Source: an uncultured Flavobacteriales bacterium (GTDB lineage Bacteria > Bacteroidota > Bacteroidia > Flavobacteriales_E > Vicingaceae). From it: a DNA stretch of 49,100 nt. How positions within the stretch are numbered: the stretch's first letter is position 1; the number at the start of each line of letters is the position of its first letter. Positions 1 to 49,100 of this stretch are shown here, in pieces. Where the stretch lies: NCBI GenBank assembly GCA_913056345.1, contig CAJXMH010000023.1, positions 1 to 49,100 of the forward strand, in the 5' to 3' direction. The notes below the pieces were generated by a model. That model was given only the letters and a program-made list of their open reading frames with translations, had not been told where the DNA came from and ran no database searches. The translations under genes and the position numbers were made by a program.

Positions 1-140
1 CCTTCAGAAAGACCGCCCATAACACCATCATTGACCACAGACCAGTCATTCTGGCTTTTGGCGGTAAAATCGTATAAATAGTCGGGACTTACCATAAAGC
101 TTAGGAAAGTTAGAATGAATAAGGTACTTAATGTCTTCAT
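1..140 (-). CDS. CIA30-family protein, N-terminal part (cut by window edge)
   Basis: The first 46 codons are visible and the rest lies beyond the left edge. After a hydrophobic N-terminus (MKTLSTLFILTFLSFMVS, probable signal peptide or anchor) comes a tryptophan followed by VVNDGVMGGLSEG. This matches the signature at the start of the complex I intermediate-associated protein 30 (CIA30) domain. Bacterial members are small beta-sandwich proteins of mostly unknown role. The gene follows hisC on the same strand with a 41-base gap, so the two may be co-transcribed. The family call rests on this one motif. Confidence 0.7.
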   Translation of the reverse strand, partial: MKTLSTLFILTFLSFMVSPDYLYDFTAKSQNDWSVVNDGVMGGLSE

Positions 141-181
141 AATAGGAAAACGCTAAGCTTAATAAAAGGTTTACACGCCGC

Positions 182-1291
182 TTATTTTTCTAAAAAGTGC
201 TTGAAAACATCCATGAAGCGTTTATTGGCGGCTTCAGTACCAATGGTTAGCCGAATGTAGCCTGGTGCGCCAAAGTTATCGCCCGGTCTGATCATAACTC
301 CTTCATCGAGCATATTAGAAGTTAGTTCAAGTGAAGGAATAGGTGACTTGAACATAATAAAATTGCCTTGGCTTTTTAGGTATTCAACTCCTAACTCTTC
401 AAATTTTTCATAAAGCCATTTTTTTCCTTCCCATACCATTTTTTGTGAGCGATTAACATGCTCTTCATCCTCTAGAGCGGCAAAGGCAGCTGCCATAGAA
501 ACGGTATCGATTCTAAACGGTCGAAAGATCTTGTTGAGGTATTCTCCAATCTCTGGGGTGGTAAAACCATAGCCAATACGCAAGCCTGCCAAGCCATAGA
601 TCTTAGAGAAGGTGTGCAAACCAATCACAGGCTTTCCTGCTTTCACGTAATCGATTGCATAGGGGAAATCATCTGCATCAACAAAATGGTAGTATACTTC
701 ATCGTAGACCACAATCACATCATCAGGAAGCTGCTCAATTAGGTGATCGATCTTTTCTTTTTCTATGTATGTGCCAGTTGGATTGTTGGGATTAGTGATG
801 AAAACAAGAGCAGTCTTTTCAGTTACGGCATTTAAAATCTCATCTATATCCAATTGATAATCTGGAGTGCTTAAAGGAATGTCTACCACAACACCACCTT
901 CTAGCTCAATCATGTTTTTGTAGGGAGAAAAGGTAGGGGAGGAGACAATGCATTCTGCGCCTACGCTAACTAAGCCTCGACAAATTATTTCCAAGACCTC
1001 TACGCCACTATTGGCGGTAATGAACTGACCTGATTTGATTTCTTGCTTGTAGTAGTCCGCCAGCTTATCTTGAAATTGAAAATCATCGTAGTGATCATAT
1101 TCATAAACGCCGTCAATTGCTTGCTTAACCGCTGCTAGTGCTTTTGGCGAAGCACCCATCAAATTTTCATTGGAAGAAAGCTTGTAAAAAGTATCCCAAT
1201 TGGTTTTGTTGGGAGTAGGTTTTCGCAATTGAAAACGGGTAGCTTTTTCGATATGTGACTTGAAAAGAGGGTGTGAATTTGAATTACTCAT
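182..1291 (-). CDS. hisC: Histidinol-phosphate aminotransferase-like PLP enzyme
   Basis: A 369-residue class I/II (fold type I) aminotransferase. It has the SSNENLMGASPKA segment typical of the HisC subfamily (residues 39-51), TNPNNPTGT (166-174), YDEVYYHF (196-203), the PLP lysine K230 in HTFSKIYGLAGLRIGYG with its phosphate-contacting arginine R238, and a C-terminal IRLTIGT. HisC enzymes transfer an amino group from glutamate to imidazole-acetol phosphate; close relatives act on aromatic keto acids. No other his gene is nearby, so an aromatic aminotransferase role is equally possible. The start is an ATG at 1291, 19 bases downstream of a TAAATTTG element. Confidence 0.85.
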   Translation of the reverse strand: MSNSNSHPLFKSHIEKATRFQLRKPTPNKTNWDTFYKLSSNENLMGASPKALAAVKQAIDGVYEYDHYDDFQFQDKLADYYKQEIKSGQFITANSGVEVLEIICRGLVSVGAECIVSSPTFSPYKNMIELEGGVVVDIPLSTPDYQLDIDEILNAVTEKTALVFITNPNNPTGTYIEKEKIDHLIEQLPDDVIVVYDEVYYHFVDADDFPYAIDYVKAGKPVIGLHTFSKIYGLAGLRIGYGFTTPEIGEYLNKIFRPFRIDTVSMAAAFAALEDEEHVNRSQKMVWEGKKWLYEKFEELGVEYLKSQGNFIMFKSPIPSLELTSNMLDEGVMIRPGDNFGAPGYIRLTIGTEAANKRFMDVFKHFLEK

Positions 1292-1310
1292 GCGCGATTA
1301 GTTATATTTT

Positions 1311-1318
1311 CAAATTTA
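1311..1318 (-). promoter_or_regulatory. Putative -7 element (TAAATTTG) for hisC-like gene
   Basis: On the minus strand this reads TAAATTTG, an exact match to the Bacteroidota -7 consensus TAnnTTTG. It ends 19 bases before the ATG at 1291. I see no clear -33 TTTG at the usual distance. Confidence 0.5.
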
Positions 1319-1353
1319 ATTAAAGTTCAGCCTTAAGTAAGACAAACTTAAAG

Positions 1354-1382
1354 TTGAAAAGTGCTAATATTTTTTACCTTTA
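1354..1382 (+). promoter_or_regulatory. Putative promoter of the tandem SpoIIAA-like gene
   Basis: TTG at 1354-1356 is followed after 18 bases by TACCTTTA at 1375-1382, one mismatch from TAnnTTTG. The ATG at 1401 lies 18 bases further on. It is divergent to the hisC promoter in the same 109-base gap. Confidence 0.5.
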
Positions 1383-1400
1383 AAAGAAAAACCAAACACC

Positions 1401-2150
1401 ATGAACTTGAAGAATCTATCAGGCAATACCTATGAATTTGAAATTGCTGAAAATCTAGATAATCAGCTAATTGAAGATTTTGAGCAATTGCTTAAAGAGT
1501 CTGGTGAACGCCATGAGAAAATAAATTTAGTGGCCCACATCAATGATTTTCCATCTTTTAGGCAGTTCACAGCTTGGAGTGCTTTAAGTAAGGTCAAGTT
1601 TTCAGCTTGGAATAGAGTTAACCGTTATGCTCTGGTAAGTGATGAAAAGTGGGTAGAACGCCTTTTTCCCTTAACACAATACATAGCACTGGGTATTACT
1701 ATAAAACTTTTTCATAAAAGTGAATATGAACAGGCGGCAGCCTGGGCAAAAGAGGAAGTGAAACCGGATATTAAGGCTGAGGACTATTTCTCAGAAGTTG
1801 ACATTGAGCAGATCAGAGGAACCAACATTTACTGCCTAACCATTGATGGCATAATTGATGAAGTGGCGACCCAAGTCCTGTATCAAATTATAGATGAATT
1901 ACCAGAAGGGAAGAAGATTCGCTTAATGGCTGAAATCAAAGACTTTGAAGGCCTTGATAAGTTGAAAACCTATCTTAAAGGATTGTATTTGGATTTAAAG
2001 TTCATCGGGAAAATTGATAAATATGCTATAGTAGCAGACGATGATTGGGAAGACTGGATCAAAGTAGCCGATTTTTTGACACCAGGTTTAGAAATCAAAG
2101 CTTTTGAAGAAGATGAGCGAGAAGCGGCCTTAAGTTGGTTGAGTCAGTAA
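1401..2150 (+). CDS. Tandem SpoIIAA-like (STAS-fold) protein
   Basis: A 249-residue soluble protein built from two copies of a SpoIIAA-like/STAS domain, roughly residues 1-120 and 128-249. Both copies share the same plan: an N-terminal beta-rich stretch, a central strand with an LxAxIxDF pattern (LVAHINDF in copy 1, LMAEIKDF in copy 2), a W-or-K/YALVSD-type segment (RYALVSDEKW and KYAIVADDDW), then an acidic C-terminal helix ending in AAxxWxxxE or AALSWL. There is no signal peptide and no catalytic motif. The SpoIIAA-like family has no settled function; lipid or small-ligand binding has been suggested. It converges on the TerB-like gene with four bases between the stops. Confidence 0.75.
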   Translation: MNLKNLSGNTYEFEIAENLDNQLIEDFEQLLKESGERHEKINLVAHINDFPSFRQFTAWSALSKVKFSAWNRVNRYALVSDEKWVERLFPLTQYIALGITIKLFHKSEYEQAAAWAKEEVKPDIKAEDYFSEVDIEQIRGTNIYCLTIDGIIDEVATQVLYQIIDELPEGKKIRLMAEIKDFEGLDKLKTYLKGLYLDLKFIGKIDKYAIVADDDWEDWIKVADFLTPGLEIKAFEEDEREAALSWLSQ

Positions 2151-2154
2151 AACT

Positions 2155-2529
2155 TTACAATTCGTTAAGCCGCTGTTTAAAGTCCAAGATCAATTTATTC
2201 TCTTCTTTGGTGATGGGATGAAAAGCTCGGGCAACCTTTTCTAGAATTGCACAAAAATCGGTTCGCATATCGTCTTGCAAGAACTCTTTGCCTATTTCAA
2301 TTTCTTTCATTGCTAAACCAGGCAATTGTGAAGATTCATAACCATCATATTTTTCAAGTACTTTAAAGGTGATTTCAGCTAGATCGTAGTCAAAATTATT
2401 TCGATCAGTTTCTGCCTTGACCAGTTCATGCAATTTTTCTCTTTCCTCTTGATCAATATGTCCATCAGCTCTAGCCACAGCATACGCCATAATACCCAAG
2501 CCAAGAAATAATCTTTCTTTTTTTTCCAT
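2155..2529 (-). CDS. TerB-like (tellurite-resistance-like) small protein
   Basis: A 124-residue, mostly helical, acidic protein. The MAYAVARADGHIDQEEREKL stretch (residues 14-33) matches the first helical hairpin of TerB-like domains, where a conserved Asp/Glu cluster binds metal in characterised members. Later residues (FHPITKEENKLILDF) fit the second half of the fold. TerB-like domains occur in many stress and membrane-associated proteins, so a tellurite role should not be assumed. It is the last gene of the tsaC cluster, 31 bases after the DUF6671-like gene, with no promoter of its own visible. Confidence 0.6.
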   Translation of the reverse strand: MEKKERLFLGLGIMAYAVARADGHIDQEEREKLHELVKAETDRNNFDYDLAEITFKVLEKYDGYESSQLPGLAMKEIEIGKEFLQDDMRTDFCAILEKVARAFHPITKEENKLILDFKQRLNEL

Positions 2530-2560
2530 TGGTTGATTTGCGCTTTCTTAAAGTTTAAAA

Positions 2561-3397
2561 TTAAGGATTACAAAAGTCGCAATAGGTCGGATCTTCTTCG
2601 GTTTTTCCCCTTGGATCTTTTCTTTCTTCCTTAAAGTCACAATTTTCACAGGCCCATATTTCACTTTTAATGCTTCTAGTCGGATTTCCACACAAAGCAC
2701 ATGGTAAACCACTTTTCTTTTCTTTAACCCAAAAGCCGGGCTGGGTGCAATTGGGACAGCAAGACTTTAACTTTTCAATCAATAAGTCAGTTGTTTTAGC
2801 AATTACTTTCATGCGACTGGGATTAAATATAGCTCGCATGTCAGTTTCAACTCTCACTGTTTCACTGATCGACCTTAATTCCTCAAACTCACTAAGCAAT
2901 TTAATTTCTGATCCAATTCCTTTTACCACTTTGAGCTGTTTGCCATCATTGGCTTTTAAGATCAAAGCATGCGATGGAAAGTTGACTTTTTCAGCAAACG
3001 TTAGCAGACTCGAGCTGTTTTTAACTTCCTCAGAAGCATAATTGGTTTCCATGCTTAATGAAGAAGCTGAAATTTCTAATCCATTCTTTTGATCGATCAA
3101 GACTAAAAACTCTTCATCGCAGGCTATAAAAGGAATATTGGGGTGCGGTCCAAAGGAGCCTTCACTAGCAATAACAAGCTGTTGGTTGCTTTTTGCTAAG
3201 GCAGCAAGTGCTTTTGCTTTTGCTGTTTCAAGCGGAGACTTTTTTCTTTCTACTTCTCCACTAAAAGTCCCAAATTGATCTGTGTCAAAATCCTTCGGCA
3301 CGATCGTCTTTATTCCAAAAGCTTGTTTGAAAGCAGGGGCAATTACTTTCTCTTTTTGGTGCTTAGTGGCAATTAAGAGCTCTCTGTTCTCGAACAT
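2561..3397 (-). CDS. DUF6671-like protein with C-terminal double zinc ribbon
   Basis: A 278-residue protein of unknown function. The N-terminal half (LLIATKHQKEKVIAPAF, DQFGTFSGEVER, VIASEGSFGPHPNIPF) carries the signature motifs I associate with DUF6671. The C-terminal 70 residues contain four CxxC pairs (CPNC, CALC, CENC, CDFC), enough ligands for two zinc ribbons. The GTFSGE and ASEGSFG pieces loosely recall the YjjX/ITPase group of nucleotide-cleaning enzymes; this is only a resemblance. Its ATG overlaps the tsaC stop in a TAATG junction, so the two are probably translationally coupled. Confidence 0.6.
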   Translation of the reverse strand: MFENRELLIATKHQKEKVIAPAFKQAFGIKTIVPKDFDTDQFGTFSGEVERKKSPLETAKAKALAALAKSNQQLVIASEGSFGPHPNIPFIACDEEFLVLIDQKNGLEISASSLSMETNYASEEVKNSSSLLTFAEKVNFPSHALILKANDGKQLKVVKGIGSEIKLLSEFEELRSISETVRVETDMRAIFNPSRMKVIAKTTDLLIEKLKSCCPNCTQPGFWVKEKKSGLPCALCGNPTRSIKSEIWACENCDFKEERKDPRGKTEEDPTYCDFCNP

Positions 3398-4353
3398 TAT
3401 GATTCGCTTGATGCCCGTTTGAGTTTGTCGTTAATGGTTTTCCCAAGGCCATGATTTGGAAATTCCTCCGTTACGATCAGGTCAAGGTCAGCCTCATCTA
3501 GCCGATGCAAAGCCGCATAAAGGTTATGGGCTGCCTCTTCCAAACTGCCGCTTGGGCTTAGTACTTCAACCTTTTGAGCATATAGAGCGGTAGACACTTT
3601 GGAGAATACTAGAATTCCTACTTTCTTGTCTTGAACATTTTTTAAATAAGCTTCAGCTGATTCACAAAATACGGTTGGAGTGTGCGGAGAATAATGCTTT
3701 TGGCTTAAACCAGGAGCTATTCCGCCTTCTTGACTTCTGTTTCGAAGTTCAACCTTTCCTACCACCGCTTCGATCTGTTCTTTGCTGATAGATCCTAGTC
3801 GGTAGATCAAGGGCTTATCGTCTTCAAAGCCAACAATAGTAGATTCTAAACCTCCTTCGCAAACCCCTCCATCTAAAACCATTTTTAGCTTAGGACCGAA
3901 TGCTTTTTTAACATGCTCAGCCGCAGTTGGACTAATGGCCTGGTAAGGATTGGCGCTTGGAGCCACTAGTGGGAAGTCGAGTTTTGAAAGTAGATCAAGC
4001 GTCAGGGGATGATTTGGAACCCGCACAGCTAAGCTGTTGTTTCCGGCTGTTGCTTCATCTGGAATAATCTCTTTTTTCTTTAAGATCAGACTCAATGAGC
4101 CCGGCCAAAAGGCTTTTGCTAATCTCCAAGCTCCCTCAGGAATTTCTGTGGCTACGGTTTCTAATTGATTGATGGAAGCAAGGTGCACGATCAACGGATT
4201 GTTTTTGGGCCTTCGCTTTAAAGTATAGATTTTATCAATTGCAGAAGGATCCAAGGCATTGCCGGCAAGACCATAAACCGTTTCGGTAGGGATGGCGACT
4301 AATTCGCCGGCTGAAAGTAATTGGATTGCCTTATCTATTGTTGAACGCTTCAC
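3397..4353 (-). CDS. tsaC: L-threonylcarbamoyladenylate synthase (Sua5-type TsaC)
   Basis: This enzyme makes threonylcarbamoyl-AMP from threonine, bicarbonate and ATP, the first step of the t6A37 modification of ANN-decoding tRNAs. The 318 residues comprise an N-terminal YrdC domain (IPTETVYGLAGNA at about 22-34, RRPKNNPLIVH, LAVRVPNHP, APSANPYQAISPTAAEHV, GGLESTIVGF) and a C-terminal Sua5 domain joined by the APGLSQKHYSPHTP linker. That makes it the long Sua5 form rather than the short TsaC. The start codon is GTG at 4353; an in-frame stop lies 12 bases upstream and no ATG intervenes. It heads a coupled cluster with the DUF6671-like and TerB-like genes. Confidence 0.93.
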   Translation of the reverse strand: MKRSTIDKAIQLLSAGELVAIPTETVYGLAGNALDPSAIDKIYTLKRRPKNNPLIVHLASINQLETVATEIPEGAWRLAKAFWPGSLSLILKKKEIIPDEATAGNNSLAVRVPNHPLTLDLLSKLDFPLVAPSANPYQAISPTAAEHVKKAFGPKLKMVLDGGVCEGGLESTIVGFEDDKPLIYRLGSISKEQIEAVVGKVELRNRSQEGGIAPGLSQKHYSPHTPTVFCESAEAYLKNVQDKKVGILVFSKVSTALYAQKVEVLSPSGSLEEAAHNLYAALHRLDEADLDLIVTEEFPNHGLGKTINDKLKRASSES

Positions 4354-4772
4354 AGGTTTAAATGATTATTTCTCGATACAAAATAAAGCAACAAATAAAA
4401 ACCTACTACATTATTAAAAACTTGAACTAATCTACTTCACAAATTTGAAATAGACCTTAAAAGGTAATAATAACCCCTAAATAAGACATCTTTATGATGC
4501 GTAAGTTCTCATATTATTACAGCAACTTATAACTATCGATTTTTCTAATTCTGAACTTCTTCAAGTCTAACTTGATTAGCACGCTTATAAATGATTTTAT
4601 CTTTCTACAGCATTTGTAAAGTCGCTTAGCTTATAAAAACCCTAATAAACTAGGTCTGATGAAAAACTGTTTTTTCTCTTGCCACATATAGGTTTTTTAG
4701 TTTTGATTTGAGCAGTTGAAATCCAAGGTTTCCTCAAGATTATCCTAATTTTAAAGCCTTTATTCAATAGAG
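4354..4772. other. 419-base AT-rich intergenic region
   Basis: This gap separates the divergent tsaC and T9SS cargo genes. Apart from one promoter-like pair at 4679-4705 on the plus strand I see no RNA gene, repeat or convincing small ORF. A 61-codon minus-strand frame overlapping its right end (4642-4827) looks spurious. Confidence 0.5.
4679..4705 (+). promoter_or_regulatory. Putative promoter of the 764-residue T9SS cargo gene
   Basis: TTG at 4679-4681, a 16-base spacer, then TAGTTTTG at 4698-4705, an exact match to TAnnTTTG. It would give a 5' leader of about 65 bases before the TTG start at 4773. Confidence 0.45.
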
Positions 4773-7067
4773 TTGAAACTACTATTATCCATAGCCTTTT
4801 TAATGAGTGCCTCTTTTTTGATGGCACAAACCACTATTTGGTCAGTTGATTTTGAAACCGGATATGCAGATAATGATGAGCTTGCGCAAGATAATAATGC
4901 TCCCGCAGGACTTGATTGGACTAAGTCGGGCGTGCCTTCTAACTGGTGGAGGGTAGAAAGCGATAATGCCATTAGTGGTTCATTTTCAATGTCTGGCAGA
5001 AATACGGATGGGCCGATGACATGGACCTCTGAGACCATCGATATTAGCGGGTTTGTAAACATTTCAATTTCCATAGACTTAGCTGAAGTAAATTGCGAAG
5101 CAGGCGATATCATAGAAACCTTCTATGATTTGGGTAGCGGTAATGTGGAGTTTGGTAATGGTAACGGAGATGGCAATTTTAATTCGGCTAGCAATAGCAT
5201 AAATGGTTTAAATGGAACTTCTTTAACCCTAACAGTAAGGCTGAATAATAATGGGGGAGGAGAACGCAGTATTTTTGATAACGTTTTAGTTCAAGGTACT
5301 GCAAGCCAAGGTTATCTAGGACCTGGAGGGGTAGGCGATACTGATGGTAGCGGAGAGTTGGAGTTTTGGTACATCGCTGAGGAAACATCTTTCAGTAACG
5401 GAGATCTAGTGAATACCGTACCTGATCTTTCAGGCAATGGACGTACCTTAACGGCTATAGGAGGGGAACGTCCTACTTTTTTAGATAATGAAGTCAATGG
5501 CTTAGCTGCTTTTGATTTTAATTTAAACGATGAACTTGAAACGACCTACCAAGGGAGCTCTAATGAAAATATGTCGTTTGGAATGGCCATGAGTTATGAT
5601 GCTAACGCAGGACTGAACATTGCCTTGCAACATGGGGGAAGAAATACAATTGGAGTAAACGGTGCTGATTTTTATGCGGATTTTGTAGGTGGATCAAACC
5701 ATACGAGCACTACAACTGCTACTTCTGCTTGGGTTTATCATGCCAAGCGGTTTGCAAATACTGGCAGTAATCGTCTCAACTTTTATGTAGACAATGCCAA
5801 TACTGATAATTTTACTCACAACATTGAAAATAGAACAAGCAATACTTGGATTGGAGGACACGGAACAGGTGGAGGCACAGGCTTTGATGGTAGAATTGCT
5901 GAAGTTTATAAGTATAGCAAGGTATTAAACAGTATTGAACAGCTATTAATTGCGAATTATTTCGCAGCTAAATACGGACTTACCTTAGCTTCAGATGATG
6001 TTTATGATGAGGATGATGATGGGTTTGATTTTGACGTGGCAGGCATTGGTCAAGCGGCTGATGGCAGTGCCCATACAGATGCACAAGGAACCGGCCTAGT
6101 ACGCATAAATACACCTGCAAATCTTGACAATGGGGAGTATCTCATTTGGGGGCATAACAATGAGCCTTTGAATGCCTATAATGTAACCGATTTGCCGACA
6201 AGCATAGAAAGAAAAATTGATCGAGAATGGAAAGTCAGTGAAACAGGCGAGCTTGGGGACATCTTTATTTCATTTGACCTCTCCTCTGTTTTTGGCCCTA
6301 TTACAGCTTCTGACTTAAGGTTGCTAATAGATACAGACGGTGATGGATTTTTTTCTGATGAAACTGTTGAAACCGGAGGAGTGATCTCAGGAGCAACAGA
6401 TCTTGGGGGAGATGTTTTTCAATGGACTGGAATTAATTTTGACGACAATGACCTTTTTAGCATTGGCTCCATAGATTTTGAAAATACCCCTTTGCCTGTA
6501 GAGCTGCTTTCTTTTACTGCCGATCGTATGGCAGACCAAACTGTTACTGTAAATTGGGTAACAGCTACAGAACAAAACAATGATTATTTTACCGTAGAAC
6601 GTTCTGAAGATGGCAATCTTTGGGAATGGGTAGGTGAGCTTCCTGGAGCAGCAAATTCGAATGTGAAAATTGAATACCAATTACAAGACCCAAAACCCAT
6701 GGCTGGTTTTTCTTACTATCGATTGAAGCAGACTGATTTTAACGGTGAATTCGAATACTTTGGACCTGTGGCTGTTCAAGGGATGAATCAAGATGATCGG
6801 GCTAAAGCAGAAGCCTTTATTTATCCAAACCCAAGCAATGGTCGTAAATTGTTTGTGGAATTAGTCAATTTTAAGTCTGATACGTACCAAATTAATATAA
6901 TGAACCAAGCCGGAACTCTGCTATTAGATCGATCACTCACCATTGAAGAAGGAGTTTCATACGTTGAACTTGAGTTACTACACGGCAGAGTCCTAGAATC
7001 AGGGCTTCATTTGATTCGAATTAGTTCTTTTGATAAAGTAGTAGTGAAGAAATACATCGTTAAATAA
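4773..7067 (+). CDS. Secreted T9SS cargo protein with DUF8202/LamG-like region
   Basis: A 764-residue protein. It has a signal peptide (MKLLLSIAFLMSASFLMA, cut before QTT), a jelly-roll-like region (about 20-175), then a concanavalin/LamG-like region (about 185-400) starting LEFWYIAEE and containing LVNTVPDLSGNGRTL and GRIAEVYKYSKVL. A segment with FDFDVAGIGQAADGSAH and EYLIWGHNNEPL follows, as seen in DUF8202-type surface proteins. The C-terminal 80 residues are a type A sorting domain (FIYPNPSNGRKLFVEL ... IVKKYIVK-like end). T9SS cargo crosses the outer membrane and is released or anchored; the ligand is unknown. The only usable long start is TTG: an in-frame stop lies just upstream and the next ATG would truncate the signal peptide. 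Confidence 0.8.
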   Translation: MKLLLSIAFLMSASFLMAQTTIWSVDFETGYADNDELAQDNNAPAGLDWTKSGVPSNWWRVESDNAISGSFSMSGRNTDGPMTWTSETIDISGFVNISISIDLAEVNCEAGDIIETFYDLGSGNVEFGNGNGDGNFNSASNSINGLNGTSLTLTVRLNNNGGGERSIFDNVLVQGTASQGYLGPGGVGDTDGSGELEFWYIAEETSFSNGDLVNTVPDLSGNGRTLTAIGGERPTFLDNEVNGLAAFDFNLNDELETTYQGSSNENMSFGMAMSYDANAGLNIALQHGGRNTIGVNGADFYADFVGGSNHTSTTTATSAWVYHAKRFANTGSNRLNFYVDNANTDNFTHNIENRTSNTWIGGHGTGGGTGFDGRIAEVYKYSKVLNSIEQLLIANYFAAKYGLTLASDDVYDEDDDGFDFDVAGIGQAADGSAHTDAQGTGLVRINTPANLDNGEYLIWGHNNEPLNAYNVTDLPTSIERKIDREWKVSETGELGDIFISFDLSSVFGPITASDLRLLIDTDGDGFFSDETVETGGVISGATDLGGDVFQWTGINFDDNDLFSIGSIDFENTPLPVELLSFTADRMADQTVTVNWVTATEQNNDYFTVERSEDGNLWEWVGELPGAANSNVKIEYQLQDPKPMAGFSYYRLKQTDFNGEFEYFGPVAVQGMNQDDRAKAEAFIYPNPSNGRKLFVELVNFKSDTYQINIMNQAGTLLLDRSLTIEEGVSYVELELLHGRVLESGLHLIRISSFDKVVVKKYIVK

Positions 7068-7083
7068 GAAGCTAATCCCGTTA

Positions 7084-7104
7084 CGCAGGATTTGCAATCC
7101 TGCG
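7084..7104. repeat. Perfect 9-bp inverted repeat, REP-like
   Basis: CGCAGGATT and AATCCTGCG surround a three-base loop (TGC). There is no T tract after it on either strand, so it is not a standard intrinsic terminator. A degenerate relative (AGGATT/AATCCT) occurs at 8445-8470 on the other side of the next gene. Confidence 0.6.
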
Positions 7105-7138
7105 CTTGGTAAACCATTCAGTATTATTCCGGTTAAGT

Positions 7139-7154
7139 CCCGATTAAAATCGGG
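7139..7154. repeat. 7-bp inverted repeat (CCCGATT/AATCGGG)
   Basis: A compact palindrome 35 bases after the first one, in the same gap between two converging T9SS cargo genes. It may belong to the same REP-like cluster. No T tract follows directly. Confidence 0.5.
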
Positions 7155-7244
7155 AGAGTCTCGTGTTCACTTTCATCGGTATTTGAATGAGATGCTTCTT
7201 GAGGGGTTTGATTTCGATCTTGAAAAGATACTTCGACTTCGTTT

Positions 7245-8405
7245 TTATTTAATCACTAATTTTTTACTATTGATAATGGAGTCTGATCTGAAGATATTAA
7301 TCGTATAAATACCTCTCGGAATCTCTAAATTCAATTCGATACTTTCCTTGTTAACTTCTTTATGAAATACAATCCTGCCGGTAAGATCGTAAATAGAAAT
7401 ACTAGAGATTTGTATGTTATTATCATAGCTAAGTTTAAAATTACCTTGATTAGGATTAGGATAAAGTTTAAGGCTAGCTTCTTTTTTTAAGTTGGGTATA
7501 GTGGTAACCATATTCATATTGCAAACAGCCATATCGAGACCCCGATGAGGGCTTGGAGGTAAAGGCATCGGCATAGGAGTGCCAATATTTGCTGTATTGT
7601 TAGAAAAGGTAATTGGAAGCAAAGCGTTAGGATAGGTCGGATTAGTAGGACCAAATCCATAATACAATGTTTGGTTTATATAAAAAGCTCCATAGCTATT
7701 CCTAAAATCAATACTTAAAGGATAGGAAGCAATTTGTTGTCCACTCAATGAGATTACTCTAATACTATCACTAACCGGTGGCAGAGCAAGCGAATTTAGA
7801 TTTTTAATGGCAAAATAGATGTTTCCCAAACTGTCCATAGCTAGGTCGGCTGAGACTATTCTTTTGCTCCGATCGTCATAAACATTAGTAAAACTGGTTC
7901 CATCAAAACGGTTTATTTGTCTTCTATTTTGGTTTCGGGGGTTACCACTAGAATAATAATAGAGGTTGCTTCCTGTACAGGTGCAATTTAGGTTGCTTAT
8001 ACCTGTTATAATAGGCACCCAGCTGCTGCCATCAAAATAGGTTGGAATAGCCCCCCTGTTGCCATTTAAAGTGTCTTTACTTCCATAAAAAGTAGGACTA
8101 AAATTACCTCCATTTAAATTTGCACAAATGGCGAGACTATTACTCAATGCTCCATTCATTAGCACACTATCTAACCTGACTTGATTATTGATTAATGTAA
8201 ACTGGCGGATTTGACCATTGGAAAGCAGCTGATAGAATACATTTGGAAGGCATGCTAAACCACTTTTGTTTTGTTTAAACTTTACTTTCCTGGGAACTGC
8301 ATTATCAGGTAAGTGATTTACATTCTGGATAAAATTTTGCCCGTAGGATTGTGAAATTGAAAAGAATATTATGAGTATTAGGAAAAAAGTAAGTCGTTTT
8401 GCCAT
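7245..8405 (-). CDS. Secreted T9SS cargo protein, function unknown
   Basis: A 386-residue protein with a clear signal peptide (hydrophobic core FFLILIIFFSIS, cleavage near SYGQ). The body of about 280 residues is rich in Asn, Ser, Tyr and beta-prone segments with recurring short motifs such as LYYYSSG, YFDGSSWVP and RFDGTSF, suggesting a propeller-like or repeat fold. I recognise no enzyme motif. The C-terminus is a type A sorting domain (LKLYPNPNQGNFKLSY, SISIYDLTGRIVFHKEV, PRGIYTINIF, KKLVIK). It stands alone, convergent with the upstream cargo gene and flanked on both sides by AGGATT/AATCCT palindromes. Confidence 0.75.
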   Translation of the reverse strand: MAKRLTFFLILIIFFSISQSYGQNFIQNVNHLPDNAVPRKVKFKQNKSGLACLPNVFYQLLSNGQIRQFTLINNQVRLDSVLMNGALSNSLAICANLNGGNFSPTFYGSKDTLNGNRGAIPTYFDGSSWVPIITGISNLNCTCTGSNLYYYSSGNPRNQNRRQINRFDGTSFTNVYDDRSKRIVSADLAMDSLGNIYFAIKNLNSLALPPVSDSIRVISLSGQQIASYPLSIDFRNSYGAFYINQTLYYGFGPTNPTYPNALLPITFSNNTANIGTPMPMPLPPSPHRGLDMAVCNMNMVTTIPNLKKEASLKLYPNPNQGNFKLSYDNNIQISSISIYDLTGRIVFHKEVNKESIELNLEIPRGIYTINIFRSDSIINSKKLVIK

Positions 8406-8444
8406 TTGATTAAAAGTTGATTTTAAATCAAGAATTTATTCTGC

Positions 8445-8470
8445 AGGATTTCTAATCCTAAACTAGGATT
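8445..8470. repeat. Imperfect palindrome cluster AGGATT-AATCCT-AGGATT
   Basis: AGGATT (8445-8450), AATCCT (8454-8459) and AGGATT (8465-8470) can form two alternative 6-bp hairpins. The first half resembles the perfect hairpin at 7084-7104. It lies between the cargo gene and the 3' end of mnmE. Confidence 0.5.
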
Positions 8471-8491
8471 CTATTTACCAAACCAAAGTTA

Positions 8492-9892
8492 TTATTTCCC
8501 GATACAAAAGCTAGAGAAAATATGACCCAAAATATCGCGGTCGATCTCAATGGTTCCGGTGATCTCTCCTAAGAAATGCAGGCTTTGACGAATATCCATG
8601 GCTAAAAAGTCACCAGTGATGTTTTGGTCTAAACCTTCCCTCACCCTTAGTAGGCTTTCTTGCGCCTTTTTTAGGGCTTGATGATGTCTTGCATTACTGA
8701 CGGTTACTTGATTGGCGGAGGATAGGGTTTCTTTCGCAATTTTTTCGAGTATGGCTGTTAGTTCGTCTAAGTGGTACTTTTTTAAAGCAGAAAGAAAAAT
8801 AGGCGTCTTCCCTTCAGGAAATTTCTTCTTTATTTCCAAAGGAATATGCGCAAGGTCAAAATTACCTTGGTCGACTTTGTTGGCTAAAACGATCAATTGT
8901 TTGTCTTGGCCTTCTATTTTGGCTTCAATCTCTTGAATCATTTCTTTTATTTGGGCAGCATCAGCTTGAATCGCATCAACCAGATAAAGCACGATCATGG
9001 CCTTGTCAACCATCTCAAAGGTGCGCTTGATTCCAATATTCTCCACTAGGTCATCAGTTTCTCGAATTCCCGCAGTATCGATAAAGCGAAAGCTGATCCC
9101 ACCGATCTTTACTTCATCTTCTATACTGTCACGGGTGGTCCCAGCTATTTCGGAAACAATGGCTTTTTCTTCATTTAAAAGCGCATTGAGTAAGGTGCTT
9201 TTACCCACGTTGGGCTGACCAACTATGGCAACAGGAATACCGTTTTTCATTACATTCCCGGTAGCGAAAGAGTCAATCAGCTTGCTTAAGATCAAAAGAA
9301 TACGATCTACTAATTCCTTTAAGTCATCTCGGTCAGCAAATTCAACATCTTCTTCAGCAAAATCTAATTCCAATTCGATCATAGAGGTAAAGTGAATTAA
9401 CTCTTCCCTCAATTCTTGTATCTTTTTTGAAAAGCCGCCACGCATTTGATTCATGGCTAACTGATGAGCAGCCTTGCTTTCTGAGGCAATTAGGTCAGCC
9501 ACTGCTTCGGCCTGAGCTAAGTCCATTTTACCGTTTCTAAATGCGCGCATGGTGTATTCTCCCGGATTAGCTATTCTAGCCCCTTCTTCAGTGAACAGTT
9601 TCATTACCTCAGAAAGAATAAAAGCAGAACCATGACAAGAGACTTCTACCACATCTTCACCGGTATAAGAGTGCGGAGCTTTAAAGAGCGAAAGCATTAC
9701 TTCGTCAACTACCTTCTCATCAGCTTTAATCTTACCAAAATGCAAACTTTGTCCCTTTTGATTGCTTAATGCTTTGCCGTCAAATACCGCTTGAGCAATC
9801 TTAATGGCCTCAGGTCCTGACAAGCGAATAACACCAATGGCTCCCGAACCTGCAGGGGTTGATAAGGCACATATTGTATCTCGATCGATCAT
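8492..9892 (-). CDS. mnmE: tRNA modification GTPase MnmE
   Basis: A 466-residue protein of normal length. With MnmG it installs the (carboxymethyl)aminomethyl group on U34 of certain tRNAs. The N-terminal folate-binding domain starts DTICALSTPAGSGAIGVIRL. The G domain, inserted in the helical domain, has GQPNVGKSTLLNALL (P loop, about residue 225), GTTRDSIEDE (switch I), DTAGIRET (G3) and ANKVD (G4). The C-terminus is the catalytic FCIGK, whose cysteine is required for activity. The start is an ATG, exactly four bases after a TAAATTTG element, so the message is likely leaderless. The partner mnmG is not in the window. Confidence 0.97.
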   Translation of the reverse strand: MIDRDTICALSTPAGSGAIGVIRLSGPEAIKIAQAVFDGKALSNQKGQSLHFGKIKADEKVVDEVMLSLFKAPHSYTGEDVVEVSCHGSAFILSEVMKLFTEEGARIANPGEYTMRAFRNGKMDLAQAEAVADLIASESKAAHQLAMNQMRGGFSKKIQELREELIHFTSMIELELDFAEEDVEFADRDDLKELVDRILLILSKLIDSFATGNVMKNGIPVAIVGQPNVGKSTLLNALLNEEKAIVSEIAGTTRDSIEDEVKIGGISFRFIDTAGIRETDDLVENIGIKRTFEMVDKAMIVLYLVDAIQADAAQIKEMIQEIEAKIEGQDKQLIVLANKVDQGNFDLAHIPLEIKKKFPEGKTPIFLSALKKYHLDELTAILEKIAKETLSSANQVTVSNARHHQALKKAQESLLRVREGLDQNITGDFLAMDIRQSLHFLGEITGTIEIDRDILGHIFSSFCIGK

Positions 9893-9896
9893 TTTA

Positions 9897-9904
9897 CAAA
9901 TTTA
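9897..9904 (-). promoter_or_regulatory. -7 element (TAAATTTG) four bases before mnmE ATG
   Basis: The minus strand reads TAAATTTG, TAAA, then ATG. A TTG lies 16 bases upstream of the element. With a start site a few bases beyond the final G, transcription would begin at or within the start codon. This is one of six genes with the same four-base spacing. Confidence 0.6.
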
Positions 9905-9995
9905 CTTATTTGATAGACCACAATAGCAGGACAATTCTTTCAGGTTAACACTAAATTAATATTAGTTCTTGACCTTCGTACTTTAATAAAGCTGC

Positions 9996-11114
9996 ATGCC
10001 AGAAAATAAATATGCTGATTACTTAGACCTAAGAAAACTAGTCTATAGCCTGTTCAATATCTTTAAGTCTGAAAGCAAGTTTATTTTGCTAATTGGAATC
10101 TTATTGGTTACTGCTTCTTTTGCCACTCCCTATCCAGATATCGCCCGATGGTTTGGTTTTATTTTAGCCGCATATTCTGCTGTTGCAAACGATAGCATCC
10201 AAACCATTGGAACTTTTATTGTTTCCAACCAACACCGTAAATGGTATGTGCTCTGGCTTTACATTGGTTTGATCTTTGTCATTACGGTTACCTACAGTTT
10301 CATTGTGTTTAATGGCGATGTTTCTTATCAACGCCTACAAACTCCGGGTTTGGATCAAGCACCGTCAAGCTTTACTTTTTTGCAACTGATCGCCCCTTTG
10401 ATCCTGATTGTGCTTACCCGCTTGCGGATGCCGGTATCGACCACTTTTTTACTCCTTACTATCTTTTCGACGAAGTCCTCAGCAGTATTAAGCGTGCTAA
10501 CAAAGAGCGTTTCAGGTTACTTGGTAGCTTTTCTTTCAGCCATAATAGTTTGGTTTACCATTAGAAAGCTTGTCAAGTACAAATTTAAAGGAGTGGCGCA
10601 CCCTATTTGGGCGGTAATTCAATGGATTACTTCTGGTACTTTGTGGTCGGTTTGGGTGATGCAAGATGCAGCCAATATTGCGGTGTTTTTACCAAGGAGT
10701 TTAAGTCTTGGTGGGTTCATAGCCTTTACTTTATTTATATTTTTTGGTTTGGGTCTACTTTTTTTCATGAGGGGTGATCGCATTCAAAAAATCGTCAATG
10801 AGAAGTCGGGCATTGCAGATATTCGTTCTGCTACTTTAGTCGACTTTGTTTATGCCTTAATACTTATTTACTTTAAGCAAATTAGCCAAATACCCATGAG
10901 TACTACTTGGGTATTTTTAGGCCTGCTGGCCGGAAGAGAAGTTGCCTTGTCCATCACGAAAAAAAGGCAAAAGAGGCGAAAAGTCAAATTAAAAGAAACC
11001 TTATGGATGGTCAGTCGAGATCTCTTAATGGCAGGCATAGGTTTGTTGGTCAGCCTTGTTTTAGCAATTGCGATTAATCATGAGATGCGAGCAGCATTCT
11101 TGAACCTCTTTTAG
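9996..11114 (+). CDS. PiT/PHO4-like polytopic membrane protein
   Basis: A 372-residue integral membrane protein with about 10 hydrophobic segments. It has an inverted-repeat plan like inorganic phosphate transporters (PiT, PF01384). The first half has AVANDSIQTIGTF (63-73) and MPVSTTF (145-151); the second half has MQDAANIAVFLPR (222-234) and IPMSTTWVFLG (299-309). In PiT proteins the equivalents are GANDVAN and PVSTTH. The aspartate-containing motifs are kept but the rest diverges. It could carry phosphate, sulfate or another anion; I cannot choose. It has its own start 103 bases from the divergent mnmE. A basic tail segment (KKRQKRRKVK) follows the second PMSTT motif. Confidence 0.6.
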   Translation: MPENKYADYLDLRKLVYSLFNIFKSESKFILLIGILLVTASFATPYPDIARWFGFILAAYSAVANDSIQTIGTFIVSNQHRKWYVLWLYIGLIFVITVTYSFIVFNGDVSYQRLQTPGLDQAPSSFTFLQLIAPLILIVLTRLRMPVSTTFLLLTIFSTKSSAVLSVLTKSVSGYLVAFLSAIIVWFTIRKLVKYKFKGVAHPIWAVIQWITSGTLWSVWVMQDAANIAVFLPRSLSLGGFIAFTLFIFFGLGLLFFMRGDRIQKIVNEKSGIADIRSATLVDFVYALILIYFKQISQIPMSTTWVFLGLLAGREVALSITKKRQKRRKVKLKETLWMVSRDLLMAGIGLLVSLVLAIAINHEMRAAFLNLF

Positions 11115-11161
11115 ATTAAACCAATCCGTACCTTTTGGGTTTCTTTTCCAAAGAATACCCT

Positions 11162-11944
11162 ATGCCTGAATTACCTGAAGTAGAAGCTTATCGAATGTAT
11201 GTAGAAACGGCACTTTTCGAATCTCCTATTCAAAAAGTAGAACTCCTCAGAGAAAAAGTGATGAAGAGCGATTGGAAGGAGTTCAAAAAACAAACGGAAG
11301 GTCAGCGTTTTATTTCAACAAAGCGTATCGGAAAGTACTTGTTTATGCAATTGGAAAATAAGAAGTGGGTTTTATTCCATTTCGGCATGACAGGTAAACC
11401 TGAGTTCTATCAAAGCAAGGAGGTGCAACCGAAGCACAGTCGTTTAATCATTCACTTTGAAAGTGGTTTGAAGCTATCTTTTGTCTGCATGCGCCTTTTT
11501 GGTCGGGTAGAATTGGTAAACTCCATAGAACAGTATCAAAAGGAACACAAATTGGGAATAGATGCTTTGGAAGTGAGTCAAAGTGATTTTTCTGATTATT
11601 TGAGTTCACGAAAAGCAGCAGTCAAAACGGTGCTTTTGCATCAAAATGCTTTTGCAGGAGTGGGAAATTGGATTGCTGATGAAGTACTTTTTCAATCTGA
11701 GATCCACCCTGAGATTCGGGCGCATAAATTGACGAAAAAGCAATTGGAACGTATTTACGATGACTTGCAAGAAGTGCTGAAAATAGCCGTACAGAAACAA
11801 GCGAACTACCATGAATTCCCCGAACATTTCATGGTAAAAGAACGCTGGGGAGATGGGAATTGTCCTAAATGCGGAGAAGAACTGAAGCGAATCGTGGTGG
11901 GGGGTAGAGGAACCTATTTATGCGAAAACGAGCAAGCAGGCTAA
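11162..11944 (+). CDS. Fpg/Nei-family DNA glycosylase with incomplete zinc finger
   Basis: A bifunctional DNA glycosylase/AP lyase that removes oxidised bases. I start it at the ATG giving MPELPEVEAYR, because the catalytic proline must follow the removed Met; a TTG nine codons upstream would bury it. Conserved parts are P2/E3, the lysine loop KRIGKYLF, HFGMTG, AGVGNWIADEVLFQSEIHP (helix-two-turn-helix) and the GGRGTY finger loop. The zinc finger is CPKC-x16-C but the fourth cysteine is absent (CENE in place of CxxC), and the protein stops five residues later. Length is 260 residues. Whether it prefers 8-oxoguanine (MutM) or pyrimidine lesions (Nei) is unclear. Confidence 0.85.
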   Translation: MPELPEVEAYRMYVETALFESPIQKVELLREKVMKSDWKEFKKQTEGQRFISTKRIGKYLFMQLENKKWVLFHFGMTGKPEFYQSKEVQPKHSRLIIHFESGLKLSFVCMRLFGRVELVNSIEQYQKEHKLGIDALEVSQSDFSDYLSSRKAAVKTVLLHQNAFAGVGNWIADEVLFQSEIHPEIRAHKLTKKQLERIYDDLQEVLKIAVQKQANYHEFPEHFMVKERWGDGNCPKCGEELKRIVVGGRGTYLCENEQAG

Positions 11945-11952
11945 AGGATTAA

Positions 11953-11960
11953 TACCTTTG
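11953..11960 (+). promoter_or_regulatory. Putative -7 element (TACCTTTG) for acpH-like gene
   Basis: An exact TAnnTTTG match, 20 bases before the ATG at 11981 and just after the glycosylase stop. No -33 TTTG is evident upstream. Confidence 0.45.
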
Positions 11961-11980
11961 GCAAAAGCAATGAGCAAGAG

Positions 11981-12556
11981 ATGAATCACCTCGCACACCT
12001 TTACCTTTCACAAACTGATCTTGATTTGCTTGTAGGTAACTTTATTGCTGATCAGGTAAAGGGCAAGGCACTAAAGAATTATTCTGAAGGAGTGCAAAAA
12101 GGAATTGAAATGCACCGCGCGATCGATACTTTTACAGATCAACATCCTTTGGTGCTTCAAAGTAAACAGCGTTTATATGCTAAGCATCATAAATATGCTG
12201 CAGTTATTGTCGATATGTTCTTTGATCATTTGCTTGCTAAAAATTGGACCGACTACTCACCATTAAAACTCGAATTATTTTCAAAGAATGTATACCGTTT
12301 GTTGAATGCGCGACAAGCAGAGATGCCTGAGCGTTCCCAACGGATCTTGTTTTACATGAGTAAAGGTGATTGGCTGACCAATTACCGAGAAAAAAAAGGA
12401 ATTGAAAGAGCTTTGCAAGGACTTGCTAGTCGGGCTAAATTCGAATCCAAAATGGGGGAGTCAGTTGCAGATTTGTACAAAGATTGGGATGCTTATGAAG
12501 CTGAATTCAAAGCTTTTTTCAAAGAATTGTATGAATTTTCGATGCAATGGAAATGA
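11981..12556 (+). CDS. acpH: Acyl carrier protein phosphodiesterase (AcpH/DUF479 family)
   Basis: A 191-residue protein close to the E. coli AcpH length of 193. AcpH hydrolyses the phosphopantetheine arm from holo-ACP. Family features are the N-terminal MNHLAHLYLS, GNFIADQVKG (about 21-30), GIEMHRAIDTFTDQHP (about 45-60) with its His/Asp residues, KYAAVIVDMFFDHLLAKNW, and the C-terminal LYEFS region. Homologues in Bacteroidota are usually annotated only by family, so the substrate is inferred. It follows the glycosylase gene by 36 bases but has its own -7 element. Confidence 0.85.
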   Translation: MNHLAHLYLSQTDLDLLVGNFIADQVKGKALKNYSEGVQKGIEMHRAIDTFTDQHPLVLQSKQRLYAKHHKYAAVIVDMFFDHLLAKNWTDYSPLKLELFSKNVYRLLNARQAEMPERSQRILFYMSKGDWLTNYREKKGIERALQGLASRAKFESKMGESVADLYKDWDAYEAEFKAFFKELYEFSMQWK

Positions 12557-12583
12557 GCTACTATTAAAAGTCTATCTTGTTCC

Positions 12584-12591
12584 AAAATTTG
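12584..12591 (+). promoter_or_regulatory. -7-like element (AAAATTTG) four bases before cargo gene ATG
   Basis: One mismatch from TAnnTTTG (first T is A). Four bases (CGAA) separate it from the ATG at 12596, the same geometry as at mnmE, hemN, smpB, the DnaQ fusion and the gene at 48826. Confidence 0.4.
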
Positions 12592-12595
12592 CGAA

Positions 12596-13489
12596 ATGAA
12601 ACAGTTCCTATTTTTAGCTTTAATACTTTCTTTTACGTTTTGTTTTGCACAGGCTCAGAACAATACTATCGTTTTAAAACCTTCAGGACAAAAAGGAAAA
12701 GATTCTCAGATTTATAGCCTTGGGCCAAACAATAATTATGGAAGTATATCCAACCTTTTGCCTAATACTTGGACCAACAATAATGTGTTAGCTAATATTC
12801 GGGCATTCATTGAATTTGACCTTGTCAGTTTGCCGGCGAATGCAATCATTGATTCTGCCTTTTTAAAATTGTATTATGACTCTAGCAATACTGTAAACTA
12901 CAGGACTCACATAGGGAATAATGACATGGAGGTGAAACGGGCGGAAAGTGCTTGGAAGGAAGATTCAATCACTTGGAATAATCAACCCACCACTTCTAAC
13001 CTAAATGTAGTCACAGTTCTACCTTTTGTAAGCAATACACAAAATTACAGCATCAATGTTTCTAATCTCTTAAAGGATATGCTTGTGAATGGGAATTACG
13101 GTTTTATGGTAAAAATGATAGATGAAGTCAACTTTTATAAAGCTTCAATTTTTGCATCTTCAGACCATCCTGATTCTACTTTGCATCCTGAATTGATCGT
13201 AAATTATCATATCACGACAAGCATTGAATCATCAAGAAGCAATTTGTCAAAGGACTTAGTTGCTTTCCCTAATCCTACGACTGGGGTTTTAAATCTAAAC
13301 TTTTTAAATCATCAGCCACTAGCTAGCCTGCAAATTGAGCTTAGTAATATTCTTGGTGAAGTGCAGCAAATTACTCCTCCAACTGCTGATTCTCAAATTG
13401 ACTTATCACACCTGGCGAAGGGAATCTATTTCCTTAAATTAACTAATCGGTCAAATCAAGTTTATTTAAAAAAGGTGGTTCTTTTCTAA
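12596..13489 (+). CDS. Secreted DNRLRE-domain T9SS cargo protein
   Basis: A 297-residue protein. A signal peptide (FLFLALILSFTFCFAQA) leads into a DNRLRE/CBM96-like beta-sandwich (about 25-200). The order is typical: the strand KGKDSQIYSLGPNNNYG, then RAFIEFDLVSLPANAIIDSA, WKEDSITWNNQP, and the closing HPELIVNYH. The C-terminal type A sorting domain has AFPNPTTGVLNLNF, LSNILGEVQ and a KGIYFLKLT/KKVVLF end. DNRLRE domains sit in extracellular carbohydrate-active and adhesive proteins, but this one has no catalytic partner domain. A paralogue of the same architecture is at 18388-19320. Confidence 0.8.
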   Translation: MKQFLFLALILSFTFCFAQAQNNTIVLKPSGQKGKDSQIYSLGPNNNYGSISNLLPNTWTNNNVLANIRAFIEFDLVSLPANAIIDSAFLKLYYDSSNTVNYRTHIGNNDMEVKRAESAWKEDSITWNNQPTTSNLNVVTVLPFVSNTQNYSINVSNLLKDMLVNGNYGFMVKMIDEVNFYKASIFASSDHPDSTLHPELIVNYHITTSIESSRSNLSKDLVAFPNPTTGVLNLNFLNHQPLASLQIELSNILGEVQQITPPTADSQIDLSHLAKGIYFLKLTNRSNQVYLKKVVLF

Positions 13490-13522
13490 GTAGCGCACCT
13501 GAGCTCCAAAACACCCTTTCTT

Positions 13523-13530
13523 TACTTTTG
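13523..13530 (+). promoter_or_regulatory. Putative -7 element (TACTTTTG) for rarA
   Basis: An exact TAnnTTTG match ending five bases before the ATG at 13536. It covers the first base of an upstream in-frame GTG, which argues that the GTG is not the start. Confidence 0.5.
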
Positions 13531-13535
13531 TGGTT

Positions 13536-14813
13536 ATGATGTCATCTGCCCCACTTGCCGAACGTATGCGACCAAAAAATCTCGATGGATATTTAGGTCA
13601 GGAACATTTAGTAGGAAAGAAAGCTGTGCTGCGAGGATTAATTGAAAAAGGGATGATTCCCTCTATGATCTTATGGGGTTCGCCTGGTATAGGAAAAACA
13701 ACTTTGGCTCAAATCATTGCTGAAACCGTTGACCGCCCTTTTTACACTTTAAGTGCAATTAATTCAGGGGTTAAAGATGTACGCGAAGTGATTGATAAAG
13801 CTAAGCGGAAAGATATGTTCTCAGCTGCTAACCCAATTTTATTCATTGATGAAATTCACCGCTTTAGCAAATCCCAGCAAGACTCTTTGCTTGGTGCAGT
13901 AGAAAACGGAGATGTAACCTTGATTGGCGCTACCACTGAAAACCCGTCTTTCGAAGTTATTTCTGCTTTATTGAGTCGCTGTCAAGTTTATACCCTAGAG
14001 CCCCTCAATAAAGAAGATTTAGAAGGCTTACTGAAAAAGGCCCTTAAAGAGGACACTGAGTTACAGAAACGGAAGATAAAATTAAAAGAGACTCATAGTT
14101 TATTGCAGTTTTCTGGCGGAGATGCACGTAAGTTGCTCAACCTTTTTGAACTAGTGGTTCAGCAACAAGAGGGAGAAGTTGTGATCACCAATGAGTTGGT
14201 AAGGTCGATAGCACAACAAAATATAGCGCAATATGATAAAGACGGCGAACAACATTATGACATCATTTCTGCTTTTATCAAATCTATTCGAGGCAGTGAC
14301 CCCAATGCAGCCGTTTATTGGTTAGCCAGAATGATCGAAGGAGGAGAGGAACCCAAGTTTATCGCTCGTCGTCTGCTCATTTTAGCTTCTGAGGATATTG
14401 GCAACGCCAACCCCACTGCTTTGGTTATTGCGAACAATACCTTTCAAGCTGTTCAGGTGCTCGGTTGGCCTGAGTCAAGGATTACTTTGTCGCAATGCGT
14501 GACTTATTTGGCATCATCACCCAAAAGCAATGCAGCTTATTTAGCCATTAATCAAGCACAAGCAATGGTTAAGGAGCAGGGAAGTTTAGCTGTTCCTTTG
14601 CCTCTTAGAAATGCTCCCACAAAACTGATGAAAGAGATTGGCTATGGAAAGGAATACAAATACAGTCACGATTACCCCAATAATTTTAAAGCGCAAGAGT
14701 TTTTACCGGAAGAGATAAGTGGTAAAACCTTTTACCGGCCACAGGCAAATTCTAGAGAAAACCAACTGAAGGAAAGGTTGAAGGCGCTTTGGCAGCACAA
14801 ATATGGATATTAA
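13536..14813 (+). CDS. rarA: Replication-associated recombination protein A (AAA+ ATPase)
   Basis: A clamp-loader-like AAA+ ATPase (RarA/MgsA, relative of eukaryotic WRNIP1) acting at stalled replication forks. It starts [23 protein letters not shown]. Walker A is GSPGIGKTT (about residue 50), Walker B is LFIDEIHR, sensor 1 is [11 protein letters not shown], then [10 protein letters not shown] and GGDARKLLN. The C-terminal tetramerisation region has [15 protein letters not shown] and the family ending KAQEFLP...FYRP. Length is about 425 residues. A GTG at 13530 is in frame but lies in the promoter element; ATG at 13536 or 13539 is the likely start. Confidence 0.93.
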
Positions 14814-15290
14814 AAAATAACTATCTAGTATTTATAACAATTTGTATATGCAACACTAATCTAAATGTTCTTAGAGCTTAAAGGTTGTGGATTTATGAAT
14901 CGAGGCTCTTATTTATCCCATAGCTATACTATTGCAAAATATTCTTATTTCAACTTCCTCCTTTGCTGTTTCAATTTACAACTTCTCATCGTTTTCACTT
15001 GATACTTACAACCTATTATTTGAGCCTCTTAGATTACAATGCAAAACAGCCAAGCTAAATAGTATTAGCTGCTTTAAGTCTTTGTAGCAACACCAACTAG
15101 TCTTGTCTACTACTTTGGATGATCGTCAATAGTTTTGTATTTTAGCATTGATGCACTATTATTTAATTTTCCAAAAGAGATTTTGTTTAAGGGGTAGCAA
15201 CCTAGTATGCAACTAAATCCTGAATTTTTTAATTAAAAACCTTATTGTGTACATATAATATTAATTACTAAACAGTTAATCCATATTAAT
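14814..15290. other. 477-base AT-rich intergenic region
   Basis: This gap lies between rarA and the 641-residue cargo gene, both on the plus strand. It holds a TAGTTTTG match at 15130-15137, about 150 bases before the next start. A 45-codon frame at 14865-15002 has no supporting feature. I see no tRNA, terminator hairpin or repeat. Confidence 0.5.
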
Positions 15291-17216
15291 ATGAAATCCT
15301 TTCCTAGAAAGCTCTTCTTGTTTCTTTTTTTAATCCTTAGCATTTTGTCTTTAAAGTCACAATCGCAATGGACAACTATGGGTGTAAAGCAGAATAGGGT
15401 ATTCAATCTTACTACTTATGCTTATTCTGATATTGATGGTGAAGGTAAGACCATCGCAATATCCGACACTTTTACAGTAGCTAGCCAACCTTTTCCTATC
15501 GAAATTGTAAAAATTAAGGACTGGGATGGAACTTCATGGGTACAAAGAGGAAGTAATATCATACCTAATGTTTTAGATGGTCTTGCATTAAGTGGAAATG
15601 GTAATGTAGTTTCTATATACAGCCGAATTAACCCATATCCTTATCCTAACACCAATTCAGGTGTAATTTTCATCTACGAGTGGAGTGGAAGTAGTTGGGT
15701 TCAACTAGGGGATTCAATCATACCTAATCCCAATCATGGATCAAATTATCCATTTGACGAAATTGGGAAAAGCATGGATTTAAGTAACGATGGATATTCG
15801 ATTGTAATTGGAGCGGATAATTCAGCTCGTGTGTATGTCTGGAATGGAAACTCATGGCTTCAAAGGGGACAAGACTTAGTCGGCGATCAATATGATGACT
15901 TCGGTTATAGTGTTAGCATGAGTGGTGACGGCAATACAATCGCTATAAGTTCTCCTCAAACCGATCCTGTTGGTAATCTTTCTACCCATTATGGAAAAAC
16001 TCGCATTTATGAATGGCAAAATGGCTGGAATTTAAAAGGAAATATTATTAGAGGAGAAAATATTGCTGATTTCTCAGGTGGTGACATCCAATTGAGTAAC
16101 GACGGCAATTCTATTATTATAGGATCTCCAGGCAATAGCGATGCGGGTAGATCTGCAGGACATGCAAGAGTTTTTAAATGGTCTGGAAGCTCGTGGTTTC
16201 AAGTAGGAAATGACATTGATGGAGAAGCTCCAGAAGATAAATCGGGGAGAGCAGTTAGTATTAATTCAGATGGTACTATCGTAGCAATTGGAGCACCTTT
16301 TAACTCAGATGGAGGGAATAATGCCGGTCATGTTCGTGTATATAAATGGAACGGGATAGTGTGGTTCCAAGAAGGAATGGACATTGATGGTAATCCTCCA
16401 AGACCTGCAGTATCTGCACTTGGCCCTTTTTTTGGTTCTCACCTCACTTTGAATCATGCCGGAAATATTTTTATTACTGTTTCTGAAGCTGATTACTCAA
16501 AAGTTTATTCATATTGTTCTGATTCAACCTCAAGTATTTCACAAACATCTTATAATCAAATTCAAGTAGATTTATCAAATGCAGATAGCTATCAGTGGTA
16601 TGATTGTTCAAGCGGTAACCCAATAAGTGGAGCTTCTAATCAAGCCTTGAATGTCACTGATACAGGCTCATATAAAGCTGAAATATTTATTAATGGGTGT
16701 ATTTTGAGCTCAGATTGTTTTAAAGTTGATTGCTATAATCCTAATTTAAGTCTCTCCCAACCAGATAGCAACTCTATTCAGGTAAATTTTTCAAATGCAG
16801 ACAGTTATCAATGGTATGATTGTAACAGTGGAAATCCAATTTCGGGAGGTAATAGTCCAGTTTTAAATGTCTTAGATACCGGATCATATAAAGTTGAGAT
16901 TAACCTAATGGGATGCACATTGATTTCAAATTGCATAGCGGTTAAATTTGTAGGTATTCATGAACTTAGTCAACTGATTAGTAAATTATACCCCAATCCT
17001 AATAGAGGAATTGTTAATATAGATTTCAATGGTGAGGTGAATGGAAATCTGAGTATATTTAGTTTAGATGGAAAAACTATTCTCAACAAAGAGTTAAATA
17101 ATAAGAATAGAGTACGACTCGATTTAACGGGGGTATCTGAGGGAACTTATTTAATAGAACTGTCTGACGACAATGGAAATTTTAATAATCGGATTATAAC
17201 GGTAATTGATAATTGA
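15291..17216 (+). CDS. Large T9SS cargo protein with propeller-like and tandem Ig-like repeats
   Basis: A 641-residue secreted protein. The signal peptide (LFLFLFLILSILSLKS) is followed by about six FG-GAP/propeller-like repeats of 55-60 residues, each with a turn such as SGDGNTIAIS, SNDGNSIIIGSP or NSDGTIVAIGAP and a later strand such as VYVWNGNSW or VFKWSGSSW. Two Ig-like units of 72 residues follow, with NADSYQWYDC starting at residues 430 and 502. The C-terminal type A sorting domain contains KLYPNPNRGIVNIDF and GTYLIEL. Such proteins are usually surface adhesins or matrix components; no enzyme motif is seen. It is a single-gene unit. Confidence 0.78.
   Translation: MKSFPRKLFLFLFLILSILSLKSQSQWTTMGVKQNRVFNLTTYAYSDIDGEGKTIAISDTFTVASQPFPIEIVKIKDWDGTSWVQRGSNIIPNVLDGLALSGNGNVVSIYSRINPYPYPNTNSGVIFIYEWSGSSWVQLGDSIIPNPNHGSNYPFDEIGKSMDLSNDGYSIVIGADNSARVYVWNGNSWLQRGQDLVGDQYDDFGYSVSMSGDGNTIAISSPQTDPVGNLSTHYGKTRIYEWQNGWNLKGNIIRGENIADFSGGDIQLSNDGNSIIIGSPGNSDAGRSAGHARVFKWSGSSWFQVGNDIDGEAPEDKSGRAVSINSDGTIVAIGAPFNSDGGNNAGHVRVYKWNGIVWFQEGMDIDGNPPRPAVSALGPFFGSHLTLNHAGNIFITVSEADYSKVYSYCSDSTSSISQTSYNQIQVDLSNADSYQWYDCSSGNPISGASNQALNVTDTGSYKAEIFINGCILSSDCFKVDCYNPNLSLSQPDSNSIQVNFSNADSYQWYDCNSGNPISGGNSPVLNVLDTGSYKVEINLMGCTLISNCIAVKFVGIHELSQLISKLYPNPNRGIVNIDFNGEVNGNLSIFSLDGKTILNKELNNKNRVRLDLTGVSEGTYLIELSDDNGNFNNRIITVIDN
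16530..16945 (+). repeat. Two tandem 216-base (72-codon) Ig-like repeat units
   Basis: The codons for NADSYQWYDC begin at 16578 and again at 16794, exactly 216 bases apart. The units share the SGNPISG turn, an LNVxDTGSYKxEI strand and a CxLxSxC ending. Nucleotide identity is high around the core, indicating a fairly recent internal duplication. The outer limits are approximate. Confidence 0.75.
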
Positions 17217-17374
17217 AATAATGAATAGTTCTAAAGGCAAAGTATCTTTCAATCTAGATGCTTATTAATGACTGAGTTTCCTCTACTGAAATTTCTCATT
17301 TGTATTACAACAAAGAAAGATTTTCAAAGTGCAAGTACACTTTAATTTCTCCATTAATATTTTATCATTTCTCT

Positions 17375-17406
17375 TTTGCACGCCACCACCTAAAAACATA
17401 ATTTTG
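17375..17406 (+). promoter_or_regulatory. Promoter of sucD (TTTG-N20-TAATTTTG)
   Basis: TTTG at 17375-17378, a 20-base spacer, then TAATTTTG at 17399-17406. Both boxes match the Bacteroidota -33/-7 consensus at normal spacing. This is the best complete promoter in the window. The 5' leader would be about 30 bases. Confidence 0.7.
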
Positions 17407-17440
17407 GGAACCATTCAAATGTATATTCAAAACCAATTCA

Positions 17441-18319
17441 ATGAGCGTTTTAGTAAATAAAGATTCAAAGGTTATTGTGCAAGGCTTCACCGGAAGCGAA
17501 GGAACCTTCCACGCAGGTCAAATGATAGATTACGGCACCAATGTGGTTGGTGGGGTAACTCCGGGTAAAGGCGGACAGACGCACCTTGGAAAACCAGTTT
17601 TTAATACTGTAGAAGAAGCTGTGAAAGAAGCAGGAGCAAATGTGACCATCATTTTTGTACCACCTGCTTTTGCGGCTGATGCCGTTATGGAAGCTGCTGA
17701 TGCGGGCATCGAAATCATTATCTGCATCACAGAAGGAATTCCTACCAAAGACATGATCACGGTAAAGGAATACATTGCTGATAAAGATTGTCGTCTGATC
17801 GGTCCTAACTGCCCAGGTGTTATTACTCCGGGTGAAGCTAAGGTTGGAATCATGCCAGGCTTTGTTTTTAAGTCAGGAAACATTGGAATCGTTTCGAAGT
17901 CAGGAACGCTTACTTATGAAGCTGCAGACCAAGTTGTGAAAGCTGGTTTAGGTATTACCACTGCAATTGGTATTGGAGGTGACCCAATCATTGGAACTAC
18001 TACCAAAGAAGCAGTTGAGCTTTTTATGAATGATCCTGCGACTGAGGGGATTATCATGATTGGTGAGATTGGAGGTTCTATGGAAGCTGATGCAGCCAAT
18101 TGGATCAAAGAAAACGGCACCAAGCCTGTTGTTGGCTTTATTGCAGGTCAAACTGCTCCTGCCGGAAGAACGATGGGACACGCAGGTGCGATTGTTGGTG
18201 GAGCAGATGATACAGCTGCTGCTAAAATGAAAATTTTGAAAGAATGTGGTGTAACTGTTGCAGAATCACCAGCAGAAATAGGCAAAAAGATGGCAGAAGC
18301 CATGAAGGTCAATGCCTAA
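17441..18319 (+). CDS. sucD: Succinate-CoA ligase, alpha subunit
   Basis: The ADP/GDP-forming succinyl-CoA synthetase alpha subunit of the TCA cycle. The 292 residues begin with the CoA-binding Rossmann domain ([26 protein letters not shown]), then [48 protein letters not shown], and the ligase domain with the phosphohistidine H247 in [10 protein letters not shown]. Length and motifs are normal. The beta subunit gene sucC is not in the window; separate sucC and sucD loci are common in this phylum. It has its own promoter and a strong terminator directly after the stop. Confidence 0.97.
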
Positions 18320-18336
18320 ATAGAAAAAGTCTAAAT

Positions 18337-18373
18337 AAAAAAGGTGCATCAATTGAATGATGCACCTTTTTTT
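18337..18373. terminator. Intrinsic terminator between sucD and the DNRLRE cargo gene
   Basis: An 11-bp perfect stem (18341-18351 with 18358-18368, AAGGTGCATCA) and a 6-base loop, with A runs before and seven T after. It can work in both directions, serving the convergent sucD and the cargo gene ending at 18388. Confidence 0.9.
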
Positions 18374-18387
18374 GTGTTTGTATTTAT

Positions 18388-19320
18388 CTATTTTTTAATG
18401 AAGGGAAATGTTTTAAGCTGTCCCTGATCATCGATTAATTCTAGAAAATAAGAGCCTTCCGAGAGTGAGGAAATATTCACTTCACCTGCCTGGTTGATAC
18501 TCTGCTGCATCACTAGCTTACCATCAATGTTTAGAATCCTTAGCTGCTTGTTGTATTGGTCAAAGTTGCCTTTCAGTTTAATTTGGTCAACTGCAGGATT
18601 TGGATAAAGCACTAACTGTTCTTTTGTTGCTGCTTCAGCTAAAGAAGTTGAATTGTTATACGTTATAATTAGCCTTGGATGATTGGCGCTATTTCCATTG
18701 TCTTTTGAGGCAAACCTTTTAGCGCTTGCATTGCTTGATTCGTCTCCAACAAGGATCCAACCAAAGTTAGGATTGGTGCCATCGATCCAATCTTGCACAT
18801 CGGTAACCAGCTGATTTCCGCTGAAGTTGATCAAGGCGTTACTACTATTCACAGAGGCATTGGCTGAGCTAGTGGCTACGAAGTCACCACCTGCTGTGTT
18901 CCAAGTTCCGGTGCTGTTGAAAGTATGGATCCAAGTGGCATCATTACTACTAGCCGTGGCTCCTGAACCTTCTTGTCCACTTGCATTTGATGCCCCTTCG
19001 CCCCAATCAGCAGATAAGCGGTGAACGTTAACGGTATGTGGTCCTCTTTTTTGTCTATTAACCCTTAATTCCAAAATTACATTAGTAATGGTAGCAGTTG
19101 AAGGTATGTTGCTGAGGTCAAATTGTAGTAATGCTCTTCTAAGCGCGCCATTATTAGTTCTTCCTGCGAAGATGTGAGCGCCCGAGCCATTGCTGAGCGC
19201 ACCTGTGGTAGATTCATACAGGGTATTGTCTTTACTGACAGAAGAAGTATCAGTGATTTGGGCATCTGCAGCAAAAGCTGTCGCTGTTCCAAGAAAAATA
19301 GTAAGTAATATTTTTTTCAT
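18388..19320 (-). CDS. Secreted DNRLRE-domain T9SS cargo protein (paralogue)
   Basis: A 310-residue protein with a signal peptide (ILLTIFLGTATAFAADA), a DNRLRE beta-sandwich (about 25-220: HIFAGRTNNGALRRALLQFD, VNVHRLSADWGEG, NDATWIHTF, FGWILVGDES, HPRLIITYN) and a C-terminal type A sorting domain (LVLYPNPAVDQIKLKG, LRILNIDGKLVMQ, SEGSYFLELID). The FAGRTNNGALRRAL segment is typical of a DNRLRE subgroup found in many marine secreted proteins. It differs enough from the cargo protein at 12596 to be an old paralogue. No promoter box was found upstream. Confidence 0.82.
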   Translation of the reverse strand: MKKILLTIFLGTATAFAADAQITDTSSVSKDNTLYESTTGALSNGSGAHIFAGRTNNGALRRALLQFDLSNIPSTATITNVILELRVNRQKRGPHTVNVHRLSADWGEGASNASGQEGSGATASSNDATWIHTFNSTGTWNTAGGDFVATSSANASVNSSNALINFSGNQLVTDVQDWIDGTNPNFGWILVGDESSNASAKRFASKDNGNSANHPRLIITYNNSTSLAEAATKEQLVLYPNPAVDQIKLKGNFDQYNKQLRILNIDGKLVMQQSINQAGEVNISSLSEGSYFLELIDDQGQLKTFPFIKK

Positions 19321-19378
19321 AGTGTTAGGTTTTAGTTCATTTAATATACCTCTTGTAGGTTGAAATTGTTCTACCTCT

Positions 19379-20140
19379 TTAACAATAGCCCATTAGCTTG
19401 TAAGTCAGAATGCCAACCCATTCATGAATTAACCAATACCATTTTTGCATAGTATCAGCCTGTGGGACCAATAAAAAATAGGGGTCAATAGATAGGTTAT
19501 AGGCAACTTGATCGGTGGGAAAGGGATCAACATCCAAGCCTTGTTTTTTAAAACAAAGCACTGATCTGCGCATGTGTGTTGTAGAGGTAGAGAGTAAGTA
19601 TGGGCCTTCGATTTTTTTCTCCCTAATCAACCCTGCTGAGTATTTAGCATTTTCGTAAGTGTTCTGCGATTTTTCTTCAGTGATAAGATCTTCCGCAGCT
19701 ACCCCTATGCTAAGTAAGTAGTCTTCGAGCACGCCGGCTTCTATTTGGTCTTTTATAATTCTACCTGAACCACCAGATAATAGAAGTTTTTTCACTTTCC
19801 CTTCGAAATACAAGGGTAACACATTTAAGAATCGATCTGAATTACTATGAAATTCAACACTTTTATGTTGATGATCAATTGAAACAATTCCACCTAAAAT
19901 AATGGCAACTCCATATTCAGCTTTTAGTGATGTTTTAGTGCGTGGTTGCATTTCCCATGCATGGCTAAACTGGTAGAAGATAGCTTGATTTGAAAAGAAA
20001 TAGAGGATTAGTATACTCCCTAAGAATAAACGCTTTTTTCGTTTTGGGTTTTTCGTGAAGAAAGCCCATAACAAACACCCTAAACTCCAAACTATGGGAG
20101 CAATGAGAAAATCGAGGACCTTTGAGATGATAAAAAACAA
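19379..20140 (-). CDS. YdcF/ElyC/SanA-family membrane protein (DUF218)
   Basis: A 253-residue protein with two N-terminal membrane segments (about 8-28 and 37-52) followed by a DUF218 domain. Its motifs are GVAIILGGIV (strand 1), SDRFLNVLPLYFEGKVKKLLLSGGSG, EEKSQNTYENAKYS and LLSTSTTHMRRSVLCFKKQG. Members influence envelope polysaccharide or peptidoglycan homeostasis in enterobacteria, but the reaction is unsettled. It starts at a TTG five bases after the hemG stop; no in-frame ATG is available nearby. It is the third gene of the hemN-hemG unit. Confidence 0.8.
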   Translation of the reverse strand: MFFIISKVLDFLIAPIVWSLGCLLWAFFTKNPKRKKRLFLGSILILYFFSNQAIFYQFSHAWEMQPRTKTSLKAEYGVAIILGGIVSIDHQHKSVEFHSNSDRFLNVLPLYFEGKVKKLLLSGGSGRIIKDQIEAGVLEDYLLSIGVAAEDLITEEKSQNTYENAKYSAGLIREKKIEGPYLLSTSTTHMRRSVLCFKKQGLDVDPFPTDQVAYNLSIDPYFLLVPQADTMQKWYWLIHEWVGILTYKLMGYC

Positions 20141-20145
20141 GCTGT

Positions 20146-21504
20146 TTACTTTAACTTTTCTGCAAGTTTAAAACTATTCTCGATACAATCGCTAACCGAA
20201 ATGCCTTTCAAGAAGTTGCCTGCAATCAAAAAGTTCGGGTTTTTAGCTTCAAAGGTGGCTATTTGGTCTAAAATGTTCTGATGTCCTAACTCATATTGGG
20301 GGATAGCTTTTGGCCAGTGGTACGATTCAGCTAATTCATAGTTCCCCTCCACAACCTTAAGCTTTACCAGACTTTGATGAATTTCTTCTTGAATTTCTTT
20401 TTTATCGCGCTCAATGAAATCTGCTTGACGATAACCACCTGAGATTATTGTAATCAGCACTTTGTTTTGAGGTGCTTGGTGTGGAAAGAATTTAGAATTG
20501 AATAAAACTCCAAGAAAAGGAACCTGTTCTGCTTTTCTACTTAAAATACCAAAGGCTTCTTTTTTGAAATGCAGCTGTTCTTTATCATAGGCGAGGTGCG
20601 TAACGGTGGCCGGAACGTAACTTATTTTTTTTAAGCTTTGGTTTAGGCTAGTTTTTTGTTCATGAATTAAGTTTGCAAGCACTGATGCCGGGAGAGTTGA
20701 GATCACTTTTTGCGCTTGTATAGTCTTTTGCTCTTCATTTTGGCGATAGTGAACTTTATAGGAGCCATCCGTTTCTTCAATCTGGAAAACGCTAGCATTC
20801 AATTCTATTGAGTCTTTAATTTCTAAAGCAATAGCCTTAGCAAGTGTTTGTAGACCTGTTTTGAAAGTAAATATTTTCTGTTTGGGCAATTGGTACTTTT
20901 CGTTGGCGGCTTTTTTTTGCTTCAAAAGCTTGGGCATGCCTTTGAGTATACTGCCATGCTTTTCTTCAGCTTCCTTTAAAATACTTAGCGTGAAGTCAAT
21001 ACTCATCTTCTCAGGATCACCTGCATAAATTCCGGTAACAAAGGGAGTAATCAAATCTTCATAGATTTGCTTCCCAAACCTTCTTTTGCTGAATTCTGCT
21101 AAGCTTTCTTCCTTACCACCTTTCTTGGCTTTTTTAAAGGGCTCAGCTAAAATATTCCCCAAGGTTGCCCAACCAAATAGGTTTGATTTAATCGTGCTTT
21201 TGAGCGAATTAGGAATCGCTTCTATGTTGCCGTTCTTTAAAACAAATCTACTTTTAATGGCTTGCTCATCAGGCTCAATAATTTGATTTTTTAACCCTAG
21301 CTCATCAATTAATTCCTTGATTGCTCCATTGTTAATCAGTACCGTATTTGGACCCAACTCATAGGTATAGGAAGCCTTCTGTCGGCTTTTGATCTTACCG
21401 CCGACTTCTGAATCTGCTTCAAGCAAGATAAAATCCTTTCCTGCTTGCTTCAGTTTGTAGGCCAAACTTAAACCGCTTATCCCTGCTCCAAGAATACAGA
21501 TCAT
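20146..21504 (-). CDS. hemG: Protoporphyrinogen oxidase (HemY/PgoX type)
   Basis: A 452-residue FAD enzyme that oxidises protoporphyrinogen IX to protoporphyrin IX with oxygen. The N-terminal dinucleotide fold is ILGAGISGLSLAYKL (residues 4-18), then LLEADSEVGGKIKS and YELGPNTVLINN. A central FVTGIYAGDPEKMS and a C-terminal NFLIAGNFLKGISVSDCIEN (FAD-binding) fit the HemY-type oxidase. It overlaps the hemN stop by an ATGA junction, so expression is coupled. The symbol follows Bacteroidota usage; by sequence it is the oxygen-dependent HemY class, not E. coli HemG. Confidence 0.93.
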   Translation of the reverse strand: MICILGAGISGLSLAYKLKQAGKDFILLEADSEVGGKIKSRQKASYTYELGPNTVLINNGAIKELIDELGLKNQIIEPDEQAIKSRFVLKNGNIEAIPNSLKSTIKSNLFGWATLGNILAEPFKKAKKGGKEESLAEFSKRRFGKQIYEDLITPFVTGIYAGDPEKMSIDFTLSILKEAEEKHGSILKGMPKLLKQKKAANEKYQLPKQKIFTFKTGLQTLAKAIALEIKDSIELNASVFQIEETDGSYKVHYRQNEEQKTIQAQKVISTLPASVLANLIHEQKTSLNQSLKKISYVPATVTHLAYDKEQLHFKKEAFGILSRKAEQVPFLGVLFNSKFFPHQAPQNKVLITIISGGYRQADFIERDKKEIQEEIHQSLVKLKVVEGNYELAESYHWPKAIPQYELGHQNILDQIATFEAKNPNFLIAGNFLKGISVSDCIENSFKLAEKLK

Positions 21505-22856
21505 ATGGTCATTGAAAAAAGCTGGGTACTTGGCTTGTTGCGCAACATGCGCAGATCAAAAGCCATGCAAACGTTTCGGACAAATGGTTTTCCGGCTTCT
21601 GTAATCCGAATCACCTCTTCGTTTACTTCCACCAACTGATCATTAATCATTTCTTCTAATCGCCTTGAAACTTCTTTTCGAAGACTTTCTTCACCTGACT
21701 TCCAATCACTTTCAAAATGGCACATCAAATTCAAAATGTGCTTTCGCATTTGCAAATCCTCTTTGTTTAAAGCATGACCTCTAAAAATGGGAAACTCATC
21801 TTGATCTAGTGCTCTGTAATAAGCTTCAATTGTTTTTTCGTTTTGGGCAAAAGCATACCAACTGTCGCCGATGCTAGAGACACCTAAACCAATCATTAGT
21901 TGCGTTTTGGAGGCGGTGTAGCCCATAAAATTGCGATGCAGGGATTTATTTTGCATTGATTGGTACATGCTATCATGGCTTAAGGCAAAGTGATCCATCC
22001 CAATTTCATGGTAGCCGGCATCTAAAAGGAGTTGATAACCTAATTCATAAAGTGCTCTCTTTTCTTCGTTCTTCGGAAGGTCATCTTCATTAAAACCACG
22101 CTGGCCATTGCCTTTGATCCAGGGCACATGCGCATAGCTGTAAAAAGCAATCCTTTCAGGTTTAAGGGTTTTTACCTTTTCGATGCTGTGTTTTACGCTC
22201 TCTCTGGTTTGAAAAGGTAAACCATAAACCAAATCGAAGCTAATTGACTCATAACCGTTTTCTCGACTTTCTTTGGTGACCTTTTCAACCATTTTAAAAG
22301 GTTGAATCCTATTGATGGCTTGCTGCACCTTAAGGTCTAGATCTTGAACCCCGTAACTCGCTCTATTAAACCCATGCTTGGCCATAATTGCCAAATGTTC
22401 ACTTTTGGTATTATTAGGGTGCCCCTCAAAGCTGTAGGAATAATGCGCTGCCTTATCAGCCAAACTGAAAATTCCTTTTAAAAGTTGATCAAGACTTTGG
22501 GGACTAAAAAAAGTAGGGGTTCCTCCACCAAAGTGCAATTCAGCAATTTTTGGTCGTGTTTCAAAAAGATCACAATAGAGCTTCCATTCTTTTAATACTG
22601 CTTTAATGTAGGGATCTTCTACTGTATGGTTTTTGGTAATGCGTTTATTGCAGCCACAAAAGGTACATAGGCTTTCGCAAAAGGGGAGGTGTATGTATAA
22701 ACTAATGCCTTCATCTTTATTGCTTTCTTGAAAGGAACGCTTTACACTTTCAATCCATTCAACTTGCTCGATACCCTCTTCGTTCCAATAGGGAACAGTA
22801 GGGTAAGAGGTATAGCGCGGACCAGGTATATTGTATTTGGAAACTAAACTTCTCAC
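21501..22856 (-). CDS. hemN: Oxygen-independent coproporphyrinogen III oxidase
   Basis: A radical SAM enzyme that decarboxylates coproporphyrinogen III to protoporphyrinogen IX, the substrate of the next gene. The 451 residues start KYNIPGPRYTSYPTVPYW, followed by the cluster motif CESLCTFCGCNKRI (Cx3CxxC plus the extra cysteine typical of HemN), ELHFGGGTPTFFSPQ, SFEGHPNNTK, RASYGVQDLD and YGLPFQT. The C-terminal HemN domain has FMGYTASKTQLMIGLG. The start is GTG at 22856, exactly four bases after TAAATTTG, so the mRNA is probably leaderless with a GTG start. Confidence 0.95.
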   Translation of the reverse strand: MRSLVSKYNIPGPRYTSYPTVPYWNEEGIEQVEWIESVKRSFQESNKDEGISLYIHLPFCESLCTFCGCNKRITKNHTVEDPYIKAVLKEWKLYCDLFETRPKIAELHFGGGTPTFFSPQSLDQLLKGIFSLADKAAHYSYSFEGHPNNTKSEHLAIMAKHGFNRASYGVQDLDLKVQQAINRIQPFKMVEKVTKESRENGYESISFDLVYGLPFQTRESVKHSIEKVKTLKPERIAFYSYAHVPWIKGNGQRGFNEDDLPKNEEKRALYELGYQLLLDAGYHEIGMDHFALSHDSMYQSMQNKSLHRNFMGYTASKTQLMIGLGVSSIGDSWYAFAQNEKTIEAYYRALDQDEFPIFRGHALNKEDLQMRKHILNLMCHFESDWKSGEESLRKEVSRRLEEMINDQLVEVNEEVIRITEAGKPFVRNVCMAFDLRMLRNKPSTQLFSMTI

Positions 22857-22860
22857 GCTG

Positions 22861-22868
22861 CAAATTTA
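22861..22868 (-). promoter_or_regulatory. -7 element (TAAATTTG) four bases before hemN GTG
   Basis: An identical octamer and identical four-base spacing to mnmE. The spacer is CAGC. It supports the GTG as the true start. Confidence 0.6.
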
Positions 22869-23026
22869 CCAAGAAACAGCGCAGTTTATTGGCTGTTCAT
22901 TTGCGTATGGGGCTTTTTGTAAAACTTGTAAGTAGTGAGAATTAATTTTTAGTAAAAAGTGGTAAAAGTTTTTGATTTTCAATTTGTTATAGTAATTTGG
23001 ATGTGAGTTTGAATACCAAGGTTATT

Positions 23027-23401
23027 ATGAAACACGAAACCACGATTGCTGTAATTAAAACGATTGAGAAAGATATTATTCGAGTTTGTATTAAGCCCGA
23101 TGTGGAAATCGTAGCCGCTCACTTAGATGAAAACGCTTCCATTTACAAAGAAATTTTGGGTAATGAAAAAGGGCTGTTCTTAGTAGTGTTTGAGGAAGGA
23201 GGCACTTCTGACCAAGAGACAAGAGATAAGTACGGCGACAAAAGTCGGTCGAAATTTAAAAAAGCAGAAGCCTTAGTAGCTAAAAGCCTAGCGCATAAAA
23301 TCGAATCAAAATTCTATAAAAGCTATTATAAACCTGAGCACCCTGTTGAACTTTTCTCAAATGAAGCAGATGCAAAAGAGTGGTTGCTAACTTTTAAATA
23401 A
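23027..23401 (+). CDS. Small STAS-like/DUF7793-type protein
   Basis: About 124 residues from the ATG at 23027; TTG at 22997 and GTG at 23003 are in frame and would add up to 10 residues. The pattern is strand (TIAVIKTIEKDIIRVCIKPD), helix, strand (LFLVVFEEGG), a region with KYGDKSRSKFKKAEALVAKS, then HKIESKFYKSYYKPEHPVELFSNEADAKEWL. This last motif is characteristic of a Bacteroidota family I associate with DUF7793, a SpoIIAA-like fold. The function is unknown. It stands alone, divergent to hemN. Confidence 0.6.
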   Translation: MKHETTIAVIKTIEKDIIRVCIKPDVEIVAAHLDENASIYKEILGNEKGLFLVVFEEGGTSDQETRDKYGDKSRSKFKKAEALVAKSLAHKIESKFYKSYYKPEHPVELFSNEADAKEWLLTFK

Positions 23402-23491
23402 TAAATTCTACTTAATTATTCACTTAGATTGGTTAGAAAGTAGCCTGAAACTTTCATTTTCTCATAAGACCTTTGCTTAGCTTTACGGCCT

Positions 23492-25114
23492 ATGAGAATA
23501 GGTCTTATTTTTTCATCTCTTTTTGTTTTATTGTTTGCCTGTAATGCAGAAAGAGATTATGGTGACAAGCAAATATTCCGTTACAACCTTGCCGAGGGAT
23601 TAACATCTTTAGACCCTGCTTTTGCGCGAAGCTTAGAAAACGTTTCCACTGTGGGTCATCTTTTTAACGGTCTGGTGCAAATGGATCAGCAGTTGCAATT
23701 AAGACCTTGCATCGCTAAATCCTGGCAAATTTTAGACAGTGGAAAGCTATATCGATTCACTTTACGATCTGATGTCTATTTTCACGCTCATCCTCATTGG
23801 CAGACTAAAGAAGCACAAAAGCTAAAGGCAAGTGATTTTGTCTTTTCCCTAAATCGCTTGATCGATCCTGAATTACTTTCACCCGGAAGTTGGGTGATGA
23901 ACCCTGTTGCTCGATTAGGAGACGATCAACTTGCAATAAGTGCGCCCAACGATACCATACTTGAAATTAAATTAAAAGAGTCCTTTCCACCTTTTATAGG
24001 TCTGTTAAGCATGGCCTATTGCAGCGCTGTGCCTGAAGAGATCGTAAAACTTGATCCTAAAGGTTTTCGTTCACAGCCAATTGGTACAGGTCCATTTCAG
24101 TTTAAGTTTTGGAAAGAGAACATAAAATTAGTGCTATTAAAAAATCCACTTTACTTTGAGCAATCTTCTGAAGGTGAGAAATTACCTTTTTTAGACGCCG
24201 TTTCCATTTCCTTCACGAAAGATGAGGAGGTAAACTTCTTGAAATTCTTAAAAGGTGAATTGGATTACCTGTCAGGTTTAAAAGGCAGTTATAAAGACGA
24301 ACTTTTAGATTCCAAAGGAAAGCTTCAAAAAGCCTATCAAGAGCAGTTTCAATTACTCAAAAGTCCTTATTTGAATACGGAGTATTTGGGCTTTTACCAA
24401 GAATTAAAGCAAGATCATCCTTTAATGAATAAGCATATCCGTAAGGCTATAAATTACGGTTTCGATCGCTCAAAAATGCTGCAATATTTGCGCAATGGCA
24501 TTGGAACTCCTGCCGAGTCAGGTTTTATCCCGAAAGGCCTTCCTTCTTATGATACAAGCTATCAAGCCTATTCTTTTCAAGCAGATTCTGTGCAAGAGCT
24601 ACTAGAAAAAGCGGGTTATCCGAGAGGAGAGGGTTTACCTACCCTAAGATTGAGTACAACCTCTCAATACCTTGATCTTTGCGAATACTTGCAACACCAA
24701 TTGGGGAAATTCGGTATTCCTATTGAGATAGAGGTGAATCAGGCTGCTATCAACAATGAGATGATCGCCTTTGGTAAACTGAGTTTCTTTAGAAAATCTT
24801 GGGTGGCGGATTACCCAGATGCTGAGAATTACCTTTCTCTTTTTTATTCCAAAAACTTTGCTCCCGAAGGACCTAATTACACGCATTTTAAAGATGAACA
24901 ATACGACAGTTTGTACCTAGAAGCAATGAAAATCGATGAACAAACTGAGCGGATAAAGCTCTACCGCGCTATGAATCGGATTATTACTGAAGAAGCACCG
25001 GTAGTTCCGCTTTTTTACGATGAAGTTGTTCGTTTTATTCCAAAAAACCTTTCTGGTATTGGGGTGAACCCATTGAATGTTTTGGTGTTGAAATACGCGA
25101 AGAAAAAACTGTAA
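23492..25114 (+). CDS. Family 5 (oligopeptide-type) solute-binding lipoprotein
   Basis: A 540-residue lipoprotein. The signal peptide ends in the lipobox LLFAC (Cys17). The SBP_bac_5 body shows LDPAFARSLENVSTVGHLFNGLV, FTLRSDVYFH, LKASDFVFSLNRLIDPE, SQPIGTGPFQFKFW, HIRKAINYGFDRSKML and PLFYDEVVRF. Such proteins bind peptides, nickel or other solutes for ABC importers, but no ABC permease or ATPase is here. Instead an RND permease gene starts 10 bases later, so it probably serves an envelope process coupled to that protein, or shares permeases encoded elsewhere. A TAGCTTTA box ends six bases before the ATG. Confidence 0.88.
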   Translation: MRIGLIFSSLFVLLFACNAERDYGDKQIFRYNLAEGLTSLDPAFARSLENVSTVGHLFNGLVQMDQQLQLRPCIAKSWQILDSGKLYRFTLRSDVYFHAHPHWQTKEAQKLKASDFVFSLNRLIDPELLSPGSWVMNPVARLGDDQLAISAPNDTILEIKLKESFPPFIGLLSMAYCSAVPEEIVKLDPKGFRSQPIGTGPFQFKFWKENIKLVLLKNPLYFEQSSEGEKLPFLDAVSISFTKDEEVNFLKFLKGELDYLSGLKGSYKDELLDSKGKLQKAYQEQFQLLKSPYLNTEYLGFYQELKQDHPLMNKHIRKAINYGFDRSKMLQYLRNGIGTPAESGFIPKGLPSYDTSYQAYSFQADSVQELLEKAGYPRGEGLPTLRLSTTSQYLDLCEYLQHQLGKFGIPIEIEVNQAAINNEMIAFGKLSFFRKSWVADYPDAENYLSLFYSKNFAPEGPNYTHFKDEQYDSLYLEAMKIDEQTERIKLYRAMNRIITEEAPVVPLFYDEVVRFIPKNLSGIGVNPLNVLVLKYAKKKL

Positions 25115-25124
25115 AGCACATTTA

Positions 25125-27422
25125 TTGGAATCAGAAAAACCAAACTCTTACGCTAAATACCGAAGGTGGAGTAAATTCACGCTTGTTTTCTTGTTACTCG
25201 TTTCGAGCTTCCTTGGGTATAGGGCTTCTAAACTGGAGTTTGATTACGATTTTGAAAAATTCTTTCCCCAAGAAGACGAGGACCTCAGTTTCTTTAAAGA
25301 CTATCGAGAAGTTTTTGAAAATGACAACGACTTCATTTTGATTGGACTTCGTAATGAAGCAGGATTGTTCGATCAAGCCTTTTTGAATAAAGTAGCAGCT
25401 TTTACCGACTCTTTAAAGACCTTACCTCATTTAAGAGAAGTTATTTCTCCTCTGGAGATGAAGTATTACGAAGTAAGCCGAACGGGACTAGGCGTAATCG
25501 AAAAAGAATTTTTTCATACTGACAATCCTGCACGCTACAGCAGTGATTCAGCTTTGCTGGCAAATACAAATCAGCCCATAGCTGAAGTTGTCAATTTAGG
25601 AAATAACTCATTGGTTCTTTTAATTAAGAACGAGCAATTAATCTCAAAAGAAAAATCAGATGAATTAGCGGTTGCTCTGCAAGCTATGTTAGACCGTCAG
25701 CAGTTCAAAGAGGTACATGTCATGGGCAAGATCATGGGCCAACTTGAATACATAGAGGTCATGAAAGTAGAGTTCTTAACCTTTATGCTGATCTCGGTTT
25801 TTGTGCTCATCGTATTTCTCATCATAACATATCGCTCGCTTTGGGGAATTATCATTCCAATGGCAACGGTTCTGTTGGCGGTAGTAGGAAGTTTGGGTTT
25901 TATGCAAATCAGCGGTAAGCCTTTAAACATGATGACTACCCTGTTGCCGGTAATCATGTTGGTGGTAGGAATGTCTGATGTGGTGCACATGGTTTCCAAA
26001 TACTTAGAGGAGATTCGGTACGGTAGAAAGAAAGCACAAGCCTTGGTAAACATGATCAAAAAAGTGGGGGTAGCTACCCTACTAACTTCCCTTACTACTG
26101 CTTTGGGTTTTGTTACTTTAATCGGTGTAAGCATGGAACCAATACGCGACTTTGGGATATTTACCGCATTAGGCGTTATCATTGCCTTTGTACTTTCTGT
26201 GCTTTTCATACCCTCCATTTTTATGTTGATCAAAAAGCCAAAAATCACCAATGCTAAACAAATTCAAAATGGCTGGGAAAGAGGCTTGGGGCTTGCTTTT
26301 ATTTGGCTTTGCCGCAGAAGAAAAAAGGTATTGATAGCTTATGTAATTGTAACCATGGTTGCCTTATTTGGTGCAAGTAAAGTTCAATTCGACTATTTTT
26401 TGATGCAAGACTTGGATGAGGATCAACCCTTAATGAAAGAGTTGAGTTACTTTCAAGAACAATTTGGAGGAATTAGGCCTTTTGAGCTAGCTGTAATTCC
26501 TAAAGAGCCTTATAAGATCGATGACTATGAAGTTATGAAAGAAGTTGAGCGTCTAGAGTTTTATTTAGACTCAACTTACGGTGTTAACCAAATGCTTAGT
26601 CCTACAGTACCTTACAAATTTTTCAACCAAGCGCTTAGGAATGGGAAAGAAGCTTATTATAAAATACCAGAAAACCCCAAACGGTATAACTACCTAAAGA
26701 AACAGCTAAGCAATTTTGAAAGCAGGAAAGAGTGGCAAGAACTAGTAGCGGCCGACAAGAGTATGGGACGAATTTTTGGTCGCATGATCGATCCGGGAAG
26801 TAGAGAAATGTTAATCAGAAACGACTCTCTTAGAAGTTTCTATGAGGGTAATTTAAATACTGCGGTTTTTGATTATAAACTTACCGGAACACCTGTAATT
26901 ATTGATAGAAGCGGAAGGTACGTTACCCAAAATGTGATCCTTGGTTTGCTCATAGCTTTTGGGCTTATCGGTTTATCAATGGGATTGCTTTTCAAATCCG
27001 TAAAAATGGCTTTTTTGAGTTTAGTACCGAATATTTTTCCCATTCTGCTAACGGCGGGTTTCATCGGCTTTGCAGGAATTGATCTGAACATGTCAACCGC
27101 TATCGTTTTCACCATTGCATTTGGAATAGCAGTGGATGATACCATACATTTTTTAAGTCGCTACCGTCAAGAAATGGTGCAAGGCAGAAGTAGACTATAT
27201 GGCATAAGACGAACTTTTATTTCAACCGGAAAGGCAATCATTATAACATCCATTATTCTGTTAGGTGGTTTTGGTAGCCTGATCTTTTCTAACTTTTTGA
27301 GCACCTATTACATTGGCTTGTTTGTGAGTATGACACTCGTTTTTGCAGTGGTAACAGATTTAACTTTACTTCCAATGCTTTTGCTTGGCAATCGGTTCAA
27401 TAGATCAAAGTCATCGGTTTAG
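25125..27422 (+). CDS. RND/MMPL-family permease
   Basis: A 765-residue polytopic protein in two similar halves. Each half has one N-terminal helix (VFLLLVSSFLGYRAS at about 19-33; VLIAYVIVTMVALFGAS at about 402-418), a large periplasmic loop, and five C-terminal helices. Motifs include FPQEDEDLSFFKDY after the first helix, VVGMSDVVHMVSKYLEE (about 285-301), TTALGFVTLIG, and in the second half AFGIAVDDTIHFLSRYRQE (about 665-683) with the proton-relay aspartates. It resembles HpnN/MMPL lipid exporters more than HAE efflux pumps. The start is TTG, 10 bases after the binding-protein stop; no ATG lies near. Confidence 0.87.
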   Translation: MESEKPNSYAKYRRWSKFTLVFLLLVSSFLGYRASKLEFDYDFEKFFPQEDEDLSFFKDYREVFENDNDFILIGLRNEAGLFDQAFLNKVAAFTDSLKTLPHLREVISPLEMKYYEVSRTGLGVIEKEFFHTDNPARYSSDSALLANTNQPIAEVVNLGNNSLVLLIKNEQLISKEKSDELAVALQAMLDRQQFKEVHVMGKIMGQLEYIEVMKVEFLTFMLISVFVLIVFLIITYRSLWGIIIPMATVLLAVVGSLGFMQISGKPLNMMTTLLPVIMLVVGMSDVVHMVSKYLEEIRYGRKKAQALVNMIKKVGVATLLTSLTTALGFVTLIGVSMEPIRDFGIFTALGVIIAFVLSVLFIPSIFMLIKKPKITNAKQIQNGWERGLGLAFIWLCRRRKKVLIAYVIVTMVALFGASKVQFDYFLMQDLDEDQPLMKELSYFQEQFGGIRPFELAVIPKEPYKIDDYEVMKEVERLEFYLDSTYGVNQMLSPTVPYKFFNQALRNGKEAYYKIPENPKRYNYLKKQLSNFESRKEWQELVAADKSMGRIFGRMIDPGSREMLIRNDSLRSFYEGNLNTAVFDYKLTGTPVIIDRSGRYVTQNVILGLLIAFGLIGLSMGLLFKSVKMAFLSLVPNIFPILLTAGFIGFAGIDLNMSTAIVFTIAFGIAVDDTIHFLSRYRQEMVQGRSRLYGIRRTFISTGKAIIITSIILLGGFGSLIFSNFLSTYYIGLFVSMTLVFAVVTDLTLLPMLLLGNRFNRSKSSV

Positions 27423-27566
27423 GAAGTACATGCTTCCAAGCCAAATCACAAGCGCTCCAATACCAACATAGCCCACTATTTCCTTACCAAAAAGCCAGTA
27501 GGATAATCCAATTATTGCAAATAGAATGAGCGCAATTACACTTTTGATCTTGTCCTTATGATACAT
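27411..27566 (-). CDS. 51-residue single-domain membrane protein
   Basis: A small ORF starting ATG at 27566 and ending TGA at 27411-27413, overlapping the last 12 bases of the RND gene on the other strand. The peptide begins MYHKDKIKSVIALILFAIIG, continues LSYWLFGKEIVGYVGIGALV and ends IWLGSMYFLNR. It therefore has a basic N-terminus, two hydrophobic helices split by a GKE turn, and a short basic tail. This hairpin pattern is typical of small bacterial membrane proteins. The codons fill an otherwise empty 203-base gap. Its upstream region has TATTTTCG, one mismatch from TAnnTTTG. The function is unknown. Confidence 0.65.
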   Translation of the reverse strand: MYHKDKIKSVIALILFAIIGLSYWLFGKEIVGYVGIGALVIWLGSMYFLNR

Positions 27567-27601
27567 ACTGCGAAAATACCAATGCACTTAGTCTTTTCGG
27601 C

Positions 27602-27609
27602 TATCTTTG
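27602..27609 (+). promoter_or_regulatory. Putative -7 element (TATCTTTG) for GlmU-like gene
   Basis: An exact TAnnTTTG match, 16 bases before the ATG at 27626. No -33 TTTG is seen. Confidence 0.5.
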
Positions 27610-27625
27610 TCACAAAGCATACGCC

Positions 27626-28810
27626 ATGAATTTTATTCTTTTTGATGAAGAAAGGACAAACCTTTTACCTTTAAGCTACACAAGACCAATAGCCGACTTT
27701 CGTTGCGGGATCCTAACCTTAAAAGAGAAATGGGAGAAAAGAATTCCAGAAGGTCAGTTTTCTTACCTCACTGCTGATTATTTAAGTGAAAAGTATGCTG
27801 CTCAATTTGATGAGCATAAGAATGTTTACTTAAGTGGTAATTTGCTTTCTTCCAATCAATTAGTAGGCATGATCCATCAATTGCTAGATGGTGAGGCAAT
27901 GGTAGATTCAGCAGGGAATTTACTTGCTTTAAGGACTTCTAAGCAGCTTAATCTGGATGAAATTGTGGCTGAAGGTTATTCAATCAAGGAATTCAAAGGT
28001 GAGGCAGGAAAGATTCAAAACCTTTGGGATGTATTCGTCATGAATGCACAGGAATTACAAAAGGATTTTGAACTTTTAACTGAAGGGAGAACGAGCGCAA
28101 CAATTTCAGCTACAAATACCTTAATTGGCGACCAAGTTTTTTTAGAAGAGGGAGCAAAAGTTGAAGCTGCTACATTAAATAGCACTGCAGGACCAATTTA
28201 TTTAGCTAAGCAAGCTGAAATTATGGAAGGAACTGTTGTGCGAGGTGGGTTGGCTATGGGCGAAGGAGCTGTTTTGAAGTTAGGCGCTAAGATTTACGGG
28301 GCAACTACCATTGGACCTTATTCAAAAGTAGGAGGGGAGGTAAATAATTCAGTGATTTTTGGTTATTCTAATAAGGGCCATGATGGCTTTCTTGGTAACT
28401 CTGTACTTGGCGAGTGGTGTAACTTAGGAGCTGATACCAATGTTTCTAATTTGAAAAATAACTATGCCGATATTAAGTTATGGAATTACCATAAAAAGGG
28501 ATTCGTTGACTCTAAGCGACAATTTTGTGGCATGATGATGGGTGATCATTCCAAAAGCGGCATCAATACCATGTTTAATACAGCAACAGTGGTTGGTGTG
28601 AGCGCTAACGTATACGGTGGAGGTTTTCCTAGAAACTTTATCCCTTCATTTGCTTGGGGAGGTTCAGAAAAATGGACCACCTATCGTTTTGAGCGAGCAA
28701 TGGAAGTAGCTGAAAGAATGATGGAGCGCAGGGGGGTAGATCTTACGGAAACTGACAGAAAGTTACTTCAGGCTGTATTTGACCAAAGCGCACCTTTTCG
28801 AAATTTTTAA
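27626..28810 (+). CDS. GlmU-like sugar nucleotidyltransferase
   Basis: A 394-residue protein known in Bacteroidota as a GlmU-family or putative sugar-1-phosphate nucleotidyltransferase. The N-terminal part (ILFDEERTNLLPLSYTRPIADFRCGIL) is the distinctive domain; the C-terminal part (about 170-320) is a left-handed beta-helix with hexapeptide-like turns (IYLAKQAEIMEGTVVRGGLA, GAKIYGATTIGPYSKVGGEV, SVIFGYSNKGHDGFLGNSVLG, GEWCNLGADTNVSNLKN). It probably attaches a nucleotide to an amino-sugar phosphate, feeding cell-wall or polysaccharide synthesis, but it lacks the full GlmU architecture. It has its own promoter. Confidence 0.82.
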   Translation: MNFILFDEERTNLLPLSYTRPIADFRCGILTLKEKWEKRIPEGQFSYLTADYLSEKYAAQFDEHKNVYLSGNLLSSNQLVGMIHQLLDGEAMVDSAGNLLALRTSKQLNLDEIVAEGYSIKEFKGEAGKIQNLWDVFVMNAQELQKDFELLTEGRTSATISATNTLIGDQVFLEEGAKVEAATLNSTAGPIYLAKQAEIMEGTVVRGGLAMGEGAVLKLGAKIYGATTIGPYSKVGGEVNNSVIFGYSNKGHDGFLGNSVLGEWCNLGADTNVSNLKNNYADIKLWNYHKKGFVDSKRQFCGMMMGDHSKSGINTMFNTATVVGVSANVYGGGFPRNFIPSFAWGGSEKWTTYRFERAMEVAERMMERRGVDLTETDRKLLQAVFDQSAPFRNF

Positions 28811-28917
28811 CTGACAGATAAGCAGAACTAGCTTTTTGGCATATCCCTTGAGTTAGTAGGGTAAATAATTAGTGCTTGAGTTTACCATAAGCTTCACTGA
28901 CAAATTGACTAGACACT

Positions 28918-31359
28918 ATGAGTTCCTTTGACTTTAATAAATTTTCTTTATCAGGTGTAATCGACGACGAAACAGAGTTTATTCCCTTAATGACTTCGGA
29001 AGACGAAGAGGAAATGAACCAAGAGGCTACGCCTGAACAATTGCCAATATTGCCTCTGCGCAATACTGTTTTGTTTCCGGGTGTGGTTATTCCAATTACG
29101 GTAGGGCGAGATAAATCAATTAAATTGATTCAAGATGCGAATAAATTAGATAAAACCATCGGGGTAATATCTCAGAAGAATACAGATGTAGAAGACCCAA
29201 GCCAAGAGCAGTTATTTGAGGTTGGAACGATTGCTCGGATTCTCAAAATGTTTCGCATGCCTGATGGTAATACTACCGTGATCATACAAGGTAAGAAGCG
29301 GTTTAAGTTACTTGACATTGTAGAAACGGAGCCTTATTTAAAAGCCAAGGTAGAAGCTTATGAAGTAAATAAAGTGCCAAAAGATGCCAAATTTGGTGCG
29401 CTGGTAGATTCTATTAAAGATATGGCGCTGAAAATTATTGAGTCATCGCCTAATATTCCATCAGAAGCTTCTTTTGCGATCAAGAACATTGAAAGTAGTT
29501 CGTTCTTGATCAACTTTATTGCCTCTAACATGAACGCTCAAGTTGAGACGAAACAGCGCTTATTAGAAGAGACTAATATTCGAAAGCGTGCTCAGCTTTT
29601 ATTACAACATATCAATGAAGAACTTAAGTTGCTTGAACTGAAAAATGATATTCAGTCAAAAGTCAAGACTGATATTGATAAGCAGCAGAAGGAATACTTT
29701 TTGAATCAGCAGATGAAAATGATTCAAGAAGAACTTGGTGGTAGTCCCCAAGATAAAGAAATTGAAGAGTTTAAGAAGCGAGCAAAAGGAAAGAAATGGC
29801 CAAATCAAGCAAAAGAACGTTTTGAAAAGGAAATAGCCAAGTTACAGCGTATGAACTCTGCTTCAGCAGAGTATTCTGTGCAGGTAAATTACATCGAAAC
29901 CATGCTTGAGTTGCCTTGGGATCATACCTCAAAAGATAAATTTGATTTAAAGCGAGCAAAGCGCATTTTAGACCGAGATCATTTTGGTTTAGATGATGTG
30001 AAAGATAGAATCCTTGAACATTTAGCTGTGCTAAAGCTAAAGGGAAATATGCGTTCGCCGATACTTTGCCTGTATGGACCACCTGGGGTAGGAAAAACTT
30101 CCTTGGGCAAATCTGTGGCAGAAGCAATTGGAAGATCTTATGTAAGGATGAGTCTTGGAGGGCTTCGAGATGAAGCTGAGATCCGTGGTCATCGAAAAAC
30201 CTACATTGGAGCTATGCCCGGTCGTATCTTACAAAATCTGAAAAAGGCGGAGACCTCCAATCCGGTTTTTGTATTGGATGAGATCGATAAAGTTGGAAAT
30301 CATTTTCAAGGGGATCCTTCATCAGCCTTATTGGAGGTATTGGACCCTGAGCAAAACGAGAATTTCAATGATAATTTCATTGAATTGGATTACGATCTTT
30401 CAAAGGTTTTATTTATCGCTACTGCAAATTCTTTGAATACCATACAGCCTGCCTTGAGAGACCGTATGGAAATCATTGAAATAAACGGTTACACACAAGA
30501 AGAAAAGGTACAGATTGCCAAGAAGCACCTCATACCCAAGTTGCTTGCTGAAAATGGTCTCAAGAAAGAGCACATCAAGCTTTCTAAGCAAGTAATTGAA
30601 TTGGTTTGCGAGCAATATACACGAGAGTCTGGAGTCAGAACGCTTGAGAAGCGTTTGGCTAAAGTAGTGCGTTTTGCTGCTAAATCAATTGCCTTTGAAG
30701 AGGATTATGATGTCAATCTTTCAGTTGAAAAGGTCATTGAAATATTAGGACCTGGCCATTCTAAAGACAAATACCAAGGAAATGAGGTTGCTGGTGTTGT
30801 AACAGGTTTAGCATGGACTCAAGTCGGAGGTGATATTTTATTTATTGAAGTAAGCCTGAGCAAAGGAAAAGGAAAACTCACCTTAACAGGTAATTTAGGT
30901 GATGTAATGAAAGAATCTGCAGTAATTGCCCAACAGTATTTGAAAGCTAATGCAGATCAATTTGATCTTCCAGTTGAAGTCTTTGAAAGCTGGGATGTTC
31001 ACATACACGTTCCTGAAGGGGCAACCCCAAAAGATGGTCCCTCAGCTGGAATTACCATGCTTACGGCCCTTGCATCAGCTTTTACGCAACGCAAAGTAAA
31101 AGCAAAGCTCGCCATGACAGGTGAAATTACTCTAAGAGGAAGAGTGCTGCCAGTTGGTGGAATCAAAGAAAAAATATTGGCCGCTAAACGAGCTGATATT
31201 AAAGATATTATTCTATCTAAGGATAATCAAAAAGATGTACAGCAGATCAAAGCATCTTATCTGAAAGGGCTGAAGTTCCACTACGTTACTGAAATGAAAG
31301 AAGTGATTGAAGCGGGACTCTTAAAGGCAAAAGTAAAAGACGCTAGAAAGATAGCTTAG
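28918..31359 (+). CDS. lon: ATP-dependent protease Lon
   Basis: An 813-residue LonA protease degrading misfolded and regulatory proteins. The N-terminal substrate domain starts [19 protein letters not shown] (about 42-60), followed by a coiled-coil region and the AAA+ module with [13 protein letters not shown] (Walker A, about 387), FVLDEIDK (Walker B) and ATANSLNTI. The protease domain has the catalytic dyad S709 (in DGPSAGITM) and K752 (in [13 protein letters not shown]), 43 residues apart as in E. coli Lon. The acidic N-terminal extension of about 40 residues is common in Bacteroidota. The stop overlaps the convergent phosphatase stop. No heat-shock element was identified. Confidence 0.97.
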
Positions 31360-32171
31360 GGCCTTACTCTTAGGTATGATTTTCTACCTTTTTCTTGATT
31401 ATTTGAAGGGTATGCGTTATCCTTTAGTTCAAGGGAATTTTTCCACGCACCATAAACGGGATTTGGTAGTACGATAAACTTTCTTCCAAAGTTTTGTTGA
31501 AACTCCCGTACCAGATTCTTCCTTTCAGAAACTGTCTTGTTTCCTTCAAAAAAGTCCCCAAAGTCAGCCAAGTTATCACCAATGAACATAACGATTTCAT
31601 ACTGTTGTTCCACTTGTGCGCGTCGCGCTGATTTGTCGCTTTCTGCTACTTTTAATAAAAGTTGTTCAGAATTGACTTCAATACCAAATTGATTCAAGTT
31701 ATCAAGCGTATAGTTGATAAACTCTTGATCTCTATTACTGATAAAGATCACGTCAAGGTCATAGTTTTGTAGGCTTTGAATAAACTCAACCGCTCCTGGA
31801 ATTGGTTTTGCTTCAACCTTAGTTGTCCATTTATTCCAAGTTTCGGTTTTGTATTGTTCACCCTTAAGTATAAGCTCTGCATTGTAGGCTGAATTGTCTA
31901 AAACCGTTTCATCCAGGTCCATTACAATCGCACGGGGTTTTTCACCAACTTGGTCCACTATGTTATTACTGAGATAAACCGTTGCTGCATTAAATGCCTG
32001 ATGGCAAAGAGCCGTATATTCAGCAGATGTTTGTTGCCAAAGCAAGGCGCTTTCGTCAGGATGTGAACCTCCTGAACCATTATTTCTGCCTGAGCTGCTA
32101 ACTTGATCAGTTGGTGCACAAGCAAATAGAAAATTTACAGAAATTAGAGTGAGGGCAATTTTTAAATTCAT
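31356..32171 (-). CDS. e(P4)-type class C acid phosphatase / 5'-nucleotidase lipoprotein
   Basis: A 271-residue lipoprotein (lipobox LFAC, Cys18) of the HAD superfamily. Motif I is VMDLDETVLDNSAYNA with the nucleophile Asp and second Asp; motif II is VIFISNRD; the distal part has VMFIGDNLADFGDFF with the metal-binding aspartates. Haemophilus e(P4) dephosphorylates NMN and other nucleotides outside the inner membrane so that nucleosides can be imported. It is the third gene of an operon with a TonB receptor and a DUF4249 lipoprotein, one base after the latter's stop. It also overlaps the lon stop codon by three bases on the opposite strand. Confidence 0.88.
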   Translation of the reverse strand: MNLKIALTLISVNFLFACAPTDQVSSSGRNNGSGGSHPDESALLWQQTSAEYTALCHQAFNAATVYLSNNIVDQVGEKPRAIVMDLDETVLDNSAYNAELILKGEQYKTETWNKWTTKVEAKPIPGAVEFIQSLQNYDLDVIFISNRDQEFINYTLDNLNQFGIEVNSEQLLLKVAESDKSARRAQVEQQYEIVMFIGDNLADFGDFFEGNKTVSERKNLVREFQQNFGRKFIVLPNPVYGAWKNSLELKDNAYPSNNQEKGRKSYLRVRP

Positions 32172-32172
32172 T

Positions 32173-33045
32173 TTATTCAGCTGTTATCGTTTCTGATGCT
32201 CTGCTTATCGCAGACATCGAAAATACACCTAATACTTCATCTTGAGAATTACCTGAAGCATCTTTTATATTAGAGCGTATGTTGGCAGGAGGTGTTGAAA
32301 ATAATCCACCATTATTGGCTTGAATAGTTAATTGCTCTAGAAACTCAAAAACTTCAGCGTTTAAACTAAGCAACTCTACAGATGATTCATCACCAACCTC
32401 AAAAGGCTCTTCTTCATTGGTTATTGCTGCACGAATGGGCAATATAAAAGCAAATCCATCTGCAGCATTTCCTGAAAATGCTGCATCTTGCGATAGAATT
32501 AGATTGGAATTGTCTACCGTATCAATAGGTTTACCGTTCTTAAAGGCTTTGATCCAATAAAAGTCTTCTCGTCCCGGAAAATCTCGAGCCCAGAATTGAG
32601 TGTAATAACCCTCTTCCGAACCAAGCTCCTCTTCTTCGAATGACTGACTAATACTATCTATTGTCGGCACAGGATTTAAAATTGAAATGGAGGTGTAAGT
32701 CCTTCCATCATACAGTACTTCTAGTTTATAGGGATAGCCTATACTATCCAACGCCCCTGTAGTATTGGGGTCATATAGATAATTACCAGTTTGGTCTGAG
32801 ACAAAATTGTAGATAAGGCTGTTTGGCCCAACAATACTAACTTGTGCATTTGTTGCAGCAGGGGTAGGGGCATTTAAAAAATAATCAGCTGACTTGGTTA
32901 AGCGGATAGTTTGAACGGTTGAATCGTTCGTTACAAATGCATCAATCACTAACTGGCTTTCTCCTTGGTCAAGGTCGACGTCGATCACATCTTCACAAGC
33001 ACTAAAGGTTAAGGCTAAAAAGAATATGTAAATAAATTTTTTCAT
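32173..33045 (-). CDS. DUF4249 lipoprotein (TonB-receptor partner)
   Basis: About 290 residues from the ATG at 33045. A longer frame beginning at 33084 would overlap the receptor stop and delay the signal peptide. The lipobox is FSAC, followed by EDVIDVDLDQGESQLVIDAF, the hallmark N-terminus of DUF4249, then TIRLTKSADYF and beta-rich repeats (ISILNPVPTIDSISQSFEEE, DFYWIKAFKNGKP). DUF4249 proteins nearly always sit next to a TonB-dependent receptor and are thought to assist substrate capture at the cell surface, in a SusD-like manner. Here the gap to the receptor gene is four bases. Confidence 0.85.
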   Translation of the reverse strand: MKKFIYIFFLALTFSACEDVIDVDLDQGESQLVIDAFVTNDSTVQTIRLTKSADYFLNAPTPAATNAQVSIVGPNSLIYNFVSDQTGNYLYDPNTTGALDSIGYPYKLEVLYDGRTYTSISILNPVPTIDSISQSFEEEELGSEEGYYTQFWARDFPGREDFYWIKAFKNGKPIDTVDNSNLILSQDAAFSGNAADGFAFILPIRAAITNEEEPFEVGDESSVELLSLNAEVFEFLEQLTIQANNGGLFSTPPANIRSNIKDASGNSQDEVLGVFSMSAISRASETITAE

Positions 33046-33049
33046 GGTC

Positions 33050-35395
33050 TTAGAAAGTGAAATTGTAAGAAACAGCAGGAACAAAACTTCCTACAACTGC
33101 AAAACGAATGGCTTCTGTCACTTGTGGGTTATTTTCATTTTGATCAAAGAAAATTGAGAAAGGGTTTCTTCGGTTATAAACATTATAAACAGAGAAAACC
33201 CATTCACCCTTTATTTTTTTGTCCTCTCTATTTTGAGGGGTTAAAGTAGCTGAAATATCTAGCCTGTGATAAGCCGGAATGCGGTAATTGTTTCTAGCTT
33301 GGTCAATGTTGTGCGGTAGAATTACTCCTTGAATTTCGTATCGGTTGGTTGGGAAGGTTGCCGGAGTTCCACTTGAATAAACAAAGTTAGCAGAAAAGCT
33401 CCATTTTGGATTGTACTCATACGAGCCAACTACGCTGAGGTTATGTGTTCTGTCAAATCTCGTTGGGTACCAATCTCCTCGATTAATTCCTTCTACTTGT
33501 CTCTCTGATCTGGAAAGGGTATAACTTACCCAACCCGTAAGCGGTCCAGTACGTTTCTTAACAAATAACTCAATACCAAAGGCTCTGCCGTCGCCAGATA
33601 AAAGATCGCCTTCCAATTGTTCATTGAAAAAGATATCTGCATTGTCGATGTAGTCAATTTGGTTTTGGAAATCCTTGGCGAACAATTCTACAGAAGCTTC
33701 ATACTTGTTTTTACTAAAGTTCCTGAAGTAACCCACAGCCACTTGATCTGCTATTTGTGGTTCTAAATTATTGGTTGTTGGCAACCAAAGGTCTACCGGC
33801 GTAGAAGCCACAGTATTGGAAATGAGGTGCAAGTATTGGCTCATTCTATTAAAGCTTGCTTTGACAGAACTAAACTCGTCAACATCATATTTAATGGATA
33901 AGCGTGGTTCAAAATTATTATAGTCAGCGATCACTTCATTCTGGTCAAATTCGGTCGAGCTTTCTAGGTCTTTTCTAATGCCCGGTATAGTGTCTCGATA
34001 AACCTGTTTAGCACCCTCACCTAAAAAGGCAAAATGAGACCATCTAATTCCATATAATAGCGATATACGCGAACCAATTTGTCTTTCATTTTGGATATAC
34101 AGTCCATTCTCAATTCCAAACTTTTCAGGCAAGCTTAAACTATTGGTTTGTCCGTCAGAGATAAATTCCGCAACTGCTGGCTTAAAGTTATAGTAGATGC
34201 TTTGACCACCAAACTTTAAGGTATTATTATTATTGATGTAATAGGAGAAATCAGGTTTTACGCTGTAACTCACAATACTAGAGCTCCAATCAAAGTCGTC
34301 TTCTCCATCGCCTTCTACACCAAAGGCATAGTCATAATCACTGTAAAATGCTGTAAGGTTCATAAAAAGTTTATCATTGAATATGTGGTTCCAACGTGCT
34401 GTACCGGTTGCATTTCCCCAATTGAATAAAAAGCCTGAACCAAATACATCTCTACCAAAGTAGCCTGATAAAAATAGCCGGTTTTTTGGATCGATCTCAT
34501 AATTAACCTTTGCAGTCAGATCATAAAAATAAAATCGGCTACCGCTTAAGTTATCATTTAAAAAAGGACGAGCCAAGATATCTGCATAAGATCTTCTGCC
34601 GGCAATCAAGAAAGAAGCTTTGTCTTTTTTAATCGGTCCTTCCAATGATAGTCTAGAGAAAATTGCACCAACTCCACCTGAGCCGGTAAACTCTTTCTTA
34701 TTACCTTCTTTCATTCTAATATCAAGGATGGAAGAAAGGCGTCCTCCATATTCAGGAGCAATACCCCCTTTGATCAATTTGACATTTTTAACTGCATCAG
34801 GATTGAATACTGAGAAAAAGCCAAAAAGGTGAGAGCTATTGTAGACAGGAGCCTCATCTAAAAGGACTAAGTTTTGATCAATTCCTCCTCCTCGAACATT
34901 GAAACCGGTGCTTCCTTCACCTACGGTTGAGACCCCAGGGAGTAAAAGAACACTTTTAATCACATCGGCCTCACCCAATAGAGCGGGGATTTTTTTGATG
35001 GTTTTGGAATCAATTTTATTGACACTCATTTCCACGCTTTTGATATTCGCTTCATCTCTTTCTCCATCAATTTCTACAACTTCTAGCTCATTTACTTGCT
35101 CTGCAAGTTCTACGTTCAATTGCTTATTATCGTCTAGGACAATGTTTTTTGTGATCTCTTCATAGCCTATGAATGAATAAGTTATTTCGTAAGTGCCTTT
35201 TTCTAAGGTTAGTGAATAAAAGCCGTATACATTAGCACTAGTTCCTACAGAAATAGCTCTAGCAGCTACAGTTGCTCCAATCAGTTCTTCACCGGTTGAG
35301 GCGGACTTAACATATCCGCTTATGGTATACTTCTCTTGGGCTTGTAATAAGAATGAGATGAAAAGAAATGGTAGCAGAAGCTGTATTTTCTTCAT
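33050..35395 (-). CDS. TonB-dependent outer-membrane receptor
   Basis: A 781-residue receptor. A signal peptide (LLLPFLFISFLLQAQ) precedes a carboxypeptidase-regulatory-like beta domain (YTISGYVKSASTGEELIGAT, GFYSLTLEKGTYEITYSFIG), a plug (IPALLGEADVIKSVLLLPG, GFNVRGGGIDQNLVLLDEAP, KGGIAPEYGGRLSSILDIRM) and a 22-strand-type barrel ending in a phenylalanine (SYNFTF). The NVRGGGxDQNLVLLDEAPVYN motif places it in the class paired with DUF4249. The substrate is not deducible from sequence; the downstream phosphatase hints at a phosphorylated compound. A TACTTTTG element lies 21 bases before the ATG. Confidence 0.95.
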   Translation of the reverse strand: MKKIQLLLPFLFISFLLQAQEKYTISGYVKSASTGEELIGATVAARAISVGTSANVYGFYSLTLEKGTYEITYSFIGYEEITKNIVLDDNKQLNVELAEQVNELEVVEIDGERDEANIKSVEMSVNKIDSKTIKKIPALLGEADVIKSVLLLPGVSTVGEGSTGFNVRGGGIDQNLVLLDEAPVYNSSHLFGFFSVFNPDAVKNVKLIKGGIAPEYGGRLSSILDIRMKEGNKKEFTGSGGVGAIFSRLSLEGPIKKDKASFLIAGRRSYADILARPFLNDNLSGSRFYFYDLTAKVNYEIDPKNRLFLSGYFGRDVFGSGFLFNWGNATGTARWNHIFNDKLFMNLTAFYSDYDYAFGVEGDGEDDFDWSSSIVSYSVKPDFSYYINNNNTLKFGGQSIYYNFKPAVAEFISDGQTNSLSLPEKFGIENGLYIQNERQIGSRISLLYGIRWSHFAFLGEGAKQVYRDTIPGIRKDLESSTEFDQNEVIADYNNFEPRLSIKYDVDEFSSVKASFNRMSQYLHLISNTVASTPVDLWLPTTNNLEPQIADQVAVGYFRNFSKNKYEASVELFAKDFQNQIDYIDNADIFFNEQLEGDLLSGDGRAFGIELFVKKRTGPLTGWVSYTLSRSERQVEGINRGDWYPTRFDRTHNLSVVGSYEYNPKWSFSANFVYSSGTPATFPTNRYEIQGVILPHNIDQARNNYRIPAYHRLDISATLTPQNREDKKIKGEWVFSVYNVYNRRNPFSIFFDQNENNPQVTEAIRFAVVGSFVPAVSYNFTF

Positions 35396-35416
35396 TATTT
35401 GGTCTGATTAAAGCGG

Positions 35417-35424
35417 CAAAAGTA
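35417..35424 (-). promoter_or_regulatory. Putative -7 element (TACTTTTG) for the TonB receptor operon
   Basis: An exact TAnnTTTG match on the minus strand, 21 bases before the receptor ATG. It likely drives receptor, DUF4249 and phosphatase together, since the two later gaps are four bases and one base. Confidence 0.5.
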
Positions 35425-35513
35425 ATCACACTTTTTACCTTACTAATCTTCCTAAACCCTTAAAATAGAGGAAAGTTTACTAGCGGTGTATATCTGATTT
35501 GAAAGGTTTGTAT

Positions 35514-35975
35514 TTACCGTTTCATAGCACGGTCCATTTGCCTTTTAGCGTCTTTTGCTTTTAGGCTCTCACGCTTGTCCTGCATTTTTTTACCCTTAGC
35601 TAAAGCAATGTTGAGTTTAGCATAGCCATTTTTATTAATAAAGAGCCGTGTCGGTACTATAGTTAAACCAACATCCTTCTTTTTCTTGATCAATTTTTCT
35701 AGCTCATTTTTGTGGAGCAAGAGTTTTCTTGGTCGGGTAGGTTCGTGGTTCTTAAAGCTTGCCTCTGAATAAGGACTTATGTTGATGTTAAGCACAAAGA
35801 GTTCTCCTTTTTTAAAGGCACAATAGCCTTCCTTAATGCTTGCTTTTCCCTCTCGAATAGACTTGATCTCAGTTCCTTCTAATTTAAGGCCTGCTTCAAA
35901 CTTTTCTATTAGCTCATATTGGTATGAAGCCTTTTTGTTTCGAATGTTAATGTCGGAGGTAAACTTTTTAGCCAT
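35514..35975 (-). CDS. smpB: SsrA-binding protein SmpB
   Basis: A 153-residue partner of tmRNA in trans-translation, rescuing stalled ribosomes. The features are NIRNKKASYQYELIEKFEAG, LKLEGTEIKSIREGKASIKEGYC, the FVLNINISPYSEAS loop, HEPTRPRKLLLHKNELEKL, and a basic C-terminal tail (GKKMQDKRESLKAKDAKRQM) that enters the ribosomal mRNA channel. Length is normal. The start is an ATG four bases after TAACTTTA. tmRNA itself is not in the window. Confidence 0.96.
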   Translation of the reverse strand: MAKKFTSDINIRNKKASYQYELIEKFEAGLKLEGTEIKSIREGKASIKEGYCAFKKGELFVLNINISPYSEASFKNHEPTRPRKLLLHKNELEKLIKKKKDVGLTIVPTRLFINKNGYAKLNIALAKGKKMQDKRESLKAKDAKRQMDRAMKR

Positions 35976-35979
35976 GAAG

Positions 35980-35987
35980 TAAAGTTA
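35980..35987 (-). promoter_or_regulatory. -7-like element (TAACTTTA) four bases before smpB ATG
   Basis: One mismatch (final G to A) from TAnnTTTG, followed by CTTC and ATG. The spacing equals that of mnmE, hemN and the DnaQ fusion. Confidence 0.45.
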
Positions 35988-36055
35988 GGTTATATCAACC
36001 ACTTTTATTGTTATTACAGCACTATAGATGGCTATTCCCTAAAGTCGTAAGCCAA

Positions 36056-37435
36056 TTAATTGAAATAGCTTATTTGAGCTTTAAAATCTTTAGTGTTTAA
36101 ATAAGAATAGATCAAATTGGCCATATCTTGATCATCATAAGCAGCGGTCAATTGACCTTTTATCTGCTCTATTGACAAATCAGCTTTGTCAGCTTCCAAT
36201 TCACCATGACCTTTGTATCTTCCATTTTCTACTAAGAGCACAGCATATTTATTTGATTCTGGAATCGCTTCTTTAAGTAAAAAGTTGGCTTGTTTTTTTA
36301 CTTTTTCAAGCAATGCTTTTCTCACTCGTTTGTTGTAGGAGTTTGCTTCTTCCAGACCACTGCAGGCGCCCTTGCAATCAATTTCTTCAAAATAGGAGCA
36401 AGGTCCTGAGCCAAGTGGTTGCAGACCCGATAGCCTAGGGCAAAGTTCAAAATCAAAAACCAATTGTTTTAGAAAGGAATGGGCATCTTGTTGATTCCTA
36501 AATGAATGAATGGGTTTATCGTTCTTGCCGCAACGACCAATGCTTAATCGTTCAAATCCATTACGATCTAGATATTGATATAAGCCATAATTCAAACTAA
36601 AGCGTTTGAGCGAACGATTATGTCTTGGCCAGTGCTTTTTGATTTCAGCAGCCTCGGATAGGTCAAGCATCAATTTGTTGGGAACAAGTTCATAATCTAC
36701 ACCATAGATGTGTTTTACGAAGTAATACTTACTCTTTGTATTTGAGTTACCTGAAAAGTGGCTATGAACCCTCTTTTTGATATTCTTAGCTTGACCAATG
36801 TAAACGATTGTTCCTTTTTCGTCTTTAAAATAGTATAAGCCTTGCTCTTCAGGTAAAGCTTGAAAGTCTGCTTTGGGTAGATTAGGTGGCAGCAATGCCT
36901 CAAGTGATTGAGGATTAAGGGAGTGTTTTATTACCTCATTTTGATCTAAACGAAGCAATTTGGCAAACAGTATTGCTGTAGCTTTAGCATCACCCATTGC
37001 ACGGTGCCGGTTAGATAATGGAATGTTTTCAGAGGCGCATAATTTGCCAAGGCTGTATGAGAATTTTCCTGGCAGAATTTTCCTACTTAGCCTAACTGTG
37101 CATAACTTCTTTCTCCTAAAAGATCTGCCTAAACGCTGAAACGATTCCCTGAGGAAGCCGTAGTCAAAATTCACGTTATGTGCTACAAAAATGCAATCTT
37201 TTGTCAGCTCATCAATGCGATCAGCTACTTCAGCAAAGCTTGGAGCAGCTTCAACCATTTGATTCGTAATGCCTGTAAGTCGACTGATGTTAGTTGGGAT
37301 CTCCCGACCTGGATTGATCAGGCTTTGGTACTCAGTAATCTCCTTCTCTCCATCATGAATGATAACAGCTACCTCTGTTATTCTGCTTCTAACAGCGCTG
37401 CCACCTGTAGTTTCTAGATCGACTATAGCGTACAT
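36056..37435 (-). CDS. DnaQ-like exonuclease fused to a GIY-YIG (Cho/UvrC-like) nuclease
   Basis: A 459-residue fusion. Residues 1-165 are a DEDDh 3'-5' exonuclease: D6/E8 in VDLETTGG, D91 in HNVNFDYGFL, H144/D149 in HRAMGDA. Residues 197-275 are a GIY-YIG nuclease: GLYYFKDEKGTIVYIGQAKN, KKRVHSHF, and E261 in LSEAAEIKKHWPRHN. Beyond this come four cysteines, C332, C346, C354 and C358, in the pattern C-x13-C-x7-C-x3-C. This matches the Fe-S cluster ligands of UvrC (C-x11-C-x7-C-x3-C in E. coli). It probably incises or trims damaged DNA, like Cho. ATG start, four bases after TAACTTTG. Confidence 0.9.
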   Translation of the reverse strand: MYAIVDLETTGGSAVRSRITEVAVIIHDGEKEITEYQSLINPGREIPTNISRLTGITNQMVEAAPSFAEVADRIDELTKDCIFVAHNVNFDYGFLRESFQRLGRSFRRKKLCTVRLSRKILPGKFSYSLGKLCASENIPLSNRHRAMGDAKATAILFAKLLRLDQNEVIKHSLNPQSLEALLPPNLPKADFQALPEEQGLYYFKDEKGTIVYIGQAKNIKKRVHSHFSGNSNTKSKYYFVKHIYGVDYELVPNKLMLDLSEAAEIKKHWPRHNRSLKRFSLNYGLYQYLDRNGFERLSIGRCGKNDKPIHSFRNQQDAHSFLKQLVFDFELCPRLSGLQPLGSGPCSYFEEIDCKGACSGLEEANSYNKRVRKALLEKVKKQANFLLKEAIPESNKYAVLLVENGRYKGHGELEADKADLSIEQIKGQLTAAYDDQDMANLIYSYLNTKDFKAQISYFN

Positions 37436-37439
37436 ATTT

Positions 37440-37447
37440 CAAAGTTA
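37440..37447 (-). promoter_or_regulatory. -7 element (TAACTTTG) four bases before the DnaQ/GIY-YIG gene
   Basis: An exact TAnnTTTG match, then AAAT and ATG. It lies only nine bases from the terminator hairpin of pckA, so termination and initiation are packed together. Confidence 0.6.
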
Positions 37448-37450
37448 CGC

Positions 37451-37486
37451 ATGAAAAAAGCCATGAGCTTTTATGCTCATGGCTTT
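37451..37486 (-). terminator. Intrinsic terminator of pckA
   Basis: A 12-bp perfect stem (37457-37468 with 37475-37486, AAAGCCATGAGC on the plus strand) with a 6-base loop. On the minus strand the stem ends in a run of six T. It follows the pckA stop by about 25 bases. Confidence 0.9.
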
Positions 37487-37510
37487 CTCTTTAATATTTA
37501 TCAATTATTC

Positions 37511-39124
37511 TTAAACGGTTGCAGTAGCTTTTGGCGCAGCATTCATAATTTCATCATTTGCATAATCTGCAAATTTTTTGAAATTTTCTACAAATGCCAC
37601 GGCTAACTGATCAGCTTTTTTATCATAAGCCGCCTTATTCTCCCAAGTATTCTTTGGGTTTAAGATCTCTGTTGGAACTCCTGGACATTCAGTCGGCATG
37701 TTTAAACCAAATACTTCATGCTTTTCAAAGTTTACTTGGCCTAATTTTCCTTCTAAAGCAGCGGTAATCATTTCACGAGTATAACTCAACTTAATGCGAG
37801 AACCCGTTCCATATTCTCCGCCTGACCAACCAGTGTTGATCAACCATACGTTTACTTCGTGCTCATCCATTTTATCACCTAGCATCTCAGCATATTTAGT
37901 TGGATGTAAAGGCATAAATGGAGCACCAAAGCAGGCAGAAAAAGCCGTTACAGGCTCGGTAATACCGGCTTCAGTTCCTGCTACCTTTGCTGTGTAGCCC
38001 GATATGAAGTGGTACATTGCTTGTCCTTTAGTCAATTTTGAGATAGGAGGTAGCACTCCATAAGCGTCGCAGGTTAAGAAGAAAATGTTTTTAGGATGAC
38101 CACCTATTGAACCTTCTTGAGTATTGTCAATGTGGTGGATCGGGTAACTAACTCTGGTATTTTCCGTTTTCTCTTTGTTTTGGAAATCTACTTCAGAAGT
38201 GTCTTCTTTAAAATTTATGTTTTCAAGCATTGCGCCAAACTTAATGGCATCATAGATCTGAGGTTCTTTATCTCTGCTTAAATCAATACATTTTGCGTAG
38301 CAACCTCCTTCAAAATTGAAAACAGATTCATTATCCCATCCATGCTCATCATCACCAATTAACCTTCTGTTAGGATCTGAGGACAAGGTTGTTTTTCCTG
38401 TACCTGAAAGGCCAAAGAAGACTGCCGTATCATCATCTTTACCTACATTGGCAGAGCAGTGCATGGATAGCACTTTCTTTTGATGTGGCAAAATAAAGTT
38501 AAGAGCTGAAAAAATGCCTTTTTTGATTTCTCCCGTGTAACCGGTACCGCCAATTAAAAGAATTTTCTTGCTGAAGTTCATAACCGCAAAGTTGTGCTGT
38601 CTAGTGCCGTCAATTTCAGGATCTGCTTTAAACCCTGGCGCACAGATTATATTCCATTCAGGGTCAAAGTTCTGAACTTCTTCTGCGGTGGGACGCAAAA
38701 ACATATTGTGAGCAAAAAGGCTAGAGTAAGGAAATTCTGCTACCAATCTTAAGTTTAGTCGGTAAGCTTCTGAAGAACATGCATAGGCATCTCTTACATA
38801 AACCTCTTTATTTGCAAGGTAAGCTGTTACTCTATTGTAAAGCTTATCAAACTTGGCTGCATCAAACTTAATGTTGATGTCTCCCCACCAAACTGCTTCA
38901 CGTGTGATATCGTCTTCTACAATAAAGCGGTCTTTTGGAGACCTACCGGTAAATTCACCTGTATCGATTGCTAGAGCTCCAGTACTACTGAGCACACCTT
39001 CGCCTCTTAAAATATTTTCTTCAACTAGTTCTGCTGGGCTAAGGTTCCAATAAGCAGCTGACACATTTTGGAGACCTAAATGAGAAATTGAAGCCTTTTC
39101 GGCTTTTCTTCCATACTCGTTCAT
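37511..39124 (-). CDS. pckA: ATP-dependent phosphoenolpyruvate carboxykinase
   Basis: A 537-residue enzyme converting oxaloacetate and ATP to PEP and CO2, the first step of gluconeogenesis. The features are TGEFTGRSPKDRFIVE, the P-loop GLSGTGKTTLSSD (about 248-260), LIGDDEHGW (kinase-2), CYAKCIDLSRDKEPQIYDAI, and the adenine-binding TEAGITEPVTAFSACFG region. It is the ATP type by its P loop and length. The leader is about 67 bases after a TACCTTTG box, and a strong hairpin terminator follows, so it is monocistronic. Confidence 0.97.
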   Translation of the reverse strand: MNEYGRKAEKASISHLGLQNVSAAYWNLSPAELVEENILRGEGVLSSTGALAIDTGEFTGRSPKDRFIVEDDITREAVWWGDINIKFDAAKFDKLYNRVTAYLANKEVYVRDAYACSSEAYRLNLRLVAEFPYSSLFAHNMFLRPTAEEVQNFDPEWNIICAPGFKADPEIDGTRQHNFAVMNFSKKILLIGGTGYTGEIKKGIFSALNFILPHQKKVLSMHCSANVGKDDDTAVFFGLSGTGKTTLSSDPNRRLIGDDEHGWDNESVFNFEGGCYAKCIDLSRDKEPQIYDAIKFGAMLENINFKEDTSEVDFQNKEKTENTRVSYPIHHIDNTQEGSIGGHPKNIFFLTCDAYGVLPPISKLTKGQAMYHFISGYTAKVAGTEAGITEPVTAFSACFGAPFMPLHPTKYAEMLGDKMDEHEVNVWLINTGWSGGEYGTGSRIKLSYTREMITAALEGKLGQVNFEKHEVFGLNMPTECPGVPTEILNPKNTWENKAAYDKKADQLAVAFVENFKKFADYANDEIMNAAPKATATV

Positions 39125-39191
39125 AAAAAGGTTTTTTGTTTAAATACGAAAAATGAAGAATTGTTCTTTCGTTGTTAATGTTTTGTTAAGG

Positions 39192-39199
39192 CAAAGGTA
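39192..39199 (-). promoter_or_regulatory. Putative -7 element (TACCTTTG) for pckA
   Basis: An exact TAnnTTTG match on the minus strand, 67 bases before the ATG. No clear -33 TTTG is present. Confidence 0.45.
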
Positions 39200-39240
39200 A
39201 TTGGGTTTTTGATATTGTAGATTGAATCAAAAAAGTTTTT

Positions 39241-40608
39241 TTATTTCAGCACAGGCTTTTGCTTAAGAGTTTTAGTGTGATCTTTATTTCCAAAATGTAA
39301 AATAAAGATCAGTGCTGCGGTATAAAAAGGTAGTGCTGGTATTTTATAACGTGATAATGCACCAAAATTATAGGAAGTAATTCCTACCGTGATTCCAAAA
39401 ATTACGGCAAAAATGAAAAATGCTCTAATGTGATGATTGCTTAGAATTAGTTTTAAGCTCTTTAATAGACCAACTTTAACGAAAACATAAATCGTAAAAA
39501 AGAGCAAAATTAGCGATTGGACCGCTTCAAAAGCAGTGGCGAAATTCGTCACATCTACAAACATTAAAGGTCTGTAAAATGTAACAAAGAACGCCTCTGG
39601 CGATTTAGTTAACACACCTAAAGGAGTAAATTCAACTTCTCCTAATGAATAACCTGATTGGCTTCGGGTCTCTGCCAAATAAGAATGCCAAGATTGAAAC
39701 CCTTCTGCTACTGAAACAGCATTTTCTAGTGAGTATTTACCAGCACTCTCAGATATAGAGTTGATGAAGAAGAATCCACCAAAAGCAAAGGCAGCGATGA
39801 TAAGCGGTCGAAAAAGAGATTTTATAATTTTGTTTTGAATCCTTTTAGTAAAAGCATCTTGAGCCCACAATAACATAGAAGGAATAAAGATATAGAGAAT
39901 GTATGGTTTTAAAATCATACAAGCATAAACAGATACGAAGGTTAAGAGAACAGATTTAATGATTTTCCTTTGATAAGTTAAGTTATTAACTGACCAAAAG
40001 ATCAAACCAACTGCAGTAATGCTAAAAGTGTCTTTTAGCAATCCAGAGGACCATATGATGGTAGTTGGGTAAAAGAGAATTCCTATTGCTAAGGCATTAT
40101 GGTACTTGTTTACAAGAGAGCACATGATAGAGTAAATCTTCCATAAACCAAAGCAAGAAAACATAGAAATCAAAATATTGGTCGCCATGAATTGTTTAAA
40201 GCCAAGCAAAACGAAAAGAGAACCTAGCTTTCCCATTAACCTAACATCAGGAGAGCTTAAATAATATTTACCAATAAAGTTTTTTCCATAAATGATATTC
40301 GCTAATGATTCTTTATTCATACTTAGTAATTGAAAGAAGTCGAGTGGCTGTTTCAAGAATTGTTCAAGGTAAAAAAGGGAGCAACTAAAATATACAAAGG
40401 TGTCTCCTCCTTTATAAATGAAGACATGTAGAATTGAAAACAGAATGGACCCCATAAGCTTGGCAATAATAAAGGCTCTTAGGAATTTTGCCTTTCTAAG
40501 TCCGTACTTTTTCTTGAAATTATTCGAAAGAAAGTTAGCTATACCTATGAATAAAAGGGTGTAAAATCCACTGATCAGAATGTCTAATATCGTGAGGCTT
40601 AAAAACAT
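39241..40608 (-). CDS. Polytopic membrane protein, candidate polysaccharide polymerase (Wzy-like)
   Basis: A 455-residue protein with roughly 10-12 hydrophobic segments and a large loop (about 285-345) between late helices. Marks include GGDTFVYFSCSLFYL after the second or third helix, YPTTIIWSSGLLKDTFSI and the MILKPYILYIFIPSMLLW block. It shares no obvious motif with characterised Wzy, but Wzy sequences are notoriously unlike each other. The locus has a flippase and glycosyltransferases but no other polymerase, so this is the best candidate. It is the last gene of a five-gene run, 15 bases after the preceding glycosyltransferase. Confidence 0.5.
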   Translation of the reverse strand: MFLSLTILDILISGFYTLLFIGIANFLSNNFKKKYGLRKAKFLRAFIIAKLMGSILFSILHVFIYKGGDTFVYFSCSLFYLEQFLKQPLDFFQLLSMNKESLANIIYGKNFIGKYYLSSPDVRLMGKLGSLFVLLGFKQFMATNILISMFSCFGLWKIYSIMCSLVNKYHNALAIGILFYPTTIIWSSGLLKDTFSITAVGLIFWSVNNLTYQRKIIKSVLLTFVSVYACMILKPYILYIFIPSMLLWAQDAFTKRIQNKIIKSLFRPLIIAAFAFGGFFFINSISESAGKYSLENAVSVAEGFQSWHSYLAETRSQSGYSLGEVEFTPLGVLTKSPEAFFVTFYRPLMFVDVTNFATAFEAVQSLILLFFTIYVFVKVGLLKSLKLILSNHHIRAFFIFAVIFGITVGITSYNFGALSRYKIPALPFYTAALIFILHFGNKDHTKTLKQKPVLK

Positions 40609-40623
40609 GGCTAAATGACTTCT

Positions 40624-41628
40624 CTATTTGTTTAATTTATTAGCGATGTGTTTTATGGCTGTCCTATTTAAACTTTCTTTCATTAGTAAAATGATAAGTT
40701 GGAAATAGAGAGATCTATCAGAGCATTTTTTTATTGCTTGTGTAACTATATCTACTCTTTGACGCTGATAATATTTCCTCAATTCAGCTATAATACTTTT
40801 TTGTCTTTTGTAAATTAATTTAAAATTATCTAAAGCGAGTACTACATCCTTTTTTTCGAAAACTCCTAAAGGACGGTTATTCATAAGATCCACTATTTTT
40901 TGGTCAAGTCTGATCTTGTAATTTTTTTCAAGGTATTCGGCAGAAATTAGGTTATGGTCTAGCTTCTGTTGTCTTTCATTTTGTTGTGAAACACTATTTG
41001 GATTTATTCTGTAATAATAAAGGGTTTCATCTAAATTCTCTATCTCGATACCTTTTGAGATCATTCTGAGCCATAGCTCAAAATCTTCAGCTTTTGAATC
41101 TTTTCCATACTTGTTCTCTTTAAAAACTGCTGCCTTCCCAAAAACAGAGCCATGGAAAAGAGGTTGAGTAAAGAGAGCACTAAACTGAATAGTTTCCTTT
41201 TCTAAGTAGATATTGCTTTTTGAATTCAGCTTTTTTCCGTCTAGATCAATTGCTTGTGCTCTAGTTCCAATCACACTTACAACTTTGTTCGTTTCTAGGT
41301 AGTTAAGCTGTTTTTCGAATCTTTGAAGATCAGAAATATCATCAGCGTCCATTCGTGCAATATAAGCTCCATTACTTAGATCAATTCCTCGGTTGAGGGT
41401 TCTAACAACTCCTAAATTGCGTTCATTTCTATATAGTTTGATTCTATTGTCTTCTTCAGCATAGCAGTTACATATTTTATAAGAATCATCAATGCTACCA
41501 TCGTCTATTATTAATAGTTCAAAGTTTGTAAAGCTTTGGTTTAAGATTGAAGGGATGGAATATTGAAGAAAAGCTTCAGCATTGTAGCAAGGTAAAATGA
41601 CGCTTAGAATGGGTTTTGCTTTTTGCAT
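40624..41628 (-). CDS. Family 2 glycosyltransferase
   Basis: A 334-residue GT-A fold enzyme. The N-terminal catalytic domain has LSVILPCYNAEAFLQYSIPS (about 8-27), ELLIIDDGSIDDS, GAYIARMDADDIS (the metal-binding DxD) and AEDFELWLRM (the catalytic base region). The C-terminal 110 residues are helical and basic, as in membrane-associated GT2 enzymes. It adds a sugar to a lipid-linked repeat unit in the cytoplasm; the sugar is unknown. The gap to the preceding gene is three bases. Confidence 0.9.
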   Translation of the reverse strand: MQKAKPILSVILPCYNAEAFLQYSIPSILNQSFTNFELLIIDDGSIDDSYKICNCYAEEDNRIKLYRNERNLGVVRTLNRGIDLSNGAYIARMDADDISDLQRFEKQLNYLETNKVVSVIGTRAQAIDLDGKKLNSKSNIYLEKETIQFSALFTQPLFHGSVFGKAAVFKENKYGKDSKAEDFELWLRMISKGIEIENLDETLYYYRINPNSVSQQNERQQKLDHNLISAEYLEKNYKIRLDQKIVDLMNNRPLGVFEKKDVVLALDNFKLIYKRQKSIIAELRKYYQRQRVDIVTQAIKKCSDRSLYFQLIILLMKESLNRTAIKHIANKLNK

Positions 41629-41631
41629 GCC

Positions 41632-42756
41632 TTAAGCCTTTTTGAGTAAGTCTTCATAGAGTTGAAGCACTTTCTTATTGGATGCGAAATTATTAAGGAT
41701 ACTCTCTTTTAACTTTTTACCCATGTCTTCTGCTATATTAGGATTTTCATATAGATAGCTTAAATACTTTTCCGCATCTACTTCGGGCTTGGCAATATCA
41801 AGAAAAAAGCCATTGCTTCCATGCTCAATATAAGCATCAAAATCACCTACACCTTTACAAACCATCACGACTTTTTCTTGCAAACCTATTTCTTTAATCA
41901 CATTACTACTTGCTTCGGTTAGAGAAGGGTGAATTATTACATCTGAGGCGGCTAAGAAGTCAATGATATTCTTTCTGTAGCCCAATAGATGGATATGGTT
42001 TTCTAATTGGTTTTGTTTAATGAACGCATCTAAGTTATCTTTTTCTGGGCCTTCGTCTAAAATTAAAACTTGTATGTCAAAACCTCTTTCAATTAACTTT
42101 TTAAAAACAGGGAACAGGAGTAAGTGTCTTTTAAAAGGAATTAATCGAGCTGCCATAATTACAAGCATTCTAGCCTTGTATGCCTTTCTTATGCTTTCAA
42201 CTTCAATACCATTGGGTCTTGGGTAAAGCTCGAAATCATAGAGGTAAGGTATAATATGAAGTTTTTTCAAATAAACTTTTTCGAATTGAACTATCCCTTG
42301 ATAAACCCCTTTTGAGGGTACTACAATGCACTTGGATAAGCGATTGATTATTTTGTCAAAAAGCACTTCATTCTTATTCACTTTTAGCGGAATGCCGAAA
42401 TTCCCCTTATTAAACTTAAAGTGATGCCTGAAGGTGATCACTTTTGCCTTTAAAAAGTACTGAGCTATTACTGCAATAAAGTTTGCATGCTGAAGGTTTC
42501 CAAAAACATAATCGATTTTCTTTTTTGAACAGAACTTGATTAAGAAAAGAATTTGTTTAGGGTAGTAAAAATAGTTTTTAGGTATAGGGTTAGCATGCGT
42601 TTCAATTCCTTTTTCTTCTAGCCTTTGGTGCAATATTCCTTTTTCGCAGCTTGTAAGCAAAAAGATCGTGTGGCCTAGTTCTTTCAAATTGAATAAAGTG
42701 GTTTCTATTTGAACCGAGGCTTTATTTGAAGGATAATAGAATAGGATACGTTTCAT
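41632..42756 (-). CDS. Family 4-type glycosyltransferase (GT-B fold)
   Basis: A 374-residue GT-B enzyme. The N-terminal acceptor domain begins ILFYYPSNKASVQIETTLFN. The C-terminal donor domain has VIMAARLIPFKRHLLLFPVF (about 199-218), QVLILDEGPEKDNLD, HIHLLGYRKNIIDFLAASDV and the EASSNVIKEIGLQEKVVMV motif with the retaining Glu pair (E-x7-E). It overlaps the previous gene by an ATGA junction, implying coupled translation. Confidence 0.9.
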   Translation of the reverse strand: MKRILFYYPSNKASVQIETTLFNLKELGHTIFLLTSCEKGILHQRLEEKGIETHANPIPKNYFYYPKQILFLIKFCSKKKIDYVFGNLQHANFIAVIAQYFLKAKVITFRHHFKFNKGNFGIPLKVNKNEVLFDKIINRLSKCIVVPSKGVYQGIVQFEKVYLKKLHIIPYLYDFELYPRPNGIEVESIRKAYKARMLVIMAARLIPFKRHLLLFPVFKKLIERGFDIQVLILDEGPEKDNLDAFIKQNQLENHIHLLGYRKNIIDFLAASDVIIHPSLTEASSNVIKEIGLQEKVVMVCKGVGDFDAYIEHGSNGFFLDIAKPEVDAEKYLSYLYENPNIAEDMGKKLKESILNNFASNKKVLQLYEDLLKKA

Positions 42757-43868
42757 CGAGCCTGGTGAACTTCTTTCTGGATAGTTTCAAAGGTATCTCT
42801 ATAATGTTTAAGCGCGAATTCTTCTGTAAACTCCTTTGCTACTTCCCTTGACCGATCTGAATAGCTTTTTCGCTCTTCTGCAGTAAAATCGGCAAATCTT
42901 AGAATATTTCTTGTGACAACTTCTTGGTCTAAGGGTATAATGAAAGATTCATTAACCTTTTTTACGTATTCTTTACTCCCAGTCCATTCTGATATTAATG
43001 GAATCAGTCCCGCTGTCATGGCTTCTAGTACAACAGTGGGAAAGGCATCACCTCTGGCAGTATGAAGGTAAAAGCAACCTTCTTTTATTAGTGCATCAAT
43101 ATCGTTTGTGTGGCCTAAAAATGTGATAGCCTCTTGACACGCTTTTGAGCAGTTTTTTAATAAGTCTTCTTGTACATCTTCATTCCATTTACCAACAATA
43201 CTAAAACGAAGGTCATCTCTTTCATTAAAGGCTTTGGAGAAAGATTCAATCATGAGATCAATTCCTTTGTAATAGGTTCGCCAACCTCCTGGGCCTGTAG
43301 ATATAAAGATAAAGTGATTGACTTCTTGCCGAGGTTTAACTTCAAGGAGTTTATTTAATCTTTCCTTAGGTACGCCAAGGTATGTCGTGAAACGCAAAGG
43401 CTTGTTGATGCCATTTAGTCCGGCAAGATCATTAGCCATTTGCCCTTCACAGAGTAAAACATCGTATTGATTTAGTAGAGTAACTAACAATTTTCGCATA
43501 AATGGGCTGTACCATCTATCGTATAAGAAATACATGGTTTCATCACCTAAGTGTACCATTACTTTTTGCCTTTTTTTTAACCTAAAAATTTTCATAATAA
43601 TAGGGCTAAAATGTGGGCCAGAAACTAAGAAGTAGTCATAAGATTCTGGTTTCTTGAATGCGAAAGCATTGTAAAACCATGCAAAAATTGTATACAACTT
43701 ACCATATTCACGATCATTCCAAATCTTGTATTTGTCTACCATTTGAAACTCACCTCCAATACTTTTCGCCAACCTCCCATGCATAATATGGGGGCCTAAA
43801 CGTCCGTGAATGAATGACACCCTTGGCTTTTTATTAATGGGCTTTGCACCAGAGTTTTTGAACTCCAT
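42753..43868 (-). CDS. Family 4-type glycosyltransferase (GT-B fold)
   Basis: A 371-residue GT-B enzyme. The N-terminal domain starts RVSFIHGRLGPHIMHGRLAK. The C-terminal domain has FIFISTGPGGWRTYYKGIDL, RFSIVGKWNE, ITFLGHTNDIDALIKEGCF and GDAFPTVVLEAMTAGLIPLI, a clear nucleotide-sugar-binding E-x7-E-like motif. The N-terminal 35 bases overlap the 3' end of the upstream methyltransferase gene in another frame. That is unusually long, but the next Met lies too far inside the fold. Confidence 0.88.
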   Translation of the reverse strand: MEFKNSGAKPINKKPRVSFIHGRLGPHIMHGRLAKSIGGEFQMVDKYKIWNDREYGKLYTIFAWFYNAFAFKKPESYDYFLVSGPHFSPIIMKIFRLKKRQKVMVHLGDETMYFLYDRWYSPFMRKLLVTLLNQYDVLLCEGQMANDLAGLNGINKPLRFTTYLGVPKERLNKLLEVKPRQEVNHFIFISTGPGGWRTYYKGIDLMIESFSKAFNERDDLRFSIVGKWNEDVQEDLLKNCSKACQEAITFLGHTNDIDALIKEGCFYLHTARGDAFPTVVLEAMTAGLIPLISEWTGSKEYVKKVNESFIIPLDQEVVTRNILRFADFTAEERKSYSDRSREVAKEFTEEFALKHYRDTFETIQKEVHQAR

Positions 43869-44547
43869 AAATATAGTTTGATTTTATTGGGTCAATACCG
43901 GCATTTTTCAGACCTTGATGAAGGTCAGATCGATCAAATTCATAGATGTGGTCAGCATCAAGGTATTGCAGTTTTACGTTTAAATCTTTCCTGTATTCAT
44001 TTAATAAGCTTGCTTGATAATCAGGAACTTCAATGTAAATTCTTTCGAATAAAGGAGCAATTTGCTTTAAAAGCTTAAAAGGTTCATCAAGATGCTCAAT
44101 CACATGGGATAGAATGAGTACCTCATAGCGTTCATTGGTTTCTTCCAAGTGCTTATTTGCATCGCCAACTATAAATTTTAAATTATTTTTTGAGTGTGCA
44201 TTTTGGGCATTAGCAATTGCAACAGCATCGTAATCAATACCAACTACTAATTTTGCTTTATCAGCGATTATGCTAGAAATGTACCCGTGCTTACATCCTA
44301 AATCTAGCACTCGATCAGTTGGTTTGATCTCTTGCAGTAAAAAGTCTTGCTCTTTATTCCGAATTGGATGACTTTCTTCTTTGTAATAGCGAAAAGAAGC
44401 TTCATGGGCTAAACGGTGAAAGATCCAAGCTAGGTCAAGAAAAAGTTTAAATTTCTTTTTAGTAGGAAAGGGCATCATTTTGTTAAGCCTGTAAATCAAA
44501 CTGAGCAGCAGGTGACGTTCTTTTTTTCGTTTAAATTTTAGTCCCAT
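43834..44547 (-). CDS. Class I SAM-dependent methyltransferase
   Basis: A 237-residue protein. After a basic helical N-terminus (about 1-60), the Rossmann fold has motif I DRVLDLGCKHGYIS (about 77-90), VVGIDYDAVAIANAQ (motif II), the FIVGDANKHL acidic loop, and VLILSHVIEHLDEPFKLLKQ (motif IV with post-motif). The HVIEHLDEP signature is typical of small-molecule and sugar methyltransferases. It heads the lower polysaccharide operon, 34 bases after a TACTTTTG box, and probably methylates a sugar or terminates chain growth. Confidence 0.85.
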   Translation of the reverse strand: MGLKFKRKKERHLLLSLIYRLNKMMPFPTKKKFKLFLDLAWIFHRLAHEASFRYYKEESHPIRNKEQDFLLQEIKPTDRVLDLGCKHGYISSIIADKAKLVVGIDYDAVAIANAQNAHSKNNLKFIVGDANKHLEETNERYEVLILSHVIEHLDEPFKLLKQIAPLFERIYIEVPDYQASLLNEYRKDLNVKLQYLDADHIYEFDRSDLHQGLKNAGIDPIKSNYIYGVQKLWCKAH

Positions 44548-44580
44548 AGATTGAATCTAGTACGGTATAGATTTTGGTTT

Positions 44581-44588
44581 CAAAAGTA
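44581..44588 (-). promoter_or_regulatory. Putative -7 element (TACTTTTG) for the lower polysaccharide operon
   Basis: An exact TAnnTTTG match, 33 bases before the methyltransferase ATG. It lies in a 100-base gap shared with the divergent glycosyltransferase at 44648. Confidence 0.5.
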
Positions 44589-44647
44589 TTATAAAAATTT
44601 ACTGTTAAGCGTATTAATTCAGTTCTTTGAGTTTGTAATCTTAAAGC

Positions 44648-45721
44648 ATGAAGAAAATATCGACTATTGTTATAACCTCAAGAGAACCTTTTAATACAGA
44701 AGGTAATAGTCATATGCATTATGTAGATGAACTAAAAAAGTCGCATCGTATACTTTTTGTTGACCCTCCGGAATCATGGCCGTGTAAAAGGTTTAGTGTG
44801 CAACAGAAGGAACCAAACGTAGTATTAGTTCCTTATTTCAATGTATTTCCTATGTTTATCTTGCCACGATTTTTTGGCAAGTTAAATGATTGGTTTACAG
44901 CTTTAAGGATTGGTTTTTTGCTTAAGCGTTCGCAGTTTATACTATGGCAGTTTGACCCATATTATCTGTCTTCTTTAGGATTACTTAGGCCCAGAAGAAA
45001 AATTTATTTCCCTTTAGATTATTACGGCAGAGATATAAGAGATAAGAAGTTTGCTAAAAGAGCTGATTTATTGGTTACTGTTAATAGTCTTTTTGTAAAA
45101 AGAGGTTATGCTAATTTAAATAAGAATCTATTGTTGTTACCACACGGATTTTCTTCAGTGCAGTTAATAAAAGACGAAGAGCGTAATCAAATTGAAGAAA
45201 TCAAAGCTAAATATGGGAATTATTTCATTTTTACAGGAACATTGACCCAGTGGTTGGATTATAGTTTGCTTGAAAAGGTAGCAAGAGAAATACGACCACT
45301 TAATCTATTATTGCTCGGTAAACAGTATGTTGAAGATGAAAAACTAGCACCCTTGAAGTCACTTCAAAATGTTAAATTTTTGGGTCATGTTTCTTATAGG
45401 AGACTTAAATATTACGTTGCACCTGCACAAGCTTGTTTGGTGCTATATAATTTTGAATCTGAAGGTTCACGGAATCCAATAAAAATCACGGATTACATCT
45501 CACAAAATAAACTAGTAATTAATACGCTCAAAGTAGCGGATCTTCAAGCTTTAGAAGGAAAAATCATTTATACTGCTCAAAATCAAGAGGAGTATATTCA
45601 ATTAGTAAAAGACTGTATAGGAAAGCAACTAACTATCGATAAAGCGGTTGTAGACAATTGGAAGTCAGCTAATACCTACCCTAAGCTAGTTAAAAGAATT
45701 TTTGAAGCCTTGCGTTTTTGA
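44648..45721 (+). CDS. Glycosyltransferase (GT1/TuaH-like), inverted within the locus
   Basis: A 357-residue GT-B-type enzyme. It opens ISTIVITSREPFNTEGNSHM, then ILFVDPPESWPCKRFS, QFILWQFDPYYL, KIYFPLDYYGRDIRDKKFAK and LLLPHGFSSVQL; the donor domain has YFIFTGTLTQWLDYSLLEKV, NLLLLGKQYVEDE, VKFLGHVSYRRLKYYVAPAQ and ESEGSRNPIKITDYISQNKL. It looks like the TuaH-type family of exopolysaccharide glycosyltransferases. It is the only plus-strand gene of the polysaccharide locus, and its last 46 bases overlap the end of the convergent gene at 45676. Confidence 0.85.
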   Translation: MKKISTIVITSREPFNTEGNSHMHYVDELKKSHRILFVDPPESWPCKRFSVQQKEPNVVLVPYFNVFPMFILPRFFGKLNDWFTALRIGFLLKRSQFILWQFDPYYLSSLGLLRPRRKIYFPLDYYGRDIRDKKFAKRADLLVTVNSLFVKRGYANLNKNLLLLPHGFSSVQLIKDEERNQIEEIKAKYGNYFIFTGTLTQWLDYSLLEKVAREIRPLNLLLLGKQYVEDEKLAPLKSLQNVKFLGHVSYRRLKYYVAPAQACLVLYNFESEGSRNPIKITDYISQNKLVINTLKVADLQALEGKIIYTAQNQEEYIQLVKDCIGKQLTIDKAVVDNWKSANTYPKLVKRIFEALRF

Positions 45722-46563
45722 TACAACCTTAACTTTAAGAAATGTAAGCTATTTTTGGTCAGGGTTTTCCACTTACCTGTTTTAAATCCCAATTTCAAAT
45801 ATTCTGCAATAGCATCTGCAAGTTTGCCTTGTTTGATCTCAACATATAAGTGATGCTGCAAAGCCATGTAAATTTCTTTTTTCGTCAACTGATTGAAGCA
45901 ATTAAAATAAAGAGCATACTGATTCTTATGGTATACGGTATCGTTTCTTTGAGCACTGATACCTTCTCCACTAAAAGAACTCACAATTACATCTAGGTAT
46001 TTCCAATTAAAATGATGCAAACAAAAAGCTTTTAGGTTGAATACTGTATCTGCCGCTATTTTATATTTGATTTCATATAGACCTACTTTTTTAAATACTT
46101 TGCTTTTGAAAAACATAGATTGATGCCATAAATTCTTTTGGATAAAGTCCTTTTGGTTTACTATTGCTTCGCCTTCCGCTTTCTTTTTAAAATTATTCCA
46201 GACTTTAGCATAGATAATATCCGTATCAGCTTGATTTTCTGGTGAAAAAATTCTTTCAAGTGTTCTTGCATCAAAAAGACGGTCATCTGCGCCAATAAAA
46301 TACAACCACTGTCCTTTTGCTTGCCTGACTCCTTTATTCATTGCATCAAATATTCCTTTATCCGTTTCACTTACGAAATAGGAGATACTTTTGGAATAAG
46401 AGCTAACAATACTCTTAATGTTGTCATCGCTATTACCATCAATAATTAGTATTTCAAAGTTCTGGAAGGTTTGCTTTTGGATCGATTTAAGCAAACCTTC
46501 TAATAGCGTTGCATCATTATATGTTGGAATGATGATCGAAAGAAGAGGGTACTCTTTTCTCAT
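45676..46563 (-). CDS. Family 2 glycosyltransferase
   Basis: About 295 residues from the ATG at 46563, which overlaps the FkbM stop in a TAATG junction; an ORF start 21 bases upstream would lie inside FkbM. The GT-A features are LLSIIIPTYNDATLLEGLLK, ILIIDGNSDDNIKS, VSETDKGIFDAMNKGVRQAK and WLYFIGADDRLFD (DxD). The SETDKGIFDAMNKG signature is a known subgroup seen in colanic-acid-type (WcaA/WcaE-like) and capsule enzymes. The 3' end overlaps the convergent plus-strand gene by 46 bases. Confidence 0.9.
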   Translation of the reverse strand: MRKEYPLLSIIIPTYNDATLLEGLLKSIQKQTFQNFEILIIDGNSDDNIKSIVSSYSKSISYFVSETDKGIFDAMNKGVRQAKGQWLYFIGADDRLFDARTLERIFSPENQADTDIIYAKVWNNFKKKAEGEAIVNQKDFIQKNLWHQSMFFKSKVFKKVGLYEIKYKIAADTVFNLKAFCLHHFNWKYLDVIVSSFSGEGISAQRNDTVYHKNQYALYFNCFNQLTKKEIYMALQHHLYVEIKQGKLADAIAEYLKLGFKTGKWKTLTKNSLHFLKLRLYQKRKASKILLTSLG

Positions 46564-47330
46564 TAATTGATCTTTACATACCAATCGTCGTAATTAGATA
46601 AGCCTGCAAATTTTCGTTTGTAGCCTTTGGAAGTTAAGAGTTGATAAATTTTATGGCGATTTTCAGTTTTATTATGCTCACAACTAATCACTTTTATATT
46701 GTACTTAGAAAAATCAAAAGCATTTAAGATCTCGAACTCACTTCCTTCGGTATCAATAGATAGATAGTCTATTTCTTTGGGCGCATTGTGCTTAATGAGT
46801 AAATCAAGTAAGGAAATGGTTTCTACTGTATACATTTTTCCATCTTTTCGTGATTCATTGTGTAGGTCGGAAGAAGAGTAATCAGATACTGTTGACAGTT
46901 CCGATTCATTTACCTCATTAAACATAAGTTCTTTGCCACTTTCAGACCAAACGCATGCGGTTTCAATGCTTGCCTTTCGATTTTCTCTTAAATCTTTGTG
47001 CCATACTTTTGCAGGTTCAGCAAGTATTCCATTCCAATCAAAATCTCTTTCTAGCATCATTGTATTGCTAAGGTCTTTTCCATTGGTAGCTCCAAACTCC
47101 ACAAAAAAACCTTCTCTTTTAAAGTTCAATTCTAGTAGGACAAATAGGTCTTGTTTTAACTGAGCATGCGATTTTTCTTTCCACTTTAAAAGTAAACTTA
47201 GTTGTTCATTTGACAATTCTTCTAAAGTTCCCCAGTCTTTAAAAGACTCACTTAAAAGTACGTACGAGGATTTTTTCATTACGGCTAAATTGAAGCTAGC
47301 CAAGATTTGCTTAAAAAGTTTTTTCAGCAC
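46563..47330 (-). CDS. FkbM-family methyltransferase
   Basis: A 255-residue SAM-dependent methyltransferase. FFVEFGATNGKDLSNTMMLE (about 74-93) is motif I, then WNGILAEPAKVWHKDLRENR, IETACVWSESGKELMF, LLDLLIKHNAPKEIDYLSID and TEGSEFEILNAFDF, the FkbM signature. It probably O-methylates a sugar in the polysaccharide or its lipid-linked precursor. The start is GTG at 47330, four bases after the flippase stop. An ATG 17 codons inside is an alternative. Confidence 0.88.
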   Translation of the reverse strand: MLKKLFKQILASFNLAVMKKSSYVLLSESFKDWGTLEELSNEQLSLLLKWKEKSHAQLKQDLFVLLELNFKREGFFVEFGATNGKDLSNTMMLERDFDWNGILAEPAKVWHKDLRENRKASIETACVWSESGKELMFNEVNESELSTVSDYSSSDLHNESRKDGKMYTVETISLLDLLIKHNAPKEIDYLSIDTEGSEFEILNAFDFSKYNIKVISCEHNKTENRHKIYQLLTSKGYKRKFAGLSNYDDWYVKIN

Positions 47331-47334
47331 TGTC

Positions 47335-48783
47335 TTAAAGGGATTGGTTTCTATATTTTAAAATCTTGATGAATTCCTTACTTTCTTTCTGCAAAAGAGA
47401 AACGCAAAGAATAACAGCGCAAAAGAAAGGAATTGTGTAAAATATTTGCGAGTTTGTTTCGAAATATAAGAAGGCGGCCGTAAAGCTGACTATAGAAAAA
47501 ATAATGGTTGCAAGCTGTAATCTCTTTAAATCTAAATCAAGATTATCAACTGAATTGACTAATAATTTCATGACTATGAATTCAATCACTCTAGCTATGT
47601 AAATGGCCATGGCTATGCCTAATAGTCCGAATTGATTCAAGAGAAAGTAACCAAATACAACCGCTGCAGTTAAAAAGGTAATTTGATTATAGACAAAGTA
47701 GTTTGTTTTCTTCTTTTTATAAAGTGCCATAACTTCAATCGTTGTAAACGCTCTCCAAAGAATCGCAACAACTAGAATTGGGACATATTGCGCTGCTTCA
47801 TGAAAGTTTTGTGGAATTAAAACATTTAAGACCGGTTGCAGGACGATTAATAGAATTGAAATTGCAATGATTAAGACGAAAATAATAGAGTGAACTAAAC
47901 GATTGATTTCTGCATCCTTTACCTTTTTAGTTTCTTTCATCATTTTATATATTGTAGGTGAAAGCGCATTGTTCAAGGCATTAAAAAGTGTTTCTAATGT
48001 AGAGGCAATTACCACAGCAAAAGCATAAATTCCGAGAGCTTCCAAAGATAAGATTCGCTCCACCATAATTTTATCAATACCGTAGCCAAAAGATCCAATT
48101 AGCCCATTTGCAAAAATGGGAAAACCTAACAAAATCATCTTTTTTAGTTTAGTTAACCTTAATGATAAGCCATATTTTTTAACCAAATAAAAACCAAATA
48201 CAATTATTAGAATTCCATAGCCCATGATTCTACCGTAAATGGCACCTTCTGCTTGCATTTCTAACCATACAACCCCTACTAGTGAGCCAATTGTCATCAA
48301 GACCAAAGAGCCTGCTGCTAACCAAGAAAAAGCCTTTAAGTTAGATTGGTTTCTAAAAAGAGCTAGAAATAACTCATAATGAACCATCAGGGCTGCAAAT
48401 AGTAAGGTACAAACAAAGAATGGAGCAAAGGTAAACGCATCGTTTGCCACCAGGAGTTTTAGGATAGGTTTTCCTAACAATAGTAATAAGGAGATTATAA
48501 TGACTTGAATCAATAGTATTCCACCCAAAGTAGAGGAAATAAGTTCCTTTAATTTTAGCTTATCTTGGTATACATCCCAAAACTGATACATAAATATCGA
48601 GCTTACTCCCAAGCTTATCACTTGAGAGATAATGCCTGCATAAACCATAAAAAGGTTGAGTAAACCATATTCTAATTCACTCATGTAATTAAGATAGATT
48701 GGAGTGAATACAAGTGAGAAAGACAAAGGAAGAAAGCCTAGGATTGTATAAATAACGGAGCTTTTAAGTAAATCTTTTGTCAT
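47335..48783 (-). CDS. Oligosaccharide flippase / polysaccharide transporter (Wzx-like)
   Basis: About 482 residues from the ATG at 48783; a TTG two codons earlier is less likely. There are around 12-14 hydrophobic helices with the MATE/MVF-like pattern of polysaccharide biosynthesis proteins: VIYTILGFLPLSFSLVFTPI, MSELEYGLLNLFMVYAGI, GFPIFANGLIGSFGYGIDKI, ERILSLEALGIYAFAVVIAS. It flips undecaprenyl-linked repeat units across the inner membrane. It heads the upper polysaccharide operon (flippase, FkbM, GT2). Confidence 0.9.
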   Translation of the reverse strand: MTKDLLKSSVIYTILGFLPLSFSLVFTPIYLNYMSELEYGLLNLFMVYAGIISQVISLGVSSIFMYQFWDVYQDKLKLKELISSTLGGILLIQVIIISLLLLLGKPILKLLVANDAFTFAPFFVCTLLFAALMVHYELFLALFRNQSNLKAFSWLAAGSLVLMTIGSLVGVVWLEMQAEGAIYGRIMGYGILIIVFGFYLVKKYGLSLRLTKLKKMILLGFPIFANGLIGSFGYGIDKIMVERILSLEALGIYAFAVVIASTLETLFNALNNALSPTIYKMMKETKKVKDAEINRLVHSIIFVLIIAISILLIVLQPVLNVLIPQNFHEAAQYVPILVVAILWRAFTTIEVMALYKKKKTNYFVYNQITFLTAAVVFGYFLLNQFGLLGIAMAIYIARVIEFIVMKLLVNSVDNLDLDLKRLQLATIIFSIVSFTAAFLYFETNSQIFYTIPFFCAVILCVSLLQKESKEFIKILKYRNQSL

Positions 48784-48813
48784 ATTCAAAAACTGTTAAT
48801 TACTCGTTTTAAG

Positions 48814-48821
48814 TACATTTG
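48814..48821 (+). promoter_or_regulatory. -7 element (TACATTTG) four bases before the right-edge gene
   Basis: An exact TAnnTTTG match, then AAGC and ATG at 48826. It matches the geometry of mnmE, hemN and the DnaQ fusion, and supports this start over the overlapping minus-strand frame. Confidence 0.55.
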
Positions 48822-48825
48822 AAGC

Positions 48826-49100
48826 ATGAGTTTTGGATTGGATAAATCATACTTTAATGAAAAGAAGAATCTTGTTCTGCTTTTTTTATTAATGTTTTTT
48901 TCTTCTGAAATTGACGCCCAAATCAGGACCCAAAGCCCAAAGTCATCTTCTATTTTATTTTCCTCAAAGGTAGTCTTCAAATGGGACTCTTGTCTTAGTT
49001 GTGACCAAATGTTGACCTATGAACTTAAGGTTGCTGCTGATTCTGCATTTACGATCTCCTTATTGCGGCAAGCTTCTACAGACTTAAGTGATACAATTAC
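48826..49100 (+). CDS. Secreted protein, N-terminal part (cut by window edge)
   Basis: Ninety-one codons are visible, running off the right edge. After a charged start (MSFGLDKSYFNEKKN) comes the hydrophobic stretch LVLLFLLMFFSSEIDAQ, a signal peptide with cleavage near DAQ. The mature part (IRTQSPKSSSILFSSKVVFK and WDSCLSCDQMLTYELKVAAD) looks like a fibronectin- or Ig-type beta domain with SPKSSSxxxS...FxW and YELKVAADSAF strands, common in T9SS cargo. A T9SS sorting domain would be expected beyond the window. Minus-strand frame 48786-48980 is rejected in its favour. Confidence 0.7.
   Translation, partial: MSFGLDKSYFNEKKNLVLLFLLMFFSSEIDAQIRTQSPKSSSILFSSKVVFKWDSCLSCDQMLTYELKVAADSAFTISLLRQASTDLSDTI

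Follow-up and report, generated by a model that had tools for sequence, protein, structure and literature searches.

Proteins in which an exonuclease is joined to a GIY-YIG endonuclease have been described before. In the parts available to us, the classification of Dunin-Horkawicz (2006; PMC1564403) lists in its Table 1 a subfamily 'Cho+Exo' ('CTD: C4-ChoCTD, NTD: ExoIII'), separates it from 'Cho-like+Exo', which has a UvrB-binding C-terminal domain (CTD), and assigns Cho and its fusions to nucleotide excision repair. It also relates a proposal from 2002 for the mycobacterial fusion, according to which the exonuclease starts at the cut made by GIY-YIG and degrades the DNA through the lesion; the same proposal is cited in the accessible portions of PMC1839093 and PMC518961. 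The fusion, the C4 region and the incise-then-digest idea are all already in print, and Bacteroidota, Cytophaga and Flavobacterium included, are not named in the main text of PMC1564403. For UvrC itself, the available text of PMC9426483 and PMC8837605 places a [4Fe4S] cluster near the GIY-YIG domain or downstream of it. A study from 2021 on S24-type SOS repressors and their motifs in Bacteroidetes (PMC8565304) presents, as far as its accessible part goes, a GIY-YIG domain-containing exonuclease as a putative target of both SOS motifs, and a Bacteroidetes system that pairs a Y-family polymerase with DnaE2 is described in the available part of PMC6511836.

The gene analysed here lies in the window, by which we mean the whole stretch of 49,100 nucleotides under analysis, and its features are collected in Table 1. 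The preliminary description had read it as a DEDDh exonuclease fused in front of a GIY-YIG domain with the key residues of both intact, and the searches bear this out: Pfam places RNase_T at residues 4-157 (5.6e-35) and GIY-YIG at residues 199-237 (3.8e-6), phmmer aligns the structure of the UvrC N-terminus (1yd6) to residues 190-277, and the five exonuclease residues and the six of GIY-YIG are without exception present and conserved in homologues. The fold searches with Foldseek and VIA-align listed exonuclease folds alone (DnaQ, PolC and DinG). Two NCBIfam models match under their curated cut-offs, namely the uvrC model TIGR00194 at residues 190-374 (7.4e-22), with all four loop cysteines inside, and the Cho model at residues 188-395 (1.5e-15). 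The uvrC match stops at residue 374 and there is no UvrBb match, so the UvrB-binding, EndoV-like and HhH domains of UvrC are absent from the protein, and the second UvrC nuclease half is indeed missing, as had been claimed.

Table 1. Features of the fusion gene and its immediate upstream region (window coordinates)
Feature	Position	Strand	Basis
Exo-GIY-YIG-C4-ChoCTD gene, 459 aa	36056..37435	minus	intact ORF, ATG at 37435, stop 36056-36058
DEDDh 3'-5' exonuclease domain, residues 4-157 (D6, E8, D91, H144, D149)	36965..37426	minus	Pfam RNase_T; Foldseek and VIA-align folds; conservation
GIY-YIG endonuclease domain, residues 190-277 (Y201, Y212, R222, H226, E261, N273)	36605..36868	minus	Pfam; phmmer to 1yd6; conservation
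Four-cysteine loop: C332 (36440-36442), C346 (36398-36400), C354 (36374-36376), C358 (36362-36364)	36362..36442	minus	register and loop Cys counts
Cho-type C-terminal domain, residues 360-459	36059..36358	minus	hhalign to Cho CTD
TAACTTTG, immediately 5' of the ATG	37440..37447	minus	resembles Bacteroidetes -7 element

The view of the protein as a UvrC derivative survives in part only: the four-cysteine motif is of the UvrC type, but the C-terminal domain matches that of Cho and not the UvrB-binding domain of UvrC. When a CTD profile of short Bacteroidota fusions was compared by hhalign, it gave 82.7% to the Cho CTD (E 9.5e-6, one modest profile score), 2.4% to the UvrB-binding region of UvrC and 0.3% to an unrelated control. 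Long fusions of the same phylum (about 540-570 aa) behave in the reverse way, with 97.5% to UvrBb and 0.1% to Cho. The notion of a truncated UvrC was rejected, since the CTD of the window protein is Cho-type. Because this CTD is of the Cho type and unlike that of UvrC, the window protein belongs to the Cho+Exo subfamily described in 2006, of which it is an ordinary member in a Bacteroidota version: it has the DEDDh domain with its five residues, the GIY-YIG domain with Y/Y/R/H/E/N, the C4 region after GIY-YIG and the Cho-type CTD.

A check was made on eight named proteins from plasmid records (five from Pseudomonadota, one from Persicobacter, two actinobacterial). The five Pseudomonadota fusions are Cho-type (two from Cupriavidus, one each from Caballeronia, Acidithiobacillus and Legionella israelensis), and they have the catalytic residues and four cysteines, as does the fusion of Persicobacter, itself a member of Bacteroidota; the actinobacterial ones have four cysteines in Nonomuraea and three in Tsukamurella. 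The plasmid collection also holds Klebsiella records with genes annotated as excinuclease Cho. The phylum of the window protein also has longer DEDDh-GIY-YIG-C4 fusions that end in a UvrB-binding domain, as the actinobacterial ones do (loci L236-L248). The genome of the window encodes a stand-alone DEDDh exonuclease as well (L344:8578-9147, contig C6), 49% identical to the N-terminal domain of the fusion, and genes of that type are found in many relatives irrespective of the fusion being present. Elsewhere in the window, a 278-aa ORF (2561-3397, minus strand) has at its C-terminal end several CxxC pairs that resemble zinc ribbons.

The cysteines of the window protein are at positions 81, 112, 133, 302, 332, 346, 354 and 358, and the last four are spaced exactly as C332-x13-C346-x7-C354-x3-C358. 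In direct alignments these four are in register with C154, C166, C174 and C178 of E. coli UvrC, which we take to be its cluster ligands, with C166, C181, C189 and C193 of E. coli Cho, and with the four cysteines of the UvrC encoded by the same genome. A [4Fe4S] cluster was reportedly described in UvrC by Silva in 2020. The UvrC-type motif put forward in the preliminary description is right and no product of chance: among the 157 homologues aligned first, 136, 135, 134 and 131 rows carry cysteine at the four positions; a further alignment of 44 sequences was chosen among four-cysteine proteins, and conservation within it is not counted as evidence. The AlphaFold model of the window protein has a pLDDT of 77-91 at residues 331-360 and of 77-84 at residues 341-360, compared with 56-63 at residues 341-360 in the model of a cysteine-free relative (L110). 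Judging from these models, the metal site seems to order the loop.

We infer that the metal is most likely a [4Fe-4S] cluster as in UvrC, although the sequence alone fits zinc too. A structural zinc held by the four cysteines is in our opinion rather improbable. C4 loops bind either metal, an all-or-none site that seems to order its loop would be expected of zinc as well, and the solved UvrC structures all miss the loop: in our PDB search, UvrC proteins matched E. coli UvrC at residues 10-102 or 377-610, with no solved structure of the loop, and no solved C4 loop of an exonuclease/GIY-YIG fusion was found either. However, the register is that of UvrC, the very protein for which the available text of PMC9426483 and PMC8837605 reports [4Fe4S].

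The new element here is the existence of cysteine-free relatives with both active sites intact. From 239 fusion ORFs we obtained 232 distinct sequences and counted 230 of them after two degenerate ones (L138, L140) were dropped; proteins were labelled by the spacing pattern and then by reading of the rows that failed it. In this sample, which consists of the best 80 loci of one scan and of sampled genomes and whose percentages are not population frequencies, 192 of the 230 fusions have all four ligands (C4), 33 have none (C0) and five have one ligand moved. The total of loop cysteines is at least four in 197/230, zero or one in 33/230 and two or three in none, the five moved-ligand rows still reaching at least four by means of a cysteine elsewhere in the loop, such as one two residues beyond C332 or one at the C336 position. 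The cysteines are thus all-or-none, and such counts are the pattern that a four-ligand metal site would predict. The preliminary expectation that the cysteines are conserved in orthologues holds for most of the family and fails in some lineages, where they were lost wholesale. In 33/33 C0 proteins none of the five exonuclease and six GIY-YIG residues is lost; among the C4 rows exonuclease residues are missing in 2/192 and a GIY-YIG residue is changed in a few.

Some readings of the cysteines were rejected. The extra cysteine C336 of many homologues (Ser in the window protein) is not a plausible ligand, as it is kept in 32/33 C0 proteins and is often missing from C4 ones (present in 129/192, absent in 63/192). 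Nor was the Fe-S site lost from whole lineages, because UvrC retains its four cysteines in all 30 genomes tested, 19 with a C0 fusion and 11 with only C4 or moved-ligand fusions. As for the number of losses, a FastTree tree of all 230 proteins with the loop columns excluded requires at least six changes between C4 and C0, moved-ligand rows uncounted, and an IQ-TREE tree of a subset of 65 requires five. Forcing a single C0 clade on the latter is 143.7 lnL units worse (p-AU 0.00019), and one single loss of the cysteines is hence rejected. C4 is taken as the ancestral state because Cho, UvrC and the Pseudomonadota fusions have four cysteines. Since the 33 C0 proteins retain their catalytic residues and the tree test rejects one common loss, the cluster would be dispensable for whatever conserves the active sites; the comparison of sequences argues against a need for the metal site in catalysis and suggests that it was lost as a unit more than once.

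In the genus Flavobacterium, to which the sampled genomes were assigned by their grouping with named records in the tree, the two forms often occur together. Out of 23 sampled genomes, 15 have one C0 and one C4 copy, eight have C4 only and none has C0 alone. A survey of 150 Flavobacterium genomes gave a match in 142, and a C0-type copy, called by at least 65% identity to the L110 C0 protein over nearly full length and read by eye, in 51/150. The cysteine states of both copies were read in 30 of those 51 genomes, a chosen check set: the C0-type copy has one loop cysteine in 29 and two in one, the C4-type copy has four in 30/30, the exonuclease residues are intact in 60/60 copies, and the C336 position is Cys in 30/30 C0 and Thr in 30/30 C4 copies. 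In the tree the Flavobacterium C0 copies group with C0 proteins of Sphingobacteriaceae and other families, apart from the Flavobacterium C4 copies, and this grouping across families suggests that they were horizontally acquired. In one genome (locus L212, contig C5) a Flavobacterium-type cysteine-free copy is split into two frames and an intact C4 copy is found elsewhere, an apparent decay of the metal-free isozyme. In the open-access papers searched we found none on GIY-YIG/exonuclease fusions in Flavobacterium and, by title among the matches listed, none on paralogues of the UvrC/Cho cluster.

The two copies also differ in their neighbours. The Flavobacterium C0 gene often lies within about 170 bp behind a DnaE-type gene on the same strand, which a DinB-type gene precedes; an S24/HTH repressor gene is nearby, and genes for exonuclease III (xth) and an AlkB-like dioxygenase often follow. 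Over 33 C0 loci we counted DinB at 16 (two of these matches being weak, with 24 and 31% identity), DnaE at 12, S24 at 14, AlkB-like at 10 and exonuclease III at seven, compared with DinB at two, DnaE at three and S24 at four of 87 C4 loci, although the flanks inspected extend to at most about 4 kb per side at some loci and about 9.5 kb at others, so that the two sets of rates are not strictly comparable. The Flavobacterium C4 copies have a separate and steady neighbourhood, which includes ion-channel-like and MiaA-like genes (named by eye). One would argue that membership in the polymerase cassette causes the loss of the cysteines. This idea was rejected: six C4 genes (L064, L066, L075, L083, L090, L104) adjoin S24, DinB or DnaE genes, and around the nine C0 loci that fall outside the large clade (L309-L317), flanks of roughly 5-10 kb contain no gene for DinB, DnaE or S24.

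Our scan for SOS boxes is in agreement with PMC8565304. An exact CTAA-N5-TTAG box stands within 300 bp upstream of 36/178 C4 genes and 2/29 C0 genes, against expectations of 1.4 and 0.2, respectively, by resampling of the sequence. GGA-N5-TCC shows no overall enrichment (7/178 C4 genes vs 6.3 expected), and two Aquimarina genes have two such sites each. The window copy itself sits between smpB and pckA on the same strand with no repair neighbour, and neither CTAA-N5-TTAG nor GGA-N5-TTC occurs in its promoter region (37436-37510). A scan of its own genome for SOS boxes gave 80 pattern matches vs 47 in the reversed control, none at the window gene among the matches listed. That genome does have two S24 repressor homologues and, elsewhere, a dinB-dnaE pair that the fusion gene does not adjoin; contig C30 carries an S24/HTH repressor homologue (L343:5018-5860) and the pair (L343:15343-19642), an SOS-type set without the fusion gene. 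The window copy is thus a C4 enzyme for which we see no sign of SOS control; as it lacks both an SOS box and a repair gene beside it, it may be expressed constitutively. The 75-bp gap before the gene contains, behind pckA, a terminator-like hairpin (37459-37484) and its T-run. Within the next 25 bp comes TAACTTTG, which we liken to the Bacteroidetes -7 element with the presumed consensus TAnnTTTG; close relatives have similar TTTG or TTTTGA elements directly before the ATG. Since this element stands right before the start codon, the mRNA is possibly leaderless.

Taken together, we consider it likely that the window protein is a Bacteroidota repair enzyme of the Cho+Exo kind, which makes a 3' nick, digests in the 3'-to-5' direction and carries an accessory metal loop. 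We infer a substrate and an order of reaction in which the GIY-YIG domain would nick the DNA once, 3' of a lesion, and the exonuclease domain of that polypeptide would then degrade the lesion-bearing strand 3'-to-5' from the nick. The digestion would stand in for the second (5') incision of UvrC, and the gap left behind would be primed for filling by a polymerase. The link with DinB- and DnaE-type polymerases points to translesion polymerases for this step. The four cysteines would hold a metal centre that stabilises the loop situated between nuclease and CTD and assists the binding of DNA or of a partner, an accessory that could be discarded without loss of catalytic residues. Incision followed by trimming in a single polypeptide, as the preliminary description had it, is plausible and dates back to the proposal of 2002; the observation made there is confirmed and its interpretation is partly supported.

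It could also be that the enzyme has no part in excision repair and processes recombination or replication intermediates instead, or trims ends for translesion polymerases. The operons with DinB- and DnaE-type polymerases, exonuclease III and the AlkB-like dioxygenase would fit such a role, as would the single cysteine-free copy of F. micromati next to ligD and ku (L097) and a C4 gene next to ku (L053). However, the GIY-YIG domain and the CTD are Cho-type, the single cysteine-free copy of F. lotistagni adjoins uvrA (L115), and the available text of PMC1564403 places Cho and the fusions in nucleotide excision repair; we find this role unlikely. Redox control of the enzyme, which the preliminary description had proposed, gains no support, and a cluster serving as redox switch or DNA charge-transport relay for incision is very doubtful: the UvrC cluster is reported in the accessible part of PMC9426483 to be O2-sensitive and linked to DNA charge transport, but 33/230 relatives without any of the four cysteines keep every catalytic residue, with a single loss rejected, and the UvrC cysteines are intact in the 19 genomes with a C0 fusion, with the proviso that a control role could differ between the two proteins.

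To return to the reading of the enzyme as a nick-and-digest nuclease with an accessory metal loop, its relatives make the purpose of the loop testable. The fusion family is a natural experiment, in which proteins with the same domains and active sites either have or lack the four cysteines, often within a single cell, and a natural C4/C0 pair would separate the part of the metal (folding, DNA affinity, damage sensing or redox) from that of the nucleases. We tentatively propose, as a possibility that we hold with less than even confidence, that the metal site of the UvrC/Cho type is a module that can be removed and that Flavobacterium runs two isozymes, a C4 copy among housekeeping neighbours and a metal-free copy, probably horizontally acquired, in an SOS-type polymerase operon (DinB - DnaE - nuclease - exonuclease III - AlkB-like). 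If this is true, the cell would rely on the metal-free form under DNA damage and oxidants, conditions in which an enzyme with an Fe-S cluster becomes unreliable. FumC, which replaces the Fe-S fumarases of E. coli, would be an analogous case.

Compared with the known systems, the window protein resembles the target in the Bacteroidetes SOS regulon (PMC8565304) in protein description and phylum, and many of its homologues have an SOS box upstream; the window copy differs in having no box, and the cysteines are not mentioned in the available part of that paper. Its residues 2-376 align with the actinobacterial Cho-like+Exo proteins (NCBIfam NF005906 and relatives) over the exonuclease, GIY-YIG and C4 regions, but those proteins have a UvrB-binding CTD according to the accessible part of PMC1564403, and the window protein has none and scores 257.6 bits against a cut-off of 495. 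With UvrC it shares the GIY-YIG catalytic residues and the four-cysteine loop; it lacks the UvrB-binding, EndoV-like nuclease and HhH domains, and a separate UvrC is encoded in the same genome. E. coli Cho (b1741) has a GIY-YIG domain, a C4 loop of near-identical spacing and a related CTD, but no exonuclease domain. The closest described system remains Cho+Exo: although the window copy comes from Bacteroidota and its CTD is divergent (the 82.7% by hhalign given above), the order of the domains, exonuclease, GIY-YIG, C4 and Cho-CTD, is the same.
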